From positions 399,578 to 463,577 of the forward strand of contig NZ_CP059207.1 of NCBI RefSeq assembly GCF_014252035.1: a stretch of 64,000 nt of DNA, read 5' to 3'. The notes under the pieces are model-generated. The model was not told the origin of the DNA and did not search any database. It worked only from the letters and a program-made list of their open reading frames with translations. The translations under genes and the position numbers were made by a program. The DNA is from Blattabacterium cuenoti. Its GTDB lineage: Bacteria; Bacteroidota; Bacteroidia; Flavobacteriales; Blattabacteriaceae. Positions 1 to 64,000 of the stretch are shown here, in pieces. How positions within the stretch are numbered: the first letter of the stretch is position 1; every line of letters begins with the position of its first letter.

Positions 1-63
1 GTCTTCTTTCTTATCACTTTTATTCTGATCAGAAACAGATTTCATACCTACGTCTTCTTTCAT
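1..63 (-). CDS. N-terminus of the next S10-operon gene (S17 or L29), cut by window edge
   Basis: An ATG on the minus strand lies 1 bp past the TGA of rplP and opens a frame that stays open to the window edge. The 21 residues start MKEDVGMKSVSDQ and are rich in K, D and S. In bacteria rpmC (L29) and then rpsQ (S17) follow rplP. These residues do not show the usual L29 start (MK-x-x-E-[IL]-x-x-[LM]), so an S17 with a low-complexity N-terminal extension and loss or displacement of L29 is one reading; a divergent L29 is another. Only position and frame support the call. Confidence 0.45.
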   Translation of the reverse strand, partial: MKEDVGMKSVSDQNKSDKKED

Positions 64-64
64 T

Positions 65-487
65 TCATAATAAATTAACTTCATTAGAAAAAACAAATTT
101 CATTTTTATTGGAAGTTTTTGAGCCGCTAATCTTAAAGCTTCCATTGCGATTTTCATTTCTACTCCATCTATTTCAAATAAAATCCTACCAGGTTTTACT
201 ACTGAAACCCAAAATTCTACAGGTCCTTTTCCTTTTCCCATACGTACTTCTTGAGGTTTTTTTGTAGCAGGTTTATCCGGAAAAATATTGATCCATAATC
301 TTCCCTCTCTTTTCATATATCTAGTTGCAGCTACTCTTGCAGCTTCTAATTGCCTAGAAGTAATCCAAGCAGGCTCCAAAGCTTTTATACCATATAATCC
401 TCTTGAAAGAAGGAATCCTTTTTTGGAATTTCCACGTATTCTACCTTTTTGTTTTTTTTTATATTTTGTTCTTTTTGGTTGTAACAT
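65..487 (-). CDS. rplP: 50S ribosomal protein L16
   Basis: L16 of the large subunit, which organises the A-site tRNA and peptidyl-transferase surroundings. The 140-residue length is normal. The N-terminal block [16 protein letters not shown] and the later [10 protein letters not shown] segment are diagnostic. It is the twelfth gene of the str-S10 operon, 26 bp after rpsC, and its TGA sits just before the ATG of the next, truncated gene. No unusual residues are visible. Confidence 0.97.
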
Positions 488-513
488 AAATTATAAATTC
501 TAATAAATAATTT

Positions 514-1215
514 TTATTTTTTTTTTCTAGAATATTTATTATATATTCTTTGTTTTCTTTGTATGCTACTTCCTAATAACGGATATAATTCCCTCTTACC
601 ATATATTTCTCCTTTCATAATCCAAACTTTAATTCCTATACTTCCATAAACAGTATTAGCTACAGCCATATAATAATCGACATCAGCTCTAAAAGTGCCT
701 AAAGATATCCTTCCTTCTTTATAAGTTTCACATCTAGCCATTTCTGATCCATTTAGTCTTCCAGATATTTGAATTTTTATACCTTGAGCATTCATTCTCA
801 TAGCAGATAATATTGATGATTTTATATATTTTTTATAAGACATACGATTTTCTAACTGCCTCATCAAATTCTTTGCTATCAAAGGAGCATCCAACTCTGG
901 ACGTTTTACTTCAGATATATTAATCTGAACTTCTTTTTTAGTAAGTTTCTTTAATTCTTTTCTAACAGTATCTACTTCATCTCCTCTTTTTCCTATAACT
1001 AAAGCAGGTCTAGAAGTTCTAATAGTAATAGTTATAAACTTTAAAGTTCTTTCTATAAATACACGAGAAACTATTCCTTTTGGAAGTCTTGCTTCTATAT
1101 ACCTTCTTACTTTAAAATCTTCTTGGATTCTATCCTTATAATTATTACACCAACTAGATTGCCAACCTATTATAATTCCAAGACGATTAACTATTGGATT
1201 TGTTTTATGTCCCAT
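514..1215 (-). CDS. rpsC: 30S ribosomal protein S3
   Basis: S3 forms part of the mRNA entry tunnel of the small subunit. The protein starts [18 protein letters not shown], the standard S3 N-terminus. A GTG two codons upstream (1221) would overlap the rplV stop, but the ATG at 1215 matches the family start and is chosen. A KH-type RNA-binding region follows ([14 protein letters not shown], about residues 72-85), and the C-terminal domain contains [10 protein letters not shown]. Length, about 233 residues, is normal. It lies directly after rplV in the operon. Confidence 0.97.
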
Positions 1216-1217
1216 AA

Positions 1218-1592
1218 TCACATTTTTTTTATTTTATGTAAAAAAATAGTTACATGACTTGATCTTTTTCTTATTCTATGTCCTCTACCTTGAGGAACAG
1301 GGCGTAATCTTTTTAATGTTTTACCTTGATCAACTCTTATTTCCTTTATGTATAAAAAGTCATCAATTTCAACAGAATTATACTTTTTTTTCCAATTAGA
1401 TATTGAAGACAATAGCAGTTTTCTCAAAAAAATAGAAATTTTTTTCTTACTACTATACAAAAGTATATCCAATGCCTTTTTAACTTTTTTATATCGTATC
1501 AAATTTGTTACCAATCTTATTTTTCTAGGAGAACTTCTTACTCCATTTAAGGAAGCTGAAACAATATCATTATTATGTGTTAATTGTTCCAT
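1218..1592 (-). CDS. rplV: 50S ribosomal protein L22
   Basis: L22 lines the peptide exit tunnel. The 124 residues include the early [13 protein letters not shown] segment and the C-terminal beta-hairpin region [20 protein letters not shown], which are diagnostic. Conservation is low in the middle, where K, S and I replace the usual A/G-rich helix, as expected under AT pressure. It lies 7 bp after rpsS and 2 bp before the ATG of rpsC, so translational coupling is likely. Confidence 0.95.
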
Positions 1593-1599
1593 TATAATT

Positions 1600-1884
1600 T
1601 CAATTTTTTACCTTAATTTTATTCTTAGAACCAGAATGTCCCTTAAAATTTCTAGTAGGTGCAAATTCTCCAAGCTTATGCCCTATCATATTTTCTGTAA
1701 CATATACATTAATAAATTGTCTTCCATTATGAACAGCAAAAGTTTGACCTACAAAATCTGGCAAGATTACCGATGGCCTAGACCAAGTTTTAATAATAGT
1801 CTTTTTTGAATTTTCTATATTTTTTAGAACTTTTTTATATAATTTTTGAGATACATATGGTCCTTTTTTTAAAGATCTTGGCAT
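1600..1884 (-). CDS. rpsS: 30S ribosomal protein S19
   Basis: S19 binds 16S rRNA in the head of the small subunit with S13. The start [11 protein letters not shown] and the segment [17 protein letters not shown] are family signatures. The length of 94 residues is usual. It follows rplB by 14 bp in the S10 operon. Most of its C-terminal part is lysine-rich. Confidence 0.97.
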
Positions 1885-1898
1885 ATAATTTAATTAAT

Positions 1899-2723
1899 TT
1901 ATTTTTTTCTTCTTTGTATGATGTATTTGTTAGAATATTTTTTTCTTGAACGAGTTCTAAATCCTTTAGATGGATTTCCTTTTCTATCTCTAGGGATACC
2001 TCCAGAAGCCTTGCCTTCACCACCACCCATTGGATGATCTACAGGATTCATAGCTACACCTCTAGTTCTAGGTCTTTTTCCTAAATGCCTATTTTTTCCA
2101 GCTTTACCATACTTTTCTAATTGATGATCAACATTAGAAACTATTCCTATTGTTGCCATACAATTTATCATCACCATTCTAGTTTCACCAGAAGGAAATT
2201 TTATAGTAGCATATTTTCCATCTTTTGCAAATAATTGAGCAAAAGAACCTGCACTCCTAGCTATTTTAGCACCTTGACCTGGATTAATTTCTATACAACA
2301 AATATTAGTTCCAAGAGGGATTTCACTTAAAAAAGTAGAGTTTCCTATACCAAAAGGAATTTTTTTACCAGAAATCACTTTTTGTCCAATTTTAAATCCA
2401 TTCATTGCAATAATATACCTCTTTTCTCCATCTTTATAATGAATTAAAGAAATAAAAGAAGATCTATTTGGATCATATTCTATAGATTTTATAGTAGCAT
2501 ATATTCCAAATTTTCTTCTTTTAAAATCAATAACTCTATATTTTTTTTTATGACCCCCTCCAGAATATCGTACTGTCATTTTTCCATAATTATTTCTACC
2601 ACCAGATTTTACCTTCCCTTTTATCAAATTTTTACTAGGTTTAGAAATAGTTATTTCACTAAAATCATTTTTTATTCTAAAACGTTGACTAGGTGTTGTT
2701 GGTTTCAGTTTTTTTATTGACAT
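1899..2723 (-). CDS. rplB: 50S ribosomal protein L2
   Basis: L2 is needed for subunit association and peptidyl transfer. The protein (274 residues) starts [15 protein letters not shown]. The conserved C-terminal region [18 protein letters not shown] holds the histidine (about residue 230) linked to peptidyl-transferase activity in the family. The gene overlaps the 3' end of rplW by 35 nt in another frame. The start fits the family start exactly, so the overlap is probably real and comes from a longer L23 tail. Confidence 0.97.
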
Positions 2724-3045
2724 TTAATAATGGATTTATTTTATCTTTTTCTTTTTTTAAATCAAGTAAATTAAGATCAATTTTTTGATTTTCTTTAATT
2801 TGAACCATAATTTTTTTCAATTTATTAGTCTTACCATATAAAAAACCTTTTTTCGAAGATCTAGACTTTATTTTTCTAAAATAAATCATAGTTCTAATAG
2901 CTATCACAGTACAACCAAAAAATTTATTGATTTCTTCTTTTATTTGAATTTTATTATAAGATGTATTATATATATAGAAAGTATATACTTTTTTTTTACC
3001 TTTTTCTGATCCTCTTTTTGTAACAATAGGTCTTATAATAAACAT
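2689..3045 (-). CDS. rplW: 50S ribosomal protein L23
   Basis: L23 sits at the tunnel exit and docks trigger factor and SRP. Early residues [21 protein letters not shown] and the later block [21 protein letters not shown] match the fold. At 118 residues it is longer than the usual 95-100, because of a K/N/T-rich C-terminal tail of about 20 residues. That tail is encoded partly within the start of rplB (35 nt overlap). It follows rplD by 4 bp. Confidence 0.93.
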
Positions 3046-3049
3046 AAAC

Positions 3050-3682
3050 TTATGAAATAATTAAAAATTTATACATTTTTTCTATAGAATCTTCAGACAA
3101 TATGATATCTGAAAAATTTAATAAAGAAAAACAATCCAGTTCATTAATATTTAATAATCTAAAATTTCTTATATTTCTGGAAGATAAATATAAATTATTA
3201 TTCATTTTTCCAATAATCATTAATGATTTCTTATTTTTCAATTGCAAAGATTCCAATAATTTTACTATAAATTTAGTTTTTGGAACATCTAATACTATAT
3301 TTTCTACAATTTTTACTTTATTCTTTTTCAATTTATCTTCAAAAAGATATTTTCTAACCATACTTTTAGTATGTTTATTTATTTTCGTAAAATATTTTCT
3401 GGGTTTTGGTCCAAAAATTCTACCTCCTCCTCTAAATATAGGATTTTTTATATCTCCTTTTCTGGAACCTCCGGTACCTTTTTGTCTATGCAATTTTCTC
3501 CTACTACCAGATAAATCTCCTCTACTTTTAGATTTATGAGTACCTTGTCTTTGAGCAGATAAATATCTCTTAATTTCTAAATATACAGAATGACTATAAG
3601 ATTTTCTAGATAAAAATTTATCTTCGAATTGGATTTTTTTATCTGTTTTATTTCCATTTATATCTAAAACTTTGAATTCCAT
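3050..3682 (-). CDS. rplD: 50S ribosomal protein L4
   Basis: L4 contributes the other side of the exit-tunnel constriction and in many bacteria represses its own operon. The central extended loop is recognised by [20 protein letters not shown] and [13 protein letters not shown] (about residues 47-90). The length of 210 is normal. The start overlaps the end of rplC by 19 nt, which suggests coupled translation. Whether the autogenous control is kept cannot be seen. Confidence 0.96.
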
Positions 3683-4305
3683 TTTTTTTTCTTAATCATT
3701 AAATATGAATTTTTATTTCCTGGAACAGATCCTTTTAAAATAATAAAATATTGATGAATATCCAATTTTAAAATTTTTATATTTTTAATAGTAACACTTT
3801 TATACCCCATTCTTCCTGCCATTTTTTTTCCTTTGAAAACACGTGAAGGATCAGACCCAGCCCCTATTGAACCAGGTGCTCTTAAACGATTATGTTGACC
3901 ATGACTACTTTCCCCTACTCCTGAAAAATTATGTCTTTTTACTACACCCTGAAAACCCTTTCCTTTCGAAATACCTTTGACATCAACTAATTCTCCTTCC
4001 TTGAACAAATCTACTTTAATTATAGAACCTGCTTTGAATAAAGGAGTAGATTCACTTCTAAATTCTAATAATTTTCTTTTTGGAGAAATCCCCGCCTTTT
4101 TAAAATGACCAACTAAAGACTTAGTCGTTTTTACAATTTTTTTTTCATCTACCCCTAATTGAATAGAAAAATACCCATCATTTTCAATTGTTTTAACTTG
4201 TACAACATAACATGGAGGACTATATATAATAGTACATGGAACATTTTCTCCATTATCTAAAAATATACTTGTCATTCCCATATTTTTTCCTATTATTCCA
4301 CACAT
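3664..4305 (-). CDS. rplC: 50S ribosomal protein L3
   Basis: L3 binds near the peptidyl-transferase centre. The N-terminus ([13 protein letters not shown]) and the loop [20 protein letters not shown] with the following GKKMAGRMG (about residues 136-172) are diagnostic. The 213-residue length fits. It starts 4 bp after rpsJ and overlaps rplD at its 3' end. Confidence 0.96.
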
Positions 4306-4309
4306 ATTC

Positions 4310-4615
4310 TTATACTTTTATTTCAGCTTCAACTCCACTTGGTAATTCCAATTTCATCAATGCATCTACTGTTTTAGATGAAGCATTATGAATTTGCAAT
4401 AATCTTTTGTGTGTAGGAAGAAAAAATTGTTCTCTTGATTTTTTATTTACATGAGGTGAACGCAACACCGTAAATATTTTTTTTTCTGTGGGCAATGGGA
4501 CTGGCCCATTTAATATAACACCTGTAGGTAAAACAGAATTTACAATTTTTTCTGCTGATTTATCTAATAAATTATAATCATAAGATTTCAATTTTATTTT
4601 TATGTCATGACCCAT
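4310..4615 (-). CDS. rpsJ: 30S ribosomal protein S10
   Basis: S10 is a small-subunit protein and also, with NusB, a transcription antitermination factor. NusB is encoded in this window at 41179-42114. The 101 residues include [38 protein letters not shown] and the C-terminal [11 protein letters not shown]. It lies 14 bp after fusA, the str-to-S10 junction usual in Bacteroidetes, where no tuf gene intervenes. Confidence 0.97.
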
Positions 4616-4629
4616 GGTATAAATTAATT

Positions 4630-6741
4630 TTAACTATTTCTTTTTGTTTTTTTTCCTGTAATAATGATATCATTTTTAATAATTTCTGGAACAACATCAT
4701 AATGAGAAAATTCCATAACAGAAGTCCCTCTTCCGGAAGAAAGAGTTCGTAAAACTGTGACATATCCAAACATTTCAGATAACGGAACTATAGCTTGAAT
4801 AACTTTTACATTATTCCTATTACTCATATTTTGTACTATTCCTCTTCTACGATTTAAATCACCTATTACATCTCCCATATTTTCTTCTGGTATGAGAACT
4901 TCTAACTTCATAATTGGTTCTAATAAAACTGGATTAGCTTTTTTTGCAGCTTCTCTAAATCCAAATTTACCCGCAATTTCAAAGGAAATCTGATCAGAAT
5001 CAACTGGATGATATGATCCATCTAAAATCGTTATTTTAGCATTATCTATTTCATATCCAGAAAGAGGTCCATTTTTCATCATTTCTTTACATCCTTTTTC
5101 TATAGAAGGAATATATTCTTTTGGAATGTTTCCTCCCTTTACTTTATTAACAAAATCCAATCCAGATTTTCCTTTTTCTCCAGGTTCTAATCTAAATAAA
5201 ATATCAGCGTATTTTCCTCTCCCTCCAGTTTGTTTTTTATAAACTTCCCTATGTTCAACTGATCTTGTTAAAGCTTCTTTATATTCTACTTGTGGTTTAC
5301 CATGATTAACTTCTACTTTAAATTCTCTTTTCATTCTATCTATAATTATTTCTAAATGTAATTCCCCCATTCCAGAAATAATAATTTGTCCAGTATAATT
5401 ATCTGTTCTTACCTGAAAAGTTGGATCTTCCTCCATTAATTTAGATAAAGCTAAACTCATTTTATCAATATCAGATTTGTATTTAGGTTCAATAGCTAAT
5501 CCTATTACAGGATCTGGAAATGATATATTTTCCAATAAAATTGGAAATTTTTGATCACATAATGTATCTCCTGTTTTAATATCTTTAAATCCAACAACAG
5601 CCGCTATATCTCCTGCTACAATTTCTTCTATTGGATTTTGTTTATTAGCATGCATTTGATATATTCTAGAAATCCGTTCTTTATTACCAGATCTTGTATT
5701 ATAACTATAAGATCCGGATTTTATCTTTCCAGAATATACTCTAAAAAAAGCTAAACGACCTACAAATGGATCACTCGCTATTTTAAAAGCTAAAGCAGAA
5801 AAAGGTTCTTTTTCGTCTGGTTTTCTTATTTCTTTTGTTTGGTACATAGGATGAATCCCTACTATATTTTTAACATCGAGAGGAGACGGTAGATAAGAGC
5901 ATATAGCATCTAACATTGCTTGTACTCCTTTATTTTTAAATGAAGAACCACAAATAATAGGAATTATCTTCATTTTTATTGTATTTCTTTGTAGAGAATC
6001 AATTATATCTTTTTCAGATATAGAAGAAGAGTGATCATCATATAAAAATTTTTCCATTATTATATCATCTATCTCAGATAAAGTTTCAATTAACTTATTT
6101 TTATGATCATATACAACATCTTTCATATCTAATGGGATAGAAGTTTCTTTATATGTCATTCCATAATTATTTTCATCCCATATTATTGCTTTATCAGATA
6201 TTAAATCTACAACTCCAACAAAATCGTCACCACTTCCAATAGGAATTTGTAATGGTATAGAATTAGCTCCTAACATTTTTTTGATTTGAGAACAAACATT
6301 AAAAAAATCAGCCCCTTGTCTATCCATTTTATTAACAAAAGCAATTCTAGGTATTTCATATTTGTCAGCTTGTCTCCAAACTGTCTCTGATTGAGGTTCT
6401 ACGCCATCTACAGCACTAAATAATACTACCATCCCATCTAAAACCCTCATAGATCTTTCTACTTCAACTGTAAAATCTACATGACCAGGAGTATCTATAA
6501 TATTTATTTGATATTTTTTACCTTTATGAATCCATTCACAACATGTAGCTGCAGAAGTAATAGTAATTCCACGTTCTTGTTCCTGTAACATCCAATCCAT
6601 AGTAGCAGCGCCATCATGAACTTCCCCAATTTTATGATTTATTCCTGTATAAAATAATATTCTTTCAGTTGTAGTAGTTTTTCCTGCATCAATATGTGCT
6701 GCTATTCCTATATTCCTTGTATATTTTAAATCTTTCCCCAT
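4630..6741 (-). CDS. fusA: Elongation factor G
   Basis: EF-G is the GTPase that drives translocation. The G1 loop [10 protein letters not shown] is at residues 15-24, switch [10 protein letters not shown] at 83-90, and NKMD at 137-140. The C-terminal domains IV and V include GGRGKYADI and [20 protein letters not shown]. The length of 703 matches full-length EF-G. It lies between rpsG (5 bp) and rpsJ, the usual str operon position. No second copy is seen here. Confidence 0.98.
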
Positions 6742-6746
6742 AATAA

Positions 6747-7223
6747 TTAAAATCTAAAATGTGAGAATGCTTTATTAGCTTCTGCCATTTTATGAATATT
6801 TTCTTTTCTTTTAACAGCTTCTCCTTGTTCTTTAAAAGCATCCCATATTTCAGATGCCAATTTATCCGACATAGTTTTTTCTTTTCTAATAATAGCACAA
6901 TCTATTAATAGCTTCATAGCTTTTGTTATTTTATTATTAGAAGAAATTGGAATAGGTACTTGTATGTTTGCTCCGCCCATTCTACGACTTTTTACCTCTA
7001 TATGAGGCATAACATTTTTTAATCCTTCTTTCCAAATTTCTAATGAAGTTTTCTCCTCTCTCTCTTTTATTAAATCTATTTTTTTCATAGCATTATAAAA
7101 TATTCTATATGCTACGCTTTTCTTTCCATTTTTCATTAAATGATTTACAAATCTACTAACAAGAGAATCATTAAATTTTGGATCAGGCAAATATATTTTA
7201 TTTTTTTTTTTTGTTTTTCTCAT
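6747..7223 (-). CDS. rpsG: 30S ribosomal protein S7
   Basis: S7 nucleates the head of the small subunit and contacts E-site tRNA. The protein is 158 residues with the family segments [33 protein letters not shown] and the C-terminal [15 protein letters not shown]. It lies between rpsL (24 bp) and fusA (5 bp). No anomalies are seen. Confidence 0.97.
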
Positions 7224-7247
7224 GTAGATGTTATAATAATTTAATCA

Positions 7248-7634
7248 TTATTTCGCTTTTTTTTCTTTATTCATTTTTGCCCCATATTTACTTCTACTTT
7301 TTTTTCTTCCATTTACACCAGCAGTATCACGGGCTCCTCTGACTATTTTATATTTTACTCCAGGTAAGTCTTTTACTCTGCCTCCTTTAACCAGTACTAT
7401 TGAATGTTCTTGTAAATTATGACCTTCTCCTGTTATATAACTAATAACTTCTCTTCCATTCGTAAAACGAACACGCGCTACTTTTCGCATAGCAGAATTT
7501 GGCTTTTTTGGCGTTGTTGTGTAAACTCTAGTGCATACTCCTCTTTTTTGAGGACACAATTCCAATGCAATAGATTTTCTTTTTTTATATGGAGAAGACC
7601 GTCCTTTTCTAATTAGTTGTTGTATAGTAGGCAT
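7248..7634 (-). CDS. rpsL: 30S ribosomal protein S12
   Basis: S12 controls decoding accuracy at the A site. The 128 residues include [12 protein letters not shown], the [16 protein letters not shown] block with the lysine where streptomycin-resistance changes occur in other bacteria (about residue 43), and [18 protein letters not shown]. It is the first gene of the str-S10 operon. A TAnnTTTG promoter box lies about 50 bp upstream. Confidence 0.98.
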
Positions 7635-7681
7635 ATTATATATTTAGAATGAGAATAATATATACTATTTAATAAAAATTC

Positions 7682-7689
7682 CAAAATTA
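7682..7689 (-). promoter_or_regulatory. Possible Bacteroidetes -7 promoter box for the str-S10 operon
   Basis: On the minus strand this reads TAATTTTG, an exact match to the published Bacteroidetes -7 consensus TAnnTTTG. It sits in the 76 bp gap between map and rpsL, 48 bp before the rpsL ATG. No clear -33 TTTG element was found at the expected spacing, so the call is tentative. Confidence 0.4.
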
Positions 7690-7710
7690 AAAATGAATTT
7701 TCATAAAATT

Positions 7711-8529
7711 TTATATATGAATTTTTTCATTTTGAAAAATATCTTCTTCTAAAGAATTAATATTAAGTTCTTTATAAATATAACTAAAAGTAGAAAGTAA
7801 ACAAGGTTTTCCATCTACAATAGCTACATTATGTTCGTAGTGAGAAGAAATTTTTTTATCAAAAGTAGTGATAGTCCATCCATCTTTGTGAAAGATTACT
7901 TTTGAAGAACCTTTATTTACCATTGGTTCTATAGAAAGAACCATACCTTCTTTTAATTTCAAACCTTTTCCTTTTTTTCCAAAATTTGGGACATGTGGTT
8001 CTTCATGCATTTTTCTTCCTATACCATGTCCTACAAGATCTTTTACTACACTATATTTATTTTTTTCAATAAAAGATTGTATTGAAAATCCTATATCTCC
8101 AATATGATTATTTTTTTTACATTTAGAAATACCTAGATATAAAGATTTTTTTGAACAATAAAGAAATTTTTTGATTTCATCAGAAACTTCACCTACTTCA
8201 AAAGTATAAGCATGCTCTCCATAAAATCCATTCATATAAACTCCACAATCTATAGATATTATGTCACCTTCACATAAAGGTTCATAATTAGGAAGACCAT
8301 GAACTACCTGGTTATTTGGAGAAACACATAAAGTATTAGGAAAATTATATAAACCAAGAAATGCAGGAATTCCTCCATGATCACGAATAAAAGATTCCGC
8401 TAATTTATCTAAATAAATAGTATTTACACCAGGTTTTATTTCTTTAGATAACATTCCTAATGTTTTTGAAGCTAAAATTGCACTTTTTTTTATTAAAATT
8501 ATTTCATCAATACTTTTCAAAAATACCAA
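7711..8529 (-). CDS. map: Methionine aminopeptidase, type I
   Basis: Map removes N-terminal methionine from new proteins using two divalent metals. The protein (about 272 residues) has the metal-binding series in order: SIDCGVYMNGFYGEHAYTF (Asp), VGHGIGRKMHEEPHVPNF (His), GMVLSIEPMV (Glu) and HYEHNVAIVDG (Glu). The likely start is a TTG, either at 8529 or three codons in, because no ATG fits the conserved N-terminus. It shares the strand with the ribosomal operon but is separated from it by a 76 bp promoter-bearing gap. Confidence 0.96.
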   Translation of the reverse strand: MVFLKSIDEIILIKKSAILASKTLGMLSKEIKPGVNTIYLDKLAESFIRDHGGIPAFLGLYNFPNTLCVSPNNQVVHGLPNYEPLCEGDIISIDCGVYMNGFYGEHAYTFEVGEVSDEIKKFLYCSKKSLYLGISKCKKNNHIGDIGFSIQSFIEKNKYSVVKDLVGHGIGRKMHEEPHVPNFGKKGKGLKLKEGMVLSIEPMVNKGSSKVIFHKDGWTITTFDKKISSHYEHNVAIVDGKPCLLSTFSYIYKELNINSLEEDIFQNEKIHI

Positions 8530-8549
8530 AATCGTAGTTATTTATTTTA

Positions 8550-10097
8550 TTAATTATTTATTATAGTTATAATAGAAGATCCACTCATAACATGAGGAAT
8601 AGGTAAATCCATTAGTTGTAGTATGGTAGGTGCAACATCTGATAATGTTGCTGTTTTTTTTAGTATCATATTTTTTTTGTTAATATTTTTATCTACTATT
8701 ATAAATGGAACAAGAGATGTACTATGAGTAGTATTTGGGGATCCATCAAGATTAATCATTAAATCTGCATTTCCATGATCTCCAACTATAACAACTGTAT
8801 ATGAATTTTCTAATGCTTTTTCAGAACAAATTTTTGAATAATAATCAACAAATTCACAAGCTATAATAGTTTCCTTCATTTTTCCAGTATGACCTACCAT
8901 ATCTGGATTAGCAAAATTTAAACAAATAAAGTCTGCTGTTTTATTATTTAATTCTGGAATAATTTTTTTAACAATATTTTTTGCACTCATTTCCGGTTTC
9001 ATATCATAAGTAACAACTTTAGGAGAATTACATAATATTCTAGTTTCTTTTTCAAAAGGATTTTCACGTCCTCCTGAAAAAAAATAAGTTACATGTGGAT
9101 ATTTTTCTGTTTCAGCAATACGAATTTGTTTTTTATTTTCTGCTTCTAAAACTTCTCCCAAAGTATTTTTTATATATTCTTGATCAAAAACAGAATAAAT
9201 ATTCTGATATCTTTTTTTTTCATAAGAAGTCATTGTTATGTAAGAATCTAATTTTATAAATTTAGTATTACTACTCATTCCTTCTTTTATTAATAACTTT
9301 TTTATTTGCTTGGTTCTATCTGAACGGAAGTTAAAACAAAATACAACATCTCCATTCTTAATTCTAGTTATATCTTTATCATGGTTAACTATTAATGGTG
9401 GTAAAAATTCGTCTGTTATTCCTTTATTATATAGTTCTTTCATGGAAGAAATAATATTGTCACTACCATATCCTATACCAAATACCATGGCATCATATGC
9501 TTTTCTAGTTCTTTCCCATTTGTTATCACGATCCATAGAATAATATCTACCAATAACAGAAGATAATTTGCCAGTATTTTCTTCGATAACTTTCAAAAGT
9601 TTTTTCATATATGTAACTCCCATTATTGGAGAAGAATCTCTTCCATCTGTAAAAACATGTATAAATACATTTTTTATTTTCTTTTCATATGCTATTTTTA
9701 ATAAATGAAAAAGATGATCCATATGTGAATGAACTCCTCCATCAGATAGTAATCCTATAAAGTGAATTCTCTTTTCAAAAATTGAAATTTTATTAAATAA
9801 AAAATTTATTTTTTTATAGAAAGAATTATTTTTAATAGAAATATTTATTTTTTCCAAATTTTGAATTATTCTTCTACCGGATCCTAAATTAATATGACCT
9901 ACTTCAGAATTACCCATTTGTCCTTTAGGTAGTCCTACAAAAGTACCTGAAGCATGTAAAGTACTAAAAGGATAATTATTTAAACAATAATCTATAAAGG
10001 GTGTAGATGCATTTTGAATAGCAGAAGAATATTTATTATTAGATAAACCCCATCCATCAAGAATTATCAACATCAATTTTTTATTATTCTTATTCAT
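8550..10097 (-). CDS. gpmI: 2,3-bisphosphoglycerate-independent phosphoglycerate mutase
   Basis: This glycolytic/gluconeogenic enzyme interconverts 3- and 2-phosphoglycerate. The metal site begins with ILDGWG (Asp14), and the catalytic serine is Ser64 in GNSEVGHINLGSG. Later metal ligands are in GDHGNADLMI and TTHSTSLVPFI. The 515-residue length is normal for the cofactor-independent, Mn-dependent type. Its ATG shares one base with the tsf stop (TAATG), implying coupled translation with EF-Ts. Confidence 0.97.
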   Translation of the reverse strand: MNKNNKKLMLIILDGWGLSNNKYSSAIQNASTPFIDYCLNNYPFSTLHASGTFVGLPKGQMGNSEVGHINLGSGRRIIQNLEKINISIKNNSFYKKINFLFNKISIFEKRIHFIGLLSDGGVHSHMDHLFHLLKIAYEKKIKNVFIHVFTDGRDSSPIMGVTYMKKLLKVIEENTGKLSSVIGRYYSMDRDNKWERTRKAYDAMVFGIGYGSDNIISSMKELYNKGITDEFLPPLIVNHDKDITRIKNGDVVFCFNFRSDRTKQIKKLLIKEGMSSNTKFIKLDSYITMTSYEKKRYQNIYSVFDQEYIKNTLGEVLEAENKKQIRIAETEKYPHVTYFFSGGRENPFEKETRILCNSPKVVTYDMKPEMSAKNIVKKIIPELNNKTADFICLNFANPDMVGHTGKMKETIIACEFVDYYSKICSEKALENSYTVVIVGDHGNADLMINLDGSPNTTHSTSLVPFIIVDKNINKKNMILKKTATLSDVAPTILQLMDLPIPHVMSGSSIITIINN

Positions 10098-10927
10098 TAA
10101 ATGCTAATTCTTTTAAAATTATTTATTTTTAATTTTTTATCAAATTTATTTAAATATTCACGTACAGTAATTTTATTATTTTTTATGAATTTTTGATTAA
10201 GAACTGTATTTTCAGATATGAATTTATCAAGTTTTCCTTTTATTATTTTTTCCATTATGTTTTTTGATTTACTATCAAAAAATTTTTTTTCTGTTTCTAA
10301 CTGATTTTTAATAATTTCTATTTCTTTTTTTATTAAAAAATTAGGAAAATCTTTCCTATCTATTGATATAGGATTCATTGCTGCTATTTGCATAGCAACA
10401 TCCTTTGCATAAAAAAGATCTACCTTTTTAGAAAAACCAACTAAAACTGAAATTCTATTATTATGTGTATAATCCACTACAAATGGTGATTCTAATCTCT
10501 CAAATATTTTCAATTCTATATTTTCTTTTGCCACTGATATTTTTTGATCAATCATTTCTTTAATACTTGTATTATCATTATACAATCCCATCAAAAAATT
10601 ATTTTTTGATAGATATAAAATAGATTTTTTTGATAATACTGATAAAAAATTTAAAAAAATATCACTTTTAGAAAGAAAATCAGTTTCACAACTGATACCT
10701 ATAATTGTACCAAAAGAATAATCAGAATTAACAGTAGAAATAATCGCACCTTCTTTCATTTCTGATGAAGAATGATTTATAGAAATTTTTTTTCCTATTT
10801 TTTTTAAAAAAGAAATGGCATTTTCTATATTACCATCAGTTTTTTCCAATGCTTTTTTGCAATCCATTATTCCAATTCCCGTAACTTTCCTAAGTTTATT
10901 AATTTGATGTAAAAGTATTTTGTTCAT
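10097..10927 (-). CDS. tsf: Elongation factor Ts
   Basis: EF-Ts is the nucleotide-exchange factor for EF-Tu. The N-terminal UBA-like segment INKLRKVTGIGIMDCKKAL (about residues 9-27) and the EF-Tu-contact motif ETDFLSKSD (about 80-88, usually ETDFVA-N) are visible. At 276 residues it is full length, but the C-terminal half is diverged and K/N/I-rich. It follows rpsB by 9 bp, the usual rpsB-tsf pair. Confidence 0.95.
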   Translation of the reverse strand: MNKILLHQINKLRKVTGIGIMDCKKALEKTDGNIENAISFLKKIGKKISINHSSSEMKEGAIISTVNSDYSFGTIIGISCETDFLSKSDIFLNFLSVLSKKSILYLSKNNFLMGLYNDNTSIKEMIDQKISVAKENIELKIFERLESPFVVDYTHNNRISVLVGFSKKVDLFYAKDVAMQIAAMNPISIDRKDFPNFLIKKEIEIIKNQLETEKKFFDSKSKNIMEKIIKGKLDKFISENTVLNQKFIKNNKITVREYLNKFDKKLKINNFKRISI

Positions 10928-10936
10928 TTTTTGTAT

Positions 10937-11662
10937 TTAATTAACTTTTTTTTCCTTATTATCTACATCATTTTTTTCATTTTTTAAAGAATATCCTTTT
11001 TGAATAGCTTCTGTTACATATTTTAAAATTATATCTATAGATTTTGATGAATCATCATTAGATGGTATAGGGTATTCTATTTCATTAGGATTAGTGTTAG
11101 TATCTACCATAGCAAAAATGGGAATTTTCAACTTTTTAGCTTCAGTAAATGCTATTTTTTCTTTATTTGGATCTACTAAAAAAATGCCTCCTGGTATATG
11201 ATTCATATTTGAAATACTTCCTAAATTTTTATATAATTTTGTATAAACTCTATCAATTAATAACCTTTCTTTCTTTAATAAAGTGTTAAAAGTCCCATTT
11301 TTTTTCATCTTATCTATATTATTCATTTTTTTTATAGATTTTCGAATGGTGCTAAAATTAGTGAGTAACCCACCTAACCATCTTTCCGTAACACATGGCA
11401 TACTAACTTTTTTTGCATATAAAAAAACTTTTTCTTTTGCTTGATCTTTTGTTCCTACTAGTAGTATTTTTTTTCCAGAAACCACTATATTTTTTAATGC
11501 ATCACACGCTTGATTTAATTTAATTACCGTCTTATGTAAATCTATGATGTGAATGCCACCTTTTTTCATAAATATAAAAGGTCGCATATTAGGATTCCAC
11601 TTTCTTGCAATATGTCCAAAATGGACACCAGCTTTTAATAAATCCTGAGTATTAATTTTCAT
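10937..11662 (-). CDS. rpsB: 30S ribosomal protein S2
   Basis: S2 is a surface protein of the small subunit that binds late and helps S1 attach. The start includes DLLKAGVHFGHIARKWNPNM. Later segments RWLGGLLTNFSTIRKSI and PIFAMVDTNTNPNEIEYPIP are diagnostic. The 241-residue length is normal, with a charged C-terminal tail. The cluster rplM-rpsI-rpsB-tsf is the usual Bacteroidetes order. Confidence 0.97.
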   Translation of the reverse strand: MKINTQDLLKAGVHFGHIARKWNPNMRPFIFMKKGGIHIIDLHKTVIKLNQACDALKNIVVSGKKILLVGTKDQAKEKVFLYAKKVSMPCVTERWLGGLLTNFSTIRKSIKKMNNIDKMKKNGTFNTLLKKERLLIDRVYTKLYKNLGSISNMNHIPGGIFLVDPNKEKIAFTEAKKLKIPIFAMVDTNTNPNEIEYPIPSNDDSSKSIDIILKYVTEAIQKGYSLKNEKNDVDNKEKKVN

Positions 11663-11691
11663 TTATTCTTCATTTTTTTATTTAGTAATTT

Positions 11692-12069
11692 TTAACGTTT
11701 TGAAAATTGATATTTTTTTCTAGCTTTTTTTTGTCCAAATTTTTTTCTTTCTACTTCTCTAGAATCACGTGTTAATAAACCTTCAAATTTTAATTTTTTT
11801 CTATTTTTTTCATTTAAAATACAAAGTGCACGAGAAATAGCAAGACGAATAGCTTCTGCTTGACCATTAATTCCCCCTCCAATAACTTTTATAGTTATAT
11901 CCAATTGATTCAATTTATCTGTAATTTTAATAGGATATAAAATTTTTTGATGAATGTAGTTAGGAAAATATTCTTCTATTTTTTTTGTATTAACAGTTAT
12001 TAAACCGTTTCCCAATTTTAGATATATACGTGCAAGAGATCTTTTTCTTCTTCCTATGGAATGAATCAT
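11692..12069 (-). CDS. rpsI: 30S ribosomal protein S9
   Basis: S9 reaches the P-site tRNA through its C-terminal tail. The protein (125 residues) starts IHSIGRRKRSLARIYL, has VIGGGINGQAEAIRLAISRAL in the middle and ends in the typical basic tail, KFGQKKARKKYQFSKR. It follows rplM by 7 bp. Confidence 0.97.
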   Translation of the reverse strand: MIHSIGRRKRSLARIYLKLGNGLITVNTKKIEEYFPNYIHQKILYPIKITDKLNQLDITIKVIGGGINGQAEAIRLAISRALCILNEKNRKKLKFEGLLTRDSREVERKKFGQKKARKKYQFSKR

Positions 12070-12076
12070 TTTTTAA

Positions 12077-12520
12077 TTAATTTTTTAATAAAATAGGTTT
12101 TTGGGATTGATGTTTATGATTTTCTTCAGGATATACATAAAGTTTTTTCAACATTAAACGTCCTAAACGACTTTTCGGTAACATACCTCTAACAGATTTA
12201 TATATTAAAATTCTAGAATCCTTATTTAATAAATCTTTAAATAAAATAATTTTTTTTCCTCCTGGATATCCGGTATATCGAATATATTTTTTGTTATTCC
12301 ACTTATTTCCTGTTACTAATATATTATTAGAATTTATAACTATAACATAATCTCCGCAATCTATATGTGGTGAATAAAATATTTTATATTTCCCCATTAT
12401 AACATTTGCAATGTTTGAAGAAAATCTTCCAAGAACTTGATTTTTAGCATCCATAATAAACCATGATCTTATTATAGATTTTTTGTTAAATGAAAGAGTT
12501 TTAAAACTTAACGTATTCAT
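12077..12520 (-). CDS. rplM: 50S ribosomal protein L13
   Basis: L13 is an early-assembly protein of the large subunit. The frame is open upstream to 12574, but the added 18 residues are hydrophobic and foreign to the family. The ATG at 12520 gives MNTLSFKTLSFNKKSI, the normal Bacteroidetes start. Family blocks are WFIMDAKNQVLGRFSSNIA, DCGDYVIVINSNNI and KSVRGMLPKSRLGRLML. It is the first gene of the rplM-rpsI-rpsB-tsf-gpmI run and faces away from dnaK. Confidence 0.95.
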   Translation of the reverse strand: MNTLSFKTLSFNKKSIIRSWFIMDAKNQVLGRFSSNIANVIMGKYKIFYSPHIDCGDYVIVINSNNILVTGNKWNNKKYIRYTGYPGGKKIILFKDLLNKDSRILIYKSVRGMLPKSRLGRLMLKKLYVYPEENHKHQSQKPILLKN

Positions 12521-12578
12521 AAAAATATAATTCTTTGTTATTATTAATATAAGTATTTTTAAAAATATTACCATTTAA

Positions 12579-12593
12579 TGACTTTTTGTCATA
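12579..12593. repeat. Small inverted repeat upstream of dnaK
   Basis: ATGAC and GTCAT arms are separated by five T residues. It lies 72 bp upstream of the sigma-54-like element of dnaK, in the 196 bp region between the divergent rplM and dnaK genes. The same half-site, in the opposite arrangement, occurs upstream of groES. It could be an activator-binding site or chance; the arms are short. Confidence 0.3.
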
Positions 12594-12664
12594 TTTATTT
12601 GATAAAATTATTGTTATACATCATATTCCTTTATTTCTTTTAATAAAAAGATTTATTTTCATTA

Positions 12665-12680
12665 TGGCATAATGATTGTT
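12665..12680 (+). promoter_or_regulatory. Sigma-54-like (-24/-12) promoter element of dnaK
   Basis: The sequence TGGCATAATGATTGTT fits the sigma-54 pattern TGGCAC-N5-TTGCT: the -24 GG is at 12666-12667, then 10 bases, then GT in place of the usual GC at 12678-12679. The first base is 52 bp before the dnaK ATG, close to the 50 bp for the matching element of groES. The implied start of transcription is about 12690. The -12 GT is a known kind of weakening, so this is less certain than the groES site. Confidence 0.5.
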
Positions 12681-12716
12681 GGATATTTATTCATATAACT
12701 AGAAATACCTGATAAA

Positions 12717-14609
12717 ATGAGTAAAATTATAGGAATAGATTTAGGAACTACAAATTCTTGTGTCGCTGTAATGGAGATTAATGATCCTGTTGTTATACCA
12801 AATTCTGAAGGAAAAAGAACGACTCCATCCATAGTTGCTTTTGTAGAAGGTGGAGAAAGAAAAATAGGAGATCCAGCAAAAAGACAAGCAGTTACTAATC
12901 CTAGTAAAACCATTTTTTCTATTAAAAGATTCATGGGAAGAATGTATTCAGAAGTGACAGAAGAACTAAAACATGTTCCTTATAAAGTAATAAAAGGAGG
13001 AAATAATACGCCTCGTGTAGACATAGAAGGAAGATTATATGCGCCTCAAGAAATATCTGCAATGATTTTGCAAAAAATGAAAAAAACAGCTGAAGATTAT
13101 TTAGGAACAGAAATAAATAGAGCTGTAATTACAGTTCCAGCATATTTTAATGATGCACAGAGACAAGCTACAAAAGAAGCTGGAGAAATAGCAGGGTTAA
13201 AGGTAGAAAGAATTATTAATGAACCTACTGCTGCTGCTTTAGCTTATGGAATGGATAAAAATAAACAAAACAAAAAAATAGTAGTATACGATTTAGGAGG
13301 AGGAACTTTTGATGTTTCCATTTTAGAATTAGGTGATGGAGTTTTTGAAGTTCTTTCAACCAATGGTGATACTCACTTAGGAGGAGATGATTTTGATCAA
13401 GTTATCATTAATTATCTCGCTGATGAGTTTAAATATAAAGAAGGATTAGATTTAAGGAAAGACCCTATGGCATTACAACGTTTAAAAGAAGCTTCAGAAA
13501 AAGCGAAAATAGAATTATCCTCTTCTAATCAAACGGAAATTAACCTTCCGTATATTACAGCTACAGATTCTGGGCCTAAACATTTAGTCATAACTTTAAC
13601 TCGTTCTAAATTTGAACAACTATCAGAAAATTTGATTAAAAGATCAATAAATCCATGTTCTAAGGCATTAAAAGATGCAAATTTGACTACTAAAAATATT
13701 GATGAGGTTATTTTGGTAGGTGGATCTACTCGTATACCTAAAGTACAAGAAGAAGTAGAAAAATTTTTTAATAAAAAACCATCTAAAGGAGTTAATCCAG
13801 ATGAAGTAGTAGCTATTGGTGCTGCAATACAGGGAGGAGTTTTAACAGGAGATGTACAAGACGTATTGTTATTAGATGTTACACCTTTATCTTTAGGAAT
13901 TGAAACTTTAGGTGGTGTATTTACAAAATTAATTGGTTCAAATACAACTATACCAACTAAAAAATCAGAAACATTTTCCACAGCTTCTGATAATCAATCA
14001 GCTGTTACTATAAGAGTTGGACAAGGAGAAAGACCTATTTTTAAAGATAATAAAGAAATAGGTAGATTTGATTTAGTAGATATTCCTCCTGCTCCTAGAG
14101 GGGTTCCTCAAATAGAAGTAACTTTCGATATAGATGCTAATGGTATACTTAACGTTTCTGCAAAAGATAAAGGTACCGGGAAAGAACAATCAATACGAAT
14201 TGAAACATCTTCTGGATTAAATCAAGAAGAAATAGAAAAAATGAAAATGGAAGCAAAAGAAAATGCTAAAATGGATGAAAAAATAAAAGAAGAAATCAAT
14301 AAGTTAAATACTGCAGATAATCAAATATTTCAAACAGAAAAACAATTAAAAGATAATGAAAATAAATTATCTGAAGATAACAAAAAAAATATAAAAAAAC
14401 ATTTAGAAGAATTAAAAAAAGTTCATTCAAAAAAAGATTTTTCCGCTATTGATAATTGTATTAAAAATTTAAATGAAGCTTGGGCAAAAGCATCCCAAGA
14501 TTTATATAAAACGAAAAACGATAAATCAAATGAAAAAAATACTAATAATAGTCAAAAAGAAAAAGGAAATGAAAATATACAAGATGTTGATTATGAAGAA
14601 GTAAAATAA
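12717..14609 (+). CDS. dnaK: Chaperone DnaK (Hsp70)
   Basis: DnaK is the ATP-driven Hsp70 chaperone. The nucleotide-binding domain begins [16 protein letters not shown] (residues 4-19) and contains [17 protein letters not shown] (about 190-206) and [16 protein letters not shown] (about 336). The substrate-binding domain and helical lid follow, and the protein ends in DVDYEEVK, the Hsp70 C-terminal motif. Length is 630 residues. It stands alone between divergent rplM and convergent psd; dnaJ and grpE are not in this window. Its promoter resembles that of groESL. Confidence 0.99.
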
Positions 14610-14656
14610 AAATATAATGAAAATGGGAGATGTTATACTATTAAAAAAAACAAAAG

Positions 14657-15328
14657 TTAAGGAAGTATAGATATGATGGTTATTCCTCCGATAACCTTTT
14701 CTCCCTTTTTCACTTTAATTATAGATGTATTAGGAATAAAAATATCAACTCTGGATCCAAATTTAATAAATCCAAATTCTTCTCCCTTTTTTGCAACATC
14801 ATTAATTTTTGAATATAGCACAATGCGACGTGCTATAAATCCTGCTATTTGCCTAAATAGTATATTTTCTCCTGTTTTTGTCCGTATAACTACAGTTGTA
14901 TGTTCATTATTTAATGATGACTTTTTTAACCAGGCAATCATATATTTTCCAATATGATATTTTGCATAGACAACTTTTCCAGAAATAGGATATCTGTTAA
15001 CATGTATATCTAGTGGAGACATGAAAATAGATATGCAAATACAGTTTTTATTTAAAAATTCATTTTCAAACACTTTTTTTATTTCTATTATTTTACCATT
15101 GGCAGGAGATACTACTAATTTAGTATATTCTTTTTTATTTATTTCTTTTAAATCTATTTTTGGATTTCTAAAGAAAAAAATAAAAAAAACATAAAACGTG
15201 ATTAAAAATATAGAAAACAAAAAGTGTAATAATCTAGAAGAAAATAAGAAAAAAAATAAAATTATTAATAATATTAGTATTATTAACATATATATTAATA
15301 ACGGAAAACCTTCTCTATGAATAATCAT
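14657..15328 (-). CDS. psd: Phosphatidylserine decarboxylase, membrane-anchored short form
   Basis: This enzyme makes phosphatidylethanolamine from phosphatidylserine. The N-terminus carries a long hydrophobic region (about residues 9-52). The active-site motif FGSRVD (190-195) holds the Gly191-Ser192 bond that is cut autocatalytically to form the pyruvoyl group. HVNRYPISG and AGFIARRIV are also typical. At 223 residues it belongs to the short, archaetidylserine-like class common in Bacteroidetes. It follows cdsA in the same direction; the two are consecutive stages of the same pathway. Confidence 0.94.
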   Translation of the reverse strand: MIIHREGFPLLIYMLIILILLIILFFFLFSSRLLHFLFSIFLITFYVFFIFFFRNPKIDLKEINKKEYTKLVVSPANGKIIEIKKVFENEFLNKNCICISIFMSPLDIHVNRYPISGKVVYAKYHIGKYMIAWLKKSSLNNEHTTVVIRTKTGENILFRQIAGFIARRIVLYSKINDVAKKGEEFGFIKFGSRVDIFIPNTSIIKVKKGEKVIGGITIISILP

Positions 15329-15460
15329 AATAAATTATTGAATAACTAACTACTTACTCATTACTATTATAAATAAAATAATTACTAATATAAATAGTAA
15401 CTTATTATTTAACAACATAATAAATTAATATTAGTATTTATGATAGTTTTTTATTATTTA

Positions 15461-16267
15461 CTATTTAATAATATTTATTATTGTTGTTATAATGGGTATA
15501 ACAAAAATAAAACTATCTAATCTATCTAAAAAACCTCCATGACCAGGAAACCATATTCCTGAATTTTTTACATGATAATATCTTTTTATAGTAGATTCTA
15601 CAAAATCTCCAATAGTGGCAAAAAAAGGAATAATAAATGATAAAAAAAGCCAATACTTTTTTCCCCATATATTGAATAGTAAAAAACCTAATACTGAACA
15701 AAAAAATAATCCTCCAAAAAAACCTTCTACAGATTTTTTTGGAGAAATAGATATAGATATTTTTATTTTTCCCCATTTTTTTCCTATTAAATAGGATAAA
15801 GAATCATTTGTCCATATTAAAATAAAAGTACCCAAAACTAGTCTTTTCCCAATTGTTATGTATATATAATTGACTAAATAAAAAGGAATTATAATATAAA
15901 CTAAACCAAAAATTAAACGACTTACTTGTTCTATTTTTTCTTTATGAGAAGAATTTTTAGAGAATAACTGAATCATGAAAAAAATTGTAGAATAAGGAAT
16001 AAAACACATTACATATGAAGTTAATCCTTTTTCAAAAAAAAAATCAATAACAATAGAAAGTACAAAAAAAAATGGGACTATTTGAATTAAAAATTTTTTA
16101 GTTTTGGATATCACTAAATATTCAAATAAACAAAAAAAGGATAATAACATCATAATTATTCTAAAAAAAATTCCACCTTGTTCAATAGAAAATAAAATTA
16201 TAATAACATAAAAAAAACCAGTAATAGATCTTATTAAAAAATTTGAATTTAAATAGTATTTATTCAT
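15461..16267 (-). CDS. cdsA: Phosphatidate cytidylyltransferase (CDP-diglyceride synthase)
   Basis: CdsA makes CDP-diacylglycerol from phosphatidate and CTP in the inner membrane. The protein (268 residues) is highly hydrophobic with roughly seven to eight membrane segments. The C-terminal signature GDFVESTIKRYYHVKNSG followed by FPGHGGFLDRLDSF is the CDS family motif with its metal-binding aspartates. The neighbours ftsH and psd keep the Bacteroidetes order. pyrG, which supplies CTP, is nearby at 21284. Confidence 0.95.
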   Translation of the reverse strand: MNKYYLNSNFLIRSITGFFYVIIILFSIEQGGIFFRIIMMLLSFFCLFEYLVISKTKKFLIQIVPFFFVLSIVIDFFFEKGLTSYVMCFIPYSTIFFMIQLFSKNSSHKEKIEQVSRLIFGLVYIIIPFYLVNYIYITIGKRLVLGTFILIWTNDSLSYLIGKKWGKIKISISISPKKSVEGFFGGLFFCSVLGFLLFNIWGKKYWLFLSFIIPFFATIGDFVESTIKRYYHVKNSGIWFPGHGGFLDRLDSFIFVIPIITTIINIIK

Positions 16268-16331
16268 TAATAATCAATTTTATCAATAAATATATTTTTT
16301 ATTAATCATGAATTAATATTACTGTATGATA

Positions 16332-18248
16332 TTAATTGAATACTTCATTCATTTCATCAGGGAAAGGTCTTTCTCCAAATATTTGTTTCAAATCTTCTCT
16401 GAAAAGAACTTCTTTTTCTAATAATTGATTAGCAAGAATAGATAATTTTTTTTCATTATTTTTCAATATATCTTTTGCTCTTTGAGATTGTTCTTTTATA
16501 ATTTTTGATATTTCTTCATCTATAATTTGAGCTGTTTTCTCACTATAAGGTTTAGAAAAATTAAATTCATCTTCTCCTGTAGAATCATAATAAGATACAT
16601 TTCCTATTCTATCATTAAGACCGAAAATAGTTACCATAGATTGAGCTTGTTTAGTAACTCTTTCTAAATCATTTAAAGCTCCTGTAGATATATTTTTAAA
16701 TATAATTTCTTCAGCAGACCTACCTGCTAACAATGTACATATTTCATCTTTCATTTGTTCAACAGTAGTTAATTGTCTTTCTTCTGGCAAATACCATGCA
16801 GCACCTAAAGTTCTTCCTCTTGGAACTATAGTGACCTTAACAAAAGGAGATGAATGTTCTAATAACCAACTTATAGTTGCATGACCAGCTTCATGATAAG
16901 CAATTCTTTTTTTTTCATTTGGTTTTATAATCTTATTTTTTTTCTCCAAACCACATACAATACGATCTATAGCATCTATAAAATCTTGATTATCTATTTT
17001 TGATCTATTTTTTCTTGCTGCAATAAGAGCTGATTCGTTACAAATATTCGCTATATCAGCTCCACTAAATCCTGGAGTTTGTTTAGCTAAAAAATCTATA
17101 TCTACGTTATTTGACAATATTAATCTCTTTAAATGAACAAGAAATATTTCTTTTCTCTCATTTAATTCAGGAAGATCTACTATTATTGTTCGATCAAAAC
17201 GTCCAGGTCGAAGTAATGCTTTGTCCAAAATATCAGATCTATTAGTAGCAGCTAATACAATAACATTAGTATTAGTTTCAAAACCATCCATTTCTGTCAA
17301 TAGTTGATTTAAAGTATTTTCTCTCTCATCATTTGAACCTGCAATACTACTTTTACCTCTAGATCTTCCTATAGCATCTATTTCATCAATAAAAATTATG
17401 CAAGGAGATTTATCTTTAGCTTTTTCAAATAAATCTCTGACCCTAGAAGCTCCTACACCAACAAACATTTCTACAAAATCAGAACCTGATAAAGAAAAAA
17501 ACGGGACTTTAGCTTCTCCAGCTACAGCTTTTGCTAATAATGTTTTTCCTGTACCAGGAAGACCAATCAATAAAGCTCCTTTTGGTATTTTACCTCCTAA
17601 TTTAGTATATCTATTTGGACTTTTTAAAAAGTCTACTATTTCTTGAACTTCTTCTTTTGCGCCTTCTAGTCCAGCTACGTCTTTAAATGTAATTTTTACA
17701 TTATCATTTTCATCAAATAATTTAGCTTTGGATTTTCCTATATTAAATATTTGACTTCCTGGCCCACCACCTGTTGCGCTTATCCTTCGGAAAATGAAAA
17801 TCCAAAAAATAATTAGAAGTATAAAAAAAATTCCATAATCAAAAAAAAATTTTGTTATAGTGTACTCTTGTTGATTTTTAAAATCTATTGTAGTATTTAA
17901 ATTATATTTTTTCTTATAATCTTCAAATTTTTTTTGAAAAAATTGTAAATCTCCTATTTCAAATTCATATTTTAATAGAGAAGACGTTAATTTTTTTTCA
18001 TTATTATATGTATTTGGATTTTTTTGAAAGAAAACGTTTTTTTTTAAATAAACAAGTACAGTTTCTTTATGTTTTACTACAATTTTTTGTACTTCTCCTT
18101 TTGATAAAATATCAAAAAAAGTGTCCTGATCTATTTTTTTAGGATTAGAAAGAGAAGATTTAAAAAAAAATATTCCCAAAAATATCGCAAATATAACCGC
18201 ATATATCCAAAAAAAATTACTCTTACTTTTTATTTTTTTATTTATCAT
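16332..18248 (-). CDS. ftsH: ATP-dependent zinc metalloprotease FtsH
   Basis: FtsH is the membrane-bound AAA+ protease for damaged membrane and regulatory proteins. Two membrane segments (about residues 12-29 and 137-154) flank a periplasmic domain. Walker A is GLPGTGKT (229-236) and Walker B is IIFIDEID (284-291). The zinc site is HEAGH at 452-456. The length of 638 is normal. It is transcribed with rsfS upstream and cdsA downstream. It is one of three AAA+ proteins in the window, with ClpX and the sigma-54 activator. Confidence 0.98.
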
Positions 18249-18293
18249 ATGACAGGTTTCTTCATTATTGTTTTAAAAAACTAAATTTAATCA

Positions 18294-18611
18294 TCAAATA
18301 TCTTTCCAAAGGCTTTCTATGTTATAAAAATATCTTTTTTCTTTTTGAAAAATGTGAACAACAATAGAAATATAATCAATTAAAATCCATTCCTTACTTC
18401 TTAAACCTTCTATGTGATAAGGTTTTTTATTCATTTTTTCAATTGTAAATTTTTCTATAGATTGATATATAGCAAAAATTTGATTTTTTGAATTACCATT
18501 GCAAATCACAAAATAATCACAAATGAAATTTACTTTTTTCCGTAAATTTATTACAGATATATTCTCTCCTTTTACCATTTGAATTCCTTCTATAATATTA
18601 TATAATAACAT
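18294..18611 (-). CDS. rsfS: Ribosomal silencing factor RsfS
   Basis: RsfS (RsfA/YbeB) binds L14 and blocks subunit joining when growth slows. The 105 residues carry the family blocks FICDYFVICNGNSKNQI, PYHIEGLRSKEWILIDY and ISIVVHIFQKEKRYFYNIE. It lies directly upstream of ftsH and divergent from birA, an arrangement common in Flavobacteriia. No anomalies are seen. Confidence 0.94.
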   Translation of the reverse strand: MLLYNIIEGIQMVKGENISVINLRKKVNFICDYFVICNGNSKNQIFAIYQSIEKFTIEKMNKKPYHIEGLRSKEWILIDYISIVVHIFQKEKRYFYNIESLWKDI

Positions 18612-18709
18612 AATAACAAAATAAAATTATTTTTTATATTTTTATGTTATATATTAAGTTCAATTAATTTTTATTATTTTTTAACATATAAAACTAAAAA
18701 AGATAAATC

Positions 18710-18734
18710 AATATCGATTTTTTAAATCGATATT
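18710..18734. repeat. Perfect 11-bp inverted repeat upstream of birA
   Basis: Two arms of 11 bases (AATATCGATTT and its exact complement) are separated by three T residues. It lies 21 bp upstream of the birA TTG start, within the 144 bp divergent rsfS-birA region. It could be an operator or a hairpin at the 5' end of the birA mRNA. BirA here has no N-terminal helix-turn-helix, so autoregulation by BirA is unlikely. Confidence 0.5.
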
Positions 18735-18755
18735 CGATAATAAAAATTTATAATT

Positions 18756-19502
18756 TTGAAAAAATTAATTTGGCCTATACATTTAATTTTATTGAAAAAA
18801 ATTAATTCTACTAATCAATATGCAAAAAAATACATAAACATTTGGAATAATTGGACTGTTATTTGGACAATGAATCAAACTAACGGAAATGGTGTTGGAA
18901 AAAATATATGGCATTCAGAAAAATATAAAAATTTAACATTCAGTATCATATTAAAACCTATTGTGCCATTATCTATAGAAAAAAAATATATCATAAATAT
19001 TATTATTAGTAATGCTATTCAAAAAATTTTATCTTATCATTATTCTAATGATTTATTTTCAATTAAATGGCCAAATGATATTATACTAGATAATAAAAAA
19101 ATAGGAGGTATTTTGATAGAAAATAACGTTTTTTCAAAAAAAATTTACTTATCTATTATAGGAATAGGATTAAATATTAATCAGACAGAATTTGATGAAA
19201 AATGGAAAGCTACTTCTTTAAAAAAGAATTTAAAAGTAAATTCTAAACTAGATTACTTATTTTATGAAATGATATTATCTATACAAAAAGAATATTTTTT
19301 ATATATAAAGTTTGGAGAAGTTTTTATAAGAAAATATTATATAAATAATTTATTTTTAAAAAATAAAAGTTCTCTTTTTTACTATAAAAAAAAAATATTT
19401 TTAGGAATTATTAAATCTATAACAAATAAAGGTCTTTTAATTATTGAATATAATAAAAAATATTGTTTTTTTTTTGAAAAAGAAATAAAAATTATAATGT
19501 AG
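18756..19502 (+). CDS. birA: Biotin--protein ligase, catalytic-only form
   Basis: BirA attaches biotin to the carrier protein of carboxylases through biotinyl-AMP. The start is TTG. The 248 residues begin directly at the catalytic domain, with no repressor helix-turn-helix. SIKWPNDIILDNKKIGGIL (residues 102-120) is the conserved lysine/biotin region. The biotinyl-AMP loop, usually GRGRRG or GRGQRG, reads GNGVGK (44-49), so both key arginines are missing. The 3' end overlaps yidC by 11 nt, tail to tail. It is a ligase by fold, but activity may be altered. Confidence 0.88.
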   Translation: MKKLIWPIHLILLKKINSTNQYAKKYINIWNNWTVIWTMNQTNGNGVGKNIWHSEKYKNLTFSIILKPIVPLSIEKKYIINIIISNAIQKILSYHYSNDLFSIKWPNDIILDNKKIGGILIENNVFSKKIYLSIIGIGLNINQTEFDEKWKATSLKKNLKVNSKLDYLFYEMILSIQKEYFLYIKFGEVFIRKYYINNLFLKNKSSLFYYKKKIFLGIIKSITNKGLLIIEYNKKYCFFFEKEIKIIM

Positions 19503-21291
19503 TGGTATTTTTATTAATTAATTTTTTAATTAAGTTTTTCAAACTGATATGTTTTTTTAATTTTTTTTCTCTAATTCTCATAAGAATTTTATCATCATTT
19601 AACATAATCCCTTTAATAAAAAATAAGAATCCAATATTGATTACATTAGAAGTAAAATAATATAAAGAAAGAGCTGATGCATAACTATTTATAAATAATA
19701 ACATAATAATAGGCATTAAATATAACATGAAATTCATATTTGGAATAATTTCTCCTTTCCCATTATTTTTTTGTATTATGTCATTATCATTTATTCCTAT
19801 TCCATTATTATTAGTTTTTGTATAAATTAAAAGAGCAATAGAGTATAATAAAGTTAATAAACTTACATGATCTCCATAAAATGGAATATAAAAAGGTAAT
19901 TTCAAAATAGAATCATATGAAGTGAGGTCTTCTACCCATAAAAAAGATTTACCTCTTAAATTTATTACAGTAGGAAAAAATTTAAATAAAGAATAAAATA
20001 TAGGAATTTGAAATAGTGCTGACATACATCCAGACATTGGGTTTATTCCAACTTTTTGATACAGCTCCATCAAAGCTTTTTGCTTTATTAATGGTGGATC
20101 ATTATGATATTTTTTATTTATTTTATCTATTTCTGGACGTATCAATTTCATTATAGCGTTCAGTTTATATTGTCTATACGTAATTGGTGATAGTATAAGT
20201 TTAACAACTATAGTCATTAAAATAATAATGATACCATAATTCAAATTTGTTTTTTCTAAAAATTGGAAAATTAATAGAAAAAAATATTTATTAATCCATT
20301 TTAAAAAACCCCATCCAAATGGAACAATATTTTCGTAATTATTTTTATATTTTTTTAAAATATTAAAATCTAACGGACCAAAATATAATCTGAAAGAAAA
20401 ATTTATTTCTTCATTATTTTTTTTATTTATAAATGTTTTCCATTGTATTTTTTTCAAGCATTTTCCTGAAAAAAAGTTTTCAGAACGAACAAAAATATCA
20501 TCCAAAGGTTTTTTTGGAACAAATATAGAAGTAAAAAACTGTTGTTTGTGAGCTATCCAATTTAAATTGGATATTTTTTTCTCATCTATATTTTTTTCAG
20601 AAAGATTTTTTATAAATGTATTAGAAGAGTTATTTTTTTTACTAATAGAATAAGTAACATAAGTGTAGGAATTCTCCCAATTTCTATCTTTCTCAAAAGA
20701 AAATATTTTTTGTTCTAAATTAAAAGGAACTCCTTTTTTTATTAGAAAAAGTGAATTTTTTATTCGTATAAAAAAATCAACATGATATTCAGTATTTTTT
20801 CCTATAACATAAATATATTCTATAAAGTTTTTTTCATCACCATCAGGTAGGGGTGCTTTCATTATAAGAATTTTTTTACTCTTATCTGAAAATAAAAAAG
20901 GACGAAAAATTAAATTTGTTGAATCAATATTATATCCCTTTATATTAGGAATAAATACTTTGTAGTTTAAACTATAATTAGTTATCAAATGAAGATCTTG
21001 AGAATGATTTAAAGAAATTGGATCATATTTTTTGTATTTTTTCAATAAAACATCATCTATTTCTCCTCCTTTATTAGATACTTTTATTCTTAAAACTTTA
21101 TTTTCAATAAAAGTAAATCCCAAATTATGTTTATTATTTTTTTTGAAAAAAAAATCTTTATTTTTTTCTTGTAATTCTTTTTTTAATTCATTTTTTTTAT
21201 TCCCATTAAAAAAGTATGTAAAAAATATTATTATAAATAATATGAGAAATAATCCTATTATAGAACTACGATCTACATTTTTATTATTCAT
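19492..21291 (-). CDS. yidC: Membrane protein insertase YidC
   Basis: YidC inserts inner-membrane proteins alone or with SecYEG. There is one N-terminal membrane segment (about residues 13-28), a large periplasmic domain to about residue 330, then the conserved core with several membrane segments. ILSPITYRQYKLNAIMK and NPMSGCMSALFQIPIFYSLF lie in that core. The length of 599 fits Bacteroidetes YidC. The start overlaps the pyrG stop by 8 nt, and pyrG-yidC is a conserved Bacteroidetes pair. The periplasmic part is strongly diverged. Confidence 0.96.
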   Translation of the reverse strand: MNNKNVDRSSIIGLFLILFIIIFFTYFFNGNKKNELKKELQEKNKDFFFKKNNKHNLGFTFIENKVLRIKVSNKGGEIDDVLLKKYKKYDPISLNHSQDLHLITNYSLNYKVFIPNIKGYNIDSTNLIFRPFLFSDKSKKILIMKAPLPDGDEKNFIEYIYVIGKNTEYHVDFFIRIKNSLFLIKKGVPFNLEQKIFSFEKDRNWENSYTYVTYSISKKNNSSNTFIKNLSEKNIDEKKISNLNWIAHKQQFFTSIFVPKKPLDDIFVRSENFFSGKCLKKIQWKTFINKKNNEEINFSFRLYFGPLDFNILKKYKNNYENIVPFGWGFLKWINKYFFLLIFQFLEKTNLNYGIIIILMTIVVKLILSPITYRQYKLNAIMKLIRPEIDKINKKYHNDPPLIKQKALMELYQKVGINPMSGCMSALFQIPIFYSLFKFFPTVINLRGKSFLWVEDLTSYDSILKLPFYIPFYGDHVSLLTLLYSIALLIYTKTNNNGIGINDNDIIQKNNGKGEIIPNMNFMLYLMPIIMLLFINSYASALSLYYFTSNVINIGFLFFIKGIMLNDDKILMRIREKKLKKHISLKNLIKKLINKNTTTL

Positions 21292-22918
21292 AAAAAAATG
21301 AATTTTTTAATTCCATAATTTTTTTAGATGCTTGAACAAAATGAGTAAATAAAGGATGTGGATTAGTTACTCTACTTTTATATTCTGGATGATATTGTAC
21401 ACCTAAAAAAAATATGTGATTTTCTAATTCTATAGCTTCTACTAAACCTGTATCTGGATTTACTCCTACAACCTTCATACCTGCTTCAGAAAACTTTTTT
21501 AAGTAATAATTATTAAATTCATATCTATGCCTATGTCTTTCAATAATTTCTTTTTTTCCTCCATAAATAGAAAATATTTTAGATCCTTCTATAAGAGAAC
21601 ATTTTAAGTCTCCTAATCGCATTGTACCTCCTTTACAAGACAAATTTTTTTGCTTATCAATTAAATTTATAATTGGATCAGAAACATATGGATTATTTTC
21701 ATAACTACCTGCTTTTTTTAATCCTAAAACATTTCTAGCAAATTCTATAGCAGCTATTTGCATTCCTAAACATATTCCAAGAAAAGGAATTTTATTTTCT
21801 CTAGCATATCTTGCAGCTAATATTTTTCCTTCTATTCCTCTATTTCCAAATCCCGGTGCTACTAAAATTCCTGAAATATCTTTGAAAGATGTTTTTATAT
21901 TTTCTTCTTTTATCATCATGGAACAAATCCATTTTATATCAACATATATTTCATTTTCAGTTCCAGCATGAATCAAAGCCTCTATAATAGATTTATAAGA
22001 ATCATGTAAATCTACATATTTTCCTACCAATGCTATTTTAATTTCATATTTTGGATTTTTATATTTTTTTATAAAATTTTTCCAATATTTTAAATCAGGA
22101 GATCTGACAGTAGATAAATTTAAATGATTAAGTACTACTTTATCAAAATTTTGAAAATGTAATAAACATGGTATATCATAGATTACTTTTGTATCAATTG
22201 ACTCAATAACATATTCCGGTTTTACATTGCAAAATAACGCTATTTTGTTTCTGATTTCATTAGAAATATGTTTTTCTGTTCTACAAATAATAATATCTGC
22301 TTGTATTCCATTTTCCATTAAACTACGTACAGAATGTTGTGTTGGTTTTGTTTTTATTTCTCCAGTTGCTGGTATATATGGAAGTAATGTTAGATGAATT
22401 ACTAATCCATTAAATTTTCCTAATTCCAGTATTAATTGACGTACTGATTCAATATAGGGAAGGCTTTCTATATCACCAACAGTACCTCCTATTTCAGTAA
22501 TAATAATATCATAATTTTTACTATTTCCAATTATTTTAATTCTTCTTTTAATTTCATTGGTTATATGAGGAATAACTTGAACAGTTTTTCCTAAATAACT
22601 TCCTTTTCTTTCATTATCTATAACAGTTTTATAAATCATTCCCGATGTAACATTATTTTCTTTTGTAGTATTTTGATTTAAAAATCTTTCGTAATGTCCA
22701 AGATCTAAATCTGTTTCAGCTCCATCTTTAGTCACAAAACATTCTCCATGTTCATAGGGATTTAATGTTCCAGGATCTATATTAAAATAAGGATCTAATT
22801 TTTGTATGGAAACTTTGTATCCTCTAGATTTTAATAACATTCCTAAAGATGCGGATATAATACCTTTTCCTAGTGAAGAAGTGACTCCACCTGTGACAAA
22901 AATATATTTTACTACCAT
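21284..22918 (-). CDS. pyrG: CTP synthase
   Basis: PyrG converts UTP to CTP with glutamine. The synthetase domain starts KYIFVTGGVTSSLGKGIISA and the glutamine amidotransferase domain contains PFLGICLGMQIAAIEFARN, with the catalytic cysteine at about residue 381, and GVQYHPEYKSR for the His-Glu pair. The 544-residue length is full. CTP made here feeds CdsA, encoded a few genes away, as well as RNA synthesis. Confidence 0.98.
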   Translation of the reverse strand: MVVKYIFVTGGVTSSLGKGIISASLGMLLKSRGYKVSIQKLDPYFNIDPGTLNPYEHGECFVTKDGAETDLDLGHYERFLNQNTTKENNVTSGMIYKTVIDNERKGSYLGKTVQVIPHITNEIKRRIKIIGNSKNYDIIITEIGGTVGDIESLPYIESVRQLILELGKFNGLVIHLTLLPYIPATGEIKTKPTQHSVRSLMENGIQADIIICRTEKHISNEIRNKIALFCNVKPEYVIESIDTKVIYDIPCLLHFQNFDKVVLNHLNLSTVRSPDLKYWKNFIKKYKNPKYEIKIALVGKYVDLHDSYKSIIEALIHAGTENEIYVDIKWICSMMIKEENIKTSFKDISGILVAPGFGNRGIEGKILAARYARENKIPFLGICLGMQIAAIEFARNVLGLKKAGSYENNPYVSDPIINLIDKQKNLSCKGGTMRLGDLKCSLIEGSKIFSIYGGKKEIIERHRHRYEFNNYYLKKFSEAGMKVVGVNPDTGLVEAIELENHIFFLGVQYHPEYKSRVTNPHPLFTHFVQASKKIMELKNSFFYE

Positions 22919-23016
22919 TAAAAATAAATCAAAAATGAAATGAAAACTAAAAATTTAATATGAAAATAATTTTCATAAGTAAACAATGAAAAAATAAGAA
23001 TTTATGATTTTTTTTT

Positions 23017-23024
23017 TATATTTG
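23017..23024 (+). promoter_or_regulatory. Promoter -7 box of the SRP RNA gene
   Basis: TATATTTG matches the Bacteroidetes -7 consensus TAnnTTTG exactly. It ends about 7 bp before the predicted first base of the SRP RNA near 23031, which is the expected spacing. The sequence upstream is A/T-rich with no clear -33 element. Confidence 0.55.
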
Positions 23025-23030
23025 CCAAAC

Positions 23031-23136
23031 TAGGGGCAAGTTCTACACAATCAGCTCCCTATTAATTCCTCCAGGGTGGGAACACAGCAAAGGTAATTAG
23101 GTTGAGCGATGTGATGTAGTTCAGCTTGCTCCTTAT
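23031..23136 (+). ncRNA. ffs: Small signal recognition particle RNA (4.5S type)
   Basis: The RNA scaffolds Ffh to form the SRP that targets membrane proteins. The conserved apical stem-loop is visible as CCAGGGTGGGAACACAGCAA (23072-23091), with a GGAA-type tetraloop and the AGCA internal loop that binds the Ffh M domain. The 5' GGGGCAAG (23033-23040) pairs with CTTGCTCC (23125-23132) to close the long helix, with a G-U pair. It lies between pyrG and clpX, is followed by a hairpin terminator, and the whole resembles Bacteroidetes SRP RNA. Confidence 0.88.
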
Positions 23137-23153
23137 ATTATAATAATAAGGAG
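23129..23153 (+). terminator. Terminator hairpin after the SRP RNA
   Basis: CTCCTTAT (23129-23136) pairs perfectly with ATAAGGAG (23146-23153) over a 9-base loop. The T-run after it is weak. The left arm overlaps the 3' end of the SRP RNA helix, so folding of one could compete with the other. It lies 24 bp before the clpX start. Confidence 0.55.
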
Positions 23154-23177
23154 TATTCCCGAAGTAAATTCATTTTT

Positions 23178-24389
23178 ATGGAAAATTCGTTAATATGTAA
23201 TTTTTGTGGAAGAAAAAAAAATGAAATCACATTTCTTGTATCGGGTATTGATAGTCATATTTGTAATTATTGTATAGAAAAAACATATTCTATTATTCAT
23301 AATAGAAAAATTTTAGAGAGAAATAATAAAGAAAGAGTAGTAAGAAATAAGCCTGTACAAATACAAATAAAAAAACCTAAAGAAATAAAATCTTTTTTAG
23401 ATGAGTATATTATAGGTCAAAATGAAGCAAAAAAAATTATTTCTGTTGCTGTTTATAATCATTATAAAAGAATATCGTTTAATAAAAAAGAAGAAATTGA
23501 AATTGAAAAATCAAATGTATTATTAATAGGAAGCACAGGGACAGGTAAAACTTTACTAGCAAAAAGTATTTCAAAATTATTAAAAGTACCTTTTGCTATA
23601 GTTGACGCTACTGCTTTAACTGAGGCAGGGTATGTAGGAGAAGATGTAGAATCTATTTTAACAAGATTATTACAATCCGTTAATTATGATATAAATTCTG
23701 CAGAAAAAGGAATTATTTTCATAGATGAAATAGATAAAATTTCTAGAAAAAATGATAATCCTTCTATAACAAGAGATGTATCTGGAGAAGGAGTACAACA
23801 AGCTTTACTTAAGATACTAGAAGGATCAATTGTCAATGTACCTCCTCAAGGTGGAAGAAAACATCCAGAACAAAAAATGATACAAATGAATACTGAAAAT
23901 ATTTTGTTTATAGCAGGTGGATCTTTTGATGGTATTGATCAAATAATTTTGAATAGAACTAACCAAAATTCAATAGGATATTTTACAAAAAATAAAAAGA
24001 ATAATTTGAAAAAAAATACTGATCAAAATATTATAGCTGAAGATTTAATAAAATTTGGATTAATACCAGAACTTATAGGAAGATTGCCTATTATTACCTA
24101 TTTAAATCCATTAGACAAAAATACAATGAAAAAAATTTTGATAGAGCCTAAAAACGCTATAATTAAACAATATAAAAAATTGTTTGAAATGGATAATATA
24201 TCTATGAATATAACGGATGAAGCTTTAGATATCATTGTAGAAAAAACATTGCAATTAGGATTAGGTGCAAGAGGTTTAAGAACTTTTTGTGAAAAAATAT
24301 TTCTAGAATATCTATTTAATATAGATGAAACAGATAGTGTTATAAATATAGATAAAAATACTGTTATCAATAAATTATCATCTTATTGA
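23178..24389 (+). CDS. clpX: ATP-dependent protease ATP-binding subunit ClpX
   Basis: ClpX unfolds substrates for ClpP. The N-terminal zinc-binding domain has Cys7, Cys10, Cys29 and Cys32. Walker A is GSTGTGKT (118-125), Walker B is [10 protein letters not shown], and the pore-type region [12 protein letters not shown] follows Walker A. The 403-residue length is normal. It follows the SRP RNA closely and has no clpP next to it in this window. It is convergent with obgE. Confidence 0.98.
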
Positions 24390-24445
24390 TTGATGACAAT
24401 AACACATCATATATCTCATCATATATAATCATATTTTTTTTCTTA

Positions 24446-25447
24446 TTATTCACTATTTTTTTTTAATGCCTCAAACAGTTTTTCCTTAAGGTAATTTAAA
24501 CCATCTCCTGTAAAAGAAGAAATAAAAATAATATTTTCTCCTATATCAAAAAATATTTTTTTTATTTTATTTTTTGTTTTATTGTTAATAATTAAATCAG
24601 ATTTAGAGATAGCTATTAGTCTTTTTTTAGATAATAATTTAGAATTAAATTTTTTTAGTTCATTTAATAAAATGTAATACTCATTTTTCTTATTTTTTGT
24701 TTCTGAGGAAATCAATATTAATAGAATAGAATTACGTTCAATATGTCTTAAAAATTGATATCCTAATCCTTTTCCACGAGATGCGTCTTTTATAATTCCA
24801 GGAATATCTGCGATTAAAAATGATTCAAAATTAAATTGAACAACACCTAAATTTGGTTTTTTCGTAGTAAATGAAAAATTTCCTATTCTTGGTTTTGCTT
24901 TAGTAATGGAAGATAATAAACTAGATTTACCTGCATTAGGAAATCCTATTATACCTACATCTGCTAGAGTTTTTAATTCTAACGTAATCCAACGTCCTTT
25001 TGTCTTTATTCCATATTGAGCAGCTTTATAAGGATATTTTTTTGTTAAATTTTTAAAAAAAGCATTTCCTTTTCCTCCCATTCCTCCATAAAATAATATT
25101 TTTTTTTGATTATTTTCAATTATTTCTGTTATTATCTTATTATTTTCATCTACTACAACAGTTCCTACTGGAACTTGTATTAGTAAATCTTCTCCATTTG
25201 ATCCAGTTATATTATTACCTTTTCCTGGATTTCCTGATTTTGCAATCCAGTGTTTATTATATCTTAAATGAAAAAAAGTATTTATATGAGAATTTCCACA
25301 AATGATGATGTCCCCACCTTTACCTCCTGTTCCACCGTCAGGAATTCGTTTAATTACATTTTTTGTTTTATGAAAATGAATAGATCCTGCTCCTCCATCT
25401 CCACTTTTACAAAAAATTTTTATTAAATCAATGAAATTTTCTTTCAT
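24446..25447 (-). CDS. obgE: GTPase ObgE/CgtA
   Basis: Obg is a 50S-associated GTPase involved in ribosome maturation and growth control. The glycine-rich Obg fold occupies residues 1-158 (KSGDGGAGSIHF, GGTGGKGGDIII, GNPGKGNN). The G1 motif GFPNAGKS is at 168-175, switch II is DIPGI, and the G4-like motif is SKSD. The length of 333 lacks the extra C-terminal domain seen in some Gram-positives. It lies 29 bp after adk, a conserved Bacteroidetes pair. Confidence 0.97.
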   Translation of the reverse strand: MKENFIDLIKIFCKSGDGGAGSIHFHKTKNVIKRIPDGGTGGKGGDIIICGNSHINTFFHLRYNKHWIAKSGNPGKGNNITGSNGEDLLIQVPVGTVVVDENNKIITEIIENNQKKILFYGGMGGKGNAFFKNLTKKYPYKAAQYGIKTKGRWITLELKTLADVGIIGFPNAGKSSLLSSITKAKPRIGNFSFTTKKPNLGVVQFNFESFLIADIPGIIKDASRGKGLGYQFLRHIERNSILLILISSETKNKKNEYYILLNELKKFNSKLLSKKRLIAISKSDLIINNKTKNKIKKIFFDIGENIIFISSFTGDGLNYLKEKLFEALKKNSE

Positions 25448-25476
25448 TATTTTTTTTATAACTGTAATTTAATTTT

Positions 25477-26058
25477 TTATGAAATTTCCTTTATTTTTTT
25501 CCCTATAACATGGGATATTTCGTTTATAGATAATGATCCATTTATTTTTGTTAATATATTATTATTCCATTTAGATGAATTCCAAATTAATGATGTTTCT
25601 TTCTCATATTCTTTGATTCTTCTTTTAATTGTTATAATGTTTACATCATCATTACGATTACTCGTTTCTCCTCTTTTTAATAATCTGTTAATGATCATGT
25701 CTTTTTTTATATAAAAATAAAAAATTTGGTCTATTTTCCCTAAATCGAATTGTTCTAAAATTTTCTCTAAAAAAATAATTTGATTTTTTGTTCTAGGATA
25801 TCCATCATAAACTATTCCTTTAGCATTAATATGTTTTTCTATTTCAATTTTCAACATATTTGTAGTAATTTTATCAGGAACAAGAACTCCTTTTCTAATA
25901 TAAAAGCTTGATAAATCTCCCAAATTAGTTTTATTTTTTATATGATTTCTGAATATTATACCAGTAGATAAATGAATAAATCCAAATTTTTTTACTATAA
26001 TTTTAGCTTGAGTCCCTTTTCCACATCCTGGTGGACCAAATAGTATAATGTGTATCAT
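25477..26058 (-). CDS. adk: Adenylate kinase
   Basis: Adk interconverts AMP and ATP with two ADP. The P-loop GPPGCGKGTQ is at residues 8-17, with HLSTGIIFRNHI for AMP binding and YDGYPRTKNQI (usual DGFPR) after it. The 193-residue length is the short form without the zinc-type LID insertion. No anomalies except Tyr in place of Phe in the DGFPR motif. Confidence 0.96.
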   Translation of the reverse strand: MIHIILFGPPGCGKGTQAKIIVKKFGFIHLSTGIIFRNHIKNKTNLGDLSSFYIRKGVLVPDKITTNMLKIEIEKHINAKGIVYDGYPRTKNQIIFLEKILEQFDLGKIDQIFYFYIKKDMIINRLLKRGETSNRNDDVNIITIKRRIKEYEKETSLIWNSSKWNNNILTKINGSLSINEISHVIGKKIKEIS

Positions 26059-26156
26059 AAAAAATTTAAAATTTTGAATAATAAATACAGAATTAAATAT
26101 TCTGATGTTTGGACAGTAGTAAGTAGTATTTTAAAAAAATTTGTAATGATTATTTA

Positions 26157-27557
26157 TTACAAATGAATAGCTTTTCCGTATACATTAGCTATAGCTTCTA
26201 CAATAGATTCACTTAATGAAGGGTGAGGATGAATGCTATTTAATATTTCATAACTTGTACATTCTAGTTTTCTTGCTACTACTACTTCTGAAATAATATC
26301 TGTAACGTTATCTCCTATCATATGACATCCTAGCCATTCATCATATTTATCATCAAAAATTACTTTAACAAACCCCATAGTATTTCCATCAGAAATTGAT
26401 TTTCCAAGAGAACTAAAAGGAAATTTTCCTACTTTAAATTGAAATCCTTTTTTCTTTAATTCTTTTTCAGTATAACCAACTGATGCTATTTCTGGTGATG
26501 AATAGACACATATTGGTATATTATTATAATCTATTTTTTGGTGATTGTTTAATCCTTTTATATTTTCAACACAATTTATTGCTTCATATGAAGCTACATG
26601 AGCTAGTGAAGGAGTTTTAATAACGTCACCAATAGCATAATATCCATCTATATTTGTACAATAATTATCATCTACTTCTATGAATCCATTTTCAGTTTGA
26701 ATTCCAACTTCTTCTATTCCTATGGATTCGATATTTGGAATAATTCCAATGGCAGAAAAAATAATGTCAGAATCTATTGTAATATTTTTTGTAGGTGTTT
26801 TTATTTCAATCATAATAGAATTACTAGATGAATGATGAACATTAGTAATAAAAGAAGATGTATAAATGTTAATTCCAATTTTTTTCATTGATAATTTCAT
26901 ATAATCGGATATTTCATCATCTCCATTTGGAAAAATTTTTTCGCATATTTCTATTATAGTTACTTTTGATCCCATAGAATGATAAAAATAAGCAAATTCT
27001 AATCCTATAGAACCTGATCCAATAATTGTAATTTTTTTTGGTAATGATAGTATAGATAAAGCTTCTTTATAAGAAATTATTTTTCCAGAAATTTCGTTTT
27101 CTATTTCTATTTTTTTAGGTTTGGATCCAGTAGCAATAATAATATGTGAAGCAGATAATTCACTTATTTTTTTATTTTCTTTATTAAAAACACAAACTTT
27201 TTTTTTATTCTTTAATACACCATTACCATGGATAAAATGAATTCCATTTTTTTTTAACAGAAAAAGAATACCCTTCTTTATCTTATCTACTGAATTTCTA
27301 CTTTTAGAAATGATATTTGGTAAATTAATTTTAATATTCTCATTTTTTATTCCAAATAAATCTTTATTTTTTTTGATTAAATGCAATGTTTTTGCACTAT
27401 TTAAAATAGATTTAGTTGGAATACATCCCCAATTTAGACAAATTCCACCAACAGATTCTTTTTCTATAATAGCAACTTTCATTCCAAGTTGAGCTGCACG
27501 TATAGATGCTACATAACCTCCAGGTCCACTTCCCAAAATGATAACATCAAAATGCAT
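26157..27557 (-). CDS. lpd: Dihydrolipoyl dehydrogenase (E3)
   Basis: This flavoprotein reoxidises the lipoyl group of 2-oxoacid dehydrogenases and of the glycine cleavage system. FAD binds at GSGPGGYVASIRAAQLG (9-25), the redox disulfide is Cys40 and Cys45 in CLNWGC, and the NAD-binding GSGSIGLEFAYFY follows. The C-terminal HPHPSLSE gives the catalytic His-Glu pair. The length of 466 is normal. GcvT of the glycine cleavage system is encoded at 47323, so Lpd may serve as its L-protein. Confidence 0.97.
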   Translation of the reverse strand: MHFDVIILGSGPGGYVASIRAAQLGMKVAIIEKESVGGICLNWGCIPTKSILNSAKTLHLIKKNKDLFGIKNENIKINLPNIISKSRNSVDKIKKGILFLLKKNGIHFIHGNGVLKNKKKVCVFNKENKKISELSASHIIIATGSKPKKIEIENEISGKIISYKEALSILSLPKKITIIGSGSIGLEFAYFYHSMGSKVTIIEICEKIFPNGDDEISDYMKLSMKKIGINIYTSSFITNVHHSSSNSIMIEIKTPTKNITIDSDIIFSAIGIIPNIESIGIEEVGIQTENGFIEVDDNYCTNIDGYYAIGDVIKTPSLAHVASYEAINCVENIKGLNNHQKIDYNNIPICVYSSPEIASVGYTEKELKKKGFQFKVGKFPFSSLGKSISDGNTMGFVKVIFDDKYDEWLGCHMIGDNVTDIISEVVVARKLECTSYEILNSIHPHPSLSESIVEAIANVYGKAIHL

Positions 27558-27709
27558 AATAATAAATAAAATGAATAAATAACATGTTTTTATTTAATAA
27601 AATAAACAGTATAAAATTACGGATTTTTATTACAATAAAAATATCGTATAAATTTTTATAAAAAAGGATTTTTAATATTTTTTGATATTAAGTATATACA
27701 ATAAAAATA

Positions 27710-27717
27710 TAAATTTG
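27710..27717 (+). promoter_or_regulatory. Possible -7 promoter box of the transaldolase gene
   Basis: TAAATTTG matches TAnnTTTG, 22 bp before the tal ATG. A TTTG at 27681-27684 lies upstream with slightly more than the usual spacing. It is in the 182 bp region between the divergent lpd and tal genes, which is otherwise only A/T-rich. Confidence 0.45.
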
Positions 27718-27739
27718 TATTAACAATAATAATATAATT

Positions 27740-28399
27740 ATGAAATTTTTTTTGGATACAGTAAAATTAGATGAAATTAAAAAAGCCAAAGAATTAGGTT
27801 TTCTTGATGGAGTAACTACTAATCCATCTTTAATATCAAAAGGGTATTTTTCTAGCAAAAATGAAATATTTAACCATTATATTTCTATATGTAATATTTT
27901 AGAAAATGGAGATATCAGTGCAGAAGTAATTGGAAATAATTATGATGATATCATTCAAGAAGGAGAAGAGCTTTCTTCATTAAATCATAAAATTGTAGTA
28001 AAAGTTCCAATGACTAAAAATGGTATTAGAGCAATTAAATTTTTTTCAAAAAAAAACATTAGTACCAATTGCACTCTTGTTTTTTCTTTAGGTCAAGCTA
28101 TTTTAGCAGCAAAAGTTGGAGCAAAATATGTATCTCCATTTGTTGGTAGATTGGATGATATATCCTATAATGGATTGAATCTTATCAAAGAAATAAAAAA
28201 TGTATACAATAATTATGGTTTTCAAACAAAAATATTAGCTGCTTCTATACGAAATCCTTTACATATTTTAGAATGTTCCAAAATAGGAATATATGCTGTA
28301 ACATCTCCTATCAATATTATATTATCCTTATTTCATCATCCTATGACAGAAATAGGATTAGATAAATTTATAAAAGATTATAACAAAAAAATAAATTAG
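27740..28399 (+). CDS. tal: Transaldolase, short TalC/MipB type
   Basis: This enzyme transfers a dihydroxyacetone unit in the non-oxidative pentose phosphate pathway. The protein (219 residues) starts MKFFLDTVKLDEIKKAKELG, contains DGVTTNPSLISK, and has the Schiff-base lysine in IVVKVPMTKNG (about residue 89). CTLVFSLGQAILAAKVGA and YVSPFVGRLDD are family motifs. Whether it is a true transaldolase or a fructose-6-phosphate aldolase cannot be decided by eye. The gene overlaps rpoZ by 4 nt tail to tail. Confidence 0.93.
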   Translation: MKFFLDTVKLDEIKKAKELGFLDGVTTNPSLISKGYFSSKNEIFNHYISICNILENGDISAEVIGNNYDDIIQEGEELSSLNHKIVVKVPMTKNGIRAIKFFSKKNISTNCTLVFSLGQAILAAKVGAKYVSPFVGRLDDISYNGLNLIKEIKNVYNNYGFQTKILAASIRNPLHILECSKIGIYAVTSPINIILSLFHHPMTEIGLDKFIKDYNKKIN

Positions 28400-28710
28400 A
28401 TTTTTATCTTTCCATCTAATAAACATTGTATAGATATGGAAGTAGATTTTGGTAATTTTTCATAAAATTTGGACAATTCTATTTGTTCTTTATTTTCAAA
28501 AATTTCTTCTAAATTATTTTTATTAACAAAATTAAATTCTTCTAATTTTTTATCCATATCTTCTTTTATTTTTTTATTTATTTCCTGACTTACTTTATCC
28601 AAAATACATATAGTTTCATATATATTTCTTCCAGTTTTTTTTTCTAATTCAATACAATTTATTGTTTCTGTATTAATTGGTACGTTATTAATATATTTAA
28701 AAAAGTTCAT
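28396..28710 (-). CDS. rpoZ: RNA polymerase omega subunit, Bacteroidetes Rpb6-like
   Basis: Omega helps RpoC fold and join the polymerase. The 104 residues match the Bacteroidetes form: KKTGRNIYETICILDKVSQE, NNLEEIFENKEQIELSKFYE and KLPKSTSISIQCLLDGKI. The start overlaps the bamD stop as ATGA, so the two are translationally coupled. The bamD-rpoZ order is typical of Bacteroidetes; the usual next gene, coaBC, is missing here. rpoB and rpoC are at the right end of the window. Confidence 0.85.
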   Translation of the reverse strand: MNFFKYINNVPINTETINCIELEKKTGRNIYETICILDKVSQEINKKIKEDMDKKLEEFNFVNKNNLEEIFENKEQIELSKFYEKLPKSTSISIQCLLDGKIKI

Positions 28711-29261
28711 ACTTTTTTTGTCAATTCCTTATATAAAATTTTTAATTTCTTTGCATTAGAATATTTAGAATAATATTTCATATATTTTTCATAAGATTTG
28801 AAAAAATCTTTTTTCATAGAAATTTTATACTGTGCTACACAAATTTTATACAAAACTTTTTCTTTAAAATGACTATTTGGAAAAACATTTATAAAATCTT
28901 TAAAGTATTGTAAAGATACTTTATATCTATGCATTAAAAAATAAGATTCAGCTATGTGATAATTTTTTATTTCTATTTTGAGTAATAAATCATTTAATAA
29001 TTTCAAAACTTCTTTAAGTTTTATACTATTAGGATGATTTTTAATAAACTGATGAAGTTCTTCAATTGTATAAAAAACTAATTGATTATCTAAATTATCA
29101 TTTGATGATTTTTCATAATATTTTTTTACATTTTCATTCAGTAAAATAGCTTTATGTAACTGAGATTTTTTTTCATCAGATATATCAATATTTTTTTTTG
29201 ATAAAAAACAACTGCTGAAAGTGATTAAAAATATTATTAATACAATTCTTCTATAAATCAT
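28707..29261 (-). CDS. bamD: Outer-membrane assembly lipoprotein BamD
   Basis: BamD is the TPR lipoprotein partner of BamA for outer-membrane protein insertion. A signal peptide ends at a lipobox (ITFSSC, Cys18). TPR-like helices follow, with YYEKSSNDN, LHQFIKNHPNS, and AESYFLMHRYKVSLQYFKDFINVFPNSHFKE. At 184 residues it is shorter than the 240-270 residues of free-living relatives, so C-terminal TPR units appear lost. Its place upstream of rpoZ supports the call. BamA is not in this window. Confidence 0.8.
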   Translation of the reverse strand: MIYRRIVLIIFLITFSSCFLSKKNIDISDEKKSQLHKAILLNENVKKYYEKSSNDNLDNQLVFYTIEELHQFIKNHPNSIKLKEVLKLLNDLLLKIEIKNYHIAESYFLMHRYKVSLQYFKDFINVFPNSHFKEKVLYKICVAQYKISMKKDFFKSYEKYMKYYSKYSNAKKLKILYKELTKKV

Positions 29262-29771
29262 TTAATTCACATTTTTTGCATAATATTTTTTAATATCTTT
29301 ATCAAATAAATATAATCCAACATTATTTTCTCCTATCAATTTTATTTTATCCAAAAACATTTTACTTAGTGTTTCTTCTTCAATTTGTTCTTCAATAAAC
29401 CACTGTAAAAAATGATATGTAAAATAATCTTTTTCTTTCAATGATAATTCTACCAATAAATTTATTTCTTTAGAAATACTTTTTTCATGTTCAAATAATT
29501 TTTGAAATAAGTTTTTTAGAGAACTATACGTTTTTTTTAAATTATTACTATTCACTGAAATACTAAATTCTCCATTTCTTTTATTAATGTATCTAATTAT
29601 TTTAAACATATGATCTCTTTCTTCATCAGAATGATCATATAAAAATTCGCTTATTCCTTTAAGTCCAATTTTATTATCAACCCAAGAAGCCATAGATAAA
29701 TATAATAAAGAAGATTCTAACTCTTTATTTAATTGATTTACTAATGCTAATTGTATTGTATTGCTAAACAT
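29262..29771 (-). CDS. ftnA: Ferritin
   Basis: Ferritin oxidises and stores iron in a 24-mer shell. The 169 residues have the four-helix ferritin pattern. Ferroxidase-site ligands are visible in NKELESSLLYLSMASW, DHSDEERDHMFKII and LQWFIEEQIEEE. The stop lies one base before the ATG of bamD on the same strand. Iron storage is retained in few reduced symbionts, and here the ferroxidase residues look intact. Confidence 0.94.
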   Translation of the reverse strand: MFSNTIQLALVNQLNKELESSLLYLSMASWVDNKIGLKGISEFLYDHSDEERDHMFKIIRYINKRNGEFSISVNSNNLKKTYSSLKNLFQKLFEHEKSISKEINLLVELSLKEKDYFTYHFLQWFIEEQIEEETLSKMFLDKIKLIGENNVGLYLFDKDIKKYYAKNVN

Positions 29772-29820
29772 AGTTAATAAAAATTATTATAGTTATAATT
29801 GAGTTTTTCTTTGTTAATTA

Positions 29821-30705
29821 TTATTTTTTCATTTTCATTAATGAATCTCTTATCTTCTGTCTTAATGAAAAAGTAGCAGGTAATAAAGGTAACCTTACAT
29901 AAGGATCACATATTTCAATCAAATTAAGAAAAGTTTTTATTCCAGTAGGATTTCCCTCTTCATAAATAAGATCTGTCATTTTAATAATCTCATAGAAAAT
30001 AGAAAATGCTATTTTTTCTTCATTATTTCTTGCTAAAGAAACCATTTTTGATATTTTTTTTGGCAGTCCTTGAGCTATAACCGATATTACTCCATCTCCT
30101 CCTCCCAGAATAATAGGAAGTGTAATAAAATCATCACCTGATATCACACTAAAATTTTCCGGTTTTTTTTCAATAATCCTGTAAGATTGTAATAAATCTC
30201 CAGATGCTTCTTTAATTCCAATTATTTTAGTAAAATCATTTGCCAAACGTAAAACAGTCTCTGGAATAATATTAGTACCTGTTCTTTTAGGAACATTGTA
30301 AATGATTATATTAACATCTGTATGATTTACGATAGATTTGAAATGTTCATAAATACCATTTTGAGATGGTCTGTTATAATATGGAGAAACAGAAAGAATA
30401 GCATAAAAATCAGATAAATTTTTTATGCTATTTATTTTTTCTATAACATTTTTTGTATCATTTCCTCCTATTCCTAGTACTAATGGTAATTTTTTATAAT
30501 TTACATTTTGAATACATTTAATAATATTTTTTTTCTCTTCTTCTCTTAAAGTTGCTGTTTCGGCTGTAGTTCCTAATAAAACTAAATAGTCTACTCCATT
30601 ATCTATTACATATTTTACAAGTTTTTCAAGTCCATTAAAATCAACACTATTATCCTTTTTAAAAGGAGTAACTAACGCTACACCCGTCCCATATAATTTT
30701 TTCAT
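29821..30705 (-). CDS. dapA: 4-Hydroxy-tetrahydrodipicolinate synthase
   Basis: DapA condenses pyruvate with aspartate semialdehyde in the lysine/diaminopimelate pathway. The Schiff-base lysine is Lys165 in GIKEASGDL, the catalytic tyrosine is Tyr136 in IIYNVPKRTG, and LLGTTAETATL lies at the substrate entry. The length of 294 is normal. It could supply lysine to the host and DAP for peptidoglycan. It is separated from ferritin and from the RRM gene by non-coding gaps. Confidence 0.97.
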   Translation of the reverse strand: MKKLYGTGVALVTPFKKDNSVDFNGLEKLVKYVIDNGVDYLVLLGTTAETATLREEEKKNIIKCIQNVNYKKLPLVLGIGGNDTKNVIEKINSIKNLSDFYAILSVSPYYNRPSQNGIYEHFKSIVNHTDVNIIIYNVPKRTGTNIIPETVLRLANDFTKIIGIKEASGDLLQSYRIIEKKPENFSVISGDDFITLPIILGGGDGVISVIAQGLPKKISKMVSLARNNEEKIAFSIFYEIIKMTDLIYEEGNPTGIKTFLNLIEICDPYVRLPLLPATFSLRQKIRDSLMKMKK

Positions 30706-30868
30706 ATATAACTACATTTAGTTTTCAATGATAATAATAAATATCGTTGTTATTTCAATATTTAATTTATTATAAATATTACTCAGTTATTTTTTGAACT
30801 CAGATGTAAACGCATTGTGTTATGAAATGAAAATGATAGTTAAATTAATTAATAAAAACTTAAAAAAA

Positions 30869-31141
30869 CTAATAGTTTCTTTTTGCTCTTGGTTTAGCTG
30901 CAGAAACAATAATATTTCTACCCATTAACTCTGTTCCATTTAGTTTTTCTATAGCTTGTTTAGCATTTTCTTCATTAGACATTTCTATGAAACCAAACCC
31001 TTTACTCCTTTTATTCGATGTAGATTCATCGAAAATTATTTTTACATGAGTAACTTCTCCTATAGATTCAAAATGTTTTTTTAATTCTTGTTCTGTTATA
31101 TCGTAAGATAAATTACCTACGTATAATTTCGTATTGTCCAT
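30869..31141 (-). CDS. RNA-binding protein with one RRM domain
   Basis: A single RNA recognition motif fills the protein (90 residues). RNP2 is KLYVGNLS (5-12) and RNP1 is KGFGFIEM (47-54), with aromatic residues in the RNA-contact positions. The tail is basic (AAKPRAKRNY). Such proteins occur in Bacteroidetes and cyanobacteria and are thought to act as RNA chaperones or in stress response. The target is unknown. A good -7 box lies 23 bp upstream, and 163 bp of A/T-rich non-coding DNA follows it. Confidence 0.93.
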   Translation of the reverse strand: MDNTKLYVGNLSYDITEQELKKHFESIGEVTHVKIIFDESTSNKRSKGFGFIEMSNEENAKQAIEKLNGTELMGRNIIVSAAKPRAKRNY

Positions 31142-31163
31142 ATATAATATTTGTTTTATAAAG

Positions 31164-31171
31164 CAAATTTA
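31164..31171 (-). promoter_or_regulatory. Possible -7 promoter box of the RRM gene
   Basis: The minus strand reads TAAATTTG, an exact TAnnTTTG match 23 bp before the ATG. The rest of the 213 bp gap to pncB shows only A/T-rich sequence and no other recognisable signal. Confidence 0.45.
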
Positions 31172-31354
31172 GACAAATATTTTTTCTAAAAATGTATTAA
31201 TTAATATAGTCCAATAAATTTCAGCAAATAAATTATGTTTTTTTTAAATAAAAATTACATAAAGAATATAATTTATGATTAATAAATCACCATATCTAAA
31301 CATATCTTAATAAATAAATGATAAGACAAATTTTATATTATAAAAGAATATCTA

Positions 31355-32539
31355 ATGAAAATGAATAATTTTTCCATTATTTCTTCTATACTAGACAATG
31401 ATTTTTATAAGTTTACTATGCAAAATGCTGTAATAAAATTATTTCCTTCAGTAAAAACTAGATATGAATTAATAAATCGTGGAAATCATTTTTTTCCAAA
31501 AAATTTTGCAAATTCTATAAGAGAAAATATTGATAAAATGTCAAATCTTAAACTTTCAAATGAAGAAAAAATATATCTTAAAAAATATTGTACTTGTTTA
31601 GATTCTTCATATATAGATTTTTTGGAAAAATATCGATACAATCCAAAAGAAGTTTTTATTTCGCAAAAGGGTGGTAATATAAAAATATATATAGAGGGAT
31701 TATGGAGTAGAACTATATTATGGGAAGTTCCTATAATGGCAATTATATCAGAATTATATTACAAATTGACAAATTCTAATAATATTTCAAATATCAAAAT
31801 AATATCTTCTACTAAAAAAAAATTAAATATTTATAAAAAACTAAAAGTTAGAATTGGTGAATATGGTACTAGAAGAAGGTTTTCATATAATGTTCAAAAA
31901 TTAGTACTAAAAATTATAAAAAAAGAAAAATACCCTTTTTTTACAGGAAGTAGCAATGTACATTTTTCCCATATCTTTTCAAGATCTCCAATAGGTACTC
32001 AAGGACATGAATGGATAATGTTACATGCGGCTAAATATGGATTAAACATAGCAGACCGTATAGCAATGGAAAATTGGCTAAATATTTATCAAGGTGAATT
32101 AGGAATTGCTTTATCTGATACATACACTTCTTCAATTTTTTTTAAAAATTTTAATAAAAAACTAGCTAATGCTTTTAAAGGGGTAAGACATGATAGTGGA
32201 GATCCAGTAATTTTCATTAAAGAAGTAATAAAACATTATAAAAAATTCAATATAAATCCACTAAAAAAAATAATTGTATTTTCAGATAATCTAAATCCAA
32301 AAAAAATATCAAATATTACTGCTTTTTGTAAAAAAAAAATTATTCCCTTTTTTGGAATAGGAACAAATTTTACAAATGATGTAGGATTATCTCCTATGAA
32401 TATTGTTATTAAAATGGTTTCTGCTCTTTTTAAAAAAAAGTGGATTTCTGTAATAAAATTATCTAATGTAAAAGAAAAATCAACAGGAAAAAAAAATATG
32501 CTAATTTTAGCTAGAAAAAATATTCATTATATAAAATAA
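31355..32539 (+). CDS. pncB: Nicotinate phosphoribosyltransferase
   Basis: PncB makes nicotinate mononucleotide from nicotinate and PRPP for NAD synthesis. The early DNDFYKFTMQNAV, the GEYGTRRRFS block, and SPIGTQGHEWIMLHAAKYG with the histidine phosphorylated during the cycle are diagnostic. VRHDSGDPVIF and VFSDNLN complete the PRPP site. The length is 394. A second ATG two codons in is an alternative start. It implies use of imported nicotinate rather than full NAD synthesis, though de novo genes could lie elsewhere. Confidence 0.95.
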   Translation: MKMNNFSIISSILDNDFYKFTMQNAVIKLFPSVKTRYELINRGNHFFPKNFANSIRENIDKMSNLKLSNEEKIYLKKYCTCLDSSYIDFLEKYRYNPKEVFISQKGGNIKIYIEGLWSRTILWEVPIMAIISELYYKLTNSNNISNIKIISSTKKKLNIYKKLKVRIGEYGTRRRFSYNVQKLVLKIIKKEKYPFFTGSSNVHFSHIFSRSPIGTQGHEWIMLHAAKYGLNIADRIAMENWLNIYQGELGIALSDTYTSSIFFKNFNKKLANAFKGVRHDSGDPVIFIKEVIKHYKKFNINPLKKIIVFSDNLNPKKISNITAFCKKKIIPFFGIGTNFTNDVGLSPMNIVIKMVSALFKKKWISVIKLSNVKEKSTGKKNMLILARKNIHYIK

Positions 32540-32587
32540 AAAAATCTTTTTAATTAAATAATTATCAAATATAATAATGCAAATTTC

Positions 32588-33949
32588 ATGAAATCCAAAA
32601 ATAATTTGTACAAATATTTTTACATAGAAAATTATGGTTGTCAAATGAATGTTTCAGATAGTGAAATAATTACTTCTATTTTATTAAATCACGGATTTTT
32701 TCTTTCAGAAAAAATTGAAACAACAGACATTGTATTATTAAATGCTTGTTCTATAAGAGAAAAAGCAGAATTAAGTTTAACTAGAAAGTTAGAACAATTA
32801 AAATTTTTAAAGAAAAAAAATAAAATTTTATTTGGAATAACAGGTTGTTTTTCTAAAAAACTAAAAGAATTTTTTCTAAAAGAAAAAAAAGTAGATTTTT
32901 TTGTTGAACCAGATTTTTATAAAAAAATACCTAATATTATTCAATATATTTCAAATGATAAAATAATACCCCCATCTTTTTTTTCAAAAAACAGAAAAGA
33001 AACATATGAAGATATTATTCCATTTTCTGATAATAAAAAAAAGATTACAAAATTTTTAAGCATAACAAGAGGTTGTAATAATATGTGTACATTTTGTATA
33101 GTGCCATTTACTAGAGGAAGAGAGAAGAGCAGTAATCCTTATTCTATAATAAAAGAATGTAAACGATTATATAAAATCGGATATAAAGAAATAACTCTTT
33201 TAGGACAAAATGTTGATTCATATCAGTATATAATAAAAAATAAATCTATAAAAAAAGATATGATGGTTAAATTTTCTGATCTTTTAAGCTTATTAGCTAC
33301 AGAAGTTCCTTTTATGAGAATACGATTTTCTACATCCAATCCACATGATATGTCCGAAAGTGTTTTAAACGTTATCTCAAAATATCCTAATATATGCAAA
33401 CATATACATTTGCCAGTTCAATCTGGAAGTAATAAAATATTAAAATTAATGAATAGAAAATATTCACGTGAAAAATATATTAATTTAATAGAAAAAATTA
33501 GAAATATTATTCCTGAATGCTCTATTTCTCATGATATTATGACTGGATTTTGTGGAGAAAATGAAAAAGATCATCAAGATACTATTAGTTTAATGAATGA
33601 AATTAAATATAATTATGGTTACATGTTTTCCTATTCTCCAAGACCAGGTACATTTTCTTACAAAAAATTAAAAGATGATGTTCCAAAACATATAAAAAAA
33701 GAAAGACTAAAAGAAATTATAGATTTGCAAAGAGAACATTCGTTATTTCGTATGAAAGAATTTATAGGAAAAACGCAAGAAATATTGATAGAAGGAATTT
33801 CAAAAAGAAATAACAAAAACTGGTATGGTAGAAATACTCAAAATATAATTGTAGTTTTCCCCAAAAAAAACTTTTTGTCAATAGGTGATACTATTAACGT
33901 AAAAATACTAAACAATACATCTGCAACTTTAATAGGTGAAATTGATTAA
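32588..33949 (+). CDS. miaB: tRNA-2-methylthio-N6-dimethylallyladenosine synthase MiaB
   Basis: MiaB adds the methylthio group to i6A37 of tRNAs, acting after MiaA (52632). The N-terminal domain has cluster cysteines Cys18, Cys54 and Cys87. The radical SAM cluster is Cys163, Cys167 and Cys170 (CNNMCTFC). A TRAM RNA-binding domain ends the protein. The length of 453 is full. The next gene begins within or just after its 3' end, as in free-living Flavobacteriia (miaB, sigma-54 activator, lptE, secG, groES). Confidence 0.97.
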   Translation: MKSKNNLYKYFYIENYGCQMNVSDSEIITSILLNHGFFLSEKIETTDIVLLNACSIREKAELSLTRKLEQLKFLKKKNKILFGITGCFSKKLKEFFLKEKKVDFFVEPDFYKKIPNIIQYISNDKIIPPSFFSKNRKETYEDIIPFSDNKKKITKFLSITRGCNNMCTFCIVPFTRGREKSSNPYSIIKECKRLYKIGYKEITLLGQNVDSYQYIIKNKSIKKDMMVKFSDLLSLLATEVPFMRIRFSTSNPHDMSESVLNVISKYPNICKHIHLPVQSGSNKILKLMNRKYSREKYINLIEKIRNIIPECSISHDIMTGFCGENEKDHQDTISLMNEIKYNYGYMFSYSPRPGTFSYKKLKDDVPKHIKKERLKEIIDLQREHSLFRMKEFIGKTQEILIEGISKRNNKNWYGRNTQNIIVVFPKKNFLSIGDTINVKILNNTSATLIGEID

Positions 33950-33974
33950 TTTTTTTAATATCAAAAGTCCTAAT

Positions 33975-35258
33975 ATGGAATTTATCCAAAGTATCAAACA
34001 AAAATTTGGAATTATAGGATACGATTACGCTTTACATAGAGCTATAGAAAAATCAATACAAGTCGCACCTACTGATATTTCGGTATTAGTTCTTGGAGAA
34101 AGTGGAGTTGGAAAAGAATTTATTCCAAAAATAATACATCAATTTTCTTCTAGAAAACATAATTCTTATATTGCTGTAAATTGTGGAGCTATACCTGAAG
34201 GAACAATTGATAGTGAACTTTTTGGTCATGAAAAAGGGTCTTTTACAGGAGCTACAAGTATGAGAAAGGGTTATTTTGAAGTAGCAAATGGAGGTACAAT
34301 ATTTCTCGATGAAGTAGGAGAACTTCCTTTAACAACTCAAGTACGTTTACTTAGAGTTTTAGAATCTGGGGAATTTATTAAAGTAGGATCTTCAAAAATA
34401 CAAAAAGTAAATATAAGAATAGTTGCAGCTACTAATTTAAATATGATAGAATCTATACAAAAAGGAAAATTTAGAGAAGATTTGTATTATCGTTTAAATA
34501 CAGTACAAATAAATGTTCCTACTTTACGTTCTCGTAAAAATGACATAAAATTATTATTTAAAAAATTTTCTAATGATTTTGCTGATAAATATCACATGCC
34601 ACCAGTAAAATTAACAGAAGAATCTTTAAAATATCTAGAAAATTACTCTTGGCCAGGAAATATAAGACAATTAAAAAATGTTACAGAACAAATTTCTGTA
34701 GTAGAAGCAGAAAGAGAAATTTCAATTGAAAAATTGAAAGAATATATTCCAGATAATATTCCTTCAATATCTTCTTTGTCTCGTAATGATTTTAACAATA
34801 CTTTTATACATGATTTTTCTAAAGAAAGAGACTTTCTTTACAAAATATTATTTGATATGAAAAAAAGTTTAAATGATTTAAAAAATATGGTATTTCAACT
34901 AATAAAAGATTATCCGAATAATAAGTTTTTAGAAAAAAATCAACACCTTATAAATAAAATATATGGTCCAATTATTCATCATCAAAGTGCAGAAAGAAAG
35001 GATAATTTTTTTCAAATAGAACATTCTTCTGATTCTGAAAAAAGATATTATAATAAAAATTCTAATTGTAATAATAAAGAAATTCATAAAGATTTTATCA
35101 AGAAAGAAGAAATACCTTCTTTTTCCTTACGGAAGAAAGAAATAGAGTTTATTCAAAAAGCTTTGAAAAAAAATAATGGAAAAAGAAGCAAAGCTGCTAA
35201 AGAACTAGGAATTTCTGAAAGGACATTATATAGAAAAATTAAACAATATGGGTTATAA
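33975..35258 (+). CDS. Sigma-54-dependent transcription activator without sensor domain
   Basis: This AAA+ activator would open promoters bound by RNA polymerase with sigma-54. The ATG at 33975 (MEFIQSIKQKFG) fits relatives better than the upstream GTG at 33936, which overlaps miaB. Counting from that ATG, Walker A is GESGVGKE (41-48), the sigma-54-contact loop is GSFTGA (88-93, usual GAFTGA), and Walker B is GGTIFLDE (106-113). A linker of about 100 residues precedes a Fis-like helix-turn-helix (RSKAAKELGISERTLYRKI). There is no receiver, GAF or PAS domain. lptE starts inside its 3' end. Confidence 0.93.
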   Translation: MEFIQSIKQKFGIIGYDYALHRAIEKSIQVAPTDISVLVLGESGVGKEFIPKIIHQFSSRKHNSYIAVNCGAIPEGTIDSELFGHEKGSFTGATSMRKGYFEVANGGTIFLDEVGELPLTTQVRLLRVLESGEFIKVGSSKIQKVNIRIVAATNLNMIESIQKGKFREDLYYRLNTVQINVPTLRSRKNDIKLLFKKFSNDFADKYHMPPVKLTEESLKYLENYSWPGNIRQLKNVTEQISVVEAEREISIEKLKEYIPDNIPSISSLSRNDFNNTFIHDFSKERDFLYKILFDMKKSLNDLKNMVFQLIKDYPNNKFLEKNQHLINKIYGPIIHHQSAERKDNFFQIEHSSDSEKRYYNKNSNCNNKEIHKDFIKKEEIPSFSLRKKEIEFIQKALKKNNGKRSKAAKELGISERTLYRKIKQYGL

Positions 35259-35718
35259 ATACATTTTATTCATTTTTTCTTTTGTATTATCCTCTTGCAA
35301 TTCACCTTTATTTCCACTTCTTTATAAAAGAAAAACAATAGAGATTGGTAATTTTATAAATACAATGTGTCTTCCTAAAATATGCATTTCTTCTGATTTT
35401 AGAAAAAATTTTGAAGAATATATAGAAAGACATAGTCCTTTACAAATAGTTTCTCAAAATGGAGAAATTTTTATAGAAGGAGCTTTTTTAGATTATGTAT
35501 TAATGTCACAAGTAAATTCTCCAATAAAAAAAATTAAACTAATAATGAAAATATATTATAAAGATAAAATGCATCCTCAAAATAATTCGGTAAAATATTT
35601 ATCTTCAACAGAATATTTTTCATATAAAAAAGATCCATTTTTAAGAAAATCTGTAAATAAGATTATGAGAAATTTAACAGTAAAAATATTTAATATTATC
35701 AGTGATATAAATCAATAA
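35248..35718 (+). CDS. lptE: LptE-like lipopolysaccharide assembly lipoprotein
   Basis: LptE plugs the LptD pore that delivers LPS to the outer leaflet. A signal peptide ends at a lipobox (FVLSSC, Cys17). The remaining 140 residues are weakly conserved, with IEIGNFIN and ISSDFRKNFEEYIERHSPLQ fitting the LptE pattern. The call rests mainly on the lipobox, the size (156 residues) and the conserved position between the sigma-54 activator and secG. It overlaps the activator gene by 11 nt. Confidence 0.72.
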   Translation: MGYKYILFIFSFVLSSCNSPLFPLLYKRKTIEIGNFINTMCLPKICISSDFRKNFEEYIERHSPLQIVSQNGEIFIEGAFLDYVLMSQVNSPIKKIKLIMKIYYKDKMHPQNNSVKYLSSTEYFSYKKDPFLRKSVNKIMRNLTVKIFNIISDINQ

Positions 35719-35726
35719 AAATATAT

Positions 35727-35972
35727 ATGTATTTAACGATTAGTATATTCGGTTTTTTTATTATTATAGCATGCATTTTATTGATATTAATAATATTAAT
35801 ACAAAATCCAAATAAAGATAGTATATCTCAATCTTTTTTAGATAATAATTTTAAATTTCTTGGTGTAAAAAGAACTAATTCTTTCTTGGAAGGAGTTACA
35901 TGGTTTTTATCTATTGTTATATTTTTTTTAACTATAGTTTTTAATATTTTTTTGAAATTAAAACAACAGTAA
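35727..35972 (+). CDS. secG: Preprotein translocase subunit SecG
   Basis: SecG is the small accessory subunit of the SecYEG channel. The 81 residues have two membrane segments (about 4-26 and 58-76) separated by a loop with ILIQNPNKDSISQSF, which matches the SecG core pattern ILLQ-x-x-K. Position between lptE and groES is the usual Flavobacteriia order. Confidence 0.85.
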   Translation: MYLTISIFGFFIIIACILLILIILIQNPNKDSISQSFLDNNFKFLGVKRTNSFLEGVTWFLSIVIFFLTIVFNIFLKLKQQ

Positions 35973-35977
35973 AGTAT

Positions 35978-35988
35978 GTCATTATGAC
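35978..35988. repeat. Short inverted repeat upstream of groES
   Basis: GTCAT and ATGAC arms are separated by a single T. It lies 34 bp upstream of the sigma-54-like element of groES and just after the secG stop. The half-site matches that of the repeat before dnaK (12579-12593) but the arms face the other way. Function is unknown; chance cannot be excluded. Confidence 0.3.
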
Positions 35989-36021
35989 GTTTTATTATAA
36001 ATTATTATGTCTTTTTCATTG

Positions 36022-36038
36022 TGGCATGTTTTTGGCTT
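36022..36038 (+). promoter_or_regulatory. Sigma-54-like (-24/-12) promoter element of groES-groEL
   Basis: TGGCATGTTTTTGGCTT has the GG-N10-GC core of sigma-54 promoters (GG at 36023-36024, GC at 36035-36036) and six of six bases at the -24 box except T for C in TGGCAC. The element starts 50 bp before the groES ATG, and transcription would start near 36048. No CIRCE repeat and no other promoter was found in the 99 bp secG-groES gap. A sigma-54 activator is encoded three genes upstream. Confidence 0.6.
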
Positions 36039-36071
36039 CTTAGTAATTTAGAATCGTAAAAATTATAAAAT

Positions 36072-36350
36072 ATGGTGGAAGTAAAGATAAAACCTTTAGC
36101 AGATCGTGTCCTTGTACAACCTGATCCTGCTGAAACAAAAACTTCATCAGGCATTATTATCCCTGATACTGCGAAAGAAAAACCGCAAAAGGGAACTGTA
36201 ATTGCGGTAGGAAAAGGAAAAAAAAATGAGCCTATGATTTTAAAGGAAGGAGATAGAGTGTTATATGGTAAGTATTCCGGTACAGAATTAAAATGGGAAG
36301 GAGAGGAATATCTTATTATGAGAGAATCTGATGTAATAGCTATTATATAA
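36072..36350 (+). CDS. groES: Co-chaperonin GroES
   Basis: GroES caps the GroEL chamber. The protein (92 residues) starts [19 protein letters not shown], has the mobile loop [18 protein letters not shown], and ends [21 protein letters not shown] with the usual last strand. It precedes groEL by 59 bp. The shared upstream -24/-12 element would drive both. Confidence 0.98.
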
Positions 36351-36373
36351 TGTAATTTTTCTATATCATATAG

Positions 36374-38050
<1,677 letters not shown>

Positions 38051-38071
38051 AATGAATAAATGTAGTAAAGT

Positions 38072-38096
38072 AGATAAGATTATAATCTTATCTTTT
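38072..38096 (+). terminator. groESL terminator 1 (perfect palindrome)
   Basis: A perfect 22-bp palindrome (38072-38093, half-site AGATAAGATTA) is followed by T residues. It begins 21 bp after the groEL stop. It would form an 11-bp stem with no loop, or about 9 bp with a 4-base loop. Confidence 0.6.
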
Positions 38097-38110
38097 CTTT
38101 CTGAACAAAA

Positions 38111-38152
38111 AAAAATAGTGTCTATGGTTTTTCCATAAGACACTATTTTTTT
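38111..38152. terminator. Bidirectional terminator between groEL and kdsC
   Basis: AATAGTGTC...TATGG pairs with CCATA...GACACTATT over a loop of five T residues, with one bulged base. An A-run lies at the left and a T-run at the right, so it can end transcription from groEL on one strand and from kdsC on the other. It is the second hairpin after groEL. Confidence 0.75.
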
Positions 38153-38208
38153 ATAACGAATTTTTTAAACTTTAATGCATTCTATAACATCCTTCTTTTT
38201 ATATATAT

Positions 38209-38709
38209 TTAAAACCAATTTTTTTGAACTTTCAGAGTTTGTTCTATAACATCTCTTACACATCCTCTACCACCTTTTTTTGGAGAAATATATTTAGATA
38301 CATTCTTTACTTCTTGAACAGCGTCTATTGGTGAACAAGGTAAGGCTACAGATTTCATAATTTCAATATCTGGAATATCGTCGCCCATATAAAGCACATT
38401 TTTTTTGCTTATTTTCAATATTTTACAATACTCATCTAGATATTTTTTTTTATTATTAACTCCTTGATAAATGTAAGGAATATCTAAACTTCTCAAACGA
38501 CGAAATACCATTAAATCTGAACCTCTTGTTATAACACATATATTATAACCTTTACTTTTTGCTATTTGAATAGCATATCCATCTTTAGCAAACATTTGAC
38601 GAACCAAATTACCATCTGGAAAAAGATTCAAGTTACAATTTGTTAAAACTCCATCAACATCAAATACAAAAGTATTAATGTTATTCATTATATTTCTATA
38701 ATTCTCCAT
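38209..38709 (-). CDS. kdsC: 3-Deoxy-D-manno-octulosonate 8-phosphate phosphatase
   Basis: KdsC releases phosphate from Kdo-8-phosphate on the way to LPS inner core. It is a small HAD enzyme (166 residues) with nucleophile motif FVFDVDGVLT (Asp17, Asp19), the segment GDDIPDIEIMK for the last aspartates, and GGRGCVRDVIE near the C-terminus, typical of KdsC. Together with LptE and the ABC exporter it suggests that some LPS or Kdo-lipid is still made. Confidence 0.9.
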   Translation of the reverse strand: MENYRNIMNNINTFVFDVDGVLTNCNLNLFPDGNLVRQMFAKDGYAIQIAKSKGYNICVITRGSDLMVFRRLRSLDIPYIYQGVNNKKKYLDEYCKILKISKKNVLYMGDDIPDIEIMKSVALPCSPIDAVQEVKNVSKYISPKKGGRGCVRDVIEQTLKVQKNWF

Positions 38710-38761
38710 AAAAAATAAATCAATACTCTACTATTTTTTACATTTTTTTATTCACATAATT

Positions 38762-38791
38762 AAAAAAAATAACATTTTTTTTGATTGTTAT
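38762..38791 (-). terminator. Possible terminator after the DUF3276 gene
   Basis: On the minus strand ATAACA and TGTTAT form a 6-bp stem followed by a run of seven T residues, about 40 bp after the stop of the DUF3276 gene. The stem is weak and A/T-rich. Confidence 0.4.
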
Positions 38792-38831
38792 GTAAATAAA
38801 AAAATTCAAATTCAATTAATTATTAAATTAA

Positions 38832-39251
38832 TTAAATATCTTCGAAATTGATATTTGTAAAATTTTTTACTCCCGATGTTTTTTTAATTTTAACTTCTTT
38901 AACATCTTGATTTTGATTATGATGATGTGTTTGATAATGAGTTTTAAAATCTTTTTGATGACGTTCTGATATTACTTCACTACCTTTTTCATTGATAATA
39001 AATTTAATCATGTCATCAAGTATACTCTGAAATTTAGAAAAATCTTCTTTATACAAATATATTTTATGTTTTTTATACGATATTTCACCTGTTTCAGAAT
39101 AATTTTTCTTACTTTCAGTAATCGTTAAATAATAATCACCAGCTCTTGTTTCTCTTGCGTCAAAAAAATATGTACGACTACCTGTTTTTAGAGTTTTTGA
39201 ACAAATTTCGTTTCTATCGTTCCTCTCTTTGATATTTTCTTTTTCATCCAT
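38832..39251 (-). CDS. DUF3276 (PUR-alpha-like nucleic-acid-binding) protein
   Basis: The family folds like PUR-alpha domains and binds single-stranded DNA or RNA in Borrelia and Bacteroidetes relatives. The core of this 139-residue protein runs from about residue 20 to 95: SRTYFFDARETRAGDYYLTI, YKKHKIYLYKEDFSKF and INEKGSEVISERHQKDF. The tail is low complexity with a histidine-rich stretch. The role here is unknown. It has a -7 box just upstream and a weak terminator after it, so it is probably transcribed alone. Confidence 0.85.
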   Translation of the reverse strand: MDEKENIKERNDRNEICSKTLKTGSRTYFFDARETRAGDYYLTITESKKNYSETGEISYKKHKIYLYKEDFSKFQSILDDMIKFIINEKGSEVISERHQKDFKTHYQTHHHNQNQDVKEVKIKKTSGVKNFTNINFEDI

Positions 39252-39276
39252 TTCAAAAAAATATTATAATACTGAA

Positions 39277-39284
39277 CAAATCTA
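39277..39284 (-). promoter_or_regulatory. Possible -7 promoter box of the DUF3276 gene
   Basis: The minus strand reads TAGATTTG, an exact TAnnTTTG match 26 bp before the ATG. No clear -33 TTTG was seen. Confidence 0.45.
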
Positions 39285-39336
39285 AATAAAAAAAATGGTC
39301 TATACTATTTTTCTTAAAAAATTATTCGAAATAATT

Positions 39337-41070
39337 TTAAGAAAAAATGTTTTTTTCTTCTATTATAGAAATTTTTCCATTTTTTAACGAAATAAATAAA
39401 TCGTAATCTTGAATATAAGAAGTATCATGTGTAATAATAATTATAGTACTATTTTTTAATCCTTTTTTTATATGATAAATCATCAGTTTTCTTGTTTTTT
39501 GATCTATAGCAGAAAAACTATCATCAAAAATAATAATTTTTGGTTTTCTGATAATAGCTCTTGCTATACATATTCTTTGTTTTTGACCTCCAGATAAAGT
39601 AATACCCCTTTCTCCTATTATTGTATCATATCCATTTTTAAAATTAAGAATATCATTTTCAATCATGGCCATTTTAGCTGCAGAATGCACTTTGTAATGT
39701 GTTACACGGCCTATACAACCCAAAGCTATATTATTATAAATTGAATCTGAAAAAAGAAAAGATTCTTGAGGTGCATAACCTATATTCTTTCTAAAAGAAA
39801 AAAGATTATGATTTTTTAAATTGACATTATCTACAATGATTTCTCCATGAATAGGATCGTATAAACGTGATATTAATTTTCCAATAGTAGTTTTTCCAGA
39901 ACCAGTTTCTCCTGTTAAAACTAATGTTTTCCCACTTTTTAATGAAAAAGATATTTTATTTATTGTATAGTTTTTTTTTTCATAAAAAATTTTTTTATCG
40001 TAGAAAAAACTAACATTTTTGAAATCTATATTACCAAATATTTTTGTTTTTGTTAAAATATTGTTGTTATATATATTTGGTTTTTCATTCAAAAATTCTT
40101 TTATACGAACTTGTGAGACCTTTGCTTTTTCTACAATAGAAACAACCCATCCTAATATGATGAATGGGAAAACTAATACGTTTATATATGTAAAAAATTC
40201 TGCAATAATCCCTATTTCTTTTATTTCTCCTAAATAATATTTTTTTCCTCCGAAAAAAATAATCATTAAATAACTTATTCCAATAAAAAATATTATAACG
40301 GAAGATAATAAAGTATCAATTTTTGATAATTCTATATTTTTTTTTCGATAATTTTGTACAATTTTTTTGTATTTTTTTTGAAAAATAGATTCGGCTACAA
40401 ACGATTTTATGATATGTATTCCAGAAAAAGTTTCTTGTATAAAAGAAGACGTAAATGATTGGTAATTTTGAATTTTTTTACTTTTTTTGGAAATAAATAT
40501 ACTTATATAGTAAATCAAAATAAATAAAATAGGGATAGGTGCAATGACATAAAAAGTTAATGTTTTACCTATTTTTAACATTTGTACTATAACCATAAAA
40601 AAAAGAATTATTAGGTTAACAAAGTACATTATACCTGGTCCTATGTATTGTCTAATAAAAGAAACGTCTTCTGTAAGACGATTCATGAGATCTCCTGTAG
40701 AATTTTTTTTATAGAAAGACAAACTCAATTTTTGATAATGTGTAAAAATTTGATTTTTTATATCAAATTCTATCATTCTAGATGTAGAAATAATACATTT
40801 TCTCATATGGTATTTTATTATACCACCTATAATAGGGCCCATTAGTATAATTCCAGTATAAATAAGAATTTTCTTTTTAATATTATAAGAATCCGTTGCA
40901 TTTGTTGAAAGATTCATGAATAAATTCTTAATGGCATTAATTGATTTTCCTACATAAGGAATAGGAATTAAAGTTAAAATATTGGATATTATAATTAATA
41001 AAAAACCTATGCACAGACGTAATTTATATCTTAAGTAATATTTTTTGCTGAAAGCAAATAAACCGTTCAT
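39337..41070 (-). CDS. ABC exporter, fused membrane and ATPase domains (MsbA/MdlB-like)
   Basis: A half-transporter (577 residues) that probably acts as a homodimer. Six membrane segments lie within about residues 18-315. The ATPase domain has Walker A GETGSGKT (387-394), the signature LSGGQKQR and Walker B IIIFDDSFSA, with the usual aspartate-then-glutamate replaced by DDS. In Bacteroidetes such genes are annotated as lipid A or multidrug exporters. The nearby kdsC favours lipid A flipping (MsbA), but the substrate cannot be read from the sequence. The Ser in place of the catalytic Glu may lower ATPase activity. Confidence 0.88.
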   Translation of the reverse strand: MNGLFAFSKKYYLRYKLRLCIGFLLIIISNILTLIPIPYVGKSINAIKNLFMNLSTNATDSYNIKKKILIYTGIILMGPIIGGIIKYHMRKCIISTSRMIEFDIKNQIFTHYQKLSLSFYKKNSTGDLMNRLTEDVSFIRQYIGPGIMYFVNLIILFFMVIVQMLKIGKTLTFYVIAPIPILFILIYYISIFISKKSKKIQNYQSFTSSFIQETFSGIHIIKSFVAESIFQKKYKKIVQNYRKKNIELSKIDTLLSSVIIFFIGISYLMIIFFGGKKYYLGEIKEIGIIAEFFTYINVLVFPFIILGWVVSIVEKAKVSQVRIKEFLNEKPNIYNNNILTKTKIFGNIDFKNVSFFYDKKIFYEKKNYTINKISFSLKSGKTLVLTGETGSGKTTIGKLISRLYDPIHGEIIVDNVNLKNHNLFSFRKNIGYAPQESFLFSDSIYNNIALGCIGRVTHYKVHSAAKMAMIENDILNFKNGYDTIIGERGITLSGGQKQRICIARAIIRKPKIIIFDDSFSAIDQKTRKLMIYHIKKGLKNSTIIIITHDTSYIQDYDLFISLKNGKISIIEEKNIFS

Positions 41071-41178
41071 ATAACATACAAAAATACAAACTTTTTAAGT
41101 TTTGATTTTTTATTTATATAATTGTATGTATAATATATTATTTATATAGATATTAATAATGTTAAATGTTCTAATAAA

Positions 41179-42114
41179 ATGTCCATAAGAAGACACTTTA
41201 GAATAAAAAGTTTACAATTTTTATACGCTCAATATTTATCAAAAATAGATTCTAGAGAAGTTGAAAAAAATATGTTGAAAAGTATTGAATATTTACATAG
41301 TATGTATATATCACTTCTATATTTAATATTAGAAATAAGAAAAAAAGCTTTAAATTTTGAAAGCATTTATTATAACAATAAACATAAAGAAAAGGATATT
41401 AGTTTTATAAGAAAAATTGCATATAATCCTATCATTAAAATTCTTTCAAAGAATAAATATTTAATGAAGTATAATTTTTCTGATAAAAAATTTTTTTGGA
41501 AAACTTTAAAGAAAAATGAACATATTTTTATTTCTCTTTTATTAGATAATAAAAAAATTTTTTATCAGAAAACATGTGAATCATTTGAAGAAAAAAAATA
41601 TTTTTTGATAAAATATTATAAAGAATTTATTATCCCAAACAAAAATATAATAGAATGCATAGAAGATATTCATATAATAAATGGAAAAGAAGATTTAAAT
41701 ATAGCTCATTCAATGGTTTGCAAAACTTTAAAATTTATTAAATATTCTACTCCTTTTGATTTTAAATTATATGATATTTATAAAAATAATGAAAATAAAA
41801 AATTTATTATTAATTTGTATAGAAACACTATCTTTTATAAAGATCAACTTAACTATTTAATTAGTAATACATCAAATAATTGGGATATAAACAGAATATC
41901 AAAAATAGATTTAATTATATTACAAATGGCTATTTGTGAATTTTTATATTTTCCAAATATACCTCCAAAAGCTACCATTAATGAATATATAGAAATAACA
42001 AAAATATTTTGTATGGAAAAAAGCAAAATGTTTATTAATGGGATATTAGATAATATATTTAAACTTTTAAATAAACAGAATAAAATATTTAAAGTTGGAA
42101 AAGGTCTTATGTAA
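41179..42114 (+). CDS. nusB: Transcription antitermination protein NusB, long Bacteroidetes form
   Basis: NusB with S10 (4310) supports rRNA antitermination. The protein (311 residues) has the long N-terminal extension typical of Bacteroidetes, starting IRRHFRIKSLQFLYAQYLS. The NusB core is in the C-terminal third: NTSNNWDINRISKIDLIILQMAICEF, FPNIPPKATINEYIEITK and FINGILDNIF. The middle is diverged. It is the first gene of nusB-yajC-coaE-bTHX. Confidence 0.92.
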   Translation: MSIRRHFRIKSLQFLYAQYLSKIDSREVEKNMLKSIEYLHSMYISLLYLILEIRKKALNFESIYYNNKHKEKDISFIRKIAYNPIIKILSKNKYLMKYNFSDKKFFWKTLKKNEHIFISLLLDNKKIFYQKTCESFEEKKYFLIKYYKEFIIPNKNIIECIEDIHIINGKEDLNIAHSMVCKTLKFIKYSTPFDFKLYDIYKNNENKKFIINLYRNTIFYKDQLNYLISNTSNNWDINRISKIDLIILQMAICEFLYFPNIPPKATINEYIEITKIFCMEKSKMFINGILDNIFKLLNKQNKIFKVGKGLM

Positions 42115-42152
42115 TAAAGAAAATATATCTTAATTATAAAAAAATAATTTTT

Positions 42153-42458
42153 ATGTTATTACAACAAAATTCTATTGCAAGTACTATTTGTATGTTTGCA
42201 TTAATTTTTATTATATTTTATTTTTTTATGATACGACCTCAAATACAAAAACAAAAAATTGAAAAAAAATTTCAAGAAGAGTTAAAAATAGGAAATTACA
42301 TAGTTACAAATTCAGGTATACATGGTAAAATTATCGAACTTAAAAACGATTTTTGTATACTTGAAACTATTATAGGAAAAATAAAACTAGAAAAAAATAC
42401 AGTTTCTAAGGAATTGACTCAATTACGTTATGGAGAAAAAAACATAAATATATTATAA
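42153..42458 (+). CDS. yajC: Preprotein translocase accessory subunit YajC
   Basis: YajC joins SecDF at the translocon. The 101 residues have one membrane segment (about 10-27, ending FFMIRPQIQKQK, the family signature) and a cytoplasmic beta-barrel-like part with GNYIVTNSGIHGKIIEL. Its TAA is directly followed by the coaE ATG. Confidence 0.93.
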   Translation: MLLQQNSIASTICMFALIFIIFYFFMIRPQIQKQKIEKKFQEELKIGNYIVTNSGIHGKIIELKNDFCILETIIGKIKLEKNTVSKELTQLRYGEKNINIL

Positions 42459-43106
42459 ATGAATCTTATATTGATAGGTTTAACAGGAAAAATGGGGTCT
42501 GGTAAAAGTGTATTTTCTTCTTTTTTTAAAAAAAAAGGAATTCCTATTTATTATTCAGATAAAAGAGGAAAAATATTAATGAATAATATTAAAACTATAC
42601 AAAATAGTATCATTAAAAATTTTGGAAAAAAATCTTATGTAAATAACAAAGTAAATAAGAATTATTTATCTAATATAGTATTCAAAAATCCAGTTGCGTT
42701 GAAAATTTTGTGTTCTATTATCCATCCGTGGATATCTTTTGATTTTAAAAAATGGATTATTTCTTTAAAAAAGAAAAAGAATAAAAATGAAAATTTTTAT
42801 GTAATTAAAGAATCTGCTATTTTATTTGAAAGTGGAAGTTATCAAGAATGTAATAATATTATTACCATAACTTCTCCTTTAAAAAAAATAATAGAAAGAA
42901 TAATAAAAAGAGATAATTTAAGTGAAAAAGAAATTTTTTATAGATTAAAAAATCAAATTTCTAATAAAAAAAGAAAAAAAATATCTAATATTATTGTAGA
43001 TAATTCTACGTCTTTTAAGGATTTAAAAGAACAAGCTAATAACATTTATAATAATACTTTTTTGACTATAAATAAAAAAATTTTTTCAAATGGGAAAAGG
43101 AGATAA
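42459..43106 (+). CDS. coaE: Dephospho-CoA kinase
   Basis: CoaE makes CoA from dephospho-CoA and ATP. The P-loop GLTGKMGSGKS is at residues 7-17. YYSDKRGKILM holds the substrate-contact aspartate, and VIKESAILFESG and ERIIKRDNLSEKE are family motifs. The length is 215. The start abuts the yajC stop, and its own 3' end overlaps the small bTHX gene by 17 nt. Confidence 0.93.
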   Translation: MNLILIGLTGKMGSGKSVFSSFFKKKGIPIYYSDKRGKILMNNIKTIQNSIIKNFGKKSYVNNKVNKNYLSNIVFKNPVALKILCSIIHPWISFDFKKWIISLKKKKNKNENFYVIKESAILFESGSYQECNNIITITSPLKKIIERIIKRDNLSEKEIFYRLKNQISNKKRKKISNIIVDNSTSFKDLKEQANNIYNNTFLTINKKIFSNGKRR

Positions 43107-43230
43107 AAAAACTAGAAGAGGAAAAATAATAAGAAAAACTTATGGAAATCTTAGATTAAATCCAAGAAATATTAAAAGAAAAAAAAAAATGAAAATCACA
43201 AATAGTAGTAGTAATACTATCAAAAAATAA
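43090..43230 (+). CDS. 30S ribosomal protein bTHX (46 residues)
   Basis: A short basic protein starting MGKGDKKTRRGKIIRKTYGN. This is the standard start of ribosomal protein THX in Bacteroidetes, a small peptide in the head of the 30S subunit first seen in Thermus. The tail adds about 20 lysine- and serine-rich residues beyond the core. It overlaps the coaE 3' end by 17 nt in another frame and is too short for most gene finders. Position after coaE suits co-transcription. Confidence 0.85.
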   Translation: MGKGDKKTRRGKIIRKTYGNLRLNPRNIKRKKKMKITNSSSNTIKK

Positions 43231-43267
43231 ACTTAACTTCTCATTTATAAAATAAAATTAATTTTAC

Positions 43268-43355
43268 TGTTAATGAATATAATGAATATTATTTTTTATT
43301 ATCAAATTATCAACATAAAAATTATATACTTACTAATAAAAAATATTCATTAACA
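43268..43355. repeat. Long-range 13-bp inverted repeat upstream of ndh
   Basis: TGTTAATGAATAT (43268-43280) pairs exactly with its complement at 43343-43355, 62 bp apart, in the 205 bp gap between bTHX and ndh. The left arm is followed by a second partial copy (AATGAATATT) that also pairs with the right arm. The gap holds no gene. It may be a terminator-like structure for the nusB operon or a 5' structure of ndh; no T-run follows the right arm directly. Confidence 0.45.
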
Positions 43356-43435
43356 AATATTTTTGTTTTCTTAATAAAAAACCAAAATTTTAATTTTTAC
43401 AATAAAATAAATAATAATAAATTATTAGTTTATTA

Positions 43436-44749
43436 ATGAAAAAAGTTGTTACGATGAATATTCCAACAGTGAAAGATCTAAAAAGAGTTGTTATTATTGG
43501 AGCTGGATTTGCTGGATTACAAGTAGCAAAAAAATTAAGAAGGGATAAATTTCAAGTCGTTCTTATTGATAAAAACAATTATCATACTTTTCAACCTTTA
43601 TTATATCAAGTAGCTACAGCAGGTTTGGAACCAGATTCTATAGCACATTCTATCAGAAATATTATAAAAGACAGAAAAAATTTCTTTTTTAGATTAGCAA
43701 ATGTTTATTATATAAATATAAATCAACAGAAAATATATACTAATATAGGAGAATTAAATTATGATTACTTAATTATAGCTACAGGTTCTGTTACTAATTT
43801 TTTTGGTAAAAAAAATATTGAATATTTTTCTTTACCAATGAAATCTATTCCAGAAGCTTTAGATTTAAGAAGTTTAATATTACAAGATTTTGAATCTGCT
43901 TTATTAACAAATGATATAAAAGAAAAAAAAAGACTTATGACTTTTGTTATTGTTGGAGGTGGTCCTACTGGAGTAGAACTTGCAGGTGCATTAGCAGAAA
44001 TGAAAAGGTATGTATTACCTAATGATTATCCTGATTTAGATATTAAATATATGAATATTCATTTACTACAAGCTTCTTCCAGATTATTAGATGGAATGTC
44101 AGAACAATCAGCGAAAGAAGCTTATAAAAATTTGGAAGAATTAGGTGTTATTATTTGGTTAAATTGTTTAGTACAAGATTATGATGGAAAAATAGTATTT
44201 ACAGAAAATAATAAAAAAATAGAATCTGCTAATGTAATATGGGCAGCTGGCGTAAAAGGAGCAATCATCAAAGGATTTGCAAATGAAGATATCAAACGAC
44301 AAAGAATTTTAGTTGATGATTATCTTAAAGTTATAAAATATGATAATATTTTTGCCATTGGAGATGTAGCGTACAATGATCAAAATAAATCCTATCCAAA
44401 CGGATATCCTATGACCGCTCAACCAGCTATACAACAAGGAAATTATCTTGTAAAAAACTTTAATTATTTATTAGATAAAAATGTTATAAAACCTTTCGTA
44501 TATCTAAATCTAGGATCAATGGCGACAATTGGTAGAAATAAAGCAGTTTGTGATTTTCCTTTTTTTAAATTAAAAGGATTTTTAGCTTGGATAATTTGGA
44601 TGTTTGTTCATTTAATTAGCTTAGTAGGTTTTAGAAATAGAGTTATAGCTTTAACTAATTGGATTATTCAATATTTGCAATATAATAAAAGCGTTCGTTT
44701 GATTATAAGACCTTTTAATAGAAAAAAAAATCATTTAAAAATAAATTGA
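43436..44749 (+). CDS. ndh: NADH dehydrogenase, type II (NDH-2)
   Basis: NDH-2 passes electrons from NADH to menaquinone without pumping protons. FAD binds at GAGFAG (22-27), NADH at GGGPTG (174-179), and the second FAD segment IFAIGDVAYND follows. The C-terminal third has a hydrophobic segment (FLAWIIWMFVHLISLVGF) for membrane association. The length of 437 is normal. It is convergent with menF, overlapping it by 19 nt; menF belongs to synthesis of the quinone it would reduce. Confidence 0.95.
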   Translation: MKKVVTMNIPTVKDLKRVVIIGAGFAGLQVAKKLRRDKFQVVLIDKNNYHTFQPLLYQVATAGLEPDSIAHSIRNIIKDRKNFFFRLANVYYININQQKIYTNIGELNYDYLIIATGSVTNFFGKKNIEYFSLPMKSIPEALDLRSLILQDFESALLTNDIKEKKRLMTFVIVGGGPTGVELAGALAEMKRYVLPNDYPDLDIKYMNIHLLQASSRLLDGMSEQSAKEAYKNLEELGVIIWLNCLVQDYDGKIVFTENNKKIESANVIWAAGVKGAIIKGFANEDIKRQRILVDDYLKVIKYDNIFAIGDVAYNDQNKSYPNGYPMTAQPAIQQGNYLVKNFNYLLDKNVIKPFVYLNLGSMATIGRNKAVCDFPFFKLKGFLAWIIWMFVHLISLVGFRNRVIALTNWIIQYLQYNKSVRLIIRPFNRKKNHLKIN

Positions 44750-45852
44750 GAAAGAATATTTTTCATTTTATTTTCTGTTTCTATTAATTCCTGATCTATA
44801 TCACTATCTATTGTTATCCCACTACCAGCATATAAAGTGATCTCCTTTTTTTCTTTTTTTATTCTTGCACATCTCAAATTCAAATATAATTCCATATATT
44901 TTTCATTTACAATCCCAATATATCCTGTATAGAAATTTCTTTTATATCCCTCATTTTTTTTTATAAAATCAAAGGATTGTTCTTTTGGAAATCCACATAT
45001 AGATGGAGTAGGATATATATGGTTTAATACTTCATTATAATTTGGAGTTTTTAAAAAAGAAAATGAAATTAAAGTTTCTAAATGTTGCAAATGACCCATT
45101 CTTTTTATTCCAGTTTTTTTTAAGGTAACAAATCCATTATAGGATCTTAATATTTTTTCAACATATTTAACTACAATATTATGTTCTTTTATTTCTTTTG
45201 ATGTCCATATTGCATAATCACTCCAAATAGTTCCTGCTAATATAGATATTAATAATTTTTTATTTTGAAATTTTATTAGTAATTCCGGTGTACATCCAAT
45301 CCAAAAACCATGATGAATATCATACCAAATACTAATTAAAGCATTAGGATAAGATATCATCAACTTTTGAAAAGTTTTTTCCAAAGATATATTATGAAAA
45401 GGGATTTTAACATATTTAGATAATACAACTTTTTGAAAAGTTCCTTTTTTTATTTCTCCAATAGCTTTTTTAATTAAATTCTTATACTTTTCTTTATTAT
45501 AGAATTCATTGAGTAAGAATGAATTATTATTCCAAATAGTATCATTTTTTAATCCCATTTTACTAACAACAGGTAAATTTTTTGGAATGTTTGTGCAATA
45601 AATTATATTTGGATTTATTTTTATAGTTTTAGTGTTGTCAAAACTTTTAATTAAGAAATATTTTTCGTTTTTTTTGGGAGAAAATGGTATACTATTATTG
45701 TGGTAAAAAAAAATCTTTTTTTCATAAGGTTTTCTAAAAATAACAAAATTTATATTACCATAATAACTTTTTATAATTTTTTTATATAGTTTTATAATAC
45801 TTATTATTTTCAATTTTTTTTCTTCATTATTATAATATTTGTCATTTTGCAT
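44731..45852 (-). CDS. menF: Isochorismate synthase
   Basis: MenF starts menaquinone synthesis from chorismate, which AroC (51547) makes. The chorismate-binding signatures are VLSKYVKIPF, FWIGCTPELLIKF, ISILAGTIWSD and PTPSICGFPKEQSF, then RNFYTGYIGIVNE and LYLNLRCARI. The length of 373 fits Bacteroidetes enzymes. The start overlaps the thioesterase gene by 43 nt. A siderophore-type isochorismate synthase is possible by sequence, but no siderophore genes are near. Confidence 0.92.
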   Translation of the reverse strand: MQNDKYYNNEEKKLKIISIIKLYKKIIKSYYGNINFVIFRKPYEKKIFFYHNNSIPFSPKKNEKYFLIKSFDNTKTIKINPNIIYCTNIPKNLPVVSKMGLKNDTIWNNNSFLLNEFYNKEKYKNLIKKAIGEIKKGTFQKVVLSKYVKIPFHNISLEKTFQKLMISYPNALISIWYDIHHGFWIGCTPELLIKFQNKKLLISILAGTIWSDYAIWTSKEIKEHNIVVKYVEKILRSYNGFVTLKKTGIKRMGHLQHLETLISFSFLKTPNYNEVLNHIYPTPSICGFPKEQSFDFIKKNEGYKRNFYTGYIGIVNEKYMELYLNLRCARIKKEKKEITLYAGSGITIDSDIDQELIETENKMKNILSQFIFK

Positions 45853-46259
45853 AAACTGATAAGTTTTTTTTCTTCATTGAAGATATTTGCTTGTATAAAA
45901 TGTATAGTTTTTCCTTTATGAATAATTTTTGCTTTTGCAAGTAAAAATCCTTTTTTTACACATTTTATGTGATTTGCTGAAATTTCAATATTAAAAATAT
46001 TATATTTGTTATTATCATTAATATTTTTTTTAATATTAATAAGTGATAATGAACTACCAACACTTTCTGCTAGGGTGATTATGGCACCTCCATGAATGAA
46101 ACCAAATGGTTGAATATTTTTTTTATTTATAGGCATTTTTGCTATTAAACTATCTATACATGGAGATAAGTATATAAATTTAATTTGCATCATATCTATA
46201 AACGTATTTTTTTTTAAATGATTTAATTTATTTAGTAATTTTTTTACTTTTTTCTCCAT
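45810..46259 (-). CDS. Hotdog-fold thioesterase, PaaI/MenI-like
   Basis: The fold is recognised by GFIHGGAIITLAESVGSSLS (about residues 52-71), with the conserved glutamate, then ISANHIKCVKKGFLLAKAKI and KTIHFIQANIFNEEKKL. The length is 149. Its position directly upstream of, and overlapping, menF suggests it hydrolyses dihydroxynaphthoyl-CoA in menaquinone synthesis. That function is an inference from the operon, since PaaI-type enzymes vary in substrate. Confidence 0.82.
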   Translation of the reverse strand: MEKKVKKLLNKLNHLKKNTFIDMMQIKFIYLSPCIDSLIAKMPINKKNIQPFGFIHGGAIITLAESVGSSLSLINIKKNINDNNKYNIFNIEISANHIKCVKKGFLLAKAKIIHKGKTIHFIQANIFNEEKKLISLCKMTNIIIMKKKN

Positions 46260-46390
46260 TACATTATTTTAAATTTTAATAAGTTTTAATTATTCAATGC
46301 AAAAAATTTATAAAATATAAAAAATAATTTTTATTATACGTCAACGAATCAAAATGATAACATATAAATAAAGAATAATATAATAGTATT

Positions 46391-46942
46391 ATGAATGAAA
46401 AAATAAATGATAATGATTTTATTCCTTTAATAGGAAACAATTCAAAAATTATTGGATTTGAAAAAAAACAAAAAATTCATACAGATGGATTGTTACATAG
46501 TGCAGTATCAGTATTTATATTTAATAATAAAAATTATTTGATGATGCAAAAAAGATCATATAATAAATATCATTCATCATTATTATGGACAAATACATCT
46601 TGTAGTCATCCTAAAAAAAATGAATCATTGTTAATGGCAGCACATCGCTGTTTAATAGTAGAAATGGGTTTTGATTGTTTGTTAAAAGAAAAATTTTGTT
46701 TTTCATATTATGAATCATTTAAAAATGGTATAATAGAAAATGAGTTAGATCATGTTTTTGTAGGATATTATGATAAAAATCCAATAATAAATTCTAAAGA
46801 AGTTGAAAATTGGAAATGGATGTCTTTAGACAAATTAATTAGTAATATTAATTTTTATCCTAATTTATATACTATATGGTTAAAAATTATTATGAAAAAT
46901 TATTTAAATAAATTATTATATGACAATAGCCACTATAAGTAA
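46391..46942 (+). CDS. idi: Isopentenyl-diphosphate delta-isomerase, type I
   Basis: Idi interconverts IPP and DMAPP for isoprenoids such as the menaquinone side chain and the i6A group added by MiaA. It is a Nudix-fold enzyme (183 residues). The catalytic cysteine is Cys71 in WTNTSCSHP, and the conserved glutamates lie in ENELDHVFVGYY. It overlaps the next gene by 23 nt, so they are probably co-translated. Confidence 0.92.
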   Translation: MNEKINDNDFIPLIGNNSKIIGFEKKQKIHTDGLLHSAVSVFIFNNKNYLMMQKRSYNKYHSSLLWTNTSCSHPKKNESLLMAAHRCLIVEMGFDCLLKEKFCFSYYESFKNGIIENELDHVFVGYYDKNPIINSKEVENWKWMSLDKLISNINFYPNLYTIWLKIIMKNYLNKLLYDNSHYK

Positions 46943-47333
46943 AAAAGGAAGTTTTAGCGCTGCTCATAGACTTTATAATAAACAATGGAATTACGATAAA
47001 AATATTGAGGTTTTTGGAAAATGTGCATATTTAAATTATCATGGACATAATTATGAATATGTAGTAAGTCTAACAGGAGAGGTTGATAAAAAAACTGGAT
47101 TTGTTTTTAATTTAAATGATTTAAGTAAAATATTGCATCATTTAGTTATTAACTTATTTGACCATAAGAATATAAATATTGACATAAAAGAATTTAACTC
47201 AATTAATCCTACAATAGAAAATATTTCTATTTTCATATGGAATTTGATAAGAAATCAAATTCGTTTAGATATAGATATTAAAATTACTTTGTACGAAACA
47301 CAAAACAATTTTGTTGAATATTATGGAAAATAA
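46920..47333 (+). CDS. 6-Pyruvoyl-tetrahydropterin synthase / QueD-family enzyme
   Basis: A T-fold pterin enzyme of 137 residues. Zinc ligands are His16 (FSAAHRL) and His41/His43 (HGHNY). The catalytic cysteine is Cys35 in GKCAYLNYHGH. Its spacing C-x5-HGH is that of eukaryotic PTPS rather than the C-x3-HGH of E. coli QueD. The product could be a queuosine precursor, a tetrahydropterin or a folate intermediate. No queuosine genes are seen in the window. It sits between idi and gcvT, overlapping both. Confidence 0.8.
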   Translation: MTIATISKKGSFSAAHRLYNKQWNYDKNIEVFGKCAYLNYHGHNYEYVVSLTGEVDKKTGFVFNLNDLSKILHHLVINLFDHKNINIDIKEFNSINPTIENISIFIWNLIRNQIRLDIDIKITLYETQNNFVEYYGK

Positions 47334-48435
47334 TAATGTTGTAAAGAAAACATATTTGTATAAAAAACATATTGCTTTAGGATCAAAAATGGTTACATAT
47401 TCTGGGTTCATTATGCCTCTTCAATATAAATCATCTATAGTAGAACATATGCATGTAAGGAATCATTCCGGTATTTTTGATATTAGTCATATGGGAAAAA
47501 TATTTTTAAAAGGAAAAGATTCAAAAAAAATTATTCAATTTTTAACTACAAATGATATTAATCATATAAAAATAGGACAGGCTCAATATAATTGTATGGT
47601 TAATCATAAAGGTGGAATTATTGATGATTTAGTTATTTATAAAATATCAGAAACAGAATTTTTACTGATAGTAAATGCTATTAATACAGAAAAAAACAAA
47701 AAATGGATAAATCATTATATACATATAAAAAAATATAAAAATATAAATATAATAGATTACTCTAATGATTATTCTATTTTATCTGTACAAGGACCTAGGT
47801 CATTAGATTTAATTCAAAATTTAACCAATATATCGTTAAATATGATAAATTTTTATCATTTTAAAATAGGAAAATTTTCAGGAATAGAAAATTTATTAAT
47901 ATCTAGAACAGGTTATACAGGTTCTAAAGGAGTAGAAATTATAATTCCTAATGAATATGTAGAAATAGTATGGGATAATATTTTGAAAATATCAAATAAT
48001 ATTATTCCTTGTGGAATAGCTAGTAGGGATTCATTAAGGCTAGAAATGGGATATCGTCTATATGGAAATGATATTTCTGATGATATAACTCCTATAGAAG
48101 CCGGATTATCTTGGATTATAAAATTTGATAAAGAATTTATTGCAAAAGAAATACTAAAAAAACAAAAAATAGAAGGAGTACAAAAAAAATTACTATCTTT
48201 CATAGTAAATAAAACAGGTAAAATTCCTAGAAGTGGATATCCAATAGTGTTATGCAATAATTATATTATTGGAAATGTAACATCTGGCGGTTTTTCTCCT
48301 ATTTTAAAAAAAGGTATAGGATTAGGTTATGTAAATAAAAATAAATTAACAAAAAATAGCTCTATTTATATATTAATAAGAAATGAAAAAATTCCTATTT
48401 CTAAAGTAAAATTACCTTTCATTAACAATCCTTAA
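47323..48435 (+). CDS. gcvT: Glycine cleavage system T protein (aminomethyltransferase)
   Basis: GcvT passes the methylene group from the H protein to tetrahydrofolate. The ATG at 47323 is preferred over an upstream TTG (47311). Family blocks are GFIMPLQYKSSIVEHMHVR, GIFDISHMGKI, ISRTGYTGSKGVEIIIP and IASRDSLRLEMGYRLYGND. About 370 residues is full length. GcvH and GcvP are not in this window. It overlaps the pterin gene by 11 nt. The reaction needs folate, so folC (53662) links to it. Confidence 0.95.
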   Translation: MENNNVVKKTYLYKKHIALGSKMVTYSGFIMPLQYKSSIVEHMHVRNHSGIFDISHMGKIFLKGKDSKKIIQFLTTNDINHIKIGQAQYNCMVNHKGGIIDDLVIYKISETEFLLIVNAINTEKNKKWINHYIHIKKYKNINIIDYSNDYSILSVQGPRSLDLIQNLTNISLNMINFYHFKIGKFSGIENLLISRTGYTGSKGVEIIIPNEYVEIVWDNILKISNNIIPCGIASRDSLRLEMGYRLYGNDISDDITPIEAGLSWIIKFDKEFIAKEILKKQKIEGVQKKLLSFIVNKTGKIPRSGYPIVLCNNYIIGNVTSGGFSPILKKGIGLGYVNKNKLTKNSSIYILIRNEKIPISKVKLPFINNP

Positions 48436-49822
48436 AAAAAATTTTTTTATCCAAAAAAATAGCATAACATATATAAAACATATTAAAAATAATTTTTTAC
48501 TGGCAATACCTGTATGTTTTACTCAATTAGCTATTATATGTATAGGTTTTTTTGACAATATAATGGTTGGTTTTTTAGGAAAAAATGCGTTAGCATCAAT
48601 ATCACTAGCCAATGCTGTATTCTTTATAATAATTATTTTTGGATTCGGAATATCATCAGCAATTTCGACATTAATTGCATCAATAGATGGAAAAAATGAA
48701 TATAAAAAAGGAGCTACTATATTTTACCATGGATTAATTTTAAATTTTTTTTTATCTATATTTATGTATGTATTAGTACATATTTTTTTTTATATTCTTC
48801 CATATTTGGGTCAACCAAAAGAAATATTAAATGATACAATATCCTTTTTAAGAATCACATCTATTTCTTTAATACCATGGATGATATTTGAAATTTTAAG
48901 AAAATTTTCTGAAGGATTATCTTTAGTATTTCCTAGTTTATTATCTACTTGGACTTCTGTTATTGTTAATATAACATTGAACTATATATTTCTTCATGGA
49001 ATATTTGGATTTCCAAAATTGGGAATTACTGGAGTGGCTTACGCTACTTTGATTTCTCGTATAATTATGTTAATATGTATTTCTATTTTACTACTTAAAT
49101 ACGAAAAAATACGAAAATATTACAATAATTTAAAATTTTCAATAAAATTTCAAAAAAAATATTTCAAAAAAATCCTAAACATAGGAATTCCTTCTGGATT
49201 ACATATGTTATTTGAAATGAGTGCTTTTGCTATTTCTTCTTTTATATCAGGAAGATGTGGAATAAAAGTTTTAGCAGCACACCAAATAGTTATTAGTTTA
49301 GTTTCTTCTACTTTCCTTCTAAGTGCAGGATTATCTGTTGCTGCTACTGTTAGAATAGGGAATCAATTAGCTTTGAAAAATTATTATGAATTAAGAAAAG
49401 TAGGAAAATCTATATTTTTTATGGGATTTATTTTTATGTTAATATGCAATTTTATATTTATTTTTTTTAGAAAAAATATACCATATATGTATATCAATGA
49501 TGAAAAAGTAGCCTTTTTTGCAGAAAAAATGATCGTTATTGCTAGTATTTTTCAACTATCAGATGGAATACAAGGAATTATATTAGGAGCTTTAAGAGGA
49601 TTACAAGATGTTCACATTCCTATGTGGATTAGTCTATTTTCTTATTGGATTGTAGCTATTCCTATGGCTTGGTTTTTATCTATAAAAATGGGAGGAGAAG
49701 GAGTATGGATAGGATTAGGAATTGGTCTTACTATATCTGCTATTTTATTCTTTATAAGATACGAGTCTATAACTAAAAAACTTATTAAAAAAAGCAATAA
49801 TAAATATCTGTTTATCAGATAA
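48428..49822 (+). CDS. MATE-family multidrug/Na+ antiporter (NorM-like), no canonical start
   Basis: A membrane transporter of 12 predicted segments. The first ATG (48563) would start inside helix 1 (FLLAIPVCFTQLAIICIGFF, before MVGFLGKNALASISLA). The frame stays open upstream to 48410 with conserved sequence such as FFIQKNSITYIKHIKN, but has no ATG, GTG or TTG there, and its only CTG (48500) lies inside helix 1. The start given, ATC at 48428, is a guess; it yields about 464 residues, a usual MATE length. It overlaps the gcvT end. The substrate is unknown. Confidence 0.85.
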   Translation: MLKKNFFIQKNSITYIKHIKNNFLLAIPVCFTQLAIICIGFFDNIMVGFLGKNALASISLANAVFFIIIIFGFGISSAISTLIASIDGKNEYKKGATIFYHGLILNFFLSIFMYVLVHIFFYILPYLGQPKEILNDTISFLRITSISLIPWMIFEILRKFSEGLSLVFPSLLSTWTSVIVNITLNYIFLHGIFGFPKLGITGVAYATLISRIIMLICISILLLKYEKIRKYYNNLKFSIKFQKKYFKKILNIGIPSGLHMLFEMSAFAISSFISGRCGIKVLAAHQIVISLVSSTFLLSAGLSVAATVRIGNQLALKNYYELRKVGKSIFFMGFIFMLICNFIFIFFRKNIPYMYINDEKVAFFAEKMIVIASIFQLSDGIQGIILGALRGLQDVHIPMWISLFSYWIVAIPMAWFLSIKMGGEGVWIGLGIGLTISAILFFIRYESITKKLIKKSNNKYLFIR

Positions 49823-49838
49823 AAATGATAATTAAATT

Positions 49839-49846
49839 TATATTTG
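49839..49846 (+). promoter_or_regulatory. Possible -7 promoter box of deaD
   Basis: TATATTTG matches TAnnTTTG exactly and lies 48 bp before the deaD ATG, after the MATE gene stop. Transcription would start near 49853 and give a leader of about 40 bases. Confidence 0.5.
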
Positions 49847-49894
49847 TCATATCTATGCATGAAAATACTACTAAAGTAATGTATATTCTTTAAT

Positions 49895-51535
49895 ATGAAA
49901 ACATTTAAAGAATATAATTTTTTTGAAAAAAAAATTATCCAAACTTTGGAAAAAATTGGATTTAAATATCCAACTCCTGTACAAGAAAAAGTAATTCCTT
50001 TTTTATTAAAATCAGAAAAAGATGTGATAGCATTAGCTCAAACAGGTACAGGAAAAACAGCAGCTTTTGGACTACCAATTATTCAAAAAATAAATTTAAA
50101 AATAAATTTACCACAAGCTTTGATTTTATGTCCTACAAGAGAATTATGTATACAAATAACTCGTGATATTTGTCGTTTTTCACAACATAATCCGTTAATT
50201 AATATTATACCTCTATATGGAGGAGTTAATATAGAAAATCAAATAAGATCTTTAAAAAAGGCAAACCATATTATAGTAGGAACTCCAGGAAGAATTATTG
50301 ATTTATTAATAAAAAAGAAAAAATTGAATTTTCATCATATGAAATATTTGATTCTTGATGAAGCAGATGAAATGCTTAATATGGGATTTAAAGATGAATT
50401 AGATACAATAATAGAGAAATTACCAAAAAAAAGACAAAGTTTACTATTCTCAGCAACAATGTCTAAATATATGAGTGTAATAGCTCATAACTACTTAGTA
50501 AATCCAGTAGAAATCACTATCGGTAAAAAAAACATTGGTTCTGAAAATGTAAAACATATTTACTATGTTGTAGATAATGTGAAAAAAAAATATTTAGTTT
50601 TAAAAAGAATCATAGACATCAATCCGGAGATTTATGGAATAATATTTTGTAGCACTAAGAAAGAAACTCAAAAAATAGCAGATTGTCTTATAAAAGATAG
50701 TTATCATGCTGATGCCTTACATGGAGATTTATCTCAGATACAACGTGAATCTGTTATGAAAAAATTTAGAAATAAAAATTTGCAATTTCTTGTAGCCACA
50801 GATGTAGCATCACGTGGTTTAGATGTTAATAATATCACTCATATTATAAATTATAGTATTCCAAAAGAAAGTGAAATTTATGTACATAGAAGTGGACGTA
50901 CTGGTAGAGCAGGTAATCAAGGTATATCTATTTGTATTATACAACCAAAAGAAGGTAAAAATTTGAAAGAATTTGAAAAAAAAATTGGGAACTATTTTAG
51001 TCGTATTATGATTCCTAGTAGGAAAGAAATATGCGAAAAACAATTATTTCATTTTATTGAAAAGGTTAAAAAAATTGTTGTAGACGAAAAATATATGAAT
51101 AAATTTCTTCCTAAAATTCAGAAAAAACTAGAATTATTTGATAAAGAAGAATTAATAAAACGTTTTTCCTGGATTGAATTTAATCGTTTTATCATTAATT
51201 ATTATAAAAATTCTGAAGAATCTATAACAAATCAACTAAATAAAATTAATGATTATCATTTTAATACCAAAAAATATTTTACAAAACAGAAAAAAGAAAA
51301 TTTTTCTAAACTATTTCTCAATATAGGATATAAAGATAATCTAACAAAAATTGGATTAATAAATTTAATTAATAAAGCTATGAACCATTCAAAAATTAAT
51401 ATTGGTCATATAGAAATTTCATCTAATTTTTCTTTATTTGAAATAGAAAAACGTTATAGAAATAAAATATTGATAGGAATGAATAAAGTAAAAAATCATT
51501 TTGGAAAAACTATTTCTATAAAAATAAAAAATTAA
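49895..51535 (+). CDS. deaD: DEAD-box RNA helicase (DeaD/CsdA type)
   Basis: An ATP-dependent RNA helicase for ribosome assembly or mRNA turnover. Motif I is AQTGTGKT (48-55), Ia is PTRELC, the DEAD box is at 155-158, motif III is SAT and motif VI is [10 protein letters not shown]. The last 80 residues ([20 protein letters not shown] onward) form a DbpA-like RNA-binding domain with [19 protein letters not shown]. The length is 546. The linker between them is K/N-rich. Confidence 0.96.
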
Positions 51536-51546
51536 ATTTTTTAATT

Positions 51547-52635
51547 ATGTCTGGAAATATTTTTGGAAATATATTTAAAGTTAGCACTTTTGGAGAAAGT
51601 CATGGAAAAGCAGTCGGTGGTATTATTGATGGATGTCCTTCTGGAGTAGAATTAAATTTAGAAAAAATTCAATATGAATTAAATCGTAGAAAACCTGGTC
51701 AATCATCAATTGTTACTCAACGAAATGAATCTGATACAGTAAATTTTCTTTCTGGAATTTTTAATAAAAAAACAACAGGAACTCCTATTGGTTTTGTTAT
51801 TTATAACAATGATCAAAAATCTGATGATTACGAACACATAAAAAATGTATATAGACCTTCTCATTCTGATTTTACATATGAAAAAAAATATGGAATAAGA
51901 GATTATAGAGGTGGAGGACGATCTTCCGCTAGAGAAACAATTTGTAGAGTAGTAGCTGGATCCATAGCTAAACAAATAATAAAAGATATTAAAATTATAG
52001 CTTATGTATCTTCTGTTGGAAATATTTGTATAGATAAATCTTATGAAGACTTAAATTTATCAGAAAAGATCATAGAGAGTAATCCTATAAGATGTCCCGA
52101 TATACATTACGCAAAAAAAATGATATCAAAAATTAAAGAAATAAAAAGCATGGGAGATACAGTAGGAGGAACTATTACTTGTGTAGTAAAAAATATTCCA
52201 ATAGGAATAGGAGAACCTATTTTTAATAAATTACATGCAGAATTAGCAAAAGCAATGCTTTCAATTAATGCAGTAAAAGGATTTGAATACGGAAGCGGAT
52301 TTGATGGTACTAAATTGACTGGTTCGCAACATAATGATTTATTTGAAAAAAATGGAAAAACTCAAACAAACTTATCAGGTGGCATTCAAGGAGGAATATC
52401 AAATGGAATGGATATCTATTTTAAAATTGCTTTAAAACCTGTAGCTACAATTATGCAAGAACAAAAAACTATAGATAAATACGGAAATTCCATATATATA
52501 AAAGGAAAAGGAAGACATGATCCTTGTGTTCTTCCTCGTGCTGTTCCTATTGTTGAGTCTATGACTGCTTTAGTTTTAGTAGATTATTTTATGTATAATA
52601 AATTATCTAAATATTCTTCCATTTTTAACAATTGA
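51547..52635 (+). CDS. aroC: Chorismate synthase
   Basis: AroC completes the shikimate pathway, giving chorismate for aromatic amino acids, folate and menaquinone. FMN-binding and catalytic motifs are [18 protein letters not shown] (about residues 17-34), [13 protein letters not shown] and [17 protein letters not shown]. The length of 362 is full. Its TGA overlaps the TTG start of miaA as TTGA, so the two genes are coupled. Confidence 0.97.
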
Positions 52636-53594
52636 AAAAAAAATTTCTTATTTCTATTTTAGGACCAACTTGTATTGGTAAAACGGATTTATCTATTTTT
52701 CTAGCTAAAAAATTTCAAACTGAAATTTTATCTTGTGATTCTAGACAATTTTACAAAGAAATAAAAATAGGGACATCTATGCCAGATAGGGAACAATTAT
52801 TTCATGTTAATCATCATTTTATAGGACATTTAAGTATCCATCAAAATTATAATGCAAAATTATTTGAGATAGATTTTTTAAATAAAGTGAGAAAATTATT
52901 CTATCGATATGATATGTTAATTATGGTAGGAGGTTCCAGTTTATATGAAAAAGCAGCAACAGAAGGACTATCTGATATTCCTGAAATAAATAAAAAAATT
53001 AGAGATAATTTAATTTTCAATTTTAAAAAAAAAGGAATTTCATTTTTAAAAAATGAATTTAAAAAATTTAGAACAAAAGAAAAATATACAATAGATATTA
53101 ATAATCCAGTACGTTTAATAAGATTCCTAGAAATAATAAAATCTACAGGAAATCCTCCTTCATTTTTTTTCAAAAAAAAAAATGAAAATAGATATTTTTT
53201 TTCCGTCATCAAAATAGGATTGATAAAATCTAGGGACGAAATATATTATGACATAAATAATAGAGTAGAAAAAATGATAAAAATTGGTTTATTAGAAGAA
53301 GCTAAACTATATTATAAATATAGAAATTTAAATAGTTTACAAACCATAGGTTATAAAGAAATATATAATAATTTTTTTGAAAAAAAAAATAGCCTAATCG
53401 ATACTATAGAAAAGATAAAAATAAATACTAGAAAATATGCAAAAAAACAATTATCTTGGTATAGAAGAGACTCAAACATTACTTGGTTTCATCCAAAAGA
53501 AAAAAATAAAATAATATCATTTATCATTAATAAAATAAATAACAATAAAAAAGTGGGCAATACTGGATTTGAACCAGTGACCTCCTGCTTGTAA
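52632..53594 (+). CDS. miaA: tRNA dimethylallyltransferase MiaA
   Basis: MiaA adds the dimethylallyl group to A37 of tRNAs that read UNN codons; MiaB (32588) then thiomethylates it. The start is TTG, overlapping the aroC stop. The P-loop [12 protein letters not shown] (about 9-20), [15 protein letters not shown] and [11 protein letters not shown] are family motifs. The last 14 residues ([13 protein letters not shown] and stop) are translated from the antisense strand of tRNA-Val, so they are not conserved protein. The catalytic core looks intact. Confidence 0.95.
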
Positions 53595-53629
53595 AACAGA
53601 TGCTCTAAACCAAACTGAGCTAATTGCCC
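53554..53629 (-). tRNA. tRNA-Val (anticodon UAC)
   Basis: On the minus strand a 76-base cloverleaf starts GGGCAATTAGCTCAG. The 7-bp acceptor stem GGGCAAT pairs with ATTGCCC, with A as the discriminator. The anticodon loop is TTTACAA, giving anticodon TAC for valine, with a stem of TCTGT and GCAGG including wobble pairs. The T arm is ACTGG-TTCAAAT-CCAGT. CCA is not encoded. It overlaps the 3' end of miaA on the opposite strand by 41 bp and has its own promoter. Confidence 0.95.
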
Positions 53630-53641
53630 TTATTATTATCC

Positions 53642-53649
53642 CAAATGTA
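53642..53649 (-). promoter_or_regulatory. Promoter -7 box of tRNA-Val
   Basis: The minus strand reads TACATTTG, an exact TAnnTTTG match 13 bp before the first base of the tRNA, and lies in the 32 bp between folC and the tRNA. The position is as expected for a tRNA gene with a short 5' leader. Confidence 0.55.
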
Positions 53650-53661
53650 ATAAAAAAAATA

Positions 53662-54903
53662 TTATGAAAGTACTTCAGAAACAACAAAAGTACTTCCACT
53701 AATTAAAATTAAATCATCTTTATCTGATTCCTTGATAGCAGAAAAATAAGCTTCTTTTACAGAAAAAAAGAACTTTATTTTCTCTCGACTATGAAATATA
53801 TGATCAACTAATTTTTTCAAATCATTAATATGAAACTTTCTATCTACATTAGGTTGACAAAAATAATAAAAAGAATTAATAGGAAAATATTTTAACAAGG
53901 ATACTACTTTTTTTTCTTTAACAAAACCTAAAATTAGATGTAATTTATTATAGGATTCTTTTCTTAGTTGACGAGAAATCATAGAAATTCCTGCCTCATT
54001 ATGAGCTATATCACAAATAATTCTTGGATTATATCTTTTTATAATTTGCCATCTTCCTTTAAACTTAGTATTTTCTATTACATTTTTTAATCCATTTTTT
54101 ATGGATCTGCATGAAATAGATATATTTTTTTTTTTGTGTAAAATGTTTATTATTTTTAATACTAAAAATTTATTAAATTTTTGATAATCAGCATCAAATG
54201 GAATATTAAATTTTGAATATTTTTCATTATATGTAGAAAAATAAATAGGAGAATTTTTCTTAAATGCTTCTTTTAAAAAAATAAATCTTATATATTTTGG
54301 AATATTACACCCAAGTATTACTGATATATTATTTTTTATTATTCCTGACTTTTCTATAGCTATTTTTTCTTTATTATGACCAAGTATTTCTACATGATCT
54401 ATACTAATGTTAGTTAGTACTGAAATTTCTGGAATTATTAAATTAGTAGAATCCAACCTTCCTCCCAACCCAACTTCAATAATCGCGAAATTAACTTTAT
54501 TTTCTTTAAAATATTGAAAAGCTAAAGCTGTATTCATTTCAAAAAATGAGATTTTTTCTTTTTCTATAAATTTTTTATTTTTTTTTACAAAATTTATAAT
54601 AAAATTTTTTTCTATTAAAATTCCGTTACAAGTTATTCTTTCTCTAAAATCTATTAAATGAGGAGATGTAAATACTCCTACTTTGTATTGACTTTCTTGA
54701 AGAATAGAAGATAACATATGAACAGTAGAACCTTTTCCGTTTGTTCCACCAATATGAATACTTTTAAAATATTTTTGAGGATTTCCTAAATAAGAACAAA
54801 AATTATTTATTCTTTTTAATCCTGGTTTATAAGATTTTATACCAATTTCTTGATAAGAAGGGATACGTTTTAATATCCATTGAATTGTTTCAGAATAATT
54901 CAA
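53662..54903 (-). CDS. folC: Folylpolyglutamate synthase / dihydrofolate synthase
   Basis: FolC adds glutamate residues to folates. The P-loop segment HIGGTNGKGSTVHMLSSIL (about 50-68), the following SPHLIDFRERI and the LTNISIDHVEILGH block are diagnostic. The Mur-ligase C-terminal domain carries ICDIAHNEAG. The start is TTG at 54903, and the length is 413. The serine/glycine folate cycle, including GcvT, depends on it. It is divergent from glnS, with a possible -7 box (minus strand TATTTTTG, 54934-54941) upstream. Confidence 0.94.
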   Translation of the reverse strand: MNYSETIQWILKRIPSYQEIGIKSYKPGLKRINNFCSYLGNPQKYFKSIHIGGTNGKGSTVHMLSSILQESQYKVGVFTSPHLIDFRERITCNGILIEKNFIINFVKKNKKFIEKEKISFFEMNTALAFQYFKENKVNFAIIEVGLGGRLDSTNLIIPEISVLTNISIDHVEILGHNKEKIAIEKSGIIKNNISVILGCNIPKYIRFIFLKEAFKKNSPIYFSTYNEKYSKFNIPFDADYQKFNKFLVLKIINILHKKKNISISCRSIKNGLKNVIENTKFKGRWQIIKRYNPRIICDIAHNEAGISMISRQLRKESYNKLHLILGFVKEKKVVSLLKYFPINSFYYFCQPNVDRKFHINDLKKLVDHIFHSREKIKFFFSVKEAYFSAIKESDKDDLILISGSTFVVSEVLS

Positions 54904-54998
54904 ATTACAACTATTATTATATAATTAATATAGCAAAAATATATTTTTTATAAAAAATTGATTAAATTCACATTCTGTTTGAATTTGTATAATCATTA

Positions 54999-56699
54999 AT
55001 TTTTAAAAAAATAGAATCACATTTACATTTTATTGAAAAAATAATAAAAGAAGATATAGAAAATGGGTTTCCTATAGAAAAAATTAAATTTCGTTTTCCT
55101 CCTGAACCCAATGGTTATCTTCATATTGGTCATATTAAAGCTATATGTTTAAACTTTGAACTTGGAAAAAAGTATGATTCCAAAGTAATATTGAGATTTG
55201 ATGACACTAATCCTATTGTAGAGAGCAAAAAATTTATAGAATCAATAAAAAAAGATATACTTTTTTTGGGATTTAAATGGGATGAAATTACTTATGCATC
55301 AGACTATTTCCATAAATTATATGAATTAGCTATAGAACTCATTAAAAAAAATAAAGCTTACGTAGATACACAATCTCAAAATGAAATAAAATTACAAAGA
55401 AAAACACCTTTTGAACCTGGAATAAAAAGTTATTATAGAAATAGATCAATCCATGAAAATCTATATTTATTAGATAAAATGAAAAATGGATTTTTTAAAG
55501 AGGGATATTGTGTTCTTAGGGCAAAAATAGATATGGAATCTTCAAATATGAATATGAGAGATCCAATCATGTATAGAATTATAAAAAAAAAACATCATAG
55601 GACTATGGATAAATGGTGTATATATCCTACTTATGATTGGACTCATGGACAATGTGATTATTTTGAACAAATATCTCATTCTTTATGTTCATTGGAATTT
55701 GAAAATAGAAAACCTTTATATAACTGGTATATAGATCAAATTTATAATAATGATAATAAAAAAATAAAACCTAAACAAATAGAATTTTCAAGACTAAATT
55801 TAAGTCACACTATAACCAGTAAAAGAAAAATACAATATCTCATTGAGAATAAAATAATTCATTCTTGGAATGATCCTCGTATACTAACAATATCTGGATT
55901 ACGTTGTAAAGGATATACTTCCGATTCTTTAATAAATTTTATTCATAAAATAGGAATTTCTAAAAGAAATAATATTATTGATATATCTCTTTTAGAATTT
56001 TTCATTAGAGAACATTTAAACAAAATTTCTACTAGAGTAATGGTAATATTACGACCAATAAAAATAATGATTGATAATTATTCTACAAATGATACTGAAT
56101 GGATAGAAATTGAAAATAACCCTGAAGATCTTAAATTTGGAACTAGAAAAGTTCCATTTTCAAAATTATTATATATTGAAAAAGACGATTTTTTAGAAAA
56201 AGAAAAAAATGGATTTTTTCGTCTTTGTATTGGTAAAGAAGTAAGACTTAAAAATGCTTATATTATCAAAGCTAATTCAGTAATAAAAAATACAAAAGGA
56301 GAAATAGAAATAATACATTGTACTTACGATAAAAAAAGTAAATATCATAAAAAAAATAATAATTATACAAAAATTAAAAAAAGAGTAAAAAGTACTTTAC
56401 ACTGGGTTTCCGTAAAACATTCTTTTCCAGTTGAAATTCATTTATATAATCATTTATTTTTAAAAAGAAATCCAGATATACCAAATTTTAAAAAAAATAT
56501 CAATCCAAAATCAAAAGAAAAAATTATAGGATATGCAGAACCTTTTTTAAAAAGGGCAAAAAAAGGAGATCATTTTCAATTCCAACGAATTGGATACTTT
56601 TATGTTGTAGAAGAAACAAAAGAGAATGAACATATAATTTTTAATAAAACAGTTTCTATTAAAGATAAATGGAAAAAAATAAGAAAAAAAAATATATAA
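54999..56699 (+). CDS. glnS: Glutaminyl-tRNA synthetase, no canonical start
   Basis: GlnRS charges tRNA-Gln. The class I HIGH motif is HIGHIKAICLNF, with RFPPEPNGYLHIGH before it and RFDDTNP after, and the second signature is SKRKIQYL in place of KMSKS. The frame is open from 54993, but no ATG, GTG, TTG or CTG lies before HIGH; the first TTG (55191) is after it. The start shown, ATT at 54999, gives a normal N-terminus (FKKIESHLHFIEKII). A TATAAT at 54988 is close upstream. It is convergent with rpoC (6 bp). Confidence 0.88.
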   Translation: MFKKIESHLHFIEKIIKEDIENGFPIEKIKFRFPPEPNGYLHIGHIKAICLNFELGKKYDSKVILRFDDTNPIVESKKFIESIKKDILFLGFKWDEITYASDYFHKLYELAIELIKKNKAYVDTQSQNEIKLQRKTPFEPGIKSYYRNRSIHENLYLLDKMKNGFFKEGYCVLRAKIDMESSNMNMRDPIMYRIIKKKHHRTMDKWCIYPTYDWTHGQCDYFEQISHSLCSLEFENRKPLYNWYIDQIYNNDNKKIKPKQIEFSRLNLSHTITSKRKIQYLIENKIIHSWNDPRILTISGLRCKGYTSDSLINFIHKIGISKRNNIIDISLLEFFIREHLNKISTRVMVILRPIKIMIDNYSTNDTEWIEIENNPEDLKFGTRKVPFSKLLYIEKDDFLEKEKNGFFRLCIGKEVRLKNAYIIKANSVIKNTKGEIEIIHCTYDKKSKYHKKNNNYTKIKKRVKSTLHWVSVKHSFPVEIHLYNHLFLKRNPDIPNFKKNINPKSKEKIIGYAEPFLKRAKKGDHFQFQRIGYFYVVEETKENEHIIFNKTVSIKDKWKKIRKKNI

Positions 56700-56705
56700 A
56701 AACTA

Positions 56706-59700
56706 TTATAATAAAAGTTCAGGTGATAGAGAATCATACTCTCTTAATCCAGTTCCTGCAGGAATTTTGTGTCCAACTATCACATTTTCTTTTAATCCAT
56801 GCAAATAATCAGTTTTGCTACTTATCGCTGCCTCACTTAAAACTTTTGTTGTTTCTTGAAATGAAGCCGCAGATATAAATGATTTAGTTTGTAAAGCTGC
56901 TCTTGTTATCCCTTGTAGTATAGGTCTTGCTGTCGCAGGTATAGCATTTCTTGTTTTCATTAACTTTTTATTTTTATAGTTTAGAACTGCATTTTCATTT
57001 CTTAAATCTCTATAACTAATAATATCTCCATTTTGGAAAAAATCAGAATTTCCGCAATCTTCCACTACCATCATTTGAGATATTTTATCATTTTCTTCTA
57101 TAAAATCATCTTTATATTCAATACTACCTTCCAAAAACTTTGTATCTCCAACATCTATTACCTCTACTTTTCTCATCATTTGTAAAACAATTACCTCAAA
57201 ATGTTTATCATTTATTTTAACTCCTTGTAATCTATATACTTCTTGTATTTCCTGTATTAAATATTCTTGTACAGCTCTAACTCCTCTAATATTCAAAATA
57301 TCATTAGGGGTAACAGCTCCATCTGATAAAGGCATTCCTGCTTTTACATAATCATTTTCTTGAACTAATATTTGATTAGATAATTTAACAAGATATTTTC
57401 TAATTTCTCCTGTTTTAGATTCTACAATAATTTCTCTACTTCCTCTTTTTATTTTTCCATGACTAACTATTCCATCCATTTCAGAAACTACAGCAGGATT
57501 TGAAGGATTTCTTGCTTCAAATAATTCTGATAAACGAGGAAGTCCACCCGTAATATCACCAGATTTAGCAGATTTTCTAGGAACTTTAACTAAAATTTTA
57601 CCCACTTCTATTTTTTCTTCATCTTGCACCATTAAATGTGCTCCAACTGGTAAATTATATGTTTTTAATTCTTCATTATTATTAACAATTTTTAATGTTG
57701 GAATCAAATTTTTATTTCTCACTTCTGTTATTACTTTTTCTTGAAAACCAGTTTGTTCATCTATTTCAACTTGAAAAGTAACACCTTGTTCTAAATGTTG
57801 ATAAGATATGATACCAGAAAATTCTGAAACAATAACTGCATTATATAAATCCCATTTACAAATGACATCTCCTGACTTTAATTTATCTCCATGATGTACA
57901 TATAAAGATGCTCCATAAGGAATATTATTTACCATTAGAATTGATGACCTATCTGTACTAAAAAGTTTCATTTCTGTAGATCTAGATACTACTATTCCAA
58001 TCTCATTAGAATCTATTTTTTTTGTTTTTACAAATTTAAGATCTTCAAATTCTATAATACCATCATATTTTGCTCTTATTTGTGAAGATTCTGTTATATT
58101 TCCTGCCGTTCCTCCAACATGAAAAGTACGTAATGTCAATTGAGTACCAGGTTCTCCAATAGATTGCGCAGCAATAACTCCAACAGCTTCTCCCTTTTTT
58201 ACTATCTTTCCTGTAGAAAGACTTCTACCATAACATTTAGAACAAATACCCATTTTAGCTTCACAAGTAAGAGGAGATCTTACTTCAACAGTTTCTATAC
58301 CTGATTTTTCTATTATACCTGCTATTTTTTCATCAATCATTTCTCCAGATGAAACTATCAATTTTTCATTATTTTTTGCATAAAAAATATCATTCAATGA
58401 TATACGACCTAAAATTCTATCAAATAAAGTTTCTACAATTTCTTCGTTTTTCTTTAAAGCTGATATTTTCAATCCACGTAATGTATTGCAATTATCAATT
58501 TTTATGATTACATCTTGTGCTGCATCTACTAAACGTCTTGTAAGATAACCAGCATCAGCTGTTTTTAAAGCTGTATCAGCTAGTCCTTTACGTGCACCAT
58601 GAGTAGATATAAAATACTCTAAAATGGACAAACCCTCTCTAAAATTAGATAAAATAGGATTTTCAATAATTTCTCCTCCTGTGGATCCAGTTTTTTGTGG
58701 TTTTGCCATTAAACCTCGCATTCCAGAAAGTTGACGAATCTGTTCTTTAGAACCTCTAGAACCAGAATCTAACATCATATAAACCGGATTAAATCCTTCT
58801 CTATCCTCACGCATATGTTTCATTACTTTTTCTGTAAGCATAGTATTTGTATTTGTCCATACATCAATTACTTGATTATAACGTTCGTTATTTGTTATTA
58901 AACCCATGTTATAATTTATCTTGATATTGTCAACTTGTTTAATAGCATCATTCACCATTTCTTTTTTATCTTTCGGAATAATAATATCTCCTAAACCAAA
59001 AGATAATCCTCCTTTAAATGCATTATAAAAACCTAATTCCTTAATATCATCTAGAAATTTAGCTGTAGTGGGTACATCTGTAAGATATAATATTTTTCCT
59101 ATGATTTCCCTTAATGATTTTTTTGTAAGAGATTTATTAATATAACCTACTTGTTTAGGTATAACTTGATTGAAAAGAACTCTACCTGTAGTTGTATCAA
59201 CTAATTTTTCATAAAAATTATCTTCTTCCCGAATAGATACTTTGACCTTAATAACCGCATGTAAATCTAACATTTTTTGATTATATGCTATTTCAACTTC
59301 TTCTGAAGAATAAAATTTAAAACCTTCTCCTTTTACTTTTATACTTGAATTTGATAATAATGGTTTTGTCATATAATATAATCCCAATACCATATCTTGT
59401 GATGGTACAGTGATAGGAGATCCATTTGCAGGATTCAATATATTTTGAGAAGCTAGCATTAAAATTTGAGCCTCTAAAATTGCTCCATTAGATAATGGTA
59501 AATGAACTGCCATTTGATCCCCATCAAAATCAGCATTAAATGCAGCACATACTAAAGGGTGTAATTGAATTGCTTTTCCTTCTATTAACTTAGGTTGAAA
59601 TGCTTGAATTCCTAACCTATGCAAAGTAGGTGCTCTATTTAATAATACAGGATGACCTTTTAGAACATTTTCAAGGATATCCCATATTATGGAATCTCTT

Positions 59701-60944
59701 TTATCTATTATTCTTTTAGAAGATTTTACTGTTTTTACTATTCCTCTTTCAATTAATTTTCTTATAATAAAAGGTTTATAAAGTTCAGCTGCCATATCTT
59801 TTGGTAATCCACATTCATGCAATTTTAAATGTGGTCCTACAACAATTACAGATCTTGCAGAATAATCCACTCTTTTTCCAAGAAGATTTTGTCTAAAACG
59901 TCCTTGTTTTCCTTTTAGTGAATCAGATAAAGATTTTAAAGGACGGTTAGCATCTGATTTTACCGCAGAAACTTTTCTAGAATTGTCAAAAAGAGAATCC
60001 ACTGCTTCTTGTAACATTCTTTTTTCGTTTCGTAAAATAACTTCAGGAGCCTTTATTTCTATAAGACGTTTTAAACGATTATTTCGTATTAATACTCTAC
60101 GATATAAATCTGTCATATCAGAGGCTGCATAACGTCCGCCATCCAAAGGAACTAATGGTCTTAACTCAGGTGGAATAACAGACAAAACATGAATAACCAT
60201 CCATGAAATTTTTCCACCATTTTTTTTACCTTCTCTAAAAGATTCAACTACTTGCAATCGTTTTAATGCTTCAATACGTCTTTGTTTAGATGTTTCATTA
60301 TTAGCTTGTTTTCTCAATTCAGATGATAATGTATCTAAGTCTAGAAGATTTAGTAAATCTTCTAGACTCTCAGCACCCATTTTAGCAATAAATTTATTAG
60401 GATCAGAATCTTCTAAATGTTGATTTTCTTTTGGAAGTCTATCTAAAATATGTAAATATTCTTCTTCCGTAAGAAAGTCTCCTATTTGAAATGGTAATCC
60501 ATCTGATTTAATGGCTTTTCCTACTTGTATGACAACATATCTTTCATAATAAATAATCATTTCAAGTTTTTTAGAAGAAAGACCTAATAAATATCCAATT
60601 TTATTTGGAGATGTTCTAAAACACCAAATATGAACGACAGGAACTACAAGAGTAATATGCCCCATACGTTCTCTTCTTACTTTTTTTTCAGTTACTTCTA
60701 CTCCACATCTATCACAAACAATTCCTTTATAACGGATTCTTTTATATTTACCACAAGCGCATTCATAATCTTTTACTGGACCAAAAATACGTTCACAAAA
60801 AAGACCATCTCTTTCTGGTTTATGTGTGCGATAGTTTATTGTCTCTGGTTTCAATACTTCTCCATGAGATTCTCTTAAAATTACTTCAGGAGAAGCTAAT
60901 CTTATAGTTACTTTATTAAACTTAATATTTTTTTTTTTATTCAT
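56706..60944 (-). CDS. rpoC: RNA polymerase beta' subunit
   Basis: RpoC carries the catalytic magnesium and the DNA clamp. The N-terminal zinc ribbon has Cys62, Cys64, Cys77 and Cys80. The catalytic loop is [16 protein letters not shown]. The second zinc site is near [14 protein letters not shown], and the trigger-loop region is [19 protein letters not shown]. The length of 1412 matches Bacteroidetes RpoC. It follows rpoB by 24 bp. No insertion or decay is seen. Confidence 0.99.
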
Positions 60945-60968
60945 TTCTTTGATAAATAATGAATGAAT

Positions 60969-63900
60969 TTATTCTTCTAACTTTATATCTAAACCTAATC
61001 CTTTCAATTCATAACATAGAACATTGAAAGATTCCGGATTATTAGGTTCAGGCATAGGATCTCCTTTGACTATAGCTTCATAAGTTCTAGCTCTACCAGT
61101 TACATCATCTGATTTAACAGTAAGAATTTCACGTAATAAATTAGATGCTCCAAAAGCTTCTAATGCCCAAACTTCCATTTCTCCAAACCGCTGCCCTCCA
61201 AATTGTGCTTTTCCGCCTAAAGGTTGTTGAGTAATTAAAGAATAAGGACCTATAGAACGTGCATGCATTTTATCATCTACCATATGTCCTAATTTTAACA
61301 TATATATTACTCCTACCGTAGCAGGTTGATCAAACTTTTCTCCTGTTCCTCCATCAAATAAATGAGTAGATCCAAGACAAGGGATACCAGATTTATTTGT
61401 GTAAAATTCTATTTCTTTTATAGAAGCTCCATCAAATATAGGAGTTGAAAATTTTACGTTTAATTTATATCCAGCCCATCCTAATACTGTTTCATATATT
61501 TGACCTATATTCATCCTAGAAGGAACACCTAAAGGATTCAAAACAATATCAACTGGAGTTCCATCTTCTAAAAAAGGCATATCTTCTTGTCTAAGAATTC
61601 TTGCTACTACTCCTTTATTTCCATGTCTTCCTGCCATTTTATCTCCTACTTTTAATTTTCTTTTTTTAGCAATATATACTTTTGCCATTTTAATAATACC
61701 AGATGGTAACTCATCTCCAACAGTAATAGAAAACTTTTTATGTTTCATAATACTATTTAAATCATTAACCGCTATTTTATAATTATGTAATATTTCTGAT
61801 ACTAAATTATTAGTATCTTCACTATCTGTCCAACTATCAGAATAAATGCCTATATAATTTTGTATTGTATTTAGTAATTTTTCTGTAAATTTTTCACCAC
61901 TTTTTATAATATTTTGTTTTTTTTCATTAAAAATAGGACTATGACATTTTTTATCAGATAAAATAATTTGTAATTTAGATACTAGTAAATTTCTTAAATT
62001 TGAAAATTTTTTTTCGTATTCTATTTCCAAATTTTCTATTCTTGTTTTATCTAAAATTCTAGTTGTTTTATTTTTGATACTTCTAGTAAAAAGTTTTGTA
62101 TCTACTACAATTCCAAATAAAGAAGGTTCTGCTCTTAATGAAGCATCTTTTACATTTCCAGCTTTATCACCAAAAATAGCTCTTAATAATTTTTCTTCTG
62201 GAGTAGGATCAGATTCTCCTTTTGGAGTTATTTTACCTATAAGAATATCTCCTGGTTTCACTTCAGCACCTATTCTTATAATACCATTTTCATCCAAATC
62301 TTTAGTTGCTTCTTCGCTGACATTTGGAATATCATTTGTCAATTCTTCCATTCCTAATTTTGTATCTCGAACTTCCAAAGAGTATTCATCTATATGAATA
62401 GAAGTAAACCAATCTTCACTAACCACTTTTTCAGAAATTAAAACTGCATCTTCAAAATTATATCCATTACATGGAATAAAAGCAGCTTTTAAATTTCTAC
62501 CCAAAGCTAAATCTCCTTTCTCTGTAGCATATCCTTCACATAAAATTTGTCCTTTGAATACTTGCATTCCTTTTTTTACAATAGGTTTCAAAGTAATACA
62601 TGTATTTTGATTTGTTTTTCTGAATTTAATTAAATTATAAACTTTTCTTTCTGAATAAAAACTAACTAGAGATTCTCGATATGTTCTATTATAACAAATA
62701 ATAATTTTTTTTGCATCTACATATTCCACTATCCCATTTTTTTCTGCATTAATTAGAATTCTAGAATCATTTGCTACTTGTTTTTCTAAACCTGTACCTA
62801 CAATAGGAGATTCAGGTTTTAATAACGGTACTGCTTGACGCATCATATTGGATCCCATTAGTGCTCTATTCGCATCATCATGTTCCAAAAAAGGAATCAA
62901 TGATGCAGATATCGAAGCAATTTGGTTGGGTGCTACATCAACATAATCCACTTGTTCTGGTTTAACTATTGGAAAATCTCCATCTTCACGAGCTATAATT
63001 CTATCTGAAAAAAAATTTCCTTTTTTATCAATAGCGTTTGCTTGTGCTATAATTTTTCCTTCTTCCTCTTCAGCACTTAAATATTGTACTTTAGATTTTA
63101 AATCAATTTTTCCATTTTTTACTTTTCGATATGGAGTTTCAACAAATCCCATATTATTAATTTTAGCAAATACAGACAAAGATGATATTAATCCTATATT
63201 AGGACCTTCTGGAGTTTCTATTGGACATAATCTTCCATAATGAGAATAATTAACATCTCTAACTTCAAATCCTGCTCTTTCTCTAGATAAACCACCAGGA
63301 CCCAATGCTGAAAGTCTTCTTTTATGAGTAATTTCTGATAATGGATTGGTTTGATCCATAAATTGAGATAATTGGTTAGTACCAAAAAAAGTATTAATAA
63401 CAGATGATAATGTTTTTGCATTGATAAGATCAACTGGCATAAATACTTCATTATCTCGTACGTTCATTCTTTCTCTTATAGTTCTTGCCATTCTAGCTAA
63501 ACCAATACTAAATTGTGTATATAATTGTTCTCCTACTGTTCTAACTCTTCTGTTAGATAAATGATCAATATCATCTACTTCTCTTTTAGAATTGAATAAG
63601 GCATTTAAATGTTCTACTATTGCAATAATATCTTTTTTAGTTAAGACTAAATGTTCTAAATCTATATTTAATCCTAAACGTTTATTTAAACGATATCTTC
63701 CTACAGGCCCTAAACTATATCTTGTATCAGAAAAAAACAATTTATCTATAACTCCCCTAGCAGTTTCTTCATCTGGTGGTTCTGTATTTCTAAGCTGTCT
63801 ATAAATATATTCTACAGCTTCTTTTTCAGAATTTGTAGGATCTTTTTGTAAAGTATTATATATTATAGAATAATCATTTTTTCTCCCCCCTCCTTTATGT

Positions 63901-64000
63901 AAAAGAATTATTTTTATTTCATGTTGAATAATTAAATCAATATGTTCTTCTTTTAGTAAAGTATCCCTATCTATAAGTATTTCATTTTTTTCTATAGAAA
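60969..64000 (-). CDS. rpoB: RNA polymerase beta subunit (5' end beyond window)
   Basis: RpoB forms the other half of the active-site cleft. The frame is open from the stop at 60969 to the window edge, about 1010 residues, so the first 250 or so are missing. Segments include [38 protein letters not shown], the rifampicin region [20 protein letters not shown] with [20 protein letters not shown], and [17 protein letters not shown]. It precedes rpoC by 24 bp. No visible rifampicin-resistance-type change in the region. Confidence 0.98.

Follow-up and report, generated by a model that had tools for sequence, protein, structure and literature searches.

Heat-shock control, which commonly takes in both groESL and dnaK-grpE-dnaJ, is exerted by sigma-32 in enterics and by HrcA/CIRCE in Firmicutes and others. 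In Flavobacterium psychrophilum, groESL, dnaK, grpE-dnaJ, lon and htpG are instead found at mapped sigma-54 type promoters and fall into one co-expression cluster (PMC9723704). That species has three activator genes, one of which is followed by lptE, and the paper assigned no activator or binding site (PMC9723704). A 2025 survey reports GroES, GroEL, GrpE, DnaJ and DnaK as enriched among predicted sigma-54 targets in Flavobacteriia (PMC12316311).

For Blattabacterium, a flavobacterial endosymbiont of cockroaches with a tiny genome, published gene lists contain rpoD and rpoN only, and the retention of rpoN in Blattabacterium and two relatives has been called unusual, with a tentative link to nitrogen in one of them (PMC3971599). 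A search of the open-access literature returned no paper on the groES promoter of Blattabacterium described here, or on the palindrome that accompanies it. The DNA analyzed, henceforth referred to as the window, is a stretch of 64,000 nucleotides from Blattabacterium cuenoti (NZ_CP059207.1, positions 399,578 to 463,577), and all positions are those of the window unless a genome is named.

Results

The features of the groES and dnaK loci are listed in Table 1. The element TGGCATGTTTTTGGCT lies in the 99-bp gap between the end of secG (35972) and groES, 50 bp upstream of the ATG at 36072. Its TGG occupies 36022-36024 and its GG 36023-36024, followed by N10 and by GC at 36035-36036, and it combines a TGGCAYR -24 element with GG and GC dinucleotides ten bases apart. 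A first-pass annotation had quoted a sequence with GG-N10-GC at 36022-36038, 50 bp upstream of groES in a 99-bp gap, and had proposed a sigma-54 type promoter; the sequence is as quoted, and the proposal is well supported by rpoN, by an intact activator gene nearby and by the conservation of GG-N10-GC. Bare GG-N10-GC was rejected as promoter evidence, since the window contains 100 matches compared to 41 expected in shuffles. The longer form TGGCACG-N4-TTGCW, from which the groES site departs by two mismatches, is at chance level when up to three mismatches are allowed (19 in the window, 17 expected). Since the bare pattern is too common to be informative, the case for a groES promoter was built on conservation and position. 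Statements on the whole of this genome are from pattern searches, in which exact TGGCANRN4TNGC was found at groES, at grpE and in two copies within antisense 16S rRNA only.

Conservation was determined over 170 bp of aligned upstream sequence from the 49 genomes of the genus, taken to be Blattabacterium, in which groES was found (about 0.5-0.64 Mb). The 17-mer beginning at 36022 is the most conserved stretch, with a mean identity of 0.956 compared to an upstream average of 0.61, and the next independent conserved stretch begins at 35975 (identity 0.82). GG-N10-GC is kept in all 49 genomes (48 within 170 bp, plus G009). Of the 48 genomes with the core TTTGGCATGTTTTTGGCT within 170 bp of groES, 43 have it unchanged. 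An alignment of relatives had been suggested in the first-pass annotation as a check, and GG-N10-GC is indeed the strongest upstream feature of groES in the genus. Genome G009 was considered as a promoter-less case and rejected, as its promoter is displaced about 140 bp further from groES: an exact TTTGGCATGTTTTTGGC stands 198 bp before the gene, the intact promoter is separated from groES by A/T-rich DNA of repeat-like character (locus L113), and a palindrome is found at positions 416042-416056 of that genome, 51 bp from the promoter. Promoter and palindrome are both degenerate in G015.

A single rpoN of 505 codons, with all domains and the RpoN box ARRTVSKYRD, is present in the genome, as the promoter proposal demanded, and the gene is intact in 49/49 genus genomes. 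The activator gene placed three genes upstream of groES by the earlier annotation is where it was claimed to be, and it is likewise intact in all 49. Its product contains a Sigma54_activat AAA+ domain with a GAFTGA-type loop and a C-terminal Fis-type HTH (PF02954), together with Walker A/B motifs (GESGVGKE, GTIFLDE) and an arginine-finger region. The loop reads GSFTGA here; among 28 relatives it reads GSFTGA in 10 and GAFTGA in 18. Some 25 residues stand ahead of the AAA+ domain, and the protein has a variable linker of 120 residues; its best NCBIfam matches are all below cut-off. Across the 49 genomes there is exactly one such activator per genome at ≥ 215 bits, always in the groES neighborhood, and other PF00158 matches reach about 40 bits at most, the one identified being ClpB. 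The HTH is conserved at 70% of positions on average between Blattabacterium and free-living relatives. In these, the activator orthologue is encoded 2.8-4 kb upstream of groES and also starts just ahead of the AAA+ domain. The listed GTG start of the window gene (33936) is probably too early, because the orthologues start at the position of an ATG at 33975, probably the true start.

Table 1 Features of the groES and dnaK loci in the window (EBP, sigma-54 activator).
Feature	Position	Strand	Basis or remark
Palindrome variant ATGACTTTTTGTCAT upstream of dnaK	12578..12592	.	
Predicted sigma-54 -24/-12 promoter of dnaK, TGGCATAATGATTGT	12665..12679	+	TGGCATAATNATTG in 18/18 genomes read
dnaK	12717..14609	+	Pfam HSP70
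miaB-like gene, first of run miaB-EBP-lptE-secG	32588..33949	+	Radical_SAM, UPF0004, TRAM
Only sigma-54 activator (EBP) of the genome	33936..35258	+	AAA+ domain, lid, Fis-type HTH; no receiver domain
Small lipoprotein-like gene, lptE position	35248..35718	+	Without a Pfam match; name based on synteny alone
secG	35727..35972	+	
Palindrome ATGTCATTATGACGT, proposed activator binding site	35976..35990	.	Conservation and helical spacing in free-living relatives
Predicted sigma-54 -24/-12 promoter of groESL, TGGCATGTTTTTGGCT	36022..36037	+	Best-conserved 17-mer upstream of groES (49 genomes)
groES	36072..36350	+	Pfam Cpn10
groEL	36410..38050	+	Pfam Cpn60_TCP1

The second most conserved element upstream of groES in the 49 genomes is the palindrome ATGTCATNATGACAT, which the window carries with one mismatch and with its center 39 bp upstream of the first base of TGG. 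The first-pass annotation had seen the promoter elements and had not reported this palindrome. Few sites occur per genome, and throughout the genus they are located upstream of groES and of grpE and, in many of the genomes, of miaB as well; control counts are zero in nearly all genomes. Sister genomes (e.g. L116, L121, L124) carry ATGWCATNATGWCAT just before miaB, about 3.5 kb upstream of groES and without a -24/-12 element, while this genome lacks a copy at miaB. As the run of genes that includes the activator begins with miaB, a palindrome at this position suggests that the activator controls its own operon. Spacing of the groES palindrome in Blattabacterium is 49-50 bp in 25 genomes, 39-42 in six and 19 in one. 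Phasing within Blattabacterium alone was not significant (10 modal spacings, p about 0.14), so the phasing argument is carried by the free-living set presented below.

Similar pairs of elements were observed at two further chaperone loci. The predicted dnaK promoter and ATGACTTTTTGTCAT are retained with small changes in the 18 genomes read, although conservation does not extend to the C of the -12 GC. A whole-genome pattern search located TGGCAAATATTTTGC 65 bp before grpE (Pfam GrpE), with an exact palindrome upstream and dnaJ as the next gene. TGGCAAA-N3-TTTGC was present at grpE in 17/17 genomes read, and in 16 of these the palindrome center lies 18-20 bp upstream of it. The search for further sites reached one mismatch from the consensus, and no other intergenic site was found among the matches checked, which lie within genes or 16S rRNA. 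Candidates rejected were clpB as a fourth target, which has no TGGCA site upstream, and the sites near leuS (515142/515217) and other one-mismatch matches, which are inside genes. With a dnaK promoter in the window and a grpE-dnaJ promoter elsewhere in the genome, the groES element would belong to a small regulon and not be a peculiarity of groESL.

Separately, an exact tandem repeat of about 2.0 kb (offset 2001 bp) was noted beside the rRNA operon (G000:C1:348205-352207; L315, 2205-6207). It holds the 5' part of 16S rRNA, giving a second, partial 16S beside the full one, and is either a true duplication or an assembly artefact.

Eighty other Bacteroidota groES loci, from Algoriphagus to Prevotella, were then compared over 170 bp upstream. 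TGGCAYR-N5-NG[CA] is found upstream of groES in 68 of the 80 loci, compared to 0.27 in shuffles and 8/3363 in other stretches of the same loci. Control of a chaperonin by sigma-54, which had been called unusual in the first-pass annotation, is therefore the rule in the phylum, and the groESL start has been mapped in F. psychrophilum (PMC9723704). Very likely, then, the groES element is a real promoter, and one of a kind that is ordinary in Bacteroidota. The strict palindrome pattern of Blattabacterium occurs in 16/80 loci, with center-to-TGG distances of 19, 29-31, 39-40, 50-51, 72, 82-83 or 92 bp. When one half-site is relaxed, 32 loci carry it, counted on the 68 with a strict promoter, and 31 of these 32 fall on a ladder of 29-30, 39-41, 50-51, 72, 82 and 92 bp. 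For the strict pattern the best period is 10.6 bp (about 10.5 for the ladder), and none of 200,000 random sets equalled the phasing; because the sample contains related species that are not fully independent, such p-values overstate the evidence, and what counts is the spread over orders. Some phasing was also seen with a control pattern whose center is 4 bp long (7 sites). Spacing on a helical ladder is expected of an activator site held on one face of the helix, and the palindrome may well be such an upstream site.

It is conceivable, though improbable in our estimation, that the sigma-54 promoter is genuine and the palindrome is the site of a different regulator or part of a terminator that ends the upstream operon. 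The equivalent sequence in Flavobacterium does lie inside a terminator-like hairpin followed by T's, and the palindromes before miaB in many Blattabacterium genomes have no -24/-12 element; however, a terminator does not explain why the distance to the -24 element keeps the helical period in many genera, and grpE and dnaK carry the palindrome without an operon boundary of that kind. The genus has no other activator to which the site could be assigned, and the conservation of the activator HTH out to free-living relatives also argues against this explanation. As an observation on the Flavobacteriaceae loci (L037-L107), the hairpin that encloses the proposed activator site, TGCCAGC...GCTGGCATTTTT, is located between secG and groES.

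Other promoter types were sought upstream of groES. The best fit to CIRCE (TTAGCACTC-N9-GAGTGCTAA) near groES has 9/18 mismatches in this genome and at least five in any of the 49, and the sigma-A form TTG-N17-23-TAnnTTTG is present upstream of groES in 0/49 genomes. The absence of CIRCE, stated in the earlier annotation together with that of TAnnTTTG, was thus confirmed. Endosymbionts often lose alternative regulation, and this genome has TAATTTAG, with one mismatch, at about 36044, so that groESL might be transcribed from a primary sigma (sigma-A, TAnnTTTG) promoter with the conserved 17-mer serving as a repressor site, a leader signal or the like. We consider this very unlikely, as even TAnnTTTG by itself occurs in 2/49 upstream regions, the conserved stretch fits the sigma-54 consensus and recurs in like form before grpE and dnaK, and the promoter is gone in sister genera without rpoN.

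From the sigma-54 element, the groES transcript would be expected to start near 36048. Approximately at this position, many sister species have a small inverted repeat, AACGAT-TAGT-ATCGTT, which is only partly present in the corresponding region of this genome (36040-36065). In the published Bge genome, 33 bp of intergenic DNA upstream of GroEL are reported to have resisted pyrosequencing, probably due to secondary structure (PMC2768785), and this stretch might involve the groES upstream region.

Within the family, rpoN is kept in 6/9 genera. The promoter is present in genera g2, g4 and g7, and the palindrome also in g2 and g7. The rpoN-less genera g3, g5 and g6 have no groES promoter, and no activator was found between miaB and groES where the locus was read. 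Two relatives, G066 (263,431 bp) and G067 (309,299 bp), keep rpoN and the activator and have no clear -24/-12 element before groES, which indicates that retention is not strictly tied to groES. In the stretches read from the other genera of the family, neither dnaK nor grpE was found. The loss in G066 and G067, the degenerate elements in G015 and the missing miaB palindrome of this genome could be taken as signs of a decaying relic whose sigma-54 sites persist by descent and are out of use, but we consider this very unlikely, given that over 49 species the flanks drift and the elements do not, that G009 has kept promoter, palindrome and 51-bp spacing intact despite its insertion, and that every genome has open reading frames for rpoN and the activator.

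Discussion

The comparisons argue strongly that TGGCATGTTTTTGGCT is a sigma-54 promoter on which the nearby activator acts via the palindrome, and that dnaK and grpE-dnaJ are in the same regulon; we hold this reading with high confidence. The comparisons themselves show the elements, their conservation and helical spacing, the single rpoN and activator and the joint absence of these in sister genera; promoter use, binding of the activator to the palindrome and any response to stress are inferred. RNA polymerase with sigma-54 (RpoN) would transcribe groES-groEL from this element, while a dimer of the AAA+ activator would bind ATGTCATNATGACAT via its Fis-type HTH and, from the same helix face, use ATP to drive the formation of the open complex. 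This sigma factor and this activator would also serve dnaK and grpE-dnaJ, placing the Hsp60 and Hsp70 machines in one small regulon. Because it lacks a receiver or other N-terminal sensory domain, the activator is expected to be always active or to be controlled by a partner protein, e.g. through titration by free chaperones. The arrangement would then be a minimal circuit consisting of one sigma-54, one EBP and three chaperone promoters.

Such a circuit would be a reduced version of the sigma-54 regulon that covers the chaperone genes in free-living Bacteroidota. We somewhat favor the broader proposal that the ancestral control of chaperones (heat-shock type) in the whole phylum Bacteroidota consists of the groE-linked activator with its phased TGWCA-N3-TGWCA site, in place of sigma-32/HrcA, and that obligate symbionts keep rpoN only for this control, reduced to one sigma, one sensorless activator and three chaperone promoters. 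The circuit offers a concrete reason for the retention of rpoN by flavobacterial endosymbionts, and it points to an activator and binding site for a phylum-wide chaperone regulon whose regulator in F. psychrophilum is unassigned. As a sigma-54 system of very small size, it also allows the phasing of an enhancer to be followed through natural variation. What appears to be new is the palindrome with helical spacing, the same probable pair of elements at grpE-dnaJ and dnaK, and the joint absence of rpoN, the activator beside groES and the promoter in some genera of the family.

Among known systems, control by sigma-32 or HrcA/CIRCE differs in sigma factor and mechanism, and no CIRCE is seen here. 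EBPs of the PspF type, which have no N-terminal regulatory domain, similarly consist of an AAA+ domain followed by a Fis-type HTH without a receiver; they have another set of targets, the activator described here has its own 120-residue linker, and membership in that group is not claimed. The cross-phylum sigma-54 survey is a matrix prediction, whose relevant passages contain no analysis of enhancer sites, spacing or symbionts (PMC12316311). The closest counterpart is the set of sigma-54 (SM4) chaperone promoters of F. psychrophilum, cluster B254, in which groESL, dnaK and grpE-dnaJ are likewise under -24/-12 promoters and a promoter close by is listed for both the activator gene and lptE (PMC9723704). 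The F. psychrophilum regulon also includes lon, htpG, gliding motility and other genes, whereas one activator and three promoters were found here (PMC9723704).
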